DNA from: Tribonema minus
Lineage: Eukaryota; Sar; Xanthophyceae; Tribonematales; Tribonemataceae
DNA: 64,000 nucleotides
NCBI GenBank assembly: GCA_017506865.1
Contig: JAFCMP010000401.1
Coordinates: forward strand, 434,001-498,000
Direction of reading: 5' to 3'
The position numbers were made by a program, and so were the translations under genes. The notes beneath the pieces are model-generated. The model was not told where the DNA came from. It was given only the letters and a program-made list of their open reading frames with translations, and made no database searches. Below, piece by piece: positions 1-64,000 of the stretch (position 1 is its first letter; each line of letters begins with the position of its first letter).

Positions 1-190
1 CAGGCAGTCATAGCGTCTTGCACACAAATGACGGGTAATTGTGATGCTGAAAAGTCTGCGGCATGTGCCTAATGTGAACAAGATCTTCAGCCGCGCCTCG
101 TTGTCGCATCTTTTGGCAATGCCTGTTCCTGCTACGGCATTGACGCATTGCAAGCGCTGTGTGTTTCTGCTGCGGCTTTGATGTATTACC
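1..190 (+). repeat. dispersed repeat, copy A (partner at 18150-18340)
   Basis: About 180 bases match 18150-18340 with few differences, in the same orientation. Both copies keep one reading frame open that would encode a segment containing LKSLRHVPNVNK and LLAMPVPATAL. This suggests a shared coding fragment of some element, but I cannot name its family. The match stops near 180, where the two loci diverge. The left side may continue outside the window. Confidence 0.7.
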
Positions 191-582
191 CCCGATGCCT
201 GTTGCTGCCGCTCAAATTGTTTTGTGAATGCAACTGAGCACGGCGGCACGGTTGGAATGGCGTGATGGTGAGAGATGAGAAATTTAGAGCAGCTTGTTCT
301 CGAGTAAACCCGTTGTTGACAAAGCCATCGCCATCGCCGTCATTGCTGCAGACTCCGCTCTCCAAGTCATCAGCGCTCGTGTAGGGTCGCACAGGGATTG
401 CAACAAATAATCTGCAGCAATGCAGCTGATGCGCATGTACGAAGCAAACAATTGCACTCCCCCCAAATTTGCCAAAATCCGCAAAGTGTGTGTACTTGTA
501 CATCACAGCGTATGGCGGCGTATACAGCTAGTACTCATCGGGCCCTGGGGCTGCCGGCAGGGCGTTGCCAGCTTGAGCGTTG

Positions 583-1227
583 TCACTGCGATGCACATGC
601 TGAAAAAGTAGCTGCAGTTGCGCCGCCTGCTGTGCCACCTGCTGGCTGTGCCACCTGCTGTGCAGCCTCGCGCGCCATGTCCTGATACTGCTGTGTCTGA
701 CTCTGAGGAGCGGAGGCATTCTGCTGTACTGCTGGCTGCATAGGGGTTTGCTGATCTGCCAGGTATGGAAACTGCTGACCTGACATGGGCAGCCCTTGCA
801 TGGGGAGGTATAGAGGCATCTGAGGGGCCACATCAGCGGAGACTGTGACCACTTCGGAGACGACATTGGTCCAAATGGAGGCGGCGCGCAGTATCCCGTC
901 GTGGGTAGCACGATGCTCGCTAGCCACCATGCATGCTCTGAGGACAGCCAGTGTCGCTGTCAGTGACTCGGGGTGCTCTGCAGGAAGGAGGCTGATGAAC
1001 GTGAATGCTACAGCAAGCAACTGTGAGGTTGTGCTGGCTCCAGATGCGACTGGTGCATCCACGCCTGCACTGGCAGGTGCCACGCCCTGTTGAGGTGGCG
1101 CATCCTGGCCACCTGAGTTCTCGACAGCAGCAGCAGTAGGTGCTGAAGGTGGCGCTGCTGCCGATCGCTGAGATGCACCGACTGACCCTCCTATGGTAGC
1201 TGAGATGGCGGTGTTGCGAGTGCGCAT
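583..1227 (-). CDS. hypothetical Ala/Gln-rich protein, 214 aa
   Basis: A continuous ATG-started frame of 214 codons. The first ~75 residues are low-complexity Ala/Ser/Pro. A more ordered, helix-prone middle (about 75-130) contains LLAVAFTFISLLPAEHPESL and a following alpha-helical stretch. The C-terminal 80 residues are Gln/Pro/Met-rich (PMQGLPMSGQQFPYL). The tail style resembles the Q-rich tails of the two tyrosine-recombinase genes in this window (22.0 and 38.8 kb), but I see no catalytic motif here. TATATTCCC-like motifs lie 90-175 bases upstream, although in the orientation of the plus-strand gene. Function unknown; it could be a host gene or a remnant of the recombinase family. Confidence 0.45.
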   Translation of the reverse strand: MRTRNTAISATIGGSVGASQRSAAAPPSAPTAAAVENSGGQDAPPQQGVAPASAGVDAPVASGASTTSQLLAVAFTFISLLPAEHPESLTATLAVLRACMVASEHRATHDGILRAASIWTNVVSEVVTVSADVAPQMPLYLPMQGLPMSGQQFPYLADQQTPMQPAVQQNASAPQSQTQQYQDMAREAAQQVAQPAGGTAGGATAATFSACASQ

Positions 1228-1316
1228 GCTTTGACTGTAGGGATTGACGGCCTCGTGTCTCTGAGGCCTAGGTTCCGCGAAGAATGAGTGTGACTGATTT
1301 GCCCTGGTCTGTAATC

Positions 1317-1401
1317 AATATTCCCCCGAGTTGCTAGCATAAAACATTTTTCCCGGGCCGGCATGTTTCTTCCAGTTTGAACCGAGGAGTATATTCCCCG
1401 G
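1317..1401 (+). promoter_or_regulatory. TATATTCCC motif pair
   Basis: AATATTCCCCC sits at 1317-1327 and TATATTCCCCGG at about 1390-1401. The second copy ends 20 bases before an ATG at 1421. The same motif is clustered at 4565-4665 and near 10530-10660, each time just upstream of a gene start, so I read it as a candidate core-promoter or initiator element. This is inference from position only. Confidence 0.4.
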
Positions 1402-1420
1402 CTAGTTTAAAAGTGTCAGT

Positions 1421-1660
1421 ATGTCGCACACTGTCAGATACACCATCCATCGCACTCGCCCTCCTACAGTACAAGCTCAACACCGGCAAGTTGGTATCGA
1501 CAAGATCACAGGTGATGAAACACCACCGTTGCGTGTCGAGTGGCTCGTGGAGCCACAGTTTATTGCCCGGCATGTCTCTGCCCTTCGTAATGGAGAAGTG
1601 GGTCACGCACCGATGGTGCCACCTTGCGAAGCCGGCGCACTAATTCTTCTTCAGCACTAG
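1421..1660 (+). CDS. possible small protein, 79 aa
   Basis: An ATG-started frame of 79 codons lying 20 bases after a TATATTCCCCGG motif. It has a balanced, non-repetitive composition (for example RVEWLVEPQFIARHV) and no similarity that I recognise. The opposite strand is also partly open here (1560-1796), so the strand is not certain. It could instead be a first exon continuing downstream. Confidence 0.25.
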   Translation: MSHTVRYTIHRTRPPTVQAQHRQVGIDKITGDETPPLRVEWLVEPQFIARHVSALRNGEVGHAPMVPPCEAGALILLQH

Positions 1661-1896
1661 CTTGACTTTTCCTCTGCAGCACCTTGGCATCGACGAGATA
1701 AGAGGTCTTGAAACACCGTCCTGCATGTACGCAATTATTGTCAGGCGCAGTTCCAGTTCCTGTCGTATGACTCACCCTCTCCTGGCTTGCTGACATCTGT
1801 CGTATGACTCACCCTCTGATGTCTGATACTACTACTTACTGGCTTGTTGACCTTGTGTTATATTTATCCTGCTCTCTGAAACATTATCAGGTCAAC

Positions 1897-2652
1897 ATGC
1901 TCGCGGAGCAAGTTGAGACGTGCTGCATATGCCTGGAGGTCCCTCGCCATGTGGGGGAGCTTGAATGCGGATACAAGTTCTGTGTGGGCTGCATCAGACA
2001 ATGGAAGGACACAGATAGTGATACTCTAAATTGCGCAAGATGTCCACTGTGCAAGAGTGACTTCTCAAAAATCATTTCTGGGCCCGTCACCAAGCGCAAG
2101 CGTACTTCCAGGTCCGCTCCGACGATTCCCCAAGATCGGAACCAGGAACCTCTACAAATGGAGTCAACTGGTCTGTACCCCCAGCATCGTCGTCGACGGC
2201 AGCTAGCCCCGTCATCTGCGATGTTCATGTCTGTACGGCCAGCGCTCCCCTCTACGACGTCTCAAGAAAGCGCTCCGTTGCCGCAGCTCAATCAAGTGCC
2301 ATTGAGCATGCCAGCACCTTCAACAAGGCACGAACCGGAGAGAGGTGTGATCACACCACTATTGCATGGAGACAACCAGACAACACAGTATGTTCCTGGT
2401 CCGGTCCAGCAGCGGCTGCCCCACATGATCACCCCTGAAGAAGGTGCCGCCATGCACAACACGACCATGGGCATGATCCCTGGCGCGCAGCCTAGTCAGT
2501 ACCCGTTCATGCCAAGCTATCTGTCACCATATCCGGTGCCGCTTAGTGATCCTCTTGTGGCCATGCTCGACCAGATGAGGCAGCATGCGGCATGGCTGCA
2601 GAACTACCAACAGATCATGTACTACAATCAATTCTTTCGGCACCCGTGGTGA
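1897..2652 (+). CDS. RING-finger protein (putative E3 ubiquitin ligase)
   Basis: A C3HC4-type RING finger lies at the very N-terminus: CCICLE, then CGYKFCVGCIRQW and a closing CPLC, in residues ~9-55 when started at the ATG at 1897. This supports zinc binding and recruitment of an E2 ubiquitin-conjugating enzyme. The remaining ~190 residues are basic, then Pro/Gln/Met-rich without a recognised substrate-binding domain. The frame is open from an upstream ATG at 1804. However, a pyrimidine-rich stretch ending in TTATCAG directly precedes 1891, so 1804-1890 may be an upstream exon or intron; I prefer 1897 because the RING begins immediately after it. RING assignment is firm; ligase activity is inferred from the family. 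Confidence 0.8.
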   Translation: MLAEQVETCCICLEVPRHVGELECGYKFCVGCIRQWKDTDSDTLNCARCPLCKSDFSKIISGPVTKRKRTSRSAPTIPQDRNQEPLQMESTGLYPQHRRRRQLAPSSAMFMSVRPALPSTTSQESAPLPQLNQVPLSMPAPSTRHEPERGVITPLLHGDNQTTQYVPGPVQQRLPHMITPEEGAAMHNTTMGMIPGAQPSQYPFMPSYLSPYPVPLSDPLVAMLDQMRQHAAWLQNYQQIMYYNQFFRHPW

Positions 2653-3097
2653 TTCCAGGCGATCCTTTCACAGCAGTGACAGCAGCAGCGTTGAGAGGCC
2701 GAGTAGCAGCCAATTAGACACTGTCCAAGTGTGACTCAGTTATTCAGTAGAGACATGAGGTCACCAACATGAGGTGAGGACAATAATAATTGACAAAGCT
2801 GATGTATATCTGTGTCATTCCATTGGATGTTACGTGCCCCTGTTTTGCATTTGATTTGTGTCATGCATGCTCATTTTGACATTGTTTTACTGTCATGTGC
2901 AAGAGCATAATCACACGATACACACATAAGTTGTCTTGCTTGACTACACCAAAAACCAATTTGATGTTGTAGTGCGTAAGGTCAATCTAATCGGAGTGCA
3001 AGTGCAAGTGCATATGTGTCTGTGCCTACATTCAGTATCACATCAACCACACAATGCATCAATTGACAACAGAGACACCACAGGAAATGACCAGACC
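2653..3097. other. AT-rich intergenic stretch, no gene seen
   Basis: This is the 3' flank of the RING gene. There are only short, overlapping frames with no recognisable motif. It leads directly into the satellite block that begins near 3098. Confidence 0.6.
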
Positions 3098-3948
3098 GCC
3101 GCTGTGAAAAGTATTTCTGGCAGCACCAGTTTCCAACATCATAAACTGTTTGAAGTTGAAAGTAGACTTCAAATATACTAATTTTTTCAGTTTCATACGC
3201 TTTAGGGTGAGTAAACATGTAGGGGAGCCATGTAGGGGAGGCTTGAACCTCCCATAGTCACCACTGACCTACCGGTTGAAAACGGTATATAGTATTTGTG
3301 TAATTTACGAAAATCTGCTAAGGGTCGTCCTTGCCCGATTTTGGGTCAGCCGCTGTGAAAAGTATTTCTGGCAGCACCGGTTTCCAATATCACAAACTTC
3401 AAACTGGTTGAGTAAACTCTCAATGTACTAATTTTAAGGCTCATACCCTTTAGGGTGAGTAACCATGTAGGGGAGGTTTGAACCTCCTATGGTCACCACT
3501 CACCTACTGGTTGAAAATGCTATATGGTATTTGCGTAATTTACGAAAATCTGCTGAGGGTCGTACCTGCCCGATTTTGGGTCAGCCGCTATGAACAGTAT
3601 TTCTGGCAGCACCGGTTTCCAATATCACAAACTGTTTGAAGTAGGAAGTCAACTTCAAATATACTAATTTTTAAGGTCCTTACCCTTTAGGGTGAGTAAC
3701 CATGTAGGGGAGGTTTGAACTTCCTATGGTCACCACTCACCTACTGGTTGAAAAATCTATATGGTAATTTACGAAAATCTGCTAAGGGTCGTACTTGCCC
3801 GAGTTTGGGTCAGCCGCTGTGAAAATTATTTCTGACAGCACCGGTTTCCAATATCACAAACTGTTTGAAGTAGGAAGTACACCTCAAATATACTAATTTT
3901 TGAGGTTCTTACCCTTCAGGGTGAGTAACCATGTAGGGGGGGCTTGAT
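3098..3948 (+). repeat. 236-bp satellite family, about 3.5 diverged monomers
   Basis: Repeated blocks share the landmarks GCCGCTGTGAAAAGTATTTC, CTTTAGGGTGAGTAACCATG and CTACTGGTTGAAAA, spaced about 235-240 bases apart. Monomers here differ from each other more than those in the 23.5-27.6 kb array, so this block looks older. The same orientation is used in all three blocks of the window. Confidence 0.9.
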
Positions 3949-4158
3949 GTCTGATGGTGATGCAAACATAATGATGCTGAGGGACACAATTATTGTCTGT
4001 GCAGATGTCTGATGGTTATGCAAACATGATGATGCAAATCACATAAGTCAAAAGTAACCACAAGTGCCTCGTCAGCTGAAATGATGTATTCATGTAGCTC
4101 TTCGCTTAAACTTCTCGTCTTGCAGCAGTTTATCGGCCTGCTTAGTGCAGTATAGAAC

Positions 4159-4500
4159 TCAAAGGTTCTCTGCTGCCGCCTCTGCAGCCGCTTGTGCATC
4201 GGCAGCAGCCTTTGCCTCTGCTGCCGCCTCTGTCCGTTTGCGCTCTTGCTTTAGAGCCTTGGCGCGGCAGTAAGCCCGCATGCTTTTGATTTTCTTCAAA
4301 GAAGGCAAGTTTCTGCCAGTGTGAGGTTCTCCCTCAGGAATCATCGCCTTCAGCTGGGCGTGGATCAAAAGTGCCTCTGTGTGTCTGTCACACCTCTTCC
4401 TGTTGTCCGGCTTGGCTGTAGCTCCAGTGGTGGCACCAGAGAGGCTGTCGGTAAACTTGTCTGTTTCTGTCTTGCCGAGCGCGGCCTTGCAGGATGCCAT
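4159..4500 (-). CDS. hypothetical small basic protein with Ala/Glu coiled tail, 113 aa
   Basis: An ATG-started frame of 113 codons. The central part is basic (KPDNRKRCDRHTEALLIHAQ). The last 35 residues form a charged Ala-rich helix (KRTEAAAEAKAAADAQAAAE) likely to be a coiled coil. It is divergently arranged with the SET gene at 4744, the two starts being separated by 244 bases that hold five TATATTCCC motifs. No known family is recognised; a small nucleic-acid-binding protein is possible from charge alone. Confidence 0.4.
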   Translation of the reverse strand: MASCKAALGKTETDKFTDSLSGATTGATAKPDNRKRCDRHTEALLIHAQLKAMIPEGEPHTGRNLPSLKKIKSMRAYCRAKALKQERKRTEAAAEAKAAADAQAAAEAAAENL

Positions 4501-4564
4501 GCTGATGCTGGTCGATCAAACTGAACTGGGATTGAGACTCTAGGCAGAAGTGTCGAGGAAAAGC

Positions 4565-4665
4565 ATATATTCCCCCGGTCGCATATATTCCCTGTAGCAC
4601 ACGCCGACGCGCTATATTCCCTGGCAGCAGGTATATTCCCCGGCGCTTATGTATATTCCCTGCAA
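4565..4665 (+). promoter_or_regulatory. cluster of five TATATTCCC motifs (candidate promoter)
   Basis: Five direct copies of TATATTCCC, several followed by CGG or TGG/TGC, occur within 100 bases, the last ending about 85 bases before the SET-gene ATG at 4744. The repeats are not a continuous tandem array: the spacers differ in sequence and length. That favours a functional site over a simple satellite. Confidence 0.5.
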
Positions 4666-4743
4666 CACACCAGAGCTCCGGTGTTCACTCCAGAACTCTT
4701 CTTCTTCTTCGTCAGCTCGTCAGCTCATCCAACCTCGTGCGAC

Positions 4744-6199
4744 ATGGGCACCACACCATCGACGATGGCCGGCGACGGCGCCGACGCCCTCCAAGAGATT
4801 GGGGGGGTGGAAACTCATACGACAGATGACATGGGCCGTGTGCTGCGGGCAACGAGAGCTTTCGCCCCTGGCGATCTAGTGCTGAGGGAGGCTCCTCTGC
4901 TCGTCTTTGTCGACGACGACGGAGGGCACGATCTCGTCGCCAAGGCCCTGAAGCTGTCCGAAGAGGAGAGACTGAAGCTCCTGGACATGTATCACTTGCG
5001 ACCCGGCGACGATCCTCGCTTTGCAATTGCCAGCTATGTGACCGAGAAAATTGAGAAAAAGGTGCGTAGTGTAGTCTCTTCGAGGGCATCGGAGTCCGCT
5101 TACCGTTTTGCGTTCGAGGCTATCAGCGTCGCCAAATTCAACGCTCACGACTTCACGACGGCGTCCGATCAGAGCCTCAGCGGCCTGTTCCCGTTAGCAT
5201 CGCTGGCATGCCACTCCTGCGACGCTAATTGCACGTTCACCACCATGAGCCCTAGCGGGGTTATCAGCTACTACGCGGCGCGGAGAATCTCAGAGGGTGA
5301 CTCTATATCAATTCTTTACGATGGCCGCAACGCGGGCATGCCGACGCTGCAACGTTGGAAGCTGATGGCGAAAGGCAGGGACTTCATGTGTCAGTGCTTG
5401 CGATGCACCGGGCCCGATGCAATGAGCGGCATCAAGTGTCATCGGTGCCAAGAGGGAGTCTCCATGCCGACGTTCCCCCGCCTGCTGCCAAGCACACGCG
5501 AGCTCCCAACGATCGCCGATGCTACATGGCTCTGCGACACCTGCGGGTGCGCTCCGGAGCCATCGATGCTCGCAAAGCAGCTGACAGAAGTGTCTGACCT
5601 CACGACCCAGCTCTTGAACGTGGTCGGAAGCAACAGGTGAGTTACGGACTCAGTCTGCGTAAGCGATGCATTGATGATGCGCAGCCAATGACTTGACCAC
5701 TGACTAGATTTACATTGTCTGCTTGTTTGCCTTGCGCAGAGGGGACAGCCCATTCTCTAAAAGACAGGTGCGCAACCTCAGAAGGCTTGAGGCCCTCGCA
5801 CTCGACAAGCTAGGGGGGGCACACAGCGTCATCATGGGGACGGCCCAGCTGTCGTTGGCGGCAATCAAGGCCAAGGCACGACGCTTCGGAGCAGATGACG
5901 CTGTGTCCACGACGGCTATCATCATTATGGTTCAGCAGCTCTCAATCATGGAATACGCTGAGGTCGGCTGCTCCAACGGCACCGTGAGGTGCATGGCTGA
6001 ACACTCCCCGTGTCAAGCCTTAGACATCGCTGACGATGCGCTCACCTTGTTGATGGGACTCAGAGACTTGCCAACCTTCATGAGGTTGCATAGCGCCGAA
6101 GTAGCTTTCCTGGGCCGCTACCTGGCACTGCTGGTGTCGTCTTCGCCGAAACGCATGTTCCTCGTTTACTGTGTGTCGGAGAAAGTGAGCCAGATATAG
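4744..6199 (+). CDS. SET-domain (SMYD-like) protein, two exons: join(4744..5636,5740..6199), 450 aa
   Basis: The encoded protein opens its SET core with GRVLRATRAFAPGDLVLREA (the usual G-x-G-like start followed by GDLVL-E). It continues with the substrate/cofactor segment LASLACHSCDANCTF, the counterpart of the family's NHSC-PN motif, then an SISILYDGR segment where the SET-closing tyrosine is expected. A post-SET CxCxxC cysteine cluster follows (CQCLRC). A further zinc-like set, CHRC...CDTC, comes after it. The donor AACAG/GTGAGT at 5637 and acceptor CGCAG at 5739 keep phase 2. Known role of the family is lysine methylation of histones or other proteins using S-adenosylmethionine. The Asn of NHSC is replaced by Ala-Cys, so activity is not assured. 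An earlier in-frame ATG at 4681 is less likely because it lies against the promoter-like motifs. Confidence 0.75.
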
Positions 6200-6815
6200 C
6201 TAGACCCTGCGCTCAGGTGACACGAAGCTGTGCTGTCGCCAAAGCCGCTCTCCACGCTATAGGCGGGGATTCGCGTCGCTGCCAGTATGGATGCATATGC
6301 ACGTAAGTCCCTGCGGTGATGCTCGGCTCAGGGGTTCCATGTAGGGGAGGGAGCACATGCAGCACATGATGTGAGACTTCGGAGGTTTTGTTTAGCTGGA
6401 GAGTAGCGCATTTGTTGCCACCTGAGTCTGAAGGCTAACCAGATTGAAATGCCGGGACTGAGGGGTAGTTGCCGTGTGCAGACATCTTTGTGTAAATGGA
6501 AACAACAGATGACATTGTAGATGTGTCCTTGTGTTATATCTTGCTGAGTCCATGCATTGAAGTGACATGCATGCATGTTAGTTTATCACCTAGTGAAATC
6601 CACCCCTCACAGGCCACCATGTACTGCTCGGTGACCAATAGTGAGACGTACTGGTTGACAAGGCTGCCGCCGCTGTGAATCCTAGCCGCTGACACTCATT
6701 CACCTTCAACTGCCCCCCTCACCCACCTGCCACAATGGTGTTAACTGAGTCGGTTGGTAACCTGAGGATCTACTAAAAAATCAGCAGCAAATAGTACAAA
6801 CACACAGCAAACACA
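6200..6815. other. intergenic region with a fragment of a dispersed repeat
   Basis: No convincing gene. Around 6405-6460 a piece matching AACCAGATTGAAATGCC appears in inverse orientation to sequences at 29390-29430 and 38740-38780. This makes it a third, short remnant of the repeat that carries the QFSADDVAYLAHE coding segment. Confidence 0.5.
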
Positions 6816-7500
6816 ATGCAAGACCTGTATAAGCGCCTGTTCTCACTTTTGTCTCATTCTGACTGCCTATGGCAGAGGAGGATTCGGAAAATTAATACAG
6901 CGTCCATATTTGCTTCCCTTTAAGCTGCCTCACTGAACAAGGGAGGTTTACGACATATAGTACCCGCTGACAACAGTGACTTGTCTCCCCAGGCGCTGTG
7001 CAAGGCGAGAACAAAACTGCCCGAAAATACATTTGCAGCATTGAATAAGTCTATCCAAAAGCCCTTTCATCAAACTGCTCACCGCATCTACGCTGTGGAT
7101 GGTTCAAAAGTGCATGTCCACTCTTCCTTTGTTAAAGAAGGGTTCAAGAGCCGCACCACCAATGATAAACCCGTGTCTCGTCCTGCCAAGAGACCACTTG
7201 CGATGCTGTCGTCCATGTTGGATGTAGAGACCAGGACTTGCTTTGATGCTTTGTGTCTGAAGATGTCAATGAGCGTAGGTCTGCGCTTCAGCACATGACT
7301 AAGGCTAAGGCTGGGGACACAATGATATTCGATAGGGGATACTTATAGGGGATACTACTCTTCACAGCTGCTTGAACGAGCTCATGAACTCGATGTAAAA
7401 GTTGTGTTCAGACTTAAGAGAGATGCTTTCAGGGGGGCCAAACAGTTTTACAACTCATCCGCCACGACAGCATGTATGATAATAAGACAAGGGGCATAAA
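6816..7500 (+). mobile_element. IS4EU/IS4-like DDE transposase remnant
   Basis: Starting at ATG 6816, the translation shows the IS4-type N-terminal pattern SPQALCKARTKLPE. The first acidic motif YAVDGSKVHVHS (catalytic D) follows, and then a beta-strand-rich core with MLDVETR. In another frame come NERRSALQHM, the second acidic motif IFDRGY with a nearby YYSSQLLERA, and VKVVFRLKRDAF. This order (DGSK, ER-x-A-x-x-H, FDRGYFS) is that of the IS4-type DDE transposases found in eukaryotes as IS4EU. The copy is dead: an in-frame TAA near 6922, frame changes after 7250 and inside the DRGY region, and no third acidic residue. I did not find its terminal inverted repeats. Confidence 0.65.
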
Positions 7501-7820
7501 TGTTCACAACACTGCATTGGCTTGGCGTGCCCCACTATTCACTTCTTATTGGTTGCCATCTGTTGCTGTTTTGCTCGTATTCTGGCTCATGTATAAGTGC
7601 CAACTCTGCTCTTCATTAGCATGATGTTAGTGTGCGCTGCTTGCTTGGTGTGCCTCACTACTGTCTAGTGTTGGCCTGCTCGGTTTCCACACCTCGCTGT
7701 TCTCTACTCATGAACTTACGTCACTTCAAATCACTCTCGCGCCACGCGCGACATATCATCACAGCATGATGGGGTCGTTCTCGTAGAGCTCCGGGTACGC
7801 CCTTTCCCACCAAGGCGATC

Positions 7821-8252
7821 TTGCGTGATTTCCCAAACTACTATGCCGACGCTGTGGCGGGATGCATCTACAACATCAAGTCTGGCAAGGCCCTGAAACA
7901 TGGCAAGATAGGCAACATTTGCCTTTACCGTGACGACAAAAAAGTCAACATGTCAGCACAGATTCAAAACATGACGGCGTTGAAAGGAAGCCATATCCAA
8001 CTCATACAGTCGACCACAAGAACAACAGACGGCCGGATTGGCACTTTGTGTATGCATTGCATCCAATGCTACATTACGTCAACACACCCCGTTAATTACA
8101 TCATGTCTGAGCGCCTTCTGGCTGCCGGTGCGCAAGGCGCCGTCATGGCGGCCACGCACAACCAATTTGCGGACGGCGGGCGCTCGTGTCCTTTCAATGA
8201 TGCAGAGCTATGTGACTGGCGGCAGAGGTGGCACCGGTGGTGGTGGCCTTAG
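7821..8252 (+). pseudogene. composite fragment: NUMOD-like segment followed by armadillo-gene shred
   Basis: The first ~60 codons read FPNYYADAVAGCIYNIKSGK followed by a basic beta-rich stretch. This resembles the NUMOD-type DNA-binding modules that accompany HNH nucleases, though no HNH residues follow. From about 8105 the sequence is a diverged copy of the 3' part of the armadillo-like gene at 10704-12118 (SERLLAAGAQGAVMAA against the genuine VRLLAAGAQGAVIAA), including the Gly-coding repeat start. The frame then ends. The armadillo match is clear; the NUMOD reading is tentative. Confidence 0.4.
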
Positions 8253-9037
8253 CGGTGCATCTCGTTGTACACTGCGCAATTCGTTTTTGCGCTACCGAAA
8301 CTAACTGGGATCAAAAGATTCGGGGACGGCACAGGTGAACTTATATAATTTGACTTGAGGTTGAATTTTTTCGCTTCTTGCCTCGTGTGGTGTACTGCAG
8401 CTGCTGCATGTGAGTACTGTTGGTCGCGTTTCAGGTTGCCAGTGAAAGACACTCCACACACAGCATCCATGCGTAAGGGTGCGGTAGCCCAGGCGGTGAG
8501 CAGATGTGCCTACAAATTATTGACCACAATTTCAAACCCACATGGTGCACACCAACAGCCGGCAATGCAGTACAAAGGAAGAAATGAGCGGTCAAGGAAC
8601 AACAAGAACGGTTCGGCAGCGTGTTCTGACACCATCATCGGCCAGACGGATTTGTAATCATGTGCACCCAGGCGTGACAATGTTGCAACAAAGTACACAC
8701 CAGCAGCTGACAATGCAGCACACATACGCTGAAAGGGTTGCTTGCATTAATGAGTGTAGTGAGCACGCCTCGAGCGTTGTCGCATCAAGGGCTTGGGGGG
8801 GACACTGGCCGGCTCTGCTGGGTGTGCGCGGTCTGCTGGGGGGTCTGCTAGGACGGCACATGCACGTACGGCATATATACACTCAGCTGGGGGTGTGCCA
8901 TCTGTGTGTTCTGCTGGGGGGGCACATGTATGTACGGCATGTGGAAGCCATGCTGCTGCGGGAAGGGCTGCAGGCCTTGGGCGTGCAAGAACTGCTGCTG
9001 GTGAGCTACCTGCTGGGCGAGGTGCTGAAACTGCCAG
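8253..9037. other. no confident gene; Gln-rich frame on the minus strand
   Basis: Short overlapping frames on both strands. The most protein-like is a minus-strand stretch from ~9037 to 8848 (HLAQQVAHQQQFLHAQGL, then HMPYIHVPPQQ). It resembles the Gln/Pro tails of the recombinase genes at 22.0 and 38.8 kb and may be a detached tail. 8405-8460 is similar to 12530-12590, so the duplication that made the armadillo shred extends past it. Confidence 0.35.
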
Positions 9038-10194
9038 TCACACCAACTTGAGCGTGATGGCCACCGCATTTCGAGGAGGGTTAAACTCGGATGGGTTTTC
9101 AAGATCCTTCAGGGGACTGAAGTGCTGAGCGGAGAAGCCCTTGGCACGAGACAATAGAATAACGTATGGATGGAGGCTGGAATAAGTGCACAATAGTCCG
9201 TGGTGCAGCATGAAAGATGTAGTACCAGGGCCACCAGCAGGGCGACCCGGTGGTTTTGGTAACATCATAACAGTGATTGGGAAGAGTCTCTGGCGCATGA
9301 GCTCTTCTGGTAGCTCACACTTGACAAACAACTCCCCATCATCCGCGTTGCCATGTCTGCGGGCCGAAATCTTGATGGTGTAACCATCAATTATTGCTGT
9401 CTTATCCGACTGTCTCAACGTTGCAATGTGAGGTTCGTCTGCTGTGTCCCCTACAAGTCTGTATTCCAGATCATACAATGGTCCGTGTTCCCCCCTGCCC
9501 CAGTCCACTGCAACACACGTGTCTTGTGTAGTTGTACAGTCTCCCACGACAATGTTGAGCCCAAACTTGATCAGACCTTGCTCTCGCAGGATGTCAGGGT
9601 AGGCCATGACGTACTTGTACGCATCCGCCTCGTAGCCCCACCTGCATGAATAATCATAACATCCACAAACGCATGAGTCAGAATCGCCATACACGCACTT
9701 CGAGTGCTTCATGCGTCAAGGTAAGGATGTGAGCTTTCATATGTACAAGCCTTTGCCTCAAACAAGAGGTGACTCAACACCGAGGCTCACCTGTCATAGT
9801 TCAGGTACTTGTCGCACCGCATGTTGACTGTCATCATCGGCACTGATGGACAAGTGTTACCCACGTATGCGGCTCTGTCGGTGTTGATGAGACGGTGTAT
9901 GAAGATGCGCGCGTCGTACTCGAGGTCGTTCCTCTCCGGGTGAGTGAAGTAGTTCGGCGGGAGGTGGGACGGCTGCTCCATACCAAAGTAATGCAGCTGG
10001 CGCAGGAACGCAGAACTGATGTTGCGTGGTAATGTGCGCGTTGTGATGAAAGAGAACACGTCGGCCAACACAGCAGGGTTGATGTCCTCTGAGGGCGGGA
10101 GAGTCAGGACAAGCTGCCCACCGCGCTGAATTGGCGCATCCTTGAACTGCAGTGTGTGGATGCTGGGCAGAACCCACTTGCTAAGCATGGGCAC
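9038..10194 (-). CDS. hypothetical BTB/POZ-like protein, two exons: complement(join(9038..9641,9791..10194)), 335 aa
   Basis: Exon 1 contains ADVFSFITTRTLPRNISSAF followed by LRQLHYFGMEQP. This fits the end of a BTB/T1-type fold, where a strand-helix is followed by a helix ending in FG, as in KCTD proteins. I did not find the canonical N-terminal strand, so this is moderate evidence. The donor ACAG/GTGAGC at 9790 and acceptor CATGCAG at 9642 are phase 2 and join NYD-R-WGYEADAYKYV. Exon 2 encodes about 200 residues of mixed alpha/beta sequence with no named domain. The first ATG (10194) is used, but an acceptor-like TTTCCAG lies just upstream, so an earlier exon is possible. The GGGGGAATATA motifs near 10540-10610 point towards this gene. 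Confidence 0.5.
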
Positions 10195-10529
10195 ATGTTT
10201 GTGTCCCTGGAAACCTCGCTATGAGCGTGGCTAAGGCGATGAGTGCCTAGCTGTGGGACCTGTGCCTGATTGCTACTGCTGGGTTGTGAAGCAGGGCTCC
10301 GCCCCAATTACTAAGAATATAAGGGGGGTACGAACGGCAGTGAATGCTGAGAATATAAGCCGGCAACCGACCATTATCGCGTACTATATTCTCGTCACAC
10401 TTGATCGCTGCAGCGGACGCGTCACCATTTATGCGGTGGCGGGTAGAGACCAGCTGTTTGAGGACGGCGTTTGGAAAGTGAAGAAGGTGTGCAAGTAAAT
10501 ACCGGTGCTTTGCAATTCAAAAGGGAACA

Positions 10530-10660
10530 TATGAGACAAGGGGGAATATACGTGGGGAATGTATAAAGCGGGTCATATATACAGGGGGAATAAACGAAGC
10601 GGGGGAATATAGAATATACCCGGGAGAATAATACATGTGTACGCATATATTCCCTGGAGC
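10530..10660. promoter_or_regulatory. bidirectional TATATTCCC/GGGAATATA motif cluster
   Basis: At least three copies point left (GGGGGAATATA near 10540, GGGGGAATAAA near 10575, GGGGGAATATAG near 10600) and one points right (TATATTCCCTGG at about 10645). The cluster sits between the divergent BTB-like gene (start 10194) and the armadillo-like gene (start 10704). The right-pointing copy ends ~50 bases before ATG 10704. Confidence 0.5.
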
Positions 10661-10703
10661 TCCTGGCATAGATCCTACGCTGACAACACTCACAGCAGCA
10701 AGG

Positions 10704-12118
10704 ATGACTCTCTACTCCCGCGCCCGCTTGACCATTGCGGCCATGAGCATCGACCTCCGTGATCTGGAACCCCAGAGAGGATGTATCATGGAATTAACCA
10801 TATTGTGTAATGAGGGGGCGGAGGAGCTGCTCAATGCCGGTGTGATACCCGCCGTCATGGCGGCCATGAACGCTCATGTCGGCAAAGCAGTGCTGCAGAG
10901 ATTTGGCATCATCATCATTACCAAACTGCTGCAGGCGAATATTCCGGCTGAGCACTTCATCACCGCCGGCATACACCGCTCCGTTATAGCGGCCATGGAC
11001 ACCCACATCGGCGACAGCCAATTGCAGCGCAATTGTGTTGTTTGCATTGGAGAGCTGTTTAGCGACGCTACGGAAGATCGTCTGATCCAAGCGGGTGCAC
11101 TGCGCGTGTTTATTGCGACGATGAACAGGCACATCGGTCACACCGGAGTGCAGTGGGAGTGTTTTCTCAACATTGCGAAAATATGGAGAGATGGCACAGC
11201 GGAGCGCTTGATTACTGACGACTTGCACCGCGCCGTCCTGGCGAGTATGGGCGCCCACATCGGCATCGCAGGTAAGGCCTTCAACAATATGTACGATCAG
11301 ATCCATTGTTGAGCCCAAGTACATCATCATGGTCGTCGTTTTTCAGGCTCCTTGTTGCCGCAGCTTGTTGGTGCAAAACTTGAATGATGAAGTTTACGGG
11401 GATGTGCGTTGATGTGCGTTGTAGAATGTCTTCCATACTGGGCTGTTTGACAATACATAATGTGCGATCCCTACTCGCAGGCCTGCAGTTCGGGGGGATC
11501 ATGGCCATCTCGAAGAGGATGTGGACTGCAGCCACGGCGGAGCGCATGATAGACGCCGGTGCGCACCGTGCCGTCGTGGATGCCATCAACAGGCCGGTCA
11601 CTATCACCGAACTCGACACCAACAACGGCGCCCACATCGGCAACCTAACGGACGGTAGAGACCCCGTCAGCGCAGCGAAAATGCGGGAGGAAGGTATCAT
11701 TGCCGTCTCAAGGATGTGGAGTGCTGTCACGGAGGAGAGCCTGATGGACTCCGGTGCTCACCGCGCCGTCATTGCGGCCATGGAGGCCCTAACCGGCCAC
11801 ATGACGCTTCAGCGGGCAGGGATCGATGCAATCCACGTCATGTGGAGCGATGCTACGGCGGTGCGCCTTCTGGCTGCAGGTGCACAAGGCGCCGTCATAG
11901 CGGCCATGCACAATCATGGCGACTTACAGATGGCAGGCCATAGTGTCATCTCAATGATGCAGAACTATGTTACGGCGATGGCTTCAGCGGTGGTGGAGTC
12001 TGGCGGCGGAGGAGGTGGCAGCAGTGGAGGAAGGGGGAGTGGCAGCAGTGGCGGTAGAGGCGGGGGGAGAGGTGGCGGCAGCAGTGGCGGGAGCTCCGCA
12101 AAAAGGCAACGTCAGTGA
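10704..12118 (+). CDS. armadillo-like repeat protein, two exons: join(10704..11271,11481..12118), 401 aa
   Basis: The protein consists of about seven repeats of ~42 residues with the pattern AERLI-x-AGAHRAVIAAM-x-x-HIG-x-x-x-LQ-x-x-GI-x-x-I-x-x-xW. This is the three-helix layout of armadillo/HEAT-type solenoids. The intron (donor CGCAG/GTAAGG at 11272, acceptor ACTCGCAG at 11480, phase 1) falls inside a repeat and the join restores it (HIGIAGLQFGGIMAI). The C-terminus is a Gly/Ser-rich tail with a basic end (SSAKRQRQ). Such solenoids bind other proteins; no partner can be deduced. A shred of a paralogue lies at 8105-8250, so this is a duplicating family here. A TATATTCCC motif lies ~50 bases upstream. 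Confidence 0.75.
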
Positions 12119-12617
12119 TAGCAATGCCAGCGGTGCTACGGCTGCCACGAGTGCTTTGCCAGAGTGGCGTTGTCAGCAGCAGCGGCAGTTCGTAGCCAGC
12201 ACGCACGCCGCTCAGCAGTTCACTGTCCATGTGGACTTCTGCTAGCGTCAATCACGTTGCTACATGCTGTGGGTGCCCGTGAAACTAACCAGAGTGAAAG
12301 TGTTTCTGGGGCATATATGCTCTATGCACAGACCGATGAGTTTTGGCATACGCGTAAATATAATTATGCAATATGCAAACATCACAAATGAACTGGTCTC
12401 ACCTGCTTTCTCTTGCCTTGCGTAGTGTACTTCAACTGTAAGGCTGCTTTGTGAGGCGTTGAGAATATTGTGGCACTTATTGCATTGCAGCAGCCTTGCA
12501 CTTGCGTATGGTCATCACCTGTGTTGCGTCTCACGTACAATCAGGGCTCACAACGCAGGTTGTCAGTGAGACAATACACGCCACACCCAGAGTTGAAATG
12601 AAAAAGTACCAATTTCA
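12119..12617. other. 3' flank of the armadillo-like gene, no gene seen
   Basis: Short frames only. 12530-12590 is similar to 8405-8460, marking the edge of an old duplication shared with the armadillo shred upstream. Confidence 0.5.
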
Positions 12618-13230
12618 AATCTGCGTTGAACGACTTATACCCTTTAAGGTGAGTAATCATGTATGGGATGCTTGAACATCCTAAGGGTCGTACTTGCCCA
12701 ATTTTGGGTCAGCCGCTGTGAAAAGTATTTCTGGCAGCACCGGTTTCCAATATCACAAACTGTTTGGAGTAAGAAGTAAACTTCAAATATACTAATTTCT
12801 AAGATTCATACCCTTTAGGGTGAGTAATCATGTAGGGGAGGCTTGAACCTTCCATAGTCACCACTCACCCTGCTAGTTCATAATGGTATTTGCGTAATTT
12901 ACAAAAATCTGGTAAGGGTCGTACTTGCCCGATTTTGGGTTAGCCGCTGTGAAGAGCATATCTGGCAGCACCGGTTTCCAATATCACAAACTTCAAATTG
13001 GTGAAGTAAACTTCAAATATACTAATTTTCAAGGTTCATACCCTTTAGGGATAGTAACCATGTAGGGGAGGATTGAATCTCCCATAGTCACCACTCACCC
13101 TACTGGTGCATAACGGTTTATGGTATTTGCATAATTTACGAAAATCTGCTAAGGGTGGTACTTGCCCGCTTTTGGCTCAGCCGCTGTGTAAAGTATTTCT
13201 GGCAGCACCGGTTTTCAATATGGCATGGAA
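12618..13230 (+). repeat. 236-bp satellite family, about 2.5 monomers
   Basis: It shows the same landmarks and orientation as the other two blocks. The variant TTAGCCGCTGTGAAGAGCA seen here at ~12940 also occurs in the last, degenerate monomer of the large array (27535-27555), linking the two blocks. Confidence 0.9.
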
Positions 13231-13495
13231 GCTACAACTATGAAAACCGTGGCAATCACCATTGTACTCTAGTCGGTGTCATCTTCGGCGTCATCTCCGG
13301 CGTCATCTCCATTGTCATCTTCAGTGTCACCGTAGGGTTCAGGTCTGACAAGAACTTGGAAAGTGAGCTTTCCATCTTGTGTGTACTTTTATTATATTCC
13401 ACTTGTGGCTGTGGAAATGCCATGTTGTAGGTGTGTCGCCTTGTTCTCACTCTTGGATGTAGCATGCAAAGCTTGCACGCCACACCCCGCCCCCC

Positions 13496-14140
13496 ACATC
13501 ACCCCCAACAAAGCACCCGCAAGCGACTGTCCCCCACATACTAGCAGGGATACCAAACAAAGCTACAAGACTCTCCCCCCACAGACAGACCCGTCTTAGG
13601 GCCACCCAGCTCCACGCAGACTCCATCTCAAAGTTTTCATGCAGGCCAAGGTCACCATAATGGGCCCTGAACTGGAGATTGTGGCTATCTACGTGAACCC
13701 CGATATCATAAAGATAAGCAGAGGGAGTCACTGGGCGCCAGGCGCTGACGCTAGAAAGAAAGGCTATATAACTAAGCAAAGCATCGCCTCCTTGATGAGC
13801 GGGACGGTGGTTCACCGGGCCTCCCATATCACCCCCAACAAAGCATCCGCAAGCGACTGTCCCCCACACACTAGCAGGGATACCAAACAAAGCTGCAAGA
13901 CTCTCCCCCCACAGACAGACCCTTCTAAGGGCCACCCAGCTCCACGCAGACTCCATCTCAAAGTTTTCATGCAGGCCAAGGTCACCATGATGGGCCCTGA
14001 ACTGGAGATTGTGGCTATCTACGTGAACCCCGATATCATAGAGATAAGCAGAGGGAGTCACTGGGCGCCAGGCGCTGACGCTAGAGAGAAAGGCTATATA
14101 ACTAAGTAAAGCATCGCCTCCTTGATGAGCGAGGTCACGG
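13496..14140. repeat. 330-bp tandem duplication, open in both strands
   Basis: Two near-identical 330-base units (13501 against 13831). Because 330 is a multiple of three, both strands keep long frames. One is a plus frame (13639-14109, 156 codons, motif LEIVAIYVNPDII). The other is a 321-codon minus frame (13447-14412). The plus-strand segment has a hydrophobic beta-like core; the minus frame contains LLSYIAFLSSVSAW in each unit. I cannot decide which, if either, is translated. TATA-like TATATAACTAAG occurs at the end of each unit. Confidence 0.6.
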
Positions 14141-14450
14141 CTCACCGCAGGCTGCAAGCCTGACAAGATATTGCCATTTACCGCTGCGAGTAACTTGTGG
14201 TTGGTGCCGTGGTGTGCAGCCGACTCCGCTTGCTCTCCAAGCACGCCAAGCCGCTGCCTGTCCCTCCTCCGCACGCCAGCCAGCGCTTCCGAGACACCAC
14301 CACACGTTTGAAGTTCTCTCGAAGGGGCTACGCACGCTGGCATCACCTGAGGGCCGCTGGTGCTAGCTCCTGCAAGCCCTGCAGCCCAGCCCACCCACCA
14401 AACCAGCCGCATTCGCTGCCACGCCTTTCGGCGTTAACGAGCTTGGGACG

Positions 14451-15914
14451 CTAGTTTGTGTACTTCAGTACAGTGAGTTGTGCTTGTGTGTACCTCTTGA
14501 GATCCGCAGCATCATCATCATTTCCGACTGGAGGGTACAGTACGCCTACTTCTGAGCCTTCAAGGCCAGTCAGCGCTTTGCCTAATCTTTCGCCGCTGTC
14601 GATGTTGTCCTCTTCTGCGTTGCAGGCATGCCATATGACACGAGACTTGAAGGGCGGCACAAAATGGGGCGGAGGTGCAAACGGTATCGCTAGTTTGCAC
14701 CTGACCATAGAAATGATCACGACACCTTCAGCGCGTTCCTCTCAAGAGCGAACCCGCAACACCAGGGACCAATAGCACCCGCAGAAGAGATTTGCTTTAG
14801 GGATGCTAACGCCCAAGTCGGTGACGCCCCCGCCTCTCGCTATGTGTATTGCATGTTGCATATCTGACAGCGGTACTTCTTGAACAAAATCGCCCGTGGT
14901 GAGTGCCGACTGAGTCCTGTCGGGACGACGGAATGAATTGTACTCATCCCCACTGCATTCACTCCTCCTACCTATTTGCTTGCTAACTCCTTCATGAGCG
15001 TATGCCATGGTCAAGAGCGCTACAACAGGCACAGTCCGCAGTGGGAAAAAACTACAAGACGCTCCCAGGTACACTGGGCTGACTGACAGCAGCCTAACAC
15101 AGTGAGCTAGCTCATCGGGCACTGTGCGATGTCCGCTGCCGATGGCCCAGTGAACCAAGAGGCTCACAACTGAGTTCTTATGTGTCGTCTTCGTCCGATC
15201 ATCGTCGAGGAACTTTGCAATTACATCCTGAGGCAGGGCCAGGAGGCGTGTGCGCAAACGATCATCGATCATCGTTTTCTCAATGTCAAAGAGATCGTTG
15301 CACACCTTGTCGTAAGCCACTTTGGAGAAGGTCGCAGTAATGCGCTCCCTGATGTCCTCCGACAAGTCGAAGAAGGTCGCAGCACATTCCTCATCTACCT
15401 CTGGCTGCAACGACACCCAAGTGCTGTATCGAGAGATGACCTCACTCACGTCGGACTTGTACGCGGCCTGCAGCACTCCGAGAGCCCTGTCTATTGACAT
15501 GTCCGAGGGCACTGTGGATATGTAGATCGACCGCAGCATGTCCTCGACAGCGCCCCCCTCCTGCTCGCTCGACACTGTGATCGGTAGCGCGTAGTATTGA
15601 GAACCGGGCTCCTCGCTGATGCGCAAAGTGGCGTCGAAATATGAGCTGGCCGCCGAGAGCACCGTCGCGTGCAGCAACAGCTGCTTATACACCCCCTCCT
15701 TAGCTGGGCCGCCACCATCCCTTTTTAAGCGCTTCGCAGCGCTTTCTGAGGGCTCCTCTGCGGACGCCTGTGCGGTGTGGTGATCATGCACGATGTTGAC
15801 CACCACATCCTTGAGTTGTGGATCATCCCACATGCTCGCTAAGCGTTTGGCGTCCATGGCTCTGAAATTTGAGGGGAGCACCACGCATAAGGTAGTCATT
15901 TGATTAGCCTTCAC
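14451..15914 (-). CDS. BTB/POZ-BACK-type protein with a TGA inside the open frame
   Basis: The frame from ATG 15914 to TGA 14742 gives 390 residues. The N-terminal half has BTB features: a DVVVNIVHDH strand, then HATVLSAASSYFDATLRISE (the usual H-x-x-x-L-x-x-S-x-x-F) and a LGVLQAAYKSDV helix. A helical BACK-like region follows (LPQDVIAKFLDDD). Beyond the TGA the same frame stays open for a further ~96 codons to 14451, and the text across it (FCGCYWSLVLRV, then GVVIISMVRCKLAIPF) reads as one beta-rich C-terminal domain of MATH/TRAF-like appearance. This suggests a recent nonsense change, readthrough or a base-call error. BTB proteins usually act as substrate adaptors of Cullin-3 ligases. Confidence 0.65.
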
Positions 15915-16317
15915 TGGCAGGATGAAAGTAATGCGGTTTAGAAGTGTGATAATCTTATTGGTTATTGGTGAGTGAAGTCATCGTTATCACCAGTAACCCG
16001 ACAACAAAGGGTGGGTGCTAGCTTCGTTCCTACTTTTTTCGCGCTACCAGTTTGTGACGCTGCTGCGGTCTGCCAATCATAACAGCTGTGGCTACCCTAG
16101 TCTGTGCATTGATGTCTTTAAATTGATGTCGCTGCCAGCAGCTTAATAAGGGCCGCCACCATCCACCACGGAGTGAAGGTATATACTGATGCTGTTGCTA
16201 TCTGTTCACTTTACCGACCTGGTCGATACAGCAGTCCGCTGTTGCTGCTGCTGCTGTTTTTCCGATGCCTTGTCCCTCCCTGCTGGCAGAGCTGTTGATG
16301 CGATGCTTTGCTTTCTC
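15915..16317. other. intergenic, no gene seen
   Basis: This is the 5' flank of the BTB gene. Only short frames are present; there are short CTG/CTGCTG runs near 16235-16260. Confidence 0.5.
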
Positions 16318-16420
16318 AGAGCTTGGTACTCCCTACTGACTTCTCCTGCAACTCAACGTTGAAGGTGGGGTTATGCGTGGTGCGTTACCCCGTTCGAGTA
16401 AAATTCGCGCACCAACTTCA
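16318..16420 (+). repeat. dispersed ~105-bp repeat, copy A (partner 27612-27724)
   Basis: Both copies share GCTTTGCTTTCTCAGAGC, ACTCAACGTTGAAGGTGGGG and TTACCCCGTTCGAGTAAAAT in the same order and orientation. The stretch CCCGTTCGAGT is reminiscent of a tRNA T-arm, so a tRNA-derived SINE piece is possible. No full A/B-box pair or poly-A end was found. Confidence 0.7.
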
Positions 16421-16794
16421 ACACTCAACGGCCCAGTAACTTCACAGGCACATCGCTTGAGCCACCCTCAGCACTCCAGCATGAACCCAGCAGCAGGCGC
16501 AGTAGGCTACTGCTACAACAGGTGCAGCAGCGGGGGCCTCCTACTCTTCGACTTTGACTTTTGACAGCTCCAACAAGCAAGACCCCCCGGAAGCGAGAGT
16601 CACTGGTGATGAGTTTGCAGAAAGGAATGAGATCCAGCGAACGGCTCAAATGAAGAGATGGCCGGGGGCCGTGAACGGCCGGCTCAAATCAGCTCCAGCA
16701 TTATCAGTTTCACAACAAGCACAAGAGAGACAGCACTCACCAGTTTCTCACATAAGGCAGGTGGCAGCCGCTATGGCATTGGCCAAGAGGACCG

Positions 16795-17863
16795 GTGAAG
16801 ATGGAGGACAATCGGACCGCCCTCACCGGCCACAGGGGCATCTTCCAACACATGTTCTCGCTGCTGTGTGGTCGGGCCCGGGCGCTATCTTTACGCTGCC
16901 ACCATCTCCAAGGCGTGCCGTCGCATCTACGCGAGCATGAATACTGGGGGGGGCTGCACCACCACGTCAGTGTCCTACTCGAGTTTCAGGCTCGCGCACG
17001 CCATCCAGCACTCCAACTACCAAATAACCACCACCACAATGCAGGCCTTCGCCAGGCTAAGGCCTCTGCAGGAGCTGCAAGGGGCACATGACCTGAGCGA
17101 TGGCACCCACACTTTCAACCCCAGCATCATGACGGCAGCCGCCCAGGGGGGCAATGTGCCAGCGATGCAGTGGATCAAGGACCACTGCCCTCCCCTCGCG
17201 GCTAGCAGCATATGGGAATTCAAGGCGGCTGTGCGTGCCGCGGAGTCGGGACACGTGCCCGCCCTGAGCTGGCTGATGGAGCAGGAATACTTCCGGCCGT
17301 GCCCGAATCGCAGACGAGCCTACGGCATTGTCCTATGCGCAGCGGCGCGCACAGGGCAGGCCGCCGTCTTCGTGTGGGTGCGCGATGAGTGTATGTGGCT
17401 GCGCCCGTACGCTAATCGCCCCGAGTTACCCCCTCATAGCTCGTCAGCCTCTCCTTGGCGCGGTGACGATCACCCGATGGGGCTGGCGGCGGCCGGCGGT
17501 CACTTGAGCACCGTGCTTGTGCTGATGGAGCTGGGCTGCGAGGCAACTAGCAATTCCGTTCTAAACGCCATTCGCGGTGGACACATACTCGTTCTGGACG
17601 CCCTTATGGCGTCTCCGCACCGCACCGTCGTCCTCGACGGCGATACAATGTATAAAGCATCGTTGTACGGCGTAAGGCGTGTGCAAAAAGAGGTGGAAAA
17701 GCTAAAGATGTTCAACTGGCTGTGGCAGAAGGGCTACAGGTTTCAACGTAGCGCAGGATTAACAATGATTCACATTGCAAGCATAAAATGGAGTGGCGGT
17801 TGTGAGAAGGTGGCGCGGTGGCTGCAGCAGCACATGCCAATTGGGACCGGTGGTGATGCTTGA
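16795..17863 (+). CDS. F-box-like/ankyrin-like repeat protein, one frame slip near its 5' end
   Basis: From 16868 to 17863 one frame encodes degenerate ankyrin-type units: IMTAAAQGGNVPAMQWIKDH, AVRAAESGHVPALSWLMEQ, MGLAAAGGHLSTVLVLMEL and VLNAIRGGHILVLDALMAS. Each has the G-H/N-V-x-V/A-x-x-W/L signature of the protist ankyrin families. The preceding segment GIFQHMFSLLCG plus PGRYLYAATISKACRRIYAS resembles the F-box-like N-terminus that these families carry. Its two halves lie in frames one base apart around 16865, so either the copy is damaged or the assembly has an indel. The first in-frame ATG after the slip is near 16937. The expected role is protein binding, possibly as a ubiquitin-ligase adaptor. 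Confidence 0.6.
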
Positions 17864-17984
17864 AGCACTTGGCCACGGTAATGCCTTCAGCCCCCGCATT
17901 CACGCGAGGCGTGCCGGCGTTGACACCCGCAGTCGATCGTGCCGTAGGGCACCAGTGTGTCGACAGATGCAAATGGGTCAGGGC

Positions 17985-18340
17985 TGCGCTGTACCTGCGC
18001 CAAGTAGGGATGTACCGGGACTGCGCCATAGCAGGTGCGTTTGTGTAGGCAGCATATATGGATAGCGCTGGGGCACCTGCTGAGGCCACCTGCGAAGGTA
18101 CTGCTGCTGCACAGGCCGAGGCCATAGAAGGGTACTTGGTGGCCCCTGCGACATTCAGGCATTCGTAGTGTCTTGCACACAAATGACGGGTACTTGTGAT
18201 GCTGAAAAGTCTGCGGCATGTGCCTAATGTGAACAAGAACTTCAGCCGCGCCTCGTCGTCGCATCTTTTGGCAATGCCTGTTCCTGCTACAGCATTGATG
18301 CATTGCAAGCGCTGTGTGTTTCTGCTGCTGCTGGCCTTCA
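17985..18340. repeat. element debris: Q-rich tail fragment plus dispersed repeat copy B
   Basis: On the minus strand 17985-18135 encodes a Gln/Pro stretch (PVQQQYLRRWPQQVPQRYPY) very like the tail of the recombinase at 38.8 kb. 18150-18340 is the partner of the repeat at 1-190. The two pieces adjoin, so they may belong to one element. Confidence 0.5.
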
Positions 18341-18369
18341 CAAAATGGGACACATGGTATGCTGTGAGA

Positions 18370-19782
18370 ACCGCTGTTGTCTATCATGCTGATATGTCCA
18401 CATGTTGTGCAAATTGCCCATACGCCAGGTGCGCCATGTCTGATGTGCTGTGGCACAGCACCTGTGGACACCATTTGGGGTGTTTGCATAATACCCTGCC
18501 TGTCTGCATCAATGCAGAATGCAGTGAATGCCTTTTTTGCAGCAACAGGTGCGACCCTGCCTCAAACATGGCACCGCAATGCACAAATTGCAATGAGTCT
18601 GAACGACGCATGGGGCTCGAGCAGGATCGTCAGGCTCCTGAGGGCGGCAGGGCACCGGTGCGGCCGGCGATGCGTCTGCCTCGCTGTCGAGGAGGTGACT
18701 ACCCTGGTATTCGAGGAGGCCGGCATGCAGGATCTGCGCTGCCTGGCTCGGACTCTGCGCGGCGCGGCGAAGCGCTTTCCGAACCTGAGACGTGTCGTCT
18801 TCTGCGGCGATCCGAGTCAGTTGCGCAGCGTCGACCGCGGCAACGTCCTGGAAGATCTCATCGCCGGCGGCCGCGTTCCGCACGTGAAGCTCACTCACGT
18901 GTTCCGCTGCGGCGTCGCGCTCGCCCGCAACGCCCGAGCGATCCTCGAGCAGAACTACGAGGGCGTGGGAGCGGACGACACGTTCCGACTCGTCACGTGC
19001 GACGAGACGGACATGAATACGTATCGAACGCGGAGGGCAAACAGCCGAAGCGTCTGCCCCTGCAGCGGATCGTCGACTCGTTCATCGCGGATCGGCAGAA
19101 CGGGAAGGAGCCGCAGGTCATCGCGTACATGAACGTCGAGTGCAGGGCCATCAACGCCGCCGTCCTGAGCCGCCTCGACATGAAGGTGCCTGCTTGAGGG
19201 AAGGCGCCATTCCTCGTCGAGGGCGTCAGGTACGTCGTGGAGGAGAGTTTCGTACAAGCGGCAGACGATGACGATTTCGAGGAGGAAGCGTCGATGCTCC
19301 TCGTCAAGGCCGACATGTACACGGCGGTGAGCGTCGAGTGGTGCGAGTCGATCGGAGCGGACCTGCGCGTGATTCGCTACCGAGAAGCCGACGGAGACGG
19401 CGACGGGAAGGAAGAAGACGACGACGACGACGAGGACGGCGGCGCCTACTACACGGTGCGAATGCGAAAGTGGGGCCCGGCCTCTTCTTCCACTGACGAG
19501 ATCGCCTTCGTCATACACACCGGGATGATGAGGCGTCACTTCGCGGTCGGGTACGCGGTGACGATTCACAAGATGCAAGGGGGGCAGGCGGAGTACGTGT
19601 ACTGCGTGGCGATCGCCAATTGCAAATTCTTCGACTGCGAAGCGCTGTACACCAACACGTCGCGGACGCAGACGAGCTGCAAGTGCTTCACGAGCGGCGA
19701 CGACATGCGGAAGATCGTGCAGCGCCGCAACCGCAGGAGACTGTCGACGCTCGCGTTCGTCGGGAACGCGATCCGCGCATGA
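18370..19782 (+). pseudogene. fossil SF1 (RecD/TraA-like) helicase, possibly virus- or element-derived
   Basis: Segments in more than one frame match the C-terminal half of an SF1B helicase. There is a Walker-B-like LVFEEAGMQDLR, motif III in VVFCGDPSQLRSVDRG, motif IV LTHVFRC, and much further on the UvrD_C_2-type motif AVTIHKMQGGQAEYVY with LYTNTSRTQTS. I did not find the N-terminal Walker A. The copy is broken, with roughly two or three breaks. Base composition is strongly GC-rich with CG-ending codons, unlike the flanks, which suggests transfer; large DNA viruses of algae and some mobile elements carry such helicases. Origin is not proven. A Cys-rich stretch just upstream (18390-18560) may or may not belong to it. 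Confidence 0.6.
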
Positions 19783-19984
19783 GGCGCGCAGCGCCAAGTC
19801 TGAGTTGCGGAAAGCGTATCCCGAGATGAAGTTCCGGTGCGTCGGCGCGGCGGGCGTTCTCGCGGGAGACTACGGATTCATGCGCGCGCACCCTCCTCGT
19901 ACCACCCGGTTCGGCATGCGTTGTATTCTGCTCCGCCGAGACAGACGGCAGCGCGCTCCTACAATAATGACGATCATGATTTTG

Positions 19985-20095
19985 CTCAAATCTTTGAGAA
20001 CCTGTCCGAATGTTTGTTTCGGCGCCTGTCTGAATTATTGGTGAACCTGTCCGAAACGTTGCTCGAATTTTTGGTAAACCTGTGCGAGATTTGAA
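19985..20095 (+). repeat. short degenerate tandem repeat encoding Leu-rich units
   Basis: Four imperfect units of about 27-30 bases, built around CCTGTCCGAA or CCTGTCTGAA followed by a T-rich half, occur just downstream of the helicase fossil. In one frame they read NLSECLF, RLSELLV, NLSETLL. It may be a simple satellite. Confidence 0.55.
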
Positions 20096-20465
20096 GAAGT
20101 TCGAGAGCCAGTTGGAGTTTTCGGAATTCGGCAAAAGTGCCTGTCCTGTGTCGTGAGCGATTCGCCTTGCCATGTGAAACAATCATGTCTTCAGGACTCG
20201 CAGACACATGACATAGAAATGCGAATGAAATCCGCAGTGAACAAACGAGGGACATGTATTTTATTCAAAGCTACAGCGGCCTGAGACTTCACATGGCTCT
20301 TTATGCTGCGTGCAGCAGCGGCGGTCGGGGTTTGTATGTAGCAGTCATCACTAGAACTGAACACCTGCACGCGCACGCTCGTGTGTGCGCGACTTTGGAA
20401 AGCTGAGGGGGTCTAGTCTATGGGACAGGGTTTCAGTCGACGTAGTGGGGTGGGGGTGGAGTGGC

Positions 20466-21080
20466 CTAGTTCCAAGCCAGGTAATCGGCGTGGGTGTCGA
20501 TGACGTAGGTGAACGCGATCACCTTGCCGTCCTCATCAAACTCCCAGAGCATGCAGCGGTGCTCGTCATGCACTTCCTTCCCGGTCTCCTTCTGCACGTA
20601 CTTGACCTCCAGCCAGGCCATGACGTGCTCGTCGCCGTCGAAGATCTTCTTGATGTTGAAAATCTGGATGTCCAGCTTGTCTTTCACGAGCTGAAAGAAG
20701 GCCCCGATGTTGTCGCGGCCTCGGCGGGGAGCCATGAGAGAGACACCGTGCCCCTCGTTGTGAGTGTGGTTCCATTTCACGTCGTCGGCCAGCTTGTCGA
20801 GGACGAACGGGATGTCGCCCTCAACTGGCAGCGGGAGAGGGATGGCGAGAATATTCCCTCAGACCATGTCAGAGTAGAGCTGCTGATGCTACTGCTCGTG
20901 CTTCGCGAGGAAGCGACCGGCATGGCAGGATGATCATGGCGTTTCGTGCAGTTATACGCGGCCGCCCTCTGAGCGGGAAGCCCTCTGCCGCAACTTGCAG
21001 ACATCGGCATTTACTACTCGGTCGCATCGCTTACCGAAAGCCTTGTACATGGCCTCCACCGAAGCGACGTTGCTGGTCAT
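20466..21080 (-). CDS. NTF2/SnoaL-like fold protein, two exons: complement(join(20466..20824,21035..21080)), 134 aa
   Basis: Exon 1 (MTSNVASVEAMYKAF) joins exon 2 across donor TTTCG/GTAAGC and acceptor GCTGCCAG in phase 1, giving AFVEGDIPFVLDKLADDVKW. This is the typical opening of a SnoaL-like polyketide-cyclase/ketosteroid-isomerase-related fold (short helix, G-D-x-x-x-x-L-x-x-x-x-D-D-V-x-W). GRDNIGAFFQLVKDKL and a four-stranded sheet follow, ending in the family's DGKVIAFTYVIDTHADYLAW. Full length (134 residues) is the normal size of a stand-alone member. These proteins often bind small hydrophobic ligands, but substrate and activity cannot be inferred. The gene sits 340 bases from the CCCCATCGC minisatellite. 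Confidence 0.8.
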
Positions 21081-21417
21081 GGTTTGTGTCGGCTCTGGTT
21101 CCCTTCAGGTCGCGAGAGAGTGCGATGGCCAGGCGTGAGATGCTGTGTGTTCACCGGCTCTGTGCATCACCCCCTCCGTGTCGGGACCGTTTCCCTCTCG
21201 GGACCCCCCCGTCTACAGCCGGCAGGTCAAGCTCTCGTGCGACGGATACATCGCACGGCCCGCTGACAGGAAGGCTTCTTGAGGTGAGTGAGGCTCATTC
21301 GTTCAATGTCGTGAGGGGTGAGCATTACGGTGTTGCTGTAGGATACGCTGAGGTAGCTGTGCCTCTTTCCTGTTGTGAGCAGCTGCATGAGTGAGAGGAA
21401 ACTCCAATCCCTCATCG

Positions 21418-21712
21418 CACCACCATCGCTAAACCCCATCGCAAACCCCATCGCAACCCCATCGCCACCACCATCGCTCAACCCCATCGCAAACCCCATC
21501 GCAACCCCATCGCCAACCCCATCGCAACCCCATCGCTAACCCCATCGCAAAACCCCATCTAAACCCCATCGCTAAACCCCATCGCAAAACCCCATCGCAA
21601 CCCCATCGCAACCCCATCGCAACCCCATCGCAAAACCCCATTTAAACCCCATCGCTAAACCCCATCGCTAAACCCCATCGCTAAACCCCATCGCTAACCC
21701 CATCGCTAGATA
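21418..21712 (+). repeat. CCCCATCGC(A/T)AA minisatellite
   Basis: About 25 imperfect units of 10-13 bases with the core CCCCATCGC separated by A, AA, TAA or CA. On the other strand the units read GCGATGGGGTTT, a G-rich pattern vaguely like a telomeric repeat. Confidence 0.9.
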
Positions 21713-21759
21713 CTTCAAGTTGCACTTGCGTTGGAAAGCGTCACCCATCTCACATAGTC

Positions 21760-22059
21760 ATGGCGACGCCGGTAGGACTATTTGAGCCGGCTGCTGCTTT
21801 TACGGATACGGAAACAGCACCTGCTATTGATGGCGCCGCGCCTGAAGCAGCTGGGGCAGGTGCTGTTGCCGCAGAAGCTGTTGGCGCACCACAGCTCAGT
21901 GTAGCAGAGCGGGAGCGAGAGGTTGGGAGGTGCAGGGATAAGAGGAACAGGGCGAGGAGGAAGTTGGCACTTCCCACGTGTACTGAGCGTGCCATGAGCC
22001 CCTTGCTCTGTTGTGTGAACGCCCTATGGCTGCTCAAATGTCAGGGACCACACCCATAA
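21760..22059 (+). CDS. possible N-terminal exon of an unknown protein
   Basis: An ATG frame with an acidic/Ala-rich start and a charged helix (SVAEREREVGRCRDKRNRAR) resembling a basic-leucine-zipper-like region without a clear zipper. It runs into the 3' end of the recombinase gene on the other strand, so it may be a host ORF truncated by that element, or chance. Confidence 0.25.
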   Translation: MATPVGLFEPAAAFTDTETAPAIDGAAPEAAGAGAVAAEAVGAPQLSVAEREREVGRCRDKRNRARRKLALPTCTERAMSPLLCCVNALWLLKCQGPHP

Positions 22060-23510
22060 ACTGCTGCTGCGGTAAGGCAGGCGTGCCCCAGAGCTGCTGC
22101 TGCGGTAAGGCAGACGTGACCCTGAACTGCTGCTGCGGTGAGGCAGACGTGCCCCTGAACTGCTGCTGCGGTGAGGCAGACGTGCCCCTGAACTGCTGCT
22201 GTGGTGAGGCAGATGTGCCCCTGAACTGCTGCTGCGGACCGACAGGCGTGCTCATGAACTGCGGAAAGGCAGGCATATCCATGAACTGCAGCTGCGGCAT
22301 GGCAGGCATGCCCCTGAACTGCTGCTGCGGAGTGGCAGGCATGTCCATGAACTGCTGCTGCGGCTCGGCAGGCATGCCCCTGAACTGCTGCTGCGGATTG
22401 GCAGGCATGTCCATGAACTGCTGCTGCGGCTCGGCAGGCATGCTCATGAACTGCGGAAAGGCAGGCATGTCCATGAACTGCAGCTGCGGCACGGCGGGCA
22501 TGCCCCTGAACTGCAGCTGCGACACGGCAGGCATGCCGCTGAACTGCTGCTGCGGCACGGCCTGCATGCCCCTGAACCGCTGCTTCGGCACGGCCTGCAT
22601 GCCCCTGAACTGCGTAGCAGTCATGCCTGGTTGTACCCAGTCAGAAGATGCATGACGTTTAGGGCAGGATGGCGGTCGCGCGTCTGACTTGCGCTTCAAC
22701 GACCCGCGTGAAATGAGGAGCTCAAGATGCATCTGATCTGCATGTGCCTTGCTCTCACGCTGCAACTTATCTGCATGTGCCTTACTCTCACGCTCCACCC
22801 TCTCGGCAGTTGCCCTACGCTCAAGCTCAACCCGCTCTGCAGTTGCCCTGCGCTGAAGCTCCCACCCCTCGCGTTCCTGCTGCAGTTTTTCGAGTGCAAA
22901 TTTTCGTTGATCCTCAAGCATTACTGCATTTGCTGCGAGCAACTGCTGCTCGACAGCAGGTGAGGAGGCTTGCACTGACGGCATGGTGGGCGCAGATGCA
23001 ACAGGTGCGGGGACTGGCGATCTGTGCAGCTGTTGCTGCCCGAACTTGTTGTCTCATCTGTATGAAATCATGCGCCTTCCTGGATGTAGATGCTAGGTTA
23101 TCATATGACAGCCGCATGGCTTCAACTGATGTGCCTAGCTGCCGTGCCCCTTCGTTCTCGATTCTGGTAGCGGTGGCGTAGTCGCCTAGACTCTCGTAAT
23201 GCCTGACGAGTTCCATAATCATGGTGATGGTGTGATGCCGGAACACGTACTGCCCCATACTGGGGAAGCCAGTGTGGTATGAGGCAATTCTGGCAAGTGA
23301 GTTGGTAAAACACTCTTCTTTGACCTGCTTGCCAGTCGCACCCGAGAGACCTACTAGCCTGTCTTGTGGTGATTGCCCATATAGCTTGCGCAGCTCCCGC
23401 AGGATGAACAATATGACTAAGAGCAACTCGACGAGCTCTGGCGGCACACGGATGTTGATCGGAAGCGGCGTGGACGTCCCAGTGGCAGCCGTCCAGGACG
23501 TCTTGTGCAA
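22034..23510 (-). CDS. tyrosine recombinase (C-terminal half) with Gln/Met/Pro-rich tail, 5'-truncated, one frame slip
   Basis: The first part (23510-22985) contains an integrase-like core: PELVELLLVILFILRELRK, FTNSLARIASYHTG, YVFRHHTITMIMEL (the H-x-x-R-H box with Tyr for His) and ARQLGTSVEAMRLSYDN carrying the likely nucleophile Tyr. The paralogue at 38838-40175 has the same residues. The first catalytic Arg box is absent. The second part is a coiled coil (EREGWELQRRATAERVELE), a basic patch (SLKRKSDARPPSCPKRHA) and 15 or more 11-residue units of type QQQFRGMPAVP. A one-base slip near 23010 separates the parts. The 5' end meets the satellite array exactly. Crypton-type DNA transposon origin is the best guess. 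Confidence 0.6.
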
Positions 23511-26500
23511 CTCAAACTGGTTAAGTAAACTTCAAAAATACTAATTTTTAAGGTTCTTACCCTTTACGGTGAGTACCCATGTATGGGAGGCTTGAACCTC
23601 CCATGGTCATCACTCGCCTACTGGTTGAAAACGGTATATGGTATTTGCGTAATTTACGAAAATCTGCTAAGGGTCGTCCTTCCCCGATTTTGGGTCGGCC
23701 GCTGTGAAAAGTATTTCTGGCAGCACCGGTTTCCAATATCCCAAACTTCAAACTGGTTAAGTAAACTTCAAACATACTAATTTTTAAGGTTCTTACCCTT
23801 TAGGGTGAGTAACCATGTAGGGGAGGCTTGAACCTCCCATGGTCACCAATCACCTACTGGTTGAAAACGGTATATGGTATTTACGTAATTTACGAAAATC
23901 TGCTAAGGGTCGTCCTTGCCCGATTTTGGGTCGGCCGCTGTGAAGTGTATTTCTGGCAGCACCGGTTCCAATATCCCAAACTGTTTGAAGTAAGAAGTAA
24001 ACTTCAAAAATACTAATTTTTAAGGTTCTCACCCTTTAGGGTGAGTAACCATGTAGGGGAGGCTTGAACCTCCCATGGTCACCACTCACCTACTGGTTGA
24101 AAACAGTATATGGTATTTGCGTAATTTACGAAAATCTGCTAAGGGTCGTCCTTGCCCGATTTTGAGTCGGCCGCTGTGAAAAGTATTTCTGGCAGCACCG
24201 GTTTCCAATATCCCAAACTGTTTGAAGTAAGAAGTAAACTTCAAAAATACTAATTCTTAAGGTTCTCACCCTTTAGGGTGAGTAACCATGTAGGGGAGGC
24301 TTGAACCTCCCATGGTCACCACTCACCTACTGGTTGAAAACGGTATATGGTATTTGCGTAATTTACGAAAATCTGCTAAGGGTCGTCCTTGCCCAATTTT
24401 GGGTCGGCCGCTGTGAAAAGTATTTCTGGCAGCACCGGTTTCCAATATCCCAAACTTCAAACTGGTTAAGTAAACTTCAAAAATACTAAATTTTAAGGTT
24501 CTTACCCTTTAGGGTGAGTAACCATGTAGGGGAGGCTTGAACCTCCCATGGTCACCACTCGCCTACTGGTTGAAAACGGTATATGGTATTTGCGTAATTT
24601 ACGAAAATCTGCTAAGGGTCGTCCTTGCCCGATTTTGGGTCGGCCGCTGTGAAAAGTATTTCTGGCAGCACCGGTTTCCAATATCCCAAACTTCAAACTG
24701 GTTAAGTAAACTTCAAGCATACTAATTTTTAAGGTTCTTACCCTTTAGGGTGAGTAACCATGTAGGGGAGGCTTGAACCTCCCATGGTCACCACTCGCCT
24801 ACTGGTTGAAAACGGTATATGGTATTTGCGTAATTTACGAAAATCTGCTAAGGGTCGTCCTTGCCCGATTTTGGGTCGGCCGCTGTGAAAAGTATTTCTG
24901 GCAGCACCGGTTTCCAATATCCCAAACTTCAAACTGGTTAAGTAAACTTCAAGCATACTAATTTTTAAGGTTCTTACCCTTTAGGGTGAGTAACCATGTA
25001 GGGGAGGCTTGAACCTCCCATGGTCACCACTCACCTACTGGTTGAAAACGGTATATGGTATTTGCGTAATTTACGAAAATCTGCTAAGGATCATCCTTGC
25101 CCGATTTTGGGTCGGCCGCTGTGCAAAGCATTTCTGGCAGCACCGGTTTCCAATATCCCAAACTTCAAACTGCTTAAGTAAACTTCAAACATACTAATTT
25201 TTAAGGTTCTCACCCTTTAGGGTGAGTAACCATGTAGGGGAGGCTTGAACCTCCCATGGTCACCAATCACCTACTGGTTGAAAACAATATATGGTATTTG
25301 CGTAACTTACGAAAATCTGCTAAGGGTCGTCCTTGCCCGATTTTGGGTCGGCCGCTGTGAAAAGTATTTCTGGCAGCACCGGTTTCCAATATCCCAAACT
25401 GTTTGAAGTAAGAAGTAAACTTCAAAAATACTAATTGTTAAGGTTCTTACCCTTTAGGGTGAGTAACCATGTAGGGGAGGCTTGAACCTCCCATGGTCAC
25501 CACTCGCCTACTGGTTGAAAACGGTATATGGTATTTGCGTAATTTACGAAAATCTGCTAAGGGTCGTCCTTGCCCGATTTTGGGTCGGCCGCTGTGAAAA
25601 GTATTTCTGGCAGCACCGGTTTCCAATATCCCAAACTTCAAACTGGTTAAGTAAACTTCAAACATACTAATTTTTAAGGTTCTTACCCTTTAGGGTGAGT
25701 AACCATGTAGGGGAGGCTTGAACCTCCCATGGTCACCAATCACCTACTGGTTGAAAACGGTATATGGTATTTGCGTAATTTACGAAAATCTGCTAAGGGT
25801 CGTCCTTGCCCGATTTTGGGTCAGCCGCTGTGAAAAGTATTTCTGGCAGCACCGGTTTCCAATATCCCAAACTGTTTGAAGTAAGAACTAAACTTCAAAA
25901 ATACTAATTGTTAAGGTTCTTACCCTTTAGGGTGAGTAACCATGTAGGGGAGGCTTGAACCTCCCATGGTCACCACTCGCCTACTGGTTGAAAACGGTAT
26001 ATGGTATTTGCGTAATTTACGAAAATCTGCTAAGGGTCGTCCTTGCCCGATTTTGGGTCGGCCGCTGTGAAAAGTATTTCTGGCAGCACCGGTTTCCAAT
26101 ATCCCAAACTTCAAACTGGTTAAGTAAACTTCAAACATACTAATTTTTAAGGTTCTTACCCTTTAGGGTGAGTAACCATGTAGGGGAGGCTTGAACCTCC
26201 CATGGTCACCAATCACCTACTGGTTGAAAACGGTATATGGTATTTGCGTAATTTACGAAAATCTGCTAAGGGTCGTCCTTGCCCGATTTTGGGTCGGCCG
26301 CTGTGAAAAGTATTTCTGGCAGCACCGGTTTCCAATATCCCAAACTGTTTGAAGTAAGAAGTAAACTTCAAAAATACTAATTTTTAAGGTTCTCACCCTT
26401 TAGGGTGAGTAACCATGTAGGGGAGGCTTGAAACTCCCATGGTCACCACTCACCTACTGGTTGAAAACGGTATATGGTATTTGCGTAATCTACGAAAATC

Positions 26501-27613
26501 TGCTAAGGGTCGTCCTTGCCCGATTTTGGGTCGGCCGCTGTGAAAAGTATTTCTGGCAGCACCGGTTTCCAATATCCCAAACTTCAAACTGGTTAAGTAA
26601 ACTTCAAAAATACTAAATTTTAAGGTTCTTACCCTTTAGGATGAGTAACCATGTAGGGGAGGCTTGAACCTCCCATGGTCACCACTCACCTACTGGTTGA
26701 AAACGGTATATGGTATTTGCGTAATTTACGAAAATCTGCTAAGGGTCGTCCTTGCCCGATTTTGGGTCGGCCGCTGTGAAAAGTATTTCTGGCAGCACCG
26801 GTTTCCAATATCCCAAACTTCAAACTGCTTAAGTAAACTTCAAAAATACTAAATTTTAAGGTTCTTGCCCTTTAGGGTGAGTAACCATGTAGGGGAGGCT
26901 TGAACCTCCCATGGTCACCACTCACCTACTGGTTGAAAACGGTATATGGTATTTGCGTAATTACGAAAATCTGCTAAGGGTCGTCCTTGCCCGATTTTGG
27001 GTCGGCCGCTGTGAAAAGTATTTCTGGCAGCACCGGTTTCCAATATCCCAAACTTCAAACTGGTTAAGTAAACTTCAAACATACTAATTTTTAAGGTTCT
27101 TACCCTTTAGGGTGAGTAACCATGTAGGGGAGGCTTGAACCTCCCATGGTCACCACTCACCTACTGGTTGAAAACGGTATATGGTATTTGCGTAATTTAC
27201 GAAAATCTGCTAAGGGTCGTCCTTGCCCGATTTTGGGTCGGCCGCTGTGAAAAGTATTTCAGGCAGCACCGGTTTTCAATATCCCAAACTTCAAACTGGT
27301 TAAGTAAACTTAAAAATACTAATTTTTAAGGTTCTTACCCTTTAGGGTGAGTAACCATGTAGGGGAGGCTTGAACCTCCCATGATCACCACTCACCTACT
27401 GGTTGAAAACGGTATATGGTATTTGCGTAATTTACGAAAATCTGCTAAGGGTCGTCCTTGCCCGATTTTGGGTCAGCCGATCTGAAAACTATTGCGTAGA
27501 GCAAGTCTTGTAAGGGTCGTACTTGCCCGATTTTGGGTTAGCCGCTGTGAAGAGCATATCTGGCAGCACCGGGTTCCAATATCACAAACTTCAAATTGGT
27601 GAAGTAAACTTCA
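23511..27613 (+). repeat. main 236-bp satellite array, about 17 monomers
   Basis: Head-to-tail monomers of 236 bases, nearly identical in the centre and diverged at the right edge (27490-27613, where half a monomer is lost and the variant resembles the 12.9-kb block). Within each monomer are two inverted repeats: GGGGAGG-CTTGAA-CCTCCC and ACCCTTTAGGGT. There is also a palindromic GCGTAATTTACG. Two alternating junction variants (CCCAAACTTCAAACTGGTTAAG and CCCAAACTGTTTGAAGTAAG) suggest a dimeric higher-order arrangement in parts of the array. Confidence 0.95.
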
Positions 27614-27724
27614 ATGCTTTGCTTTCTCAGAGCGCACTAATCTGTGGTCCCTGCTAACTTCACCTGCTACTCAACGTTGAAGGTGGGGTTATGCTTGGTG
27701 CATTACCCCGTTCGAGTAAAATCA
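27612..27724 (+). repeat. dispersed ~105-bp repeat, copy B (partner 16318-16420)
   Basis: The copy begins directly at the last base of the satellite (AACTTCAA/TGCTTTGC) and ends within the 3' part of the minus-strand frame 27703-28083. It shares the landmarks given for copy A. Confidence 0.7.
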
Positions 27725-28735
27725 AACAGGCTTGTGCACAAAGCCGGTGCATGTCCAACCAGATGGAGCAGCCGTTCGCGAAGCGTGAGAAGAGCAGTGG
27801 GCCAGATGCTGTGGTAGCTGTATTTGCAGTGCTGGCTCAGCGCAGCATGTTGCCTAAGGAAGGGTGGGCTCTGTGCAAGAAACTTGTGCCTTGTGTCCAC
27901 GCAGTACCGGTGCAGGTGAACCTCGATTCCAGCAGCATCAGGAGTGATATAGATGACACATTTATACAATCCGTCTTGGATATGACGCTGAACCACACAG
28001 CCAAGAATGTGAAACGCGCGAATTTTCCTGGCCGAAGCGTGAACACGGTCCACCTTGTAGGTGATGTCCGCTCCAGGCAGCATGGAAAGGTCGCGCCCTG
28101 CGTCCTGGTTGTAGGCGGTGACGAATCTGGCGACAGACTTGGTAGTGCTTCTGTACGTCTCCTTTTACAGAAAACATGTGAGCATCAACACCAGAGTGCT
28201 GCCGCTGTTTGCAGCCAGGCCACTGCAGGCCATATTGTGCACAACGAGCAAACGTGAAGAAGGACATGAAAGAGGCACACAAAACACCGTGGCTGTGCAA
28301 TTCAGGTGTGCATTGTGTCATGTTGTATCGCCATATTGCCATCTAAACCCATTCACCAACCCAACCCTTGCAAATGAGCCACCACACCATTCATCTCACC
28401 TCTTTGTCATCGCCATCGGGCGACTTCTCCCACTTGCGGCCATTCTTCCCAGCTTGTCCGGCCGCGGCGTTGCTCTTCCCACATTTCTGCTGCTCCCTCT
28501 CCTCCTCCCCCTCTTCCTCCACCAGCGGCGCTGGCAGCGCATTAGGTGCATCGATGAAACGCTTCATTCTCTGCCGTAGCTCCCATTTCGCCAGCAGACG
28601 CATCATGACAGGTCCCCTGGTGATGGACGGACTGGGTACGCCATCATCCAGTCGCGTGCGCTTGCTGCGGTGCTGCGGCGTCTTGCTCAGCGCCGGCGCG
28701 GCGTGCCTGTGACCATCATCTGGAGCCGTGTTCAT
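27703..28735 (-). CDS. hypothetical multi-exon gene, probably 3'-truncated
   Basis: ATG 28735 opens an exon encoding a charged, basic/acidic segment (LAKWELRQRMKRFIDAPNAL, then a Glu-rich run) that ends at a plausible donor AAAGAG/GTGAGA near 28402. Further down, after a possible acceptor near 28170, a protein-like frame runs to 27703: SVARFVTAYNQDAGRDLSML, then PGADITYKVDRV and a basic region. No family is recognised with confidence. The last codons run into the dispersed repeat and satellite edge, so the true 3' end may be lost. Intermediate exons are not resolved. Confidence 0.4.
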
Positions 28736-28779
28736 CGTTGAATGTCGGCGTCAGTTGTGCGTGTGTGAAGCAACACCTA

Positions 28780-28875
28780 ATTCCGCTGCAACTTTTAATA
28801 TAGCGGCACACCTGAGGGCAATATTTAATATAACGGCACTTATAAGGGCAAAACTTAAATTCACCGAATTTTGAC
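28780..28875 (-). promoter_or_regulatory. duplicated GTGCCG(C/T)TATATTAAA motif
   Basis: Read on the minus strand, GTGCCGTTATATTAAA and GTGCCGCTATATTAAA occur ~30 bases apart, each near GCCCTCA or GCCCTTA. They end about 60 bases before ATG 28735. The TATATTAAA core is TATA-box-like, so this is a candidate promoter for the minus-strand gene. Confidence 0.4.
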
Positions 28876-29363
28876 CGCCCGAATGCCCAAAACCCCGCAC
28901 CCCCCCAGTTCTATTAGAACCTCTTATCAACACTATGACCTATTTGAGGCCACTATGACCAGATTGATCGCTACGTACACTAGGGCGCTGCAGGTTAGAT
29001 GTAAGGGGCCTAACAGGCTTTGGGGTCTCCATGCACAAAATACACCCCCACTTTTGCCGCGGAGGCAGTGGTCAAGGGGTTTCTGCTGGGACCCCGGGGT
29101 CTACATCGTTGTTGCCCGGTTGACATACGCGCTTGTGCAGCAGCAGATCTCGGTCCACATCCATTGATGACATATGAACAGCTGCTTGTGTGAATGAACG
29201 GAGCACGCAGGATATAATTAATTCAGTGTATACAAAATCAATATTATTAATTAAATGCGAAGTGCCTTTACCGACCTTACCAATGGCTTCCTTGGTGCTG
29301 CACGCAATGCATCAACATGGAGCAACAGTGCCAAGAGATGCAAGCGATCATGATGACTTTGTC
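28876..29363. other. intergenic, no gene seen
   Basis: Short frames only; AT-rich from 29210 to 29270. Confidence 0.5.
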
Positions 29364-29640
29364 TTATTGATCGCATAAAGCAAATACCCGCAGTCCCGCC
29401 ATTTCAATCTGGTTAGGCTTCAGACTCCGAACCCCATATTTGGGCCAGCCTGGCCCAAATATCTCGTGGGCCAGGTAGGCCACGTCATCCGCTGAGAACT
29501 GCGCTGCTGCCGCACCCGAAGAGACACTAATTGTGCCCAGCAAAGCGCCCTGGTGGCGTACGACAGCTACTACACCAGCAGAGCGTTGGCGGATGGGGCG
29601 AGGCTTGTAGAGCTTGATACACTGACAACTTTTGAGGCCT
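29364..29640 (-). repeat. dispersed repeat with conserved coding segment, copy A (inverted partner 38435-38780)
   Basis: About 240 bases match 38435-38680 in inverted orientation. The conserved frame reads PRPIRQRSAG, VVAVVRHQG, AAAAQFSADDVAYLAHE, FGP-x-WPKYGVR. Differences preserve the amino acids well, which suggests selection at protein level before duplication. The centre holds a near-perfect palindrome (29436-29462) with 13-base arms ATATTTGGGCCAG. The 3' part (NQIEMAGLR) also occurs at 6405-6460. Family unknown. Confidence 0.6.
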
Positions 29641-32099
29641 TGGCGACCGCCACAGCTCTCCAGGTGCGGCGTCACGCGAAATGCACCTCTCACTGCGCCA
29701 ACTGTCGTTGCCGCACTACTGCTTGTCTGTGTGTTCACGTTGGACAAGTTGCTTGTGCACCATTGAGTGAAGCACACAGCACCAAGCAACGCATCAAGTT
29801 ACGTGCATTCATAAGTATGCGCTTTGATCCTGCGTGAGCACAAAACGTATTCGCTTTTGCTGAATTCAGTTCCTGTTGATCCTGAGATGGAACAGCTCCA
29901 GGAGCTGGCAGCGCCTTCGTTACAGACTGCTGCGGTCCACAACGTGACAGACGCTGAGGTACGTGTCTGGTTCCTCTGTTAAGGAGTGTATATACCTGTC
30001 TGTAATGCAATACTTGCCTTGATCTGTACAGCATCCCTGCCTGATAGCTTTGCTGTTTTCTGCCTCGCCATTTTCAGGTCTGTGCTGACCTCAACAGCAG
30101 GCTGTTTGCAACCCGGCAGCATGCCATCGATGCGGTGCAGACGTATGCTGCCAGTGCTGGCTTCAAGGTATACTGCAAGAGCAAACAACGCAGCCCTCCT
30201 CTGTTCTGGATTATCTGCCATTGTGCTGGCAAACCACCTCGCAAGCGCTCAGAGACGCACCCAGAAGCGCAGCGTCGTGCAGTTGCAAGCACATGCATCA
30301 AGTGCGAGTGCCAGTGGCTTGTAAAGCTCAGACAACAGTCAGTGTCAAAGGAGCAGCACACAGCACCAGATGAGAACTCATGCCAGAATGCCAGCCAGGA
30401 GCCACCATGGGTAATTTCCCAACTCACATCATTCCACGACGGCCACAATCACGCGCTGAGTGCCATGACTGAACCGGTGGCGCCACCTGGTAATACAGGT
30501 CGCATCATCACCAGGGAAGACCTCACAGATGACATCATCCAGAACGTCAGGAACTGGAGTGCCGCACCAACTATGAGTGGCAGGGTGCTTCAGCAGACTG
30601 TCGTGACTCATCATTTCGGTGGTGACTTCACAGCGGTTTTTGATCAATCAGCTCTCGCCCTGCTGAACAACACAAAATCTGACGTCAGAGCACGCATTGC
30701 GTTCACCAAGGGTGATAGCAAAGAGTTCATCGCAGCGCTCTGCGAGGTGAAGGCCAACGGAGGATACGCATCATACGACCTTCAGGAGGACTGCACGTTC
30801 AGGCGCGCTTTTTGGGCTACTCAGGAGCAGGTGGAGCGCGCTATGGAATTTGGCCTAGATGTAATCCAACAGGTATGCTGCTGTTACTGCACCGGTGATG
30901 CTTCCATGGCTGCTGCACTCAACTCATGCAGCATCATGACGTACCTAGTCTCAAGGCAGTATACTTTGTCCCTCTTGCCACCCCATGGTCTGAATATTTT
31001 GACGATGTACTGTATGTAATTGCCAGTGCGCTGCAATTGACTGGTGTCACCGTGTCATTGTCATCGCTTACTACTTGATCAGCAGCTGCCTCTGGAAAAC
31101 CCGGCACCAATGCGGTCACAGTGTGCATACTGAAACTCATATTTGCCCAAATGATTTGGCTCAGCTACATTCGCACACCATGATGGAGGTGGTCATCAAC
31201 GGCTCATAGGAAATTATCGCTGTATGACGAAATGACAACACATCATGTTCCGCTCAACTTCTATGCTTTTGTGCCGCCTGTGCACGACTGCACTTTTGGC
31301 ACCACCAAGTATGGCCTGCCACTGAGCGTGATCGTTGGCGTGAACGGCGAGAGCAAGTGAGCAGTATGTAATAATGCTGAATTTATGCCGTCACCAAACT
31401 ACAGTGATTGACATGGCAGTCAGCGATACTGTATAGCTGCCAAATGCTGATGGACTACACTGCTTTTTCACTGTTCTTAACAATTGACTGCATGTTGCTG
31501 AGCGATGCATTCATTTTCTCACTGCGACTCATTGCGGCGCTCTTGGTGTACAGGACACGACTCTTCTGCCAGGCAGTCTTGGACAAGGAGGACACAGAGG
31601 CATTCACGTGGTTCTTTGACCACTACGTGAAAATGGTGAACGGCAAGCACCCTCGTGTGTGCTTCACAGACAGGTGTGCGAATTATGGTGGGGATGTCAA
31701 TGATATCATTGTCAGTGTGCCCAGTAGCCCGCCTTGCGCACAGCCGTCTCACATGCGCATGCAACATCTGCTTTTCACCTCCATTGCAGGGATTTTGCTG
31801 CGGAAGCTGCCATGGGGCTTTCCTGGCCAGGAACAGTGCACCTCATCTGCGAGTGGCACTTCATCAAGAATGTGACGGAGAAGCTCAAGGGGAAGCTGGG
31901 CGATTCAACATGGCAGGCAAGTGCAAAATTTGCTTGCCCGCTTGACTTGATGTTGCATTACTGCATAGCTGGGGCATAATTTTAATTTCACGTAGGCATT
32001 GCAACATGGGCTCATAATATTCATTTCCCCGTCATTGACTGCGTGGGAGGGGTTATTCTTCTACATACTGCTGAGAACCGTGTGACGAATGGCAAACGT

Positions 32100-32350
32100 T
32101 CAACTTGAAGGTGAAGTTGCCAATCCGGAAGTGATGCACGCATTGAAGTGTTTCACCTTGGTGAACGTGACGTAGGGAAATACGTTGAAAACTACGCTCA
32201 TGCTATCTGTATGTAAAATAACATACTCAAATGTATGGCAAATGTTTACTCTGAAGTTGCCAATCCGGAATGGTGATGCGCGCATTGAAGTATTTGACTT
32301 GGTGAACGTGGCGTAGAGAATTTTTTTGCAAACTGCGCGCATGCTATCTG
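32100..32350 (+). repeat. direct repeat pair inside the MULE GC-AG intron
   Basis: Two ~85-base copies (about 32105-32215 and 32257-32360) share GAAGTTGCCAATCCGGAA, CGCATTGAAGT and TGGTGAACGTG. They sit in the 923-base intron 31917-32839. Confidence 0.75.
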
Positions 32351-34254
32351 TATGTTAAATATCATACTCAAATGTTTTAAATGTGATAGCGTGAATGAAC
32401 CTGACATCCACGGCTCTAAATTGCTGCCAGCGGTAGTACCATCAACAGCATTGGGTTGGAGCGTGCTGCAAAACAGAAAGCCATCATGGACACATTGCAA
32501 TGCTATGGAGGCTCATTCACTCATGCATGTTTGGTCCACACCAAGCAGACCGCTGCAGCAGCAATTCACAGAACCCAATATGGCAATGGCCATTCAAGTA
32601 ACACGCATGTTGCGATATTGCCAGCGCAATATCATCGGTCTAATAACATGTCACAAAATGAGTGTGCGTGTGGATCCACCATCATGATTGTCCTTTGCTG
32701 CTGTGCCATGATAATGTACAAAATAGTATTTTATGCACCCATGCAGGCCTTATCTTTGCATCTGCCGCACTGGCTGATACACCTTCAAAGCTGCAGTGTT
32801 CATCAACTTGAAGTTCACTTACACCTCGATGCCATTGGCAGGTCTTCAAGAAGTGTCTGCATCGAGCATCCAGGGCACCCACGGAGGTTTGCTTTGAGCG
32901 CGCCTGGACCGCACTTCACCGTGCACTTGCGAGTGCTGGCAAGCCGATGCCGATGTTGTCAAGTACCTGAACACGACCATCTACCCCATACGGCAGCGGT
33001 GGGCATTCTACTTCCGCATCGGCGTCCTCACCTTGGGGATCAACTCTACCCAGCGGTGTGAGGGATATTTCGCCAAGATCAAATCTGAGCTTCACAAGCT
33101 CAGCACCCTCTGCGTCCTTAAGACCACCATTGACCGCATCACCAGCAGATACAGCGCCGAAGACCAGCTCTACAACAAGGCCACAAATCGGGCATATGGC
33201 GTAGCGCTCAAAGGCGTGGATGCAGCGCTTTGCAACATCTATCAGCCGCTTCTGGACGTCGCTCAGCAGGACGGGACGCTGCACTGCTTCACGTGTCTCG
33301 TTCAGGAAGTTGGAGCTGCTGCGCGCTATCATGTTGAGCTGGCGAGGCAGGATCACTGCGACACCTCAGGTACATGCAAACAGGAGTTGTACAATTACCA
33401 AGAATTGATGTTCAGCAGCTTGTTTTTGCTTCAAAAAGTTCCAATTGAGTTTCTGTTCAAGTAGGCAACATTAACTCCTAACTTCAACATCAACGGTTCG
33501 GGTCATTAGGCTAGCTAGAAAGTTTTTCACTTCAATAGTGGCAGTCTCGCAACCTCATTGCATACAAGGAGCAGCGTGTCCAGAGCGGCTTGAGCGCATA
33601 TATCGACCCCAGTGATCATCACCACATCAGTGCTCAATTAGATTGCTATGCTTTTTGTGTGTGGTCAAACGAAAGGCTGCACAACGCAAAATTTGTTGGT
33701 GTCAGCGACCAGCTTAGCAACTACTTTAGGCATGTGTTACATGTGTGGTCATCTGTGATATCATCACATTTACATTGGCCGTACTTCTGACACTGTCGTT
33801 CAAAACTATTGTTACCGGCAGGCAACAGCAGCATCCTTGCTGCTGAATAGACACCAAGTGACGACTATCGCACCAAGTGGTGAAAGTGGAGCAAGCACAA
33901 CGGGTTACTGTGTTCCACTTCACATTGACTAAGCATGATGGCATGTGCTCTTTGCTTGCAGAGTGGGCCGTGGAGGCTGAGCCCGATGCAGCACTGGACG
34001 AGAATGATCATCACAGAGCAAGCATCAGCATGCTGCAAGCCATCGCAGACAACTACACAGCGTTTGGCGCACAGGAATGGTTTTCTGTAGCTTCCACTCT
34101 TGGCCGCTCGAGCCATTCTGTGGTGATAACTGCCTCAGGAGCTGCGCTGTGCACTTGCCTGGAGACTATGCGGACAGGCATGCTGTGCCGCCATGTCCTC
34201 GCGTGCTTGCCGCGAGTGACAGTTTGCCTGGTGAAGGGGGCAACGGAAGTGGTG

Positions 34255-35225
34255 AGGAGGAGGGGCAGCGCAGCGGCGGCGCGGACGATGGCAGCAGCAG
34301 CGGCGAGGAAGATGAGCAATGCAGCAGCGGCGCGGAGGAGCGGCAGCGCAGCAGCAGCAGCGGCGGCAGCAGAACAGCAGCATCCGGCGCAGCGGCAGCC
34401 ACAGGCGGTGCTACTCAACTTCAAGCGTACACTACGCATGATGTATCACTGCGCATGATGGTGGGAGAGAGTCTTGGAGTTTAGCTCGGCTTCACGGACA
34501 ACACGGTCACAGTGCTCAGCTTCACTCGCAACAAATCAACAGGGGCTCTGCTGCCAGCGGAGGAGAGCCGGCGCATTCATGTAGGTGACTCTGCCACCGC
34601 AATTGATGGGCGCAGGCTTCAAGGGCTCATGGCGGCGGACGCAAAGCTGGTGCTCAGCAGCGCACGCAAAGCAAGCCCCAGCACAAACATCTTGACTGTG
34701 TGCTCGCGACGGACTTCGACGCCGGCGCTGGCGGCATCAGTGGTGCGAGCTGCTGCGGCGCCGCCTGCCATTGGGCGCACCATGGACGCGGCGCCGGCGA
34801 CAGCAGCGCTGGCAGTAGCGGCGGCAGCGCCGCTTGTGCGCAGCATGTACGCAGTGCCGGCGACAGTGGCGGCGGCAGCAGCGGCGGCAGCGCCGGCGAC
34901 AGCGGCAGCGGCAGCAGCGGCAGCAGCGCCGCTTGTGCGCAGCTTGGACGCAGCGCCGGCAACAGCGGCGGCAGCAGCAGCGGCGGCAGCGCCGGCGACA
35001 GCGGCAGCGGCAGCAGCGCCGCTTGTGCGCAGCTTGGGCGCAGCGCCGGCGACAGCAGCGGCGGCAGCGCCGGCGACAGCGGCAGCGGCAGCAGCGGCAG
35101 CAGCGCCGCTTGTGCGCAGCATGGACGCAGCGCCGGTGACAGCGGCGCCGCCGACAGCACCAGCGACGGCGGCGGCGGCAGCATCAGCGACTGCGGCAAG
35201 CCCAGTGACGACCACGGCGACTGTC
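34255..35225 (+). repeat. GCGGCAGCA-type low-complexity tracts coding poly-alanine
   Basis: Two tracts (34255-34400 and 34770-35225) consist of GCAGCGGCG and GCCGGCGAC modules. The second contains about five imperfect modules of APATAAAAAAAAPLVRS type. They are open in all frames on both strands, so most ORFs here are artefacts. They lie within the C-terminal region of the MULE gene and look like expansions. Confidence 0.85.
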
Positions 35226-35705
35226 GCACAATGCTCACGCGTGCAGCGCTCAGCTGCAGAGTGTATCTTCCGCAACACGCACTCGAGGTGGCTCCACCCC
35301 TCCCGTATGAAGGCGGCAGCCTGCATTCTCACTGGTGAAGGTAAAGAGATAGTACTAGCAAAAGTGGTGGCGCTTGCTGCAAGGCAATTTGCAGCTGCCG
35401 CATCTGGTGTCGGGGCTGCAGCATGCGATGACTGGGATGCAATGGGGGTGGATGAGCCTCAGCAGCTGAGCGTTGACATAGCGCATGCCCAAATCTGGGG
35501 ACTTGCCAAGAATCTCATTGCGGATGTTAAGTCATTGCCACCTCAGGAGGCGGTGGAACTGATGACGTACCTTAGCCAAGTAGCACGTGATAGAGTAGCA
35601 GGCAATGTCCATGACCCACTCATCAGGCAGAGGCGTACACAGAAAGTATTGGGGAAACGGGCACGGGGCAGCACAGCTGGCCCCAGTAAGAAGAAGAAAA
35701 CCTAA

Positions 35706-36538
35706 ACGCTTGCATGTGCATAATATTCCTTGCATTGGCATTCCATCTCTGATGCATTCATCTTTCTTGCAAGATTGTGTTTTTGCCCTTGTGATGATCA
35801 TGCATGATCTGAACTGTCTTGCAGACAGCTTTGTCAATGCTGCGCTCGGCTTTTTCCATCAGATGCATGGGTGTGCATGTGATAGGAATATGAGCTCGCT
35901 CTGCAAATGTGTGCGTGCACACATTTTACACTCTCATTGGAGACCTCTGAGGCATTCGTATACATGCATGTAGCATGTAGTGGTTCACGTCAGCTGTTTG
36001 GGACATTGCACGCCAAAGCACAGGTGATGATTGTGTCAAGATTTAGGGTAAGGTTGTGTGGATGGATGCTGGCGCAACAAGACCACATGTATGCTCAATA
36101 ATCCAGCAGCCACAATCAAATGGGCAGCAATGTGCGATCATTCAATTTGATGCTTGTCCAATGTGCGATGGGAGCACACACACCCGTGTACCAGCACCCA
36201 TGTTGGCCATTTGCATTGATTCATGTACATTGCAAAGCGAAACACGCAAGTTCATGATGTTTGCGTGATACATATATATATCGCCAACCTTTCGAGTTTC
36301 AAATGAAGCAACCAACAGGAAGGTGTGCAGCATGCACAAGAAATCTAATGTGCAAGCATGATGCATCAAGCGTCAACAGGGAAGGTATGATCATGCACAA
36401 GAAACCTCACGTGTAAGCATCATGATCATGCATCAGGCGTCAACAGTCAAAAGAGCCTCCAAGACAGAGTCACACGTGGATGACGAAACATGTTGGACAA
36501 CTATACTTCATAGTATAGCGTAGGTGTTGGTAGTAAAG
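35706..36538. other. 3' flank of the MULE, no gene seen
   Basis: Short frames only. 36290-36440 contains two imperfect copies of a ~70-base segment (AGCATGCACAAGAAATCTAA and TCATGCACAAGAAACCTCAC). Confidence 0.5.
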
Positions 36539-36738
36539 CCTCGAACATTTATTAAACGTCGCCACAGCCAGAGCTGACGTGCCACCATTTACCAAGGCAT
36601 GCTCACAATTGTTGAAAGCGTCCAGCATGCTACGCGCCTCGAACATTTATTAAATGTCGCCACAGCCAGAGCTGACGTGCCACCATTTACCAAGGCATGC
36701 TCACAATTGTTGAAAGCGTCCAGCATGCTACGCGCTTC
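36539..36738 (+). repeat. 98-bp tandem duplication
   Basis: CCTCGAACATTTATTAAA begins at 36539 and again at 36637; the two 98-base units are nearly identical, indicating a recent duplication. Confidence 0.9.
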
Positions 36739-36975
36739 CATCTGCAACTGACGCAGCTGAGGGTGCATCACGAGCCAAGCTGCTCATGATGCACCCGTCG
36801 GACAAAACCTGCTGCGGCATGCCCCTCATGCACATTGCTATGTGCTGCACACAGCCAGATCGCTGGTGGGAGTCACAACAGCTGCGCTAGTGTTGCGCAG
36901 CTTTGGAACACCTGCTGCTGAAGTGTCTGGCAGCTGCGTGCCATCGCCACGCCCGTCCGCGCTTGATTACATCAA

Positions 36976-37383
36976 GTGAGCAGCACCTTGTGCCGTGCCA
37001 GGCGCTGCTGCTCCTCAGGCGTATGCGCCCCCGCCTCTTCTGCTGCTGTCGAGAGCACCCGCCTCCCCGGCCCGCCTGCTCGACGCCAGGAGTTCCTGGA
37101 GGCGCAGACGCTGACGCCGGCGCAGATGCGCGAGCCGCGCACGAGCGCCGCCATCGCGCACAAGGTCGCCGCGCTGCACGGCGCTGCGCTCGCCGGGCCT
37201 CGACGCCACGCCGCAGCTGTGGCGTATGCTGCGGCGTTGGCATGCGCTCGCGTGCGGCGGCGGCGGCAGCGCGCCGCACGCCGCCGACGCCGACGCCTTT
37301 CAGACATGGCGCTGCTCGGCGAGTGCGTAGAGGAGCTGGAGCGACGCACCGCGCTCGCTGCACTGGCGCCGCTGCCTTCGTAG
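36976..37383 (+). CDS. possible GC-rich exon of an unknown gene
   Basis: From a plausible acceptor CGACGCCAG at about 37090, the frame EFLEAQTLTPAQMREPRTSA, then AAIAHKVAALHGAALAG and a basic Arg-rich tail ending at 37383, reads as helical protein. All six frames are long here because of GC content, so the strand rests only on plausibility. It could be a host gene fragment. Confidence 0.25.
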   Translation: MSSTLCRARRCCSSGVCAPASSAAVESTRLPGPPARRQEFLEAQTLTPAQMREPRTSAAIAHKVAALHGAALAGPRRHAAAVAYAAALACARVRRRRQRAARRRRRRLSDMALLGECVEELERRTALAALAPLPS

Positions 37384-38434
37384 CACGTGTCGCCGGTACC
37401 GCCATGCGATACAAGTGCCATAAAAGGCATTATGCTGTGCACGCGGCTGAACCGCAACGGCTGTTATGCACACTCCCATCGCGTGCGCGCACCGCCGCCA
37501 CTGCTGGCGCTGAGACCATGAAGGCGGTGTCGCTGCTGCCGACTCATGCGCGCCTGAAAGCGCCGCCACATTAAGCGTTGAGAGCACGGCTGAGCTGCTG
37601 CTGTTGTCGCGCACGTCCCTGTCGTCCCTCTCGCACAGCGCGCTGAAAATGCGGCTGCAGTGCGTCGTTGGCAGGTGCATCGCCGCATGCATGCGTGCAT
37701 ACAGGCACCGGCGCTGTCAGGGGTTGGTATTCAGATGGCTTCAGAAATGAAGGCGCCATGCGTTCAGGCGTGGGCAAAGGACGCCACTGAGTTTTCCAGG
37801 CAGTCGTAATCTAACACTGCATGGCACGAGGAAATTGTTCAACGTCTAGATACTTGAGGCACATCAAACTAGCATGGGGGGCGGTAGCAAAGTATTTTGG
37901 CGGTTTCTTGGTAGTAAGCCCGAACTAGTTTCTGCACCAGTATACAATGTTGAGTGCTTCACCTTCAACTGCCAACAAGATGCTCAATGAATCACATCAC
38001 ACGCAGGATAAGCGCCATCATGATGCTTATGGAAGCGTCCTGCAGCAGTCGCCATTAAGGAATTAGAGGCCCCAAGCCACCCAAAGCCCATACATTTTCA
38101 ATGATGTAAGAAAAACGAGTGTAAATATAAGTTAAAACCTTATGGTCATGTAGCAAGAAGACACGCTAAAGGTAGAAACAACATCAGTAGAAAAGCGAAA
38201 GACCAACGATTGAAGTTTGTAAAACTCCCGTGCTGCCCTCGACTCCTCGGCTGTTAGCGAAAGCTGGCGCCCTGCACCGTACTTGCGTCTGAGGCAACTG
38301 TAATAAACAAGACTTGCTCCAGGCTCGCACAGGCGATACAGACCGACATGCAAGGCAACGCCATGATGCACGGGAAGGATACGCAACTGGAGAGCTGCAG
38401 CGACTGCCAGGCATCACCTGATGACTCCAACGTG
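37384..38434. other. no confident gene
   Basis: One minus-strand stretch (38386-38220) reads GASLVYYSCLRRKYGAGRQL then SLTAEESRAAREFYKL and may be an orphan exon. Otherwise only short frames. Confidence 0.4.
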
Positions 38435-38800
38435 CTCTGTAGGCCTCGCCCCATCCGCCAACGCTCTGCTGGTGCAACAGCTGGTGTAGTAGCTGTCGTA
38501 CGCCACCAGGGGCGCTTTGCTGGGGCACAATGAGTGGCTCTTCGGGGTGCGGCAGCAGCGCAGTTCTCAGCGGATGACGTGGCCTACCTGGCCCACGAGC
38601 TATTTGGGCCAAGCTGGCCCAAATATGGGGTTCGCTTCAGACTCGGGTATGTTAAATCAACTGATACGCTACACACAATTGCCCCTTGCCAGCCTCCTAC
38701 GTGCACCCTCGAAACCCTATGCGCACGAGGCAAATACCCGCAGTCCCGCCATTTCAATCTGGTTAGGCTTCAGACTCGGGTATGTTAAACCACACACAAT
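38435..38800 (+). repeat. dispersed repeat copy B plus ~120-bp tandem duplication
   Basis: 38435-38680 is the inverted partner of 29364-29640, with the same QFSADDVAYLAHE segment and a palindrome at 38601-38625. Then CTTCAGACTCGGGTATGTTAAA and CACACAATTGC occur twice (38633 and 38769), a tandem duplication of ~136 bases that includes the AATACCCGCAGTCCCGCCA end. Confidence 0.65.
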
Positions 38801-38837
38801 TGCTCCTTGCCACCCCCGTACATGCGCCCTCGAGCCC

Positions 38838-40175
38838 CTATGGCTGCCCATGTGTCATAGGGGGCCAGACGAGGTCGTCTCCTGTGTGCTGTGCCTGAGC
38901 AGCCACGCACGGGTACTGCTGCGCCACAGCTGGTGTGTCCGTGTAAGCGGCGCGCATGACAGGCATGTGTGGAAAGTGCTGCTGCACCTGCTGCTGCACA
39001 GGCAACTGAGGCCACTGCTGCTGCACAGGCCTCTGAGGCCACTGCTGCTGCTGAGGCCACTGCTGCATGCCTGTGTACTGGGACTCTGGTGAATGAATCG
39101 CCCGCTGCTGCTGTGCAGACTGCGCCCGCTGCTGCTGTGGAGACTGCGCCCGCTGCTGCTGCGGAGACTGCGCCCGCTGCTGCTGCGGAGACTGCGCCCC
39201 CTGCTGCTGCGGGGCCTGGTGAGGCCACCACATGCCTGTGTACTGAGGCTGCATGATGGGCATGTCTACAGTAGTTGAACGGCGTTTGGTGCGGAACTCA
39301 TCGAGCTGCATATCTGGCTTGCGCTTGAGCGACACCGCAAGTGCCTCGGTCTCAAGCCGTACCTTCCTTGCGTGCGCATCATCTTCCCGCTGCAGTCGCT
39401 TGCATTCTGCCTCGTACCTCAACTGATGAAGCCGTGCGCGTGCATCGTGGTCTAGCTGCTGATAGTCAGCTGAGGGGGGAGGAGACACTGTGAAAGAGGC
39501 TAGGGGCTCTCCGACAGCAGGGGTGGGGGGAGAAGGCACTGTGAAGGGGGGTTCACCTACAGCAGGGGCGGGGGGAGAAGGCACTGTGAAGACGGGCTCT
39601 CCTACAGCATGGGCGGGGGACGCTGTGGCCTCTACTGCGGGCTGAGGGCTGGGGCTTATGACAGCTGCGTCTTTCATCGCACGAAAGTCGTGCGCCATGG
39701 TCACAGCGTCCGCATTGTTATCATATGCCAACCGCATTGCAGCAACAGATGTGCCTAGCTGCCTGGCACCATCCTGCTCAACTGTGTCCGCGGCTTTGTG
39801 TTCGTTTTGTGACCGCAGATACCTCGACAAGTCCATGATCGTGGTGATGGTTTCGTGCCGGAACACGTACACACCAAGACTGGGTACGCCGAGGTGGTAA
39901 GCACCGATCTCAGCAACCGCGTCCGTAAAGGTCTTCTTCCCCACCTGCTTGCCGTTGGCCCCCGAGAGCCCTAAGACCCGATCGTCTGGCTCTGCCTTGT
40001 GCAGTACGGCTCGAAGCCGCCGCAGGATGAACAGCATGACGACGAGCACATCGGCTAGAGCTTTTGGCACAGGGATGGCGATCTGAAGCGGGCCTGCCTC
40101 CCCCCTGCCGCGTATGTGGGACGTCTTCTTGGCCATGGGGCGATCCATATACTGCGACCGACACAGCGTAGGCAA
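38838..40175 (-). CDS. tyrosine recombinase with Gln-rich tail, 445 aa
   Basis: One uninterrupted frame. Residues ~35-180 form an integrase-like C-terminal catalytic half: PKALADVLVVMLFILRRLRA, LSGANGKQVGKKTFTDAVAE, YVFRHETITTIMDLSRYL (H-x-x-R-H box, with Tyr in the His position) and ARQLGTSVAAMRLAYDN with the presumed nucleophilic Tyr. A Pro-rich linker with three copies of AVGEP-x-FTVPSPP follows. Next come a charged helix and a basic patch (SLKRKPDMQLDEFRTKRRST), then a tail of QQQRAQSPQQQ and QWPQLPVQQQ units. The first catalytic Arg box is missing, so an upstream exon or divergent family is likely. Several start codons are possible (40175, 40148, 40136). It is paralogous to 22034-23510; a Crypton-like DNA transposon is the best fit, with no proof of mobility. 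Confidence 0.65.
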   Translation of the reverse strand: MPTLCRSQYMDRPMAKKTSHIRGRGEAGPLQIAIPVPKALADVLVVMLFILRRLRAVLHKAEPDDRVLGLSGANGKQVGKKTFTDAVAEIGAYHLGVPSLGVYVFRHETITTIMDLSRYLRSQNEHKAADTVEQDGARQLGTSVAAMRLAYDNNADAVTMAHDFRAMKDAAVISPSPQPAVEATASPAHAVGEPVFTVPSPPAPAVGEPPFTVPSPPTPAVGEPLASFTVSPPPSADYQQLDHDARARLHQLRYEAECKRLQREDDAHARKVRLETEALAVSLKRKPDMQLDEFRTKRRSTTVDMPIMQPQYTGMWWPHQAPQQQGAQSPQQQRAQSPQQQRAQSPQQQRAQSAQQQRAIHSPESQYTGMQQWPQQQQWPQRPVQQQWPQLPVQQQVQQHFPHMPVMRAAYTDTPAVAQQYPCVAAQAQHTGDDLVWPPMTHGQP

Positions 40176-40970
40176 AGACGCTTAGGGTTACAACATTAAG
40201 TACTGTCAAACAGCCCATCATGGATTGCATCATGTGTTATATTATGTGTTGCCTTACTGTATTGTGACTTCAAGTGAGGTTTATGTGGTACGACGCACAT
40301 CACTAGGTAACTACAATGTACAATACTTTCACCAACAAGATGCGACAGTGAGGAGGGTGATGATAAACACCCATGATTATGTATTTGATTCAAAAGGGAC
40401 CTGTTACAGTACTGTCTCTCTCATTTTCCGGTTTCTTAATGCTCATTTCTGTGGTTCTTTCGATATTGCACCTCCTGAGTTCATCCATTTGGGCATGACT
40501 TTTTCGTGATAAACAATCGGAAAATTAGACAGACAGTACTGTATAGATTTCATTTTGCAGCACATATTGTTGCAGACCCTACAGACGCTGGTAGGGAGTG
40601 AGAGGATCTTACATGTTGACTTGAAGTCACGGCAATCTGTGCAAATGCACGCGTCTTTACGCACAAGAGTAGTACCTTAGCTGATATGGTCGCGAGCACT
40701 AGTGGTGAGATGATATATACTAGTAGTCAACAAGCCCATCGCACACCACGTAGGTGAAGTTAAGCTGAACATACTCAAGGTCTCTGCACCACAGCACCAG
40801 TACAAGTGCCTTACATAGTTACATACTAAGAAATACTAAGACCAATAAATTCAGCGTGTTGGACCAGTAAGGCCAATAATTTCAGCGTGTTGGACCAGAA
40901 TATGAATTGCGGACGTCATCAAGCATATTCGATGAAGTGCACAAATGCAACTGCGAGCGCAAACACTCAC
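40176..40970. other. no gene resolved
   Basis: This stretch lies between the recombinase and the last visible exon of the large minus-strand gene; any terminal exon of that gene should be here, but I could not pick one out. Confidence 0.4.
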
Positions 40971-43900
40971 CACGAAGAGCACCCATACACCATCGTCCGT
41001 TAACTTGGCGTACACCCGGGATGCCTTGTTGAGCAGGAAGTCTTGATTACGCCGTGACACGATGGAGGCCAGTTTCATGTTGAAATACATCTCGAGCGAT
41101 GCAGCGTCGTGTGTCGTGTAGCCCTCTTCGATGAGATCGCCAGCAAGCTGCTCCCCCGTCTCCGTGACAAGGTGTTCGACGCCATGCGCCTTAGCTGTCC
41201 TGACCCCACCCAGCAGTGCATAGAACTCCTCCATCATGCTCTCCCACCGGGCCCCCCGGTCTGCAAGGTGCTTGATTAGGGACTCGCGCAACACCTCCCA
41301 TGTCCCCCCCTCCACATTGATCCACATCGTCTTGAACAGCGCGGCCGACTTGAGAGCGTCCGGAGACCGGCCGTCCTGCTGAATCTTGCCGAACGCCTGC
41401 CCCTCCGCTTGCTCCTCCGTCTGTATGCTGCGAATGCGGAGCTGGTAGGCTGTGAAGCTGTTGCGGAGCCGCTCCAGGTACATTTCCGGCCTGTGGTCGC
41501 CGTCGCTGACGTGGAAGGTCACAGTGTCCATCATGTGACAGGCATGGCTGTTCATATTGCTGACTGTATTGGCACTGTAGCCGTTGGTCTCTTTGTCTCC
41601 TGTCCGCCCCACTTGCGTCGCCTTGACTAGGTGCTCCAATTGGGCGAGCACGACGGAGTCCGTGAAAGGGCCTCGTAGGAGGTCTTTCAGCGCGGACGGC
41701 AGGTGCTTGGCGACCTGAAACAACACGCACATTGCATGTGAGAACCGGTGAGCGGAAGTGCCTATGTGAGCAACGGGGCCAAACAGTTTACAAGTCACTT
41801 GGGAAAAGCAGCCAACAGCACACACAACAACACACACAGTCAGCAGCAGCAAGAAGCCGATGATGCTGTGAACCTCGACGACGTCATGTAGTGCATTTCA
41901 TTATAGTCACTTGCAGGTGGCCGTGGATACTGGTTTGCCTACTCTACCTTACAATTGATTTGATTATACGAATACGTCATTTTCTCACTGCAGAACATGC
42001 CTATTATGAACCTGGTCATGTGATGCACCAGATTGCAGGCCCTAGTTAAAATGGCTGAAGCTCATGCAATTGAATCATGATGATGACTTGCCTTGTTAGG
42101 AGGCTGCTTGGCCCTGACGAGTGGTAGAGTAGCTGCCGGGAGCACCATCCGGCTGTTGAGCCGAGGCCGAATCATGTCCCACTCGCTCTGGTAAAGAGGA
42201 ATGAACACCGCGCTGCAGTGAGGGATGCGGTTGATGCTGGTGGCAGTGAAGAGGATCTTGACCGTGTCGGAGGAGGCGTTGTGGTTGGACTGAAGTGCGG
42301 CGTTGGGGTTTGTCATTGCCTCCATGCTGTTGAAGATGTCCCAATCGAACTTGGGCCAGCAGGCCTGCAGGTATGATGTCTGAGGGATGTCCTTGTCGTA
42401 GAGATGGGGCATGCCTGCCCACAGCAGCTCGCCACACTTGAGGCGGCGGAGCGCTGCTTGCGCTATCCCCCCAGTGCGCACCTCGCTGCTGATGATGTCT
42501 GGACCCGCCGCACGGCTGTGGCTCCCGAAGTCTCTGAGGTGTACGCTCTTCACATTTGCATCGGGATTGTGGAGCTTCCTGAAAAGATGCCACAGTTTGG
42601 TGGTTAGTGGTGTGACCAGGTGACAATTTCTCCAGCTGGTCGTATGCGCTTAACCTTGCAGCAGCAACATGTATTTGAGTGATGCCAAGCTAACATGGTC
42701 GTGTGAGCTTAACCTTGCAGCAGCAACACGTATTGGCCTTCAGCAGTGGGAGTGATGCTAAGCTAACAGGCAGCCAAAGTTTGATGGCGAGTGGTGTGAC
42801 AAGGTGTCAAGCTGGTCGTGTGCGCGTAAGCTTGCAGCAGCAACACGTATTGGCCTTTAGCAGTGTGAGTGATGCATTACATATGGTGCTTGATTGTCAA
42901 TGAAGATTCAAGATACTGAATGATGCAACGCTCACAAATTCAGAGAAGCTTAGATGAGCCAGCTAAGTATTGCTGATGCACTTTTACCACGAGAAGTGCA
43001 TGCCGTCATGACTTACATGTGGAAGACCTGCATGCCCTCGTGCCAGAGCGCCACGGCGTTGTACAGCAGATGCTGCCACGCCTTAGTAAGCCTCCCCCCC
43101 TTGTCCGCCTTGTCCAGTGAATTACGCAGGACGTAAGTCAACCCCACCAGCTTCACCTCCTCCCCGTCATCTCGTGCCTCCATGCCGTAGAAGCTGTGAT
43201 CGTCCTCCACCGTGGAGGCACGCTTGGCAAGCGGATCCTGGCGAGGACCGCGCCTTGTTACCTTCTTGCCTTTCCCCTCTGCTCCCCCACTGATAGTACC
43301 TCTGCCGCAGCTGCCGCTGCTGGAGCCACCGCTGGGGGCGCCGCTGCTGCTCGCTGTCGACGCTGGTGACGGAGGCGAGTCGCCGCTGGCGCTGCTGCTT
43401 GCTGTAGATGCTGGTGATGAAGGCGAGTCACCGCTGGCGCTGCTGCTGCTGCTGCTGCTGCTCGCTGTCGACGCTGTTGACGGAGGCGAGTCCCTGCCAT
43501 CGCTGCTGCTGCTGCTGCTAGCTGTTGACGCTGATGACGGAGGCGAGTCGGCGGGGGTTGGAGCGGTGGTGGCGCTGGTGGCAGCGTTGGTGGCGGAGCT
43601 GCTGCTGCTGCTGGCGGTGGAGCTGCTGCTGCTGCTGGCGGCGACGGAGGAGATCTGGCTGTAGAGTAGCCATTGCTTAGGCTGTGATGATGCATCCGTA
43701 GGTGGATCCTTCAGGAACTGCTGGAGGTCCAGCGTGATGGTGATCTTGCGACGATCTTCAACATCGGACAGCAGCTGGAACGTGCCGTGGTTGTCCTTCT
43801 TGTACAGCGGACTGAACTCCACAGCGCACTGTTTCTTGGATGCATTTCTAGGCCGCCCTCCCCCGATTTGCTCCACATCGCCGGTGATGTTGACCTCCCC

Positions 43901-45537
43901 CCTGATCCATTGCTTTTCGAACACGCGGCAGTAGTCCAAAATGAGCCCTGTAGGCTTCTCCGCAAGGACGGCTGCGATGGCGTCCAGGTCTGCGATGTAA
44001 CGGTTGAGGTTGAGTGGAGCAGCATGGGGTTGACGAGGAGGCGCGCCCGCAGCAGGTGTGGGCGGCAGCGTCGATGGCAGCGACGCTTTGCGCGAGGTTG
44101 CCGCAGGAGCCGGCGATGAGCTGGCAGTGGCCTTCCGCGTAGCGTTCGACGCGTGAGAGGCTGGAGAGCTGCCGCCGTTCGCGCGCGCCAGAGCAGCAGC
44201 CGCTGCTGCAGATGATGCTGCAGCGACCTTGAACGTGGTCAGTCCGGAGGTGTCGACGACAACCTCGCCGCCCCTGAGGCGCATGCCGACCGTGATGCCC
44301 TGCGCGGCGGGGTCGACGGATGTGGACATGTCCAGTAGGCGAGTCTGCGGTCTGCCGCTGGGGCCGCTGCTGCTGTACAGCGGGCGTGGATCCTGGGTGT
44401 CGCCGTCCATGAAGAGCGCGCTGTGCGTCGCAGTCTGTTCCAGCGTTACCTGTGCGTGCAGGAAGGAAATGGGTCGGTGTCAGTGAGAATCAGGGTACAA
44501 CTGGTGATGGTGAAATGCGTAATAGCACACTTGATGTCCTGGCACTGTGTCTGCGGCGGTTACTGCAACCCCTACTGGGGACCCTAGCAAGGGATGTTGA
44601 TGTTGAAGCTGAAGTTGAACAGCTCCAGACAGAAGTTTACAGCTGAGCAAACACTTTGTTTCATGACATTGAGCAGAGAAGATGCCACACACAGCGTAAT
44701 CTACGTAGATTCCATGTATGTAGACATGTATGTGTATGCTTGCTCGCATCCTATGAGTACGACAACAGATACTCACGTTCTGTTGGAGAAGCTCCTCAAT
44801 GATGGGGATCGTCAGGTTGACTTCTCGCTGGGGCCCGCGGTCCACTTGTAGTTCCTCCCATTTGGCCTCTGCTTCGGCTTTCAGGGTCTTGGCCCGCAAA
44901 ATATCGCTTCCATTGCGACTGATGAGGCTCATCTGCTTGGCTTGCATGCCCTTCGCTAAGGGACCGAACACATCCCATGCCTTATCCTTCCGCACCATGT
45001 TGCCTGTGTGGTGCAAGATATATGGAGGAAATAATGTCAGTACATGCACAAGTCAGGAAGCTCTGTACATAGGAAGCAGGGCACACGTAATGGCGCGAGT
45101 GAGGTGCTGTTACCACGCAAACGCCACCTGTACAAAGTGCCGCACTGATGGAGTCCATGATGCAGCTTGCAGCTCGGGTATGAGAGAGTCTAAGTGATAC
45201 AAATACTGAGTTTGAGCGCACGCCTACCAATGCTGTAGTGTCCGCGCCGTCGCTGTTCGAGACGTGGCTAGTCATGGCACTGCTACCAGCTGCGACCGCT
45301 AAATTATGTATTCAAATGCTTCTCTGTTACCAGCTGCGCCTGCTTGAACTGGCTCATATTCTGGCGCACGTACGGGGTAGTGTAATAGTGAAGTATACGG
45401 CTATAAGTTGACGCACCTGAGTTGGGTATGCGCAGTGCCGTGTAGTGTCCGGACGCGCGCGCAGCCTTGGATCCTCCGGTTGTCTGCGAGCGTACAGAGA
45501 CAGATGTGCATGGCACCCGCATTGTTAGCATGTGCAA
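40971..45537 (-). CDS. large unidentified multi-exon gene; firm exons complement(40971..41714, 42092..42578, 43017..44449, 44777..45003)
   Basis: Four exons join in phase: donors TGCAGAAC/GTGAGT-like at 44776, CACAT/GTAAGT at 43016, AACAAG/GCAAGT (GC-AG) at 42091 and TTCGTG/GTGAGT at 40970. Together they encode over 950 residues. The first has AWDVFGPLAKGMQAKQMSL. The second has an Ala/Ser-rich start, a folded part (LNLNRYIADLDAIAAVLAE; KITITLDLQQFL) and a ~130-residue poly-Ser/Ala/Pro linker. The third contains CWPKFDWDIFNSMEAMTNP. The fourth is helical (NEGGTWEVLRES-type; EMYFNMKLASIVSRRNQDF). Likely upstream exons lie at 45228-45285 and from 45417 upward. No known family is recognised. It could be a host gene or cargo of the neighbouring recombinase element. 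Confidence 0.6.
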
Positions 45538-45610
45538 TACATGCTCAAAACATCTTGTGTTCTATACGTGTTTGCTTTCGCTGTTTTTTTTCCTTCACCA
45601 CAGTCAAAGC

Positions 45611-46588
45611 ATGACACCAGCTCCTGCGGCCCAAACGATCAAGAAATTTGTAACGGCATGCAACGACTATGTGTGCATGGAGAAAGATTGCATGTTCACG
45701 TCTATTTTGAAGTATCAGTACTTAAACACCGTCTAGATGAACATCCAAAGTGTGACCGTTGTTCCAGACAGTTCTCATCGAAGAGCTATTTGAAGAAGCA
45801 CATAGACAGAGGGAACTGCTGCAAAGTCAAAGGGGACGAAGTCAAACACAACTTAGTCTGCAATATCTGTCACAAGTCATTTGCTAACCGATGGGTTATG
45901 AACAACCACATCAAGTATATACACACGGGTCAGAGAGATTTCAAATGTGGTGAAGAACAATGCGACTTCGCCTCTGTGACCAAAAGTGATCTCCAGTGCC
46001 ACATGCTGACGCATGCTAAAATCAAGGAACTTGCATGCAGCTTTGACTTGTGCGAATATCGAAGTACACAGAAGTCAACTATGACACGTCACGAGCGAAC
46101 ACATACAGGAAAATGCAAGAATTGACCTGTTCGTTTGCAATATCACAGCGTATGTAGTGATCCTGGAGATTGATGAGAAAGCTCACCGTTTCTACGAGGT
46201 CAGATGTGAGCAGACGCGTATGCTACAGATCGACGCCGCGCTGCGCAAAGGGGGTGTTACAGCCCCTGTGGTCTTCATTCGGTTCAACCCCGACGGGCTG
46301 GTGACTAGGGACGGACAGAAGTTCACGATATCTCAGGAGGAACGACTGGAGTACCTCAAACAGTACTTGACATCGATAGTAGACGGGGATGTCATATTCT
46401 TGGACCCGATCAATCTTGTGTACCTCTTTTACCCGACTCATAATGCTCTGCCTACGGTCTGCCAACATGACGACTACGAGCTTCAAGGACTTGTCAGATT
46501 CGTCAAAAAATACAACATACATGTATTGTTGTGTGCCCGTATGTCTCTGCTCATGTTCCTCTATACGCATGCATGGCTGATGCTGTAA
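45611..46588 (+). CDS. C2H2 zinc-finger plus PD-(D/E)XK-like nuclease locus, not in one open frame
   Basis: The 5' part encodes four or more C2H2 fingers: CDRCSRQFSSKSYLKKH, CNICHKSFANRWVMNNH, CGEEQCDFASVTKSDLQCH and an imperfect last one ending RHERTHTGK. The 3' part (46157-46588) opens with VILEIDEKAHRFYEVRCEQT, followed by APVVFIRFNPDGL. That is the arrangement of a nuclease family in which a metal-binding E-x-D-E strand is followed by a hydrophobic strand with RFNPD. I recall zinc fingers fused to this domain in algal and giant-virus genomes. The pieces lie in different frames, so the locus is either spliced or inactive. Neighbours give no hint of a pathway. Confidence 0.55.
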
Positions 46589-46689
46589 AGAAGTGCATGC
46601 ACTGTTGTCCATGAGAGCCTGCCTGTAGCGGGGCGACTGATGGTAAGATATTCGCATAGTGTGTCACTGCAGCTTTTGTCCATTGCGAT

Positions 46690-46890
46690 AGTGCTATGGG
46701 TGGACTTTTTTGAGCCCATAGAGCCACAACTGTAGACCTTTTGAGCTCTTAGAGCCACAACTACTGGTTGTTATTGCTAGGCTTTCTTGAGCTCTTAGAG
46801 CCACAACTATTGTATTGTACAAAGGTCCTTGTTATTGCTAGGCTTTCTTGAGCTCTTAGAGCCACAACTATTGTATTGTAAAAAGGTCCA
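46690..46890 (+). repeat. 61-bp tandem repeat, about 3 units
   Basis: The units contain GAGCTCTTAGAGCCACAACT, with TTATTGCTA at 46771 and 46832, and the first unit degenerate. Each carries the palindrome GAGCTCTTAGAGC-like. Confidence 0.85.
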
Positions 46891-46896
46891 AGTGCC

Positions 46897-47493
46897 CGAG
46901 CTATCGCCCACATGCTGCTGTAGTACCCACGCTATCGCCCACTGCTGCTGTAGTACCCGTGCTATCGCCCACATGCTGCTGTAGTACCCACGCTATCGCC
47001 CACATACTGCTGTAGTGTCCGCGCTATCGCCCCTATAATGCTTTAGTGTCCGCGCTATCGCCCACATAATGCTGTAGTGTCCGCGCTATCGCCCACATAC
47101 TGCTTTAGTGTCCGTGCTATCGCCCACATGCTGCTGTAGTACCCACGCTATCGCCCACATACTGCTGTAGTGTCCGCGCTATCGCCCCTATAATGCTTTA
47201 GTGTCCGCGCTATCGCCCACATACTGCTTTAGTGTCCGCGCTATCGCCCACATACTGCTGTAGTGTCCGCGCTATCGCCCACATACTGCTTTAGTGTCCG
47301 CGCTATCGCCCACATGATGCTGTAGTGCCCGCGCTATCGCCCACATCCTGCTGTAGTGTCCGCGCTATCGCCCACATACTGCTGTAGTGTCCGCGCTATC
47401 GCCCACATACTGCTTTAGTGCCCGCGCTATCGCCCACATCCTGCTGTAGTGCCCGCGCTATCGCCCACATACTGCTGTAGTGCCCGCGCTGTT
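46897..47493 (+). repeat. 31-bp minisatellite, about 19 units
   Basis: The unit is CGCTATCGCCCACATACTGC followed by TGTAGTGTCCG (31 bases), with variants in the second half (ATGCTG, ATAATG, CTTTAGTG). It is strictly head-to-tail without unique spacers, hence not a CRISPR-like array. Confidence 0.95.
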
Positions 47494-48897
47494 GTATATG
47501 CGCGATTCAAGTTTCCTCACTACAGTTAAGAACATGTGCAAGTGCTGGGACTACCGTACTGCATCGCGTCAAGTGACATCGCAATGGCTCACCTGCCGCT
47601 GTAGTTGCCACGCTGTGGTCTTGGCGTCGTCGCGTAGCGGCAGCGCTGTGGGGGCGGTGGTGTCCAAGCTCTGGCGCTAGGGTGTGAAGAGTGAGAGAGT
47701 GTTGGAGCAATGGGAAATCCTTGCGAAGTTATGCCACCACCCGAGGCCTTCCGCCGTTGTGGTGGAGCCAGGGTCACCGCGTTTGTTGTGCCGGAACTTG
47801 AAGGGTTTTTGCACCTTAGAGTGCTCTCACAAGGAAGAGTGGCCCATAGTGCTCTGTCAGCAAGCTTTCGAGTCGGGTTGGGTTTTGCATGAGCTCCAAT
47901 GGAGAGCACCGCTACCATGCACTGATGATTCATGGCACGCATGGGACACAGCTGCTGCTATGAAAGTGGAGCTCATCGATGCAATGGATTTGGTAGCACC
48001 ACACCAGCTCTGATTCATGAAGCATGAAGCCTGGCACAACAACTGGGCAATGGCTGTCAACGTCTATTCATGGATGTAAAAGTTTTGCTTTTCTGTTTTT
48101 GCTACGGGCATACGCATGAATTCGTCGACATTGATCGTTGTCGTGCCTCTTGCATGAAGCTAGCACCCCTACTTGCTTCTGGACGCTTTGAAACGCATTC
48201 AGCATGCAGACAAAGTATAATTCATGCAGCATCAAATGCGGGTACACTGGCAGCGGTTCGAGTGCATCTGTTGTCTTGTTGCACGTCTTCACTGCACGGC
48301 CTTGATTCCAGTGGACTCCCCTGTCGATCATCAATTGTTGATGAATGCAGCACAACTTGTTGGACGAAATGCAGCACAACAAAAGCATGAACTGCGGGCA
48401 TGTGCAATCAAGACTGTTGAAGTAAACTGCATCAGCTTGCACCTGCACATTGTTCTGTAAGCTTACAAATAAATAAGAAAACTGCGTGATCACTAACATG
48501 CACCTGTACAGTCCACAGACGTCGTGGATGGTTACACAACGCGTTGGGTGTCTTGACCAGTGGTGCCCATGTTTTTGTGTCACATGTGTGGATAAAGACT
48601 CGGGATTCTCCGGAAGCCATCCCCCATCGGGGGGTCGCGAATTGGTGAATGAAACAAGCACTGAAAATAACCGCTGTTGGGAAGGGTACACTGCTTGTTT
48701 AAGTTGCTCTGAAGCTTTTAGAGTCCAAGCACGAGAGTGCAAGAGGTGCTTGTCCTCAGGCTGGTGCTAAAGAGAATTGGTGCTCGCAACGCGGCGCAGC
48801 AATCCAGTGATACCTTCGCGACTCACACTATCAGAGGGCGAGCGCGTGCACAACTCCCAGACCAATAATCAACAACACGACGACCACCACGGTCGCC
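47494..48897. other. no confident gene
   Basis: Several moderate frames on both strands. The plus frame 47684-48013 reads partly protein-like (CSHKEEWPIVLCQQAFESGW) but has no family and no clear splice context. 48068-48742 is open on the minus strand. I cannot choose between them. Confidence 0.4.
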
Positions 48898-51800
48898 ATG
48901 CCGGCCCATCAGAAGAGCGTGAGCAGCCCCACGCACCATGCGACCCGGTCCTCCAGTAGCATGGACGGCCCCCGAAGGTGAGAGCACTATAGCAGGTGAT
49001 CCGCAGGTGATCCGTGCGTGGCAGACATCAGCAGACCACCAAGGGAGTCAAATAATGGCGCATCGTGGCAGTTACACAGAAAGAAGTCAAGATCACTTGA
49101 TGTCGTTGCTTCTTGCAACAGCCTAGCAGGAGCTCTGCAAGGCCCTGTGACCACTTGTAGTCATACTGCCTCTGCACTGCCAATCGCGCAGCATGTCGAC
49201 ACAGTGGATGATTGTTGTGTGTTGTGAATTGTTGTCTTACATTCTGGGTGAAGCTGTCGTCAAATATGATCAGTCATTCTCATTGAGTTTTGAGTGCCCA
49301 ACATGTGCAGCAGTCGGCACATGAAGCCGCTTATAGTTCTGTCGCTCTCTCCCCCTTCCCACTTTATCAGGACCTCGAGATCAGGGTCCGTGCTGGTGCT
49401 GCCGGAGGCCAGCGACATCGGCAAGCCCAAGCTGTTCGCAAGGCAGAGCTTCCTGGTGACAGCGGACAATGAGGCCATGGCTGAGACGATTCTGGAGGCA
49501 CGCAAACTAGGTACGTAACCATAACCAGCGCTGCCTTTACTGCTTGAGCGTACGCCACAGGGACTGCCAGCTTTACATGCACAGCGCCGGGGTGGACGGA
49601 CTATGGTGGGGAGAGGGGGGGGCACGTTCTTGTGCAGCTGCGGACGGCACAGACTGCGCGCATCAAAATCTTGCTGTCATCATCGCTACACATCCAGCAT
49701 CGCACCGCGCAAACGCAAACTCCGTGACTGCCGCCACTGTACCCTTACACTCTGTGCGCACGCTGCCGTGCCGAGCGCTGCCGCAGCCATCGAGCGGCGC
49801 CGGTCCGTGGCAGACGACGGCGGCGTGCACGCCCTCGCGCGCCGCGCCAGCGCCGACGAGCACGAGGCGGCGGCGGCGGCGGCGGCGTCTTCGTCGGCGG
49901 CGGCGGCAGCGGAGGAGGCGCCGAAGCCGCGCATGGACGAGCGGCGCCGCTCCAGCGTCATACAGATTCTGCCGCCGCACCTGCGCGCGCTCATGCAGCA
50001 GTCGGACGAGAACGGCGTGCAGCAGAAGGTGCGCCCACGCGCAGCGCGCTGCTGCCGCCGCTGGCGCGGGTGTGCACACGCTCTGTCTGTGTTTTGGGCT
50101 GAGGGGGCGAGAGGGGTAGGGTCTGCGGTTTGCGCGCGAGAGGATGCTGACGCTGCGTGCGCGCCTCCGTGCAGGGACGTAAATCGCATGCCGCAGTGGG
50201 CGCGCGGGTGGCCAGCCCTAGGCGCAGCCCTGAGTCGGAAGCTGCGGCAGATGGTGCGCGGGGCGTATCGCGCTGAGCATTTTACATGTCAAGCGTCAAA
50301 TGTTGACGTGCTCCGCGCCAGATGAAGCTGCACAGCGCGTGCGCGCTTGCAGCTGCGGTTACACTGAAAGCACGCGCACGCGCTGAGACTGGCACGCTGC
50401 AGTGCGCGTCTGTGCGATGCCCGGGAGAGGGATGGAGGGCCCAGCACTGGCTGACGTACTTGAAATTACGGCAGGGATCAATTGAGACTGGGCATCACCA
50501 TTGTAGTTAGGGGCATTGTGAGAGCCAGAAGCTCGGCAACGGCAAGGGTTGCTTGTGCAGCCGCCCCTGTGTGCACGTTAGTGGCAGCGCTTTGCAGCAA
50601 ACGGCATCATCGTTTGAGCGAGCTCCCGCAACCGAACTGCGAAGGTTGGGCACATAGCGCTGCACTTCTGAGCTAGCGCGCAACAAGGCCTGACCCGAAC
50701 CCTGTTCGAGCGCGATGCACTTCGATCAGCTCCCGACCCAAAGCCCCCCCCAACAGCCACAGCTAACCCCACAAATCCCATCCCTAACCCTAACCCTAAC
50801 CCGATAACCCTAACCCTAAGCAAATTGCATGATATGGCACAGCTCCGGTCCACGTCTGAACTCGGCCGCCGCTCGACCGCGCGACGCAGTGGGACGCGGT
50901 AACCCTAACCCTGAGCACACTGCACGACATGGCACAGCTCCACTCCATTTCTAAACTCCAACCAACCGCGACCGCCGCCGCCGCTTCACTGCGCGCGACG
51001 CTGCGCCGCAGCGGGACGCGCCACACCACTGCCCTTCACAGTCAGCGCGCCACAGCGCCTGATCCAATCCTAATCGAGTGCGACGGGCATACTTCTAGTT
51101 CGATCAGCTTCCATGCTAAGCTCCCCCAGCAGCCATGGTGAACGCCCACAGGCCACACCACTCCTCGTACGGCAGCCAGTCGCATGACGCGGCACAGCTC
51201 ACTCCACTTCTGAACTCAACTTCAACACCCGCTGGTCACTGCCGCGCCGCGCCGCAGTGGGACGCGCCGCCGCCGAGCCTCCACCACCAGCTCACCAACG
51301 TGGCGGAGTCGCCGGACGTCGAGGAGGCGTCGACGCGCACGCCGCGCAACGGCGGCGGCGGCGACACGAGCGACGTCGCCAGCACGCACGACGACGACGG
51401 CGCGGAGGACGGCCAGCGCGACGGCGGCAGGCTGTCGCTGCGCGCCGCCGCCGCCGCCGCTGCGGAGGAGTCGCTGCTGGGGCCGCAGCCCAAGGTATGT
51501 GGCGGCGGCGTGAATGGCGCGCGCTGCAGCGCACGCGTGTGAACGTCGGCATCTGAAGAGGGAGCTGAAGAGGGAGCGGTGGCGGCGGTGCGTGTGCCGC
51601 TGTGCTTGAGTTGGCGTGGCCGGGGCTGCGGCCCAAGGTGCGCGCTCGGACTGCATTCAGAGGCGGGCGCACGCGGTAGAATCGGGCACCGTACTGGTCT
51701 GTGGCAGGTGAGAGTTGGCAGTGTGGCGCGCTGCGGCGGGGGGGGGGGGGGGGGCACACAGTGCCCGGGCTGAGGGGATCGCCGCAGCGGGTCTTGGCGC

Positions 51801-54800
51801 GCGTCAGCAATGCCGCCGCCGCCGCCACCGCCGCTGTCGCTGCCGCTGCCGCTGCCACTGCCGCCGCTACGGTTGAAAAGTTGCTGCCGGTGCCACAGCG
51901 CAAGGAACCATCTTGCTTGGGGACCCAAGTATTCAATAAATGCAGCAGCGTGTAGGCTGCGCGCACCGAGGCGGGCACAGGGAGCGAGAGCAACGACACG
52001 CACGCTGCTTGAGGCATGTATGTATGTGCTCAGCACGACGCAGCAGCGCACAAGGGCCGACGCATGCGGGAGTCACAGCACATTGGCACATGGTGCTTTG
52101 AGTTGGTAGTGGCGTGGCGCGCTGCGCGTAGGGGGCCATGAGTAGCTTCTAAACGGTAACGGTTAGTGTTAGAGTCAGGTCAGGGCTAGGGTTGGATACA
52201 AGGGTCGCCCCCCTCCTGAGCGCTGCCACGCGTTGAAGCAAGGGCCTGACTGTAGCGCCGACCGCCTCTCTTTGCTGAGCGCTGCTGCAGAGATTCGTGG
52301 GGCGCAAGCTGCTCGTGCTGGACCTGGACGAGACGCTGGTGCACTCCTCCTTCAAGCCCGTGCCCAAGTCGGACTACATACTGGACATCATGGTGGACGA
52401 CACGCCGTACAAGGTATGTTTGCAGGCTCACCAGCAGCATGTTTGTGATATCGAGCAGAGTACAAGGCACGCCGCTGCCGCCGCACCGCGCTTGAGCCAC
52501 GCCAACGCGGCACCAGCTTGGGATGCGCGGCTCCCGCAGGGATCGCGCGCGTGCTGCCGAAACGCATGGCCGCGTCGGCTGCGTCAGCGGTGCACGTGCT
52601 CTCTGCTGGTTGCGCTCACAGGCTCACCAGCAGCATGGTTGGTGTCATCAGGTAGAGTACAAGGTACGCCGCCGCTGCCGCCGCACTGCAGTGAGCCGTC
52701 GTTCGCGCCGCGCAAGCCGCTGCGACGCCGGCTCGGGATGCGCCATGCAAAGTGTGGATCAGAGTGTTGCCGAAACGCGTGACAACGTCAGCTGCTTGAG
52801 CGGCGCGCGCGCTCTGCGCTGGTCGCGCGTACTGCTCCGCCTGTCTGCGCCCACGCGTCGTCACACCGTGGTACGCCGGCAAGCGGCTTCGTTGATCAGG
52901 CATTCATGAACTTCAACAAGATGAACTTCACGAAGTGCGAGGGAAATCCGCACGGTGATGATCAGGCCCTGTTGCAAGCGCTCCCATTCGTTCATCGTCA
53001 TTCATCATCAAGGCCTGCAACCGGGGATGCTGCTTCTCCAAAGTGGTCGCATTCGCGGTTATCACTCTATGCCGCGTCCTCACCCGCAGCACTGCAACTG
53101 CTGTGCCAGGTGTTCGTGCTCAAGCGCCCGGGCGTGGACGAGTTCCTGGAGCGCGTGTCCAAGGACTATGAGGTATGCAAGAGTGAACCGTGCGTGTACT
53201 GCGAGTGGACTGCTCTGTCCCATGCCACACGCACAGCAGAGCACCAAGCGGTAAAGCACTGTCAGCGGTGAAGTCAGCGGAGTCTGTGCGTGTGGGACAT
53301 GGAATTGCCGGTTGGTGCCGGGTGTAACAACGGGCACTTGGGGTTAGGGTTCAGGGTTAGGGTTACAGTTAGGTTTGGCCTGTCGTGCGGCATTGAGCGC
53401 ACGCAGACGATCATGTTCATGGCACCGCTGCCACGGCGCGCCGGCCTCCTCAAGCTCGACGTGCTGCATTCATTCATTCATTCAAAAACACATTCATTGA
53501 TTTCACTCATGGGCGCTGGCGTCGCAGGTGGTCAATTTCCTGTCATGTTGCTGCCGCAAAACGTCGTCCCGCTGCTGGACCGGCACGCGTTTATTCGTTG
53601 CTTGATTCATCACCTCACATCTCTCAACAGGGCTGGTGATCACCTCTATCGCATCACTGCACAGGTGTCCAGCCACATCCATCCATTCCCATTCATCCAC
53701 CCGCTCATTAATCCGTGAATTTACCCGACGCGCGCGCACCGCAGGTAATCATCTTCACGGCCTCGCTGCCACAGTACGCCAACCCCCTGCTCGACAGGCT
53801 GGACCCCAAGGGGCTCATCACCGCGCGCCTCTTCCGCGAGCACTGCACGTTCCATGAGGGGTACTTTGTCAAGGTGAACCTACATACCCCCAAGCTTTTC
53901 AATTTGGATTCGTTTTTCATTTCAATATGGATCATATCATACTAATTCACATGCAAAACCTTCATTCCGCGAGCACTGCACGTTCCACGAGGGGTACTTT
54001 GTCAAGGTGCGCCGCCTGCTGATCACTGCGGCACTTGCCCATTGCTGTGCGCAACGGTGCAGAGTAGAAGTAGTGAGCACAAACTAAGGCCTGTTCTGCG
54101 AGCACTGCACCTTCCACGAGGGATACTTTGTCAAGGTGAACCTACCTTCCAAGCATTTCAATATGGATCACATCATACTATTCATATGCAAAACCTTCAT
54201 TCCGCGAGCACTGCACGTTCCACGAGGGGTACTTTGTCAAGGTGCGTCGCCTGCTGATCACTGCTGCACCTGCCATTACTGTGCACAACGGTGCAGAGTA
54301 GTCAACACATAATAGGGCTGTTCCACGAGCACTGCACGTTCCACGAGGGGCACTTTGTCAAGGTGAACCTACATACCCCCCAAGCATTATGATGTGGATC
54401 ATGGTCAAAATCTTCACTCCGCGAGCACTGCACGTTCCCCGAGGGGTACGTCGTCTAGGTGACCCTACATACCCCCCAAACGCTGGTGAGCTGCAGAGCC
54501 TCAGTGCTCAGTGTTTGGTGCTGCAATCTAACTTTGGTGCTAGCCCTAGTTGTTCTAAGCCTAGTCCTGTGTTACGCCGCAACGGTGAGCATGGAATGCG
54601 TGCCCCGCGTCTGAGAGCGTGAAGATAGACTAGGGGTAGTTGGGGCATGAGTTGCGATATTTAGGGTTTGATGGAGCATGAGCTGCAATACTCTCAGGCT
54701 CGCCAGAGCCTCGTCACATCACCTTTGCAGCGTGCGCGCCCCCACCGCTTCAGCCTCGCACACGTAGGGTTAGGGTTAGGGTTGAGGTTAGGATAAGATT

Positions 54801-56073
54801 AGGGCTAAATCAAGCGCATCGTGACGTGGCAGACGATTGGTCGCTGCTCGAGAGACGGCCTGCGCCAATCTGTGGCACTTCTGGGTGAGGGACGCAAGCT
54901 GCGCCTCAGACGGCTCCCAATCAACACGCCATTGTGTACTGGGCTACTCATGCCGCTACACAGCCCTTTGTGATTGGGCATGTGAGCCATATTTCAAATG
55001 GTGACGTGCGCCTTCTGAGCAAGGTGACGCCTCAGCAAAACGGCCTTGCAGCTCCAGTTCACCCCTGAGCGTCGATGCTCACCAAATCTTGAAGTTGAAG
55101 AATTCACAACTCCAGTTCACCCTTGCGCTCCGCACCGCCGCATCTTAAAGTTGAAGATGTAAGCCTCACCGCGAGGGTATGTACGTTATCGCGCTCCCCC
55201 CGCTGCCGTAGGACCTCACGCTGCTGCGCAACAACACCAACCTGTCCGACACCATCATCGTGGACAACTCGCCCATGGCGTACATGTTCCAGCCCGACAA
55301 CGCCATAGACTGCACGAGCTGGCTGGAGGTGAGAGAGCCGAGCGCTGCCATTGCCGTGCTGAGCGCTGCCGCATCCCGCAAACCATACGTACATACGCAG
55401 TCCACATGCATGGTAGCAGTATTCAATCGCCTCTACTGCAGCTGTGCCACGCACCTGATTGCTGCGTACCAGCGCGCGGTGTGATTTGGCCACGCTGCCA
55501 ATTCCCTTGGGGCTCGCAAAAAGCGCCCATTCTATGCCTGGTCCCCCCATGCACAGTGTCAATGACCTCATGGTCAACCGCAGCAGCAATCCTCACCAAA
55601 TCTGTTCTTGCAGGCTCATAGACCCTGTTGGGGGGTCAGCAAGAAGAAAGCCGCAGTACATTCTTCTTGGCGGTTGCAGCGCGAAAACGCGCTGAGTCTG
55701 CCACTCGCCATCGCGCATACGCCACCGCCGCCGCCGCCGCCGCCGCCGCAGCTGCGCAGAGCGCTGTCACTACGCTGTGTACGCGCCAGACGCAGCAGCG
55801 ACGTGAGCCGTGCGCGTGAGCACGAGGTACCTCAAACAGAAGTTCAAACGTGAAGTCTAACTGTGGCGTCAGCGCTTTGCTGTGCTGCGCGCACTCACCT
55901 CTCAACGCACGCTCCTTGCCGCTGCGCCGCACTGCATGTCGCAGGACCCCATGGACGAGGAGCTATACGTCATCGCGGCCTTCCTGGAGAGGATCAGGGG
56001 GGTCCCCGAGGTGCGCGACTACGTCGAGTTCTGGCGGGAAGGCTCGGAGGTCATGGACCCCGCCTACGCCTAG
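48898..56073 (+). CDS. SCP/NIF-type HAD phosphatase, nine exons, 419 aa
   Basis: Exons: 48898-48977, 49371-49510, 49787-50028, 51258-51494, 52291-52413, 53110-53172, 53745-53873, 55212-55328, 55945-56073. All junctions are GT-AG and phases agree throughout, giving exactly 420 codons. The N-terminal ~230 residues are Ser/Ala-rich and disordered. The catalytic FCP1/SCP domain follows: LLVLDLDETLVHSS (nucleophile and acid/base of the D-x-D-x-T motif), FVLKRPGVDEFLERV, IIFTASLPQYANPLLDRLDP, ARLFREHCTFHEGYFVK, LSDTIIVDNSPMAYMFQPDN and a C-terminal acidic helix. Family members dephosphorylate the RNA polymerase II C-terminal domain or other phosphoserine proteins in a Mg-dependent reaction. All signature residues are present. 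Introns 5 and 7 contain copies of the preceding exon end. Confidence 0.92.
50781..50912 (-). repeat. interstitial telomere-like repeats (CCCTAA)n
   Basis: CCCTAACCCTAACCCTAACCC and a second run lie at 50781-50820, with a short one at 50900-50912, in intron 3 of the phosphatase gene. Similar islands (TTAGGG type) occur at 53341-53366, 54764-54806, 60410-60420, 61435-61452, 61590-61600 and 63728-63748. Confidence 0.85.
51738..51754 (+). repeat. poly-G run (17 bases) in intron 4
   Basis: An uninterrupted G tract. Others of the kind are 56084-56109 (26 C, 10 bases after the phosphatase stop codon), 56490-56509 (20 G), 58218-58230 (G) and 59434-59443 (G). They may form quadruplexes and are prone to length error. 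Confidence 0.9.
52424..52815 (+). repeat. ~196-bp tandem duplication in intron 5, with copies of the exon-5 end
   Basis: AGGCTCACCAGCAGCATG occurs at 52424 and 52620. Each unit contains GAGTACAAGGCACGCCG or GAGTACAAGGTACGCCG, echoing the exon end CCGTACAAG/GTATGT at 52405-52420. Confidence 0.7.
53965..54460 (+). repeat. five tandem copies of the exon-7 3' edge with donor site, in intron 7
   Basis: The ~42 bases encoding FREHCTFHEGYFVK plus GTGAAC or GTGCGC recur at 53965-54006, 54094-54135, 54200-54241, 54321-54362 and ~54416-54458. Two spacer types alternate: one starts GTGAACCTAC, as after the real exon; the other starts GTGCG(C/T)CGCCTGCTGATC. The last copy is the most diverged. Confidence 0.9.
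54461..55211. other. remainder of intron 7
   Basis: No second gene. It holds a TTAGGG-like island at 54764-54806 and two imperfect copies of a 'CTCCAGTTCACCC' segment at about 55052 and 55110. Confidence 0.5.
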
Positions 56074-56109
56074 GCTGCCCCTGCCCCCCCCCCCCCCCCC
56101 CCCCCCCCC

Positions 56110-58934
56110 AAACAAAGCAGCAAAAGTGTGTCAAGAGTTGCAGAGGGGGTCAGGGCCCGCGCCATGGGCCCTCGCTGTTCTGTGTGGCGGCGGCGGGGGG
56201 GCAGCGTGCGCGCATATGCTGTGGACGCAGTGACAGGGTGAACGTGGGCAGAGCTGCGTCCGTAGGGAAGGCCATCGCCCCTGCCTCTGCTCGTAAAGCC
56301 GCAAGGGGCGGGCAAAGAGGAGGGCCATGGGGGCGGGGGCTGTCATCAAGGGGAAACAACGGGGGACTATTTAGAGGGAGTGGCGGTGGGAGCAATGGGG
56401 CAGCAAGCCTGGGGGTCTCACGCCGATGGGGTCGATTCGGGGCGGTTCTCCCGAGATGAACGGCGCACTCAGATGGACATGTGGGGCGTGGGGGGGGGGG
56501 GGGGGGGGGTCAGGGGGCGGGTGCATGTTTGAGACGTGTGCAAACGTCGTGTTTTGGTGTCATGCGGCGGCAGCAGATTACCTGCTATTCATTGTTGCAC
56601 TTTATTACTGTGTGCACACGGGGGGGCTGCGCTCATTGGGGGGGTTTGATGGCACCGCACTGGTTGCCGTGATGAGGAATGCAGCGCACAGATTGAAGGG
56701 TTTTGCTCTACAGCGTCAATGCACTGCTGCTGGGGTTTGATGTGCTGTTGCTGTTTTGCATGCAACGATCCGATTGGTGTTGTGCGAATTTGCTGCAATT
56801 CCTGTGCATTTGAAGCTGATGTCACGCATACATTGATTTGAATGGCAGCCATTCATCAGCACAGTGGCCCATAAATTTCATTTGTTGATCCAAATATGAT
56901 GAGACAACAAGTCCGTCCTGTATGATCACATCCAGGAAGCCACATGTATGGACGGCTGATGTAGGTACCACCGCGACTCCATCAATTGCGAGGAAACGTC
57001 CAAGCAGGTGTGCCACCGCCCGAAGACCACTGGCAAATCAGGCGCAGACCTTCCCGCATGTTCAACAGTGAATCAATACGCCTGACAAACCATGTCACGG
57101 GCGCCCCGCTGCCAAGGCGTCGCCGCCATACACGGTGACAAGCACTGAAAGGCCGCAAGCCTGCGCGCGCCTGTTGCGTGACGTGACCGGCGCTTGCATG
57201 CAGAGCGACGTTTGCCACGGCGGTGGCCCGCGAACCGTCAGCAAGCGCGGTCGTGGTGGGGTGCCTTAGCGCCTGGGGCTGATGCATCGCGCACGTGTCT
57301 GCGAAAGGAGAACACTCTGCAAACCGGTCGTGCTGAGCACTGCACAATATGGCGCCGTGCCAACTTTGCGCCAATGTACAAAAGGTCTACATGGGCGTGA
57401 GTTTTCCAATATATGGGGAAGAGGAATCATCAGACGGGCGCTGCGCCGGCCCCGATGGAGCCTGTCGTGTACACGCGTACGCAAGTAGCGCTTTACGCAG
57501 CCATGTACACAAAACCTCGCCATTGTGATAGCACACGCAGGGGCACGCCGCAAGGGCGACCAGAGCTGACAGTCTGAACCGCAGTGAGCCATGCAGACCG
57601 AAGGCAGTAGAGCGACGCGCGAGGCGCCGCCGCCGGACCTAACGGCGCGCGTTGGTTTCCTTGCAGCGCATCATGAACATGTCAAACGTGCCGGGCGCGA
57701 TACTGTGTCTGTGCGCGCAATGGGGCGGGGCGAGCACGCAAGCAGGCGAGCGTCGCGGCAGCAGCAGGCAGCGGTGCTGACAAAAACGACTATGAGCTGA
57801 GGTTGATGTGCGTAACCCGCTTGTGTGTGTTTTTGATTATGTGTTGAGGAAGGAGGCAGGAGGGAGCCATGCGCGCGCACAGATACGGCGCAGTCGCCAG
57901 TCCCCAGGACCCCGCGCGTACTGGTCAGCCAGCAGCGCTCCGCTCGTGCACTCCCCAAGCGCCGTGACGCTCGCCTTACACGCGCTGCGGTGTACTTCAA
58001 GAAGTACTTGTGTTCAGGAGGGACAACATGCACAGGGGCCGGAGCAATGTGCAGTTTCAATGCACACGCTGAGCAGCCCATGAGCCTCGCTCCACCCCCC
58101 TCCCCAGCCCACTAGCCGCGCCACAAGCCACGCCGAGCATGGGGGGGTCGAGCGCTGCCGAGGCCTGTGCCGCCCCCCAAGAAGGACAGCAGGGCAGGAT
58201 TTGAATGGGGCGTGTGTGGGGGGGGGGGGGATAGACATCTGCTGACCAGGAACGCGCGGCTGCAGCCAGCAGGGAGACCGGGGCGCTCGAAGCGCCGCTG
58301 CACACATGGCGCCGCTGCTCGCTGCCGACAAAGCTTGCAGGCAGGCCAGACTGCGCCAGGACGCACTGCGGCCTCGGACCTGCGTCTCAGCAAGTCTGAC
58401 GCCCCCCCCCCCTCCACCCCTCGCAAACGCAGCGTTCGTGGCGCAGCCCAGTCCGGACGGCAGCGAATCTTATCAGACCTCGGAGGTTGCTGCGCGGCGC
58501 ACTCGCATCGCCGCCCCCAGTCCCCGCAGCCGCGCTCCCGGCCCTCACCATTTCACTAGCACGCCACGCAGTTGGAGACCGCGGCACGTCAACTGTGAAG
58601 TATAAGGCGCCTGTCTCGGCAGTGTCACCGCCGCCGGCCGCGCCCGGGCCCCGCATGGCCACAAACGACCTCATGCGCCGTGCTCGTCGACCGAGGCTCT
58701 CTCTATCCGCCCAGGTGTTGTCGACACAACGGTGGTCGGATCCGATGGATGCGTGTCGGTGCCTAAGCATCTCGGGACCTGCGCATCTCAGTACCTGCAC
58801 AGGTCCCGAGATGCGCTGCATCGACAGCGCCAAGGTGCGAAATCTCCAGCGCCATTCTGCCGCTGCACGCCCCCGACAACCACCCGCTCAAAAGCCCCAT
58901 CCTTCAGGGAGCAGCGCCCGCATCTGGGGAGCCC
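56110..58934. other. intergenic, convergent 3' flanks of the phosphatase and panB genes
   Basis: No gene that I can support. GC-rich composition keeps many frames open on both strands. Landmarks are a 20-G run (56490-56509), a G run at 58218-58230 and an inverted repeat at 58767-58814. Confidence 0.45.
58767..58814. repeat. inverted repeat, 15-bp perfect arms
   Basis: GCATCTCGGGACCTG at 58767-58781 and its complement at 58800-58814, with an 18-base loop. The flanking CAGGTGTTGTCGA recurs at about 63930-63945, where a related CATCTCGGTACCTG is found, so this is part of a dispersed repeat. Confidence 0.8.
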
Positions 58935-61900
58935 TCAGGCCTTCTTCGGCGCACCCCACGCAAACCCCCCTCCCCCCTGCCCGTACAGCCGCACCGCCTC
59001 GAGCTCGTCCTGCTCCTTGAGCTTCTTCTTGGTGAGCTCGGCGGCCTCGCGGCGCTCGCGCGCGTCGTGCGCCAGCAGGTGCTCAAAGTTGGCCTCCTCC
59101 GCGGGGGTCATGGCGTAGGGGGAGTGCGCGGCGCCGGGGAACGCGCCCGCCTCCACCTCGCGCCGGTATGCGTGCAGCCCCTTCATTACCTGCGGGGAAT
59201 TGGGGGGGGCGGGGGGGGGGGTAAGCTGGCGTGCAACATCAATGCAACAGGGTAAATGGGCTGCATCAGCGGCGGTCAAGGCGCAACGGCAGCGCCGGGG
59301 AACGCGCCCGCCTCGACCTCGCGCCGGTACGCATGCAGGCCCTTCATTACCTGAGGGGGATTGGGGGGTGGGGTCAGGCTTAGGGGGAAGGTCAGGAATA
59401 GCTCTGTCAAGTGCATAGTTCATGACCTGCCCCGGGGGGGGGGGGTTTCGCTAACGGTGAGAAGCAGCAAGCGCCTGCCAACCCTCGCGCTGAGACACGA
59501 GCATGGCGGTCCACCACAGGAGCAATGCGATGTCCATCTGTTTACGCACGCACCCATCGGGGCCAAACGTGCCTGCCCTCCCTCCGTGCTCATGCACGAA
59601 CATTGCGAGCCACGGACTCATGGCGGGGGCCGGGAACACTCCCCCAAAACTTCAAAAACAGACGCTTCACGGCAGCCTCAGTCTCGCGCGCTCAGCGAGG
59701 CTCAGTCAGTCGTGATAGGAGCCCACAACAACGCAAACCTTGTTGAACCGCGTCCTTGCGTGACAGCGCGTCCCGCGGTTGAGGACGTATCAGCGGCAGC
59801 GTTTGACTTGGTAGAGCTGTCGGAGTGATCCTCGAATTTGCGAAGCGGCGCGCAGCAGGTCTGCAGCAGCGCTCTCACATCGCCCTGCGCATGTACATGT
59901 GTATAAATGTGTATGTGTGCACGCAATCGGCAGCGCTGACTGCACGCACGTCATCTGACGTACACATGTATCCAACATGCACCAGAGCGGCAACAACTGC
60001 TGTTGGTGGAAGGCATTCAATTTGACGGCTAACCACACCTTGTCACCTGGAGCACTACGACCTTCTGGTGCATTTCCATGTACCATCTACGTCCGCGGCA
60101 GCGCTCACCTCGGTCTGCACGTCGGCGAACACCTTGCAGAACTTGGGCGCCATGCGCTGGTGGTGTGGGTGCGAGAGGATGCCCAGCATGTCGTGGTACA
60201 CGAGGACCTGCCGCGGCGCGCAATCAGACGCCGGAGCAGGGTTGAAGTTCAGATATGGATCTTAGGGTTGAACTAAGGGTAGAAGAAGGTATACAAGGCG
60301 CAGGCGGCACGGTGGCCAGAGTCAGGGTCGCAGGCGCATGCAAGGCTTTGAATTAGTGCGAGAGACAGCGCCAAACGGCGAGAACGGACTGTAGCGCAAA
60401 ACATCGGTTACGGTTAGGGTTGGATGCGAGGGTGCAAATGATGCGCGTCGCTGCGCGTGCGCCACCCACAACTGCCAAGCAAGCCAAGCAAGCGGCGCGA
60501 GGTCCGAAGGCGCACAACACGGGGCGCTGCGTACGACAACGCTCAGATTGAAAGTGCTCAGACCTTCAGGCACCGGCAAGCTGCACCGCTCTGCAGTACA
60601 CACTATGTATACTTTGGTGGCGCGTCACCCCTTGCAGTTTTAAGGTACGGCGCACCTGCCCGTCCGTGTGCGGCCCCGCGCCGATGCCAATGACGGGTAT
60701 CTCCAGCGCGTCTGCGATGGCCCTGCCCACGACGGCGGGGACGCACTCGAGGACCACCGCAAAGGCGCCCGCCTCCTGCGCAGCAGCGGCGGCGGCGAGG
60801 GCGCGCGTGAGGCAGGTCGGCGGCGCGCGAGGCACGCGTATGCGTGGAGATGAGATGTCAGAGAGGACAGAGGGGCGGTGCAAGGCGGCGGCGGGCGCGC
60901 ACTCGCGGACGACCGCAAAGGCGCCCGCCTCCTGCGCGGGCGGGGTATGCGTGTATGAAGGGCGTCAGGTCGTGCGCTCCGTGCGTCGGGTGCGCGCGCG
61001 CAAAACACAGCGGGGGGCGAGACTGCGCACAGCAGTGGACTGGTGCACTGCGTGCGTGGGCGCGCAATAGCCCAGGCAACTGTTTTCGCGCGCGCACTCA
61101 CTCCAGGATGGCCGCATACGCGCTAGCCTCCTGCGCGGCGGCGGCGGCGGCGGAGGCAAGGACGCGCATGAGGAAGGCCGGCGGCGCGCGGCGCAGCGCG
61201 CGAGGTGTGTGTATGCGTGGAGATGAGATGTCAGAGAGAGGACAGGCGGGCGGTACAAGGCGGCGGCGGCGGCACGCACTCGATCCGACCACGAACGGCG
61301 CCCGCGGACCGTATGATGCAATCAGCGCATGCGCTGGATGCGTCGGTGCATGTGCGCAAACCATGTGGGGCTTGACATCACACAACGTTGCTGAGTTGTA
61401 TATTGCGCAGCCGCGATGATGGGCGGAGGGTCATGGGTTAGGGTTAGGTTTAGCATGTGGGCTAGGATGACCGCATGACAGCACAGGCGCTCGCCTCCTG
61501 CAGGGCAGCTGCGGCGGCGGCGGCAGGGGCGCGCGCGAAGGCTGCCGTCCCACGCGGTTGGCATATGAGTGAGGGTGCGTAATCTGTGAGGTTTATAGTT
61601 AGGGTTAGCAACACATGCATGGGGATGGCTCATCGAACGACGGGCGATCAGCGCGCAGCACACGCTGGGACGACCGCCAAGGCATAGGCGCGTGCCGCTG
61701 GGCGCGGCGGAGGCGGTGCCGCACGTCGAAACGCTGTGCTTCTGAGGTGATCTCAACATCGGCGCTGTGTTGCTCTACCTAACCCTAGCCTGCTCCAAAA
61801 CCCTCACCGTAAGCGTGACCCTGAACCCAACCAGCTGCAGATCACGAAGCAAGCCACACAGCCGACTGCACCGTCACGTGCAACCTCTGAGCCCTCAGGA

Positions 61901-62024
61901 TGCATTCTCAGAGCACACTGCACGAGAGGCCCCACAAAATGGAACTTTGAGGCTGTGCTGAGCGCTGCTGCTCACCTGCACCGCCAGCGCGTCGTCCAGC
62001 AGCTTGCGCGCCTTGACGGCGGTC
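58935..62024 (-). CDS. panB: 3-methyl-2-oxobutanoate hydroxymethyltransferase (PanB), C-terminal exons: complement(join(58935..59189,60109..60207,60656..60775,61976..62024))
   Basis: Four exons join in phase: [36 protein letters not shown] with [38 protein letters not shown] with [13 protein letters not shown], and [19 protein letters not shown]. These are the conserved C-terminal blocks of ketopantoate hydroxymethyltransferase, including the VLEC, IGIGAGP-x-x-DGQ, YHD and PKF motifs. The enzyme adds a hydroxymethyl group from methylenetetrahydrofolate to 2-oxoisovalerate in pantothenate/CoA synthesis. The protein ends with a ~50-residue charged helix ([20 protein letters not shown]) beyond the usual family end. 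The N-terminal half, with the metal-binding DS and substrate motifs, was not found in 62.0-64.0 kb and probably lies beyond the window. Introns 1 and 3 hold copies of the downstream exon's 5' edge. Confidence 0.88.
59290..59358 (-). repeat. extra copy of the last panB exon's 5' edge with acceptor
   Basis: Upstream of the real exon start at 59189, the segment CTCAG/GTAATGAAGGGCCTGCATG with ~60 following bases (encoding [19 protein letters not shown]) is present again at 59353-59290, with its own polypyrimidine-AG. Confidence 0.88.
60895..61545 (-). repeat. three degenerate copies of a panB exon 5' edge with acceptor
   Basis: The real exon starts ...GCTGCTGCGCAG/GAGGCGGGCGCCTTTGCGG at 60775. 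Related copies, GCGCAG or CTGCAG followed by GAGGC(G/T)(G/A)GCGCC or GCGTAT, lie at about 60942-60900, 61127-61095 and 61500-61470, each preceded by a GCCGCC-rich tract. One reads [10 protein letters not shown] and then GTGAGT. Confidence 0.85.
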
Positions 62025-63239
62025 CTGCAGGGGCACACACGGCAGCACGCGATCAGCGCCACGCGCGTCAGCGGAGCATCGTCATCGCCAGCGACATTGC
62101 GCTGCCTCGAGTCAGCTGCTGGCGCGCAGACGGCGTACTTCTGCGGCGCCGTGTCATTGTTCACGTCAGCGCGGCACGCGCGCGTGCGGATCGAAAGCAC
62201 TTGAAGGTAGTACGCCGATACTTGCTACACATTTGCAAAGCGATGATTTCCGACAGAACACTGGTGGCCTTGCCAGGCACGCTTCTGTGCTGGCCATACG
62301 CTCTCGTCGTGCAGCGCGGGGAGGTGCCACAGAGCCGGCCCAGCAGGGCGCTGAGCGCTGATTGGCTGAGCGCTGATGGCCTGCAGCATCGAAGAACGCG
62401 GTCCCCCGACGCACGAATCGGTACACGAGGCGGCGCACGCGGCCGTCGCGCTCCGCCTCTGACCAACACTGATGCTCGCAGACATGCTTGCGCCGTTGTT
62501 GGTGCAGAGGTTGAATCTGAGGCGCAAACTCTTGGCGTCCTTCGCATCGCTGCACACAAAGAATGTGCGGGCCGCAGCCGCCGCCGGTCCCGCTCAGCTG
62601 CGCCCGCGCCTTCCGCCGCCGCTGCTGCGCCACTGTCACCGCCGCCGACCATGCGCGCGCAGCGCCGCGTGCTGGCTGGTGACCGACATCTGCCAGCGAT
62701 TGAGCATGAGCTCCACGCCGACGCACAGCTCGCAACCCGACGCCTGCGGCGCGGGCCATGCACACAGCATGTAGAACGCTCTACGTGCCACCCTCATCAC
62801 ACAAAACGCTCTACTGCACTGCACGGCGCGCTCGCTCCCTGCGAGGGGAGCTGCTGGCTCTGAAGCCAAGCAGCGAGGAGTCTGCAGCTAGCCTCTTGCT
62901 ACAAAGTACCTCTGCAGCGCTTCTCATAAGCATATGACAGGTAACGGCTCGCAGATAGCAAATTGAATGCTGACCGAGGTCTGCGGTAATCGTCGTAGTA
63001 GACACGTATCATGCTGCACGCCTGCGTGTATGATGCGCGCGGTACCCGGAGAGCCCTAGGCTGCAGCTGAAACATGCGTGCTTGAACTTGAAGCATCAAC
63101 TGGGGCAACTCAGTAGGCGTTGACAGCTTCCCTGGTAAAGCTACGATGCTGCCTGAGCTCACTGACAGGCTGAATTGACGAGCAAATTGAGGTCCGGCGA
63201 GGGCTGCGCTGCGCCGTGTTGAAGCTGGCAAGTCTATCG
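62025..63239. other. upstream panB intron or flank, no exon recognised
   Basis: GC-rich with long frames on both strands but none with PanB N-terminal motifs. The expected exon(s) supplying the residues before TAVKARKLL were not found. Confidence 0.4.
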
Positions 63240-63660
63240 CAATGCCGACCCCCGCGTCCGCTCCGCACAGCCGCTTTCGATGCGACATGAGCACCACATT
63301 GTGCTGGGAAAGGCACGTTGTCGTGCCGCTGCACGACTATGAGCTCGTCACATCGCATGCCGAAGGCTCGCGCACGTGTGCGGCTGCCTACATCATTACA
63401 ACAAGCTCAGCGACAAGCAGCTCATGGACCGCGACTCATACGACACGCTGGACGCGGCCATTAGTGTGGCAACTAGGCTGCAGAGCATGGCTGAGCTCGT
63501 TGAAATGAGGGGCGTAGTCGCGCACGTGCGAGCCTTCGGTGAGCGACGCGACGAGCTCATAGTCGTGCGGCGGTATGACAACGGGCTTGTCCGGCTTAAT
63601 GTGGTGCTCATGTCGCATCATAAGCAGCTGCGCGAAGCGGACATGGGGGTCGGCATTGAG
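63240..63660. repeat. inverted duplication of a coding-like segment
   Basis: 63240-63400 and 63500-63660 are imperfect inverted copies. On outward-to-inward reading both give HVRAFG, DELIVV, a R-x-DN segment, VVLMSH and ADxGVGI. The spacer is ~100 bases. The family is unknown. Confidence 0.7.
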
Positions 63661-63924
63661 TCATGCCATTGCGCCGCACTGCATTGAGCGTGCTGAAGCG
63701 CCATTCGTAGCTTTGGCCCCGTGACGTAGGGCTAGGGTTGGGGTTAGCTACCCCTCTTAGACTGCAGCACGAATGCATGACATGCACGGTGCCAGATCAT
63801 ATATCTCGCGCTGCGGACTCGCAGACAAACATACGCGCTTGCGACCGCCAACCATGACACGTGTGTGCTGTGATGATGGTTTGGTGCGCAGGCGGCGGCG
63901 CTTGCGGCCCTGGCATCGCACTGT

Positions 63925-64000
63925 GTGTGTCCAGGTGTTGTCGATGCAACGCATCTCGGTACCTGTACGACATTAATGTTGTCGATGCGACGCATCTTGG
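63925..64000 (+). repeat. dispersed repeat fragment at the window end
   Basis: TTGTCGATGCAACGCATCTC at about 63938 and TTGTCGATGCGACGCATCTT at about 63975 form a tandem pair related to 58712-58775. The repeat runs off the window. Confidence 0.6.

Follow-up and report, generated by a model that had tools for sequence, protein, structure and literature searches.

Tandem copies of exon edges and their splice sites within introns of Tribonema minus

An intron of a CTD-type small phosphatase gene of Tribonema minus holds five tandem copies of the end of the preceding exon together with its donor, and similar copies of exon ends and exon starts recur in other genes of the same genome. The gene lies in the window, by which we mean the whole stretch of 64,000 nucleotides that was analyzed (contig JAFCMP010000401.1, positions 434,001 to 498,000 of the forward strand). 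We consider it likely that the array arose by recurrent local tandem duplication across splice junctions, with the outermost sites remaining in use and with introns becoming longer while none was newly created. Under this explanation, segments crossing an exon-intron border, in most cases one to two hundred bases in length, would be duplicated locally, again and again. Duplication of an exon end with its donor would place the new copy inside the downstream intron, and duplication of an acceptor with its exon start would place the new copy inside the upstream intron; if the spliceosome joins the outermost pair of sites, the protein would be unchanged and the sole effect would be a longer intron. 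The copies would be nearly neutral, and their inner sites may be ignored through recognition across the exon (exon definition).

The array in the phosphatase intron

The host gene encodes a NIF/HAD domain related to SCP1. A protein of 145 residues, joined from four in-frame exons, matched PF03031 (NIF) with an E value of 6.8e-42 and human SCP1 (1t9z) with an E value of 2.5e-35; in the same Pfam search, five of the six queries had no match. A further exon upstream, ending at 52413, encodes DLDETLV, which we take to be the catalytic motif. The preliminary description had placed five tandem copies of the last 42 exon bases plus donor at 53965-54460, and self-comparison bore this out, with six in-register copies (the exon and five more) at 53829, 53962, 54091, 54197, 54318, and 54414, separated by 133, 129, 106, 121, and 96 bases. 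The four donors that it named are those of copies 1 to 4, and beyond them lies a fifth, in the last copy (Table 1). The 45-base exon-end matches gave self-BLAST E values from 1.4e-11 to 1.6e-16, and a chance origin of the array is therefore ruled out. The two spacer types, described as alternating, nearly do so in the order A (after the exon), B, A, B, A, with the last copy (A') breaking the order, and the reported growth of decay with distance holds loosely, the number of exonic bases kept (41, 38, 41, 39, and 36 of 42) being not monotonic.

Array units of type A are 75-92% identical to one another and those of type B 91%, and copies 1 and 3 share a 95-base stretch that is 96% identical at 235-base spacing. 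This long match, together with the identity of the B units, suggests from the pattern of the letters that an A unit and a B unit were at some later time duplicated together, giving the 235-base spacing of like copies. The exon end of copy 5 reads TAG/GT, an in-frame stop, compared to AAG/GT in the real exon. The acceptor of the array-bearing intron (55210-55211) lies outside the array. The outermost pair of sites is presumably the one that is used, since that pair gives the conserved protein.

Table 1. Features of the phosphatase gene, its intronic array, and the exon-start copies of a second gene (window coordinates; a slash marks the exon-intron border).
Feature	Position	Strand	Evidence and details
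Preceding coding exon	53110..53172	+	VFVLKRPGVDEFLERVSKDYE; in-frame joined translation
Weak upstream echo of acceptor and exon start	53397..53466	+	Versus 53734-53801, 73% over 71 columns, E 1.4e-4
Source coding exon, VIIFTASLPQ...FHEGYFVK	53745..53873	+	In-frame translation, PF03031 and 1t9z matches; last 42 bases (53832-53873) are the copy source
Authentic donor AAG/GTGAAC and A-type spacer	53874..53964	+	Sequence, splice-site score (6.5)
Copy 1	53965..54093	+	Exon end 53965-54006, 41/42 kept; donor 54007 (score 9.9); B-type spacer
Copy 2	54094..54199	+	Exon end 54094-54135, 38/42 kept; donor 54136 (score 6.5); A-type spacer
Copy 3	54200..54320	+	Exon end 54200-54241, 41/42 kept; donor 54242 (score 11.5); B-type spacer
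Copy 4	54321..54416	+	Exon end 54321-54362, 39/42 kept; donor 54363 (score 6.5); shortened A-type spacer
Copy 5, most decayed	54417..54480	+	Exon end 36/42 kept; donor 54459 (score 5.5); A-like spacer start
Next coding exon, DLTLLRNN...CTSWLE	55212..55328	+	In-frame translation; intron ends in AG (55210-55211)
Last coding exon with stop	55945..56073	+	In-frame joined translation
Ketopantoate hydroxymethyltransferase, exon-start copy	59128-59207 with 59289-59368	-	One copy, by eye
Ketopantoate hydroxymethyltransferase, exon-start copies	60730-60781 with 60886-60937, 61090-61305, 61475-61534	-	About three copies, by eye

Junction copies in paralogues and in genes not chosen for the pattern

The genome (158 Mb, 554 contigs) was searched for matches to the spacers and the exon end, with very common words skipped by the search. 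The A-spacer query gave two matches, both within the array-bearing intron, and the query made of exon end plus B spacer gave nine, confined to the phosphatase gene and its C224 paralogue. A dispersed element was thereby rejected for both queries, strongly if not absolutely, and the confinement of the A-spacer matches to their own intron argues for local duplication instead. At the same junction the C224 paralogue carries three units (the exon and two copies) at an exact 121-bp spacing, the copies sharing 93% and 83% identity with the first unit. A B-type spacer opens the exon's own intron in that paralogue, and this comparison of sequences makes it probable that the window gene acquired its A spacer later. 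The preceding exon of the C224 paralogue has two copies of its own end and donor in its own intron, and the C16 paralogue has, in the upstream intron, four copies of the start of the exon that corresponds to the source exon of the window array, with the AG kept in two and lost in two. The intron position of the window array is common to the C224 and C16 paralogues.

A sample of genes that had not been picked for the pattern was drawn from 56 PF00118 matches, which we grouped into ten chaperonin genes; before counting, four of the matches were dropped for being echo copies in their own right, and a further one lay outside the fetched C51 stretch. Best NCBIfam matches typed nine of these genes, two as GroEL-type chaperonins and the others as CCT eta, beta, theta, gamma, alpha, delta, and epsilon, on the basis of one exon per gene and with scores below the curated whole-protein cut-offs; the tenth gene (C544) was excluded from typing for a stop in the stretch. 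With 51 exons modeled by a splice-site matrix and echoes detected by self-BLAST at E 1e-4, a junction-crossing echo was found at 25 of 82 modeled junctions, in six of the ten genes, and at that threshold the other four genes had no junction echo. The preliminary description had called the pattern unusual, which is not so within this genome. All donor echoes (13 of 41) were located downstream and all acceptor echoes (12 of 41) upstream, and there were no inverted matches touching exons in self-BLAST of the ten loci. In a cross-gene control, in which probes were compared with the non-exon sequence of other genes, 16 of 918 gave matches, a count that may contain unmodeled paralogous exons. We regard an assembly artefact, in which collapsed or mis-joined haplotypes or repeats would have produced the copies, as extremely improbable: the window units differ from one another, the pattern recurs on several contigs, and the chaperonin echoes lie on the side that is compatible with splicing.

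For 32 chaperonin introns both flanking exons had been modeled and were adjacent; 13 of these introns contained an echo at E 1e-4, and the count rose to 15 at E 1e-3. The span between a junction and its farthest copy accounted for 29% of the bases of these introns and for 47% within the echo-bearing ones; median intron lengths were 811 for echo-bearing introns, 515 for echo-free introns, and 618 overall. The intron after exon 4661-4798 of L066 (C5), 635 bases long, is spanned for nearly its whole length by five copies, four of the donor and one of the acceptor. A wider set, which comprised the ten chaperonin and three phosphatase genes at E 1e-3, held 34 arrays with 76 copies, at one to eight copies per array; the chaperonins contributed 29 of the arrays and 62 of the copies. 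Copy spacing in this set had a median of 134.5 bp, quartiles of 115 and 174, and extremes of 68 and 710; the spacings fell into the three classes modulo 3 as 25, 24, and 27 of 76, without frame preference.

The echoes were clustered by gene, the 13 echo-bearing introns at E 1e-4 all lying in four genes out of nine (permutation p 0.0002). At this threshold an echo was present in 13 of 16 complete introns of L065, L066, L069, and L072 and in none of 15 in L063, L064, L067, and L068, with L063 gaining two at E 1e-3. No obvious link of this clustering with GC content was seen. Such strong heterogeneity among genes is one of two observations that would fit a junction-targeted mutation, in which junctions would be duplicated preferentially through breaks or template switching tied to transcription or splicing. 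The other is that the 32 complete introns held 17 junction arrays (nine donor and eight acceptor) versus seven introns with intron-only pairs, a junction share of 71%; however, random placement already predicts 22-50% (length-weighted) or 29-69% (intron mean), depending on unit size, and exon-anchored pairs stay detectable longer, such that proper modeling might remove the excess. With intron sequence alone, five of 17 arrays touch a junction compared to 0.58 expected at random, a comparison in which targeting and units that continue into the exon look alike. Over the ten whole loci, intron-only pairs (those not touching echo copies) numbered 70 and exon-involving pairs 62, which indicates that duplication is not confined to junctions; 52 of the 70 sit in three genes with two or three modeled exons, where unmodeled exons were counted as intron. 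Because exon-anchored pairs are detectable longer and intron-only pairs are at least as many, targeting is not claimed, and we judge it rather unlikely. We see a similarly small chance that the genome has a gene-selective duplication process that prefers junctions, is perhaps coupled to transcription or splicing, serves as a main source of intron sequence, and is survivable through site choice across the exon; if this were true, even stronger intronic copies would be ignored since splice sites are chosen across the exon.

Copies were also sought in loci of two further kinds. Direct copies of the coding match outside that match were present in two of 30 kinase loci, mostly long open matches, and in seven of 22 NIF loci; there were no inverted copies in these 30 kinase and 22 NIF loci, and a neighbor control, available for the kinase loci only, gave 0 of 30. 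The seven NIF loci correspond to five genes, including the window gene and its two paralogues, with L044, L058, and L059 being a single place on C445. Copy-bearing loci mostly kept the side rule, with start-edge copies at the start side and end-edge copies at the end side; two of the seven NIF loci (L053 and L059) include copies that break it, and L059 itself contains stops. In the kinase gene L025 a coding match is flanked by copies, two of which lie on its start side and three on its end side. One of its start-side copies consists of 55 bases at 100%, and some copies in this gene are probably recent. On the minus strand of the window, a ketopantoate hydroxymethyltransferase gene (PF02548, E 1.7e-31) shows by eye, in upstream introns, copies of two exon starts (Table 1).

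Divergence of the copies and strength of their splice sites

Searches with 40 intronic bases alone found 32 copies, and the exonic part was recognizable in 23 of them. Among these intron-found copies, copy-to-copy identity was 0.787 of columns in the exon-derived part and 0.761 in the intron-derived part (21 pairs), a near-equal divergence that matches the prediction of neutral decay. Searches with 40 exonic bases found 64 copies with an exonic part near 90% identical, and the intronic flank exceeded the 99% level of random sequence in 36 of them; copy-to-copy identity was here 0.822 in the exonic and 0.712 in the intronic part (34 pairs). These identities were obtained with a strict measure. 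The weak intronic flanks of the exon-found copies are not fully accounted for by plain duplication followed by neutral decay; bias of the search, deletions at a later time, or conversion from the exon could explain them. A reading of strong selection on the copies, taken from exonic identities of about 90% versus intronic ones of 70-75% and from copy-to-copy values of 0.764 versus 0.583, was set aside because those searches leaned on the exon.

The coding content of the copies was assessed in 68, that is, the 76 minus eight (two by choice and six by a length filter). Differences between exon and copy at the three codon positions were 0.079, 0.057, and 0.139, and those between copies were 0.134, 0.106, and 0.162, with a mild third-position excess; 11 of the 68 copies had frameshifting gaps and five an in-frame stop. 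These counts mostly fit successive copying from an exon that itself changes slowly, with the copies decaying afterward. Were the copies instead real mini-exons, used alternatively or in a mutually exclusive manner, their exonic parts near 90% identical to the exon and the predominance of third-position differences from it would be as expected, but the third-position excess is expected just as well from synonymous change in the real exon combined with copying at different times. Each copy, moreover, holds part of the exon only, the spacing of the units is without frame preference, and in the window the fifth copy terminates in a stop; with the frameshifts and stops also against it, we consider the mini-exon reading very unlikely.

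Among the 30 donor copies, 28 had kept their splice dinucleotides, as had 18 of the 19 acceptor copies (46 of 49 in total), perhaps more than the divergence suggests, though the alignment criterion favors intact sites. When the sites of all 76 copies were scored with a shift of up to four bases allowed, the site was lost in six, scored above the 10th percentile of real sites in 47, and scored at least as high as its own real site in 29. Splicing at the copy site would preserve the frame and avoid a stop in four of the 76. In the window, two of the five copy donors (9.9 and 11.5) outscore the real one (6.5). As inner donors are sometimes stronger than the real donor, strength alone cannot explain site choice, and the 29 copy sites that equal or exceed their real site suggest recognition across the exon. 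Such recognition would reject the copies because a donor copy that holds an exon end only has no acceptor of the exon upstream of it and an acceptor copy has no donor of the exon downstream.

The same strong sites could be taken to favor a regulatory decoy array, in which extra donors adjust expression by binding U1 or stalling splicing, or else lead to unproductive transcripts that are degraded. A stop would be introduced by each of the five window copies if its donor were used, as an unproductive-splicing switch would need, and the C224 paralogue has an array at the same junction. Stops and frameshifts upon site use are, however, expected of ordinary intron sequence too, the copies themselves contain frameshifts and stops (including the terminal stop of the fifth window copy) with few of them frame-safe, and the paralogues carry arrays at different junctions. 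The presence of the pattern in chaperonins, the phosphatase, a kinase, and a pantothenate gene, and at donor and acceptor junctions alike, is a better match for a mutational process than for regulation of one gene, and we hold the decoy reading to be quite unlikely. The preliminary description had left a choice between such a decoy array and a fossil of intron expansion by tandem duplication spanning the junction; the latter has good support and applies to acceptors and further genes as well, whereas the intact sites are the sole positive sign of the former. The duplication explanation does not need a decoy role, and the copies look like mostly decaying sequence.

Intron growth and the choice among near-identical splice sites are often approached through engineered minigenes or through individual cases from the past. 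Should the sampled rate hold, many natural experiments would be available in this genome, in which real and copied sites are locally near-identical and differ mainly in their position relative to the exon. Combined with RNA-seq, the arrays would directly test exon definition versus intron definition and would also test tandem duplication as a major route of intron lengthening.

Relation to known intron sources and further repeats in the window

Tandem duplication is a well-known source of introns according to excerpts of PMC3443670 and PMC4974935, including the work of Gao and Lynch (2009) and Hellsten (2011) as described there. The arrays resemble the AGGT duplication type of intron gain outlined in those excerpts, in that a short segment with a splice-site motif is duplicated, an exon copy comes to lie inside an intron, and the protein is unchanged. 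In that type a new intron results, whereas here the border of an existing intron was duplicated and the intron lengthened, as is indicated by the presence of the intron at the same position in three paralogues. In the potato RdRp gene, as excerpted from PMC4974935, the duplicated segment crosses the border between intron and downstream exon, as do the acceptor echoes here, but that case is a single event with a new intron and an activated cryptic donor, compared to up to eight copies per junction at many junctions here. An intron built of 24-bp exon units similarly spans several tandem copies of exon sequence; as far as the excerpt describes them, those units are exon-internal and bear AGGT, whereas the present ones are mostly one to two hundred bases long and straddle an existing junction. 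Introners, as portrayed in part of PMC9860276, are alike in that intron sequence is made in bulk by one process in one genome, but they insert copies of themselves into many genes, whereas the A spacer here matched its own intron only. An introner or introner-like element was accordingly rejected, the spacer queries having matched either their own intron or the gene and its C224 paralogue. Among the matches listed in a search of open-licence literature, as judged by titles and abstract openings, none dealt with genome-wide tandem copies of exon edges in introns. Relative to the known intron-gain duplications, the distinguishing features are the repetition, the involvement of both kinds of junction, the recurrence across genes of one genome, and the lengthening rather than gain of introns. 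Many short Volvox introns are probably recognized across the intron, according to an excerpt of PMC4378016; the present arrays could test intron-wise against exon-wise recognition in introns of median 618.

In the genome, the chlorophyll-binding domain PF00504 gave 92 matches; PF12499 gave none, in a search whose controls stayed silent as well, so that this result is no sign of absence. Other repeats were noted in the window. A direct repeat at 38634-38721 and 38767-38842 starts with GACTCGG/GTATGT, which resembles an exon end and donor, and short direct repeats at 42589-42875 have the acceptor-like core CTTGCAG/CAGCAAC. A satellite array of period 236 with about 17 copies occupies 23512-27493, and arrays of period 229-230 with similar units are located at 3228-3947 and 12681-13221.
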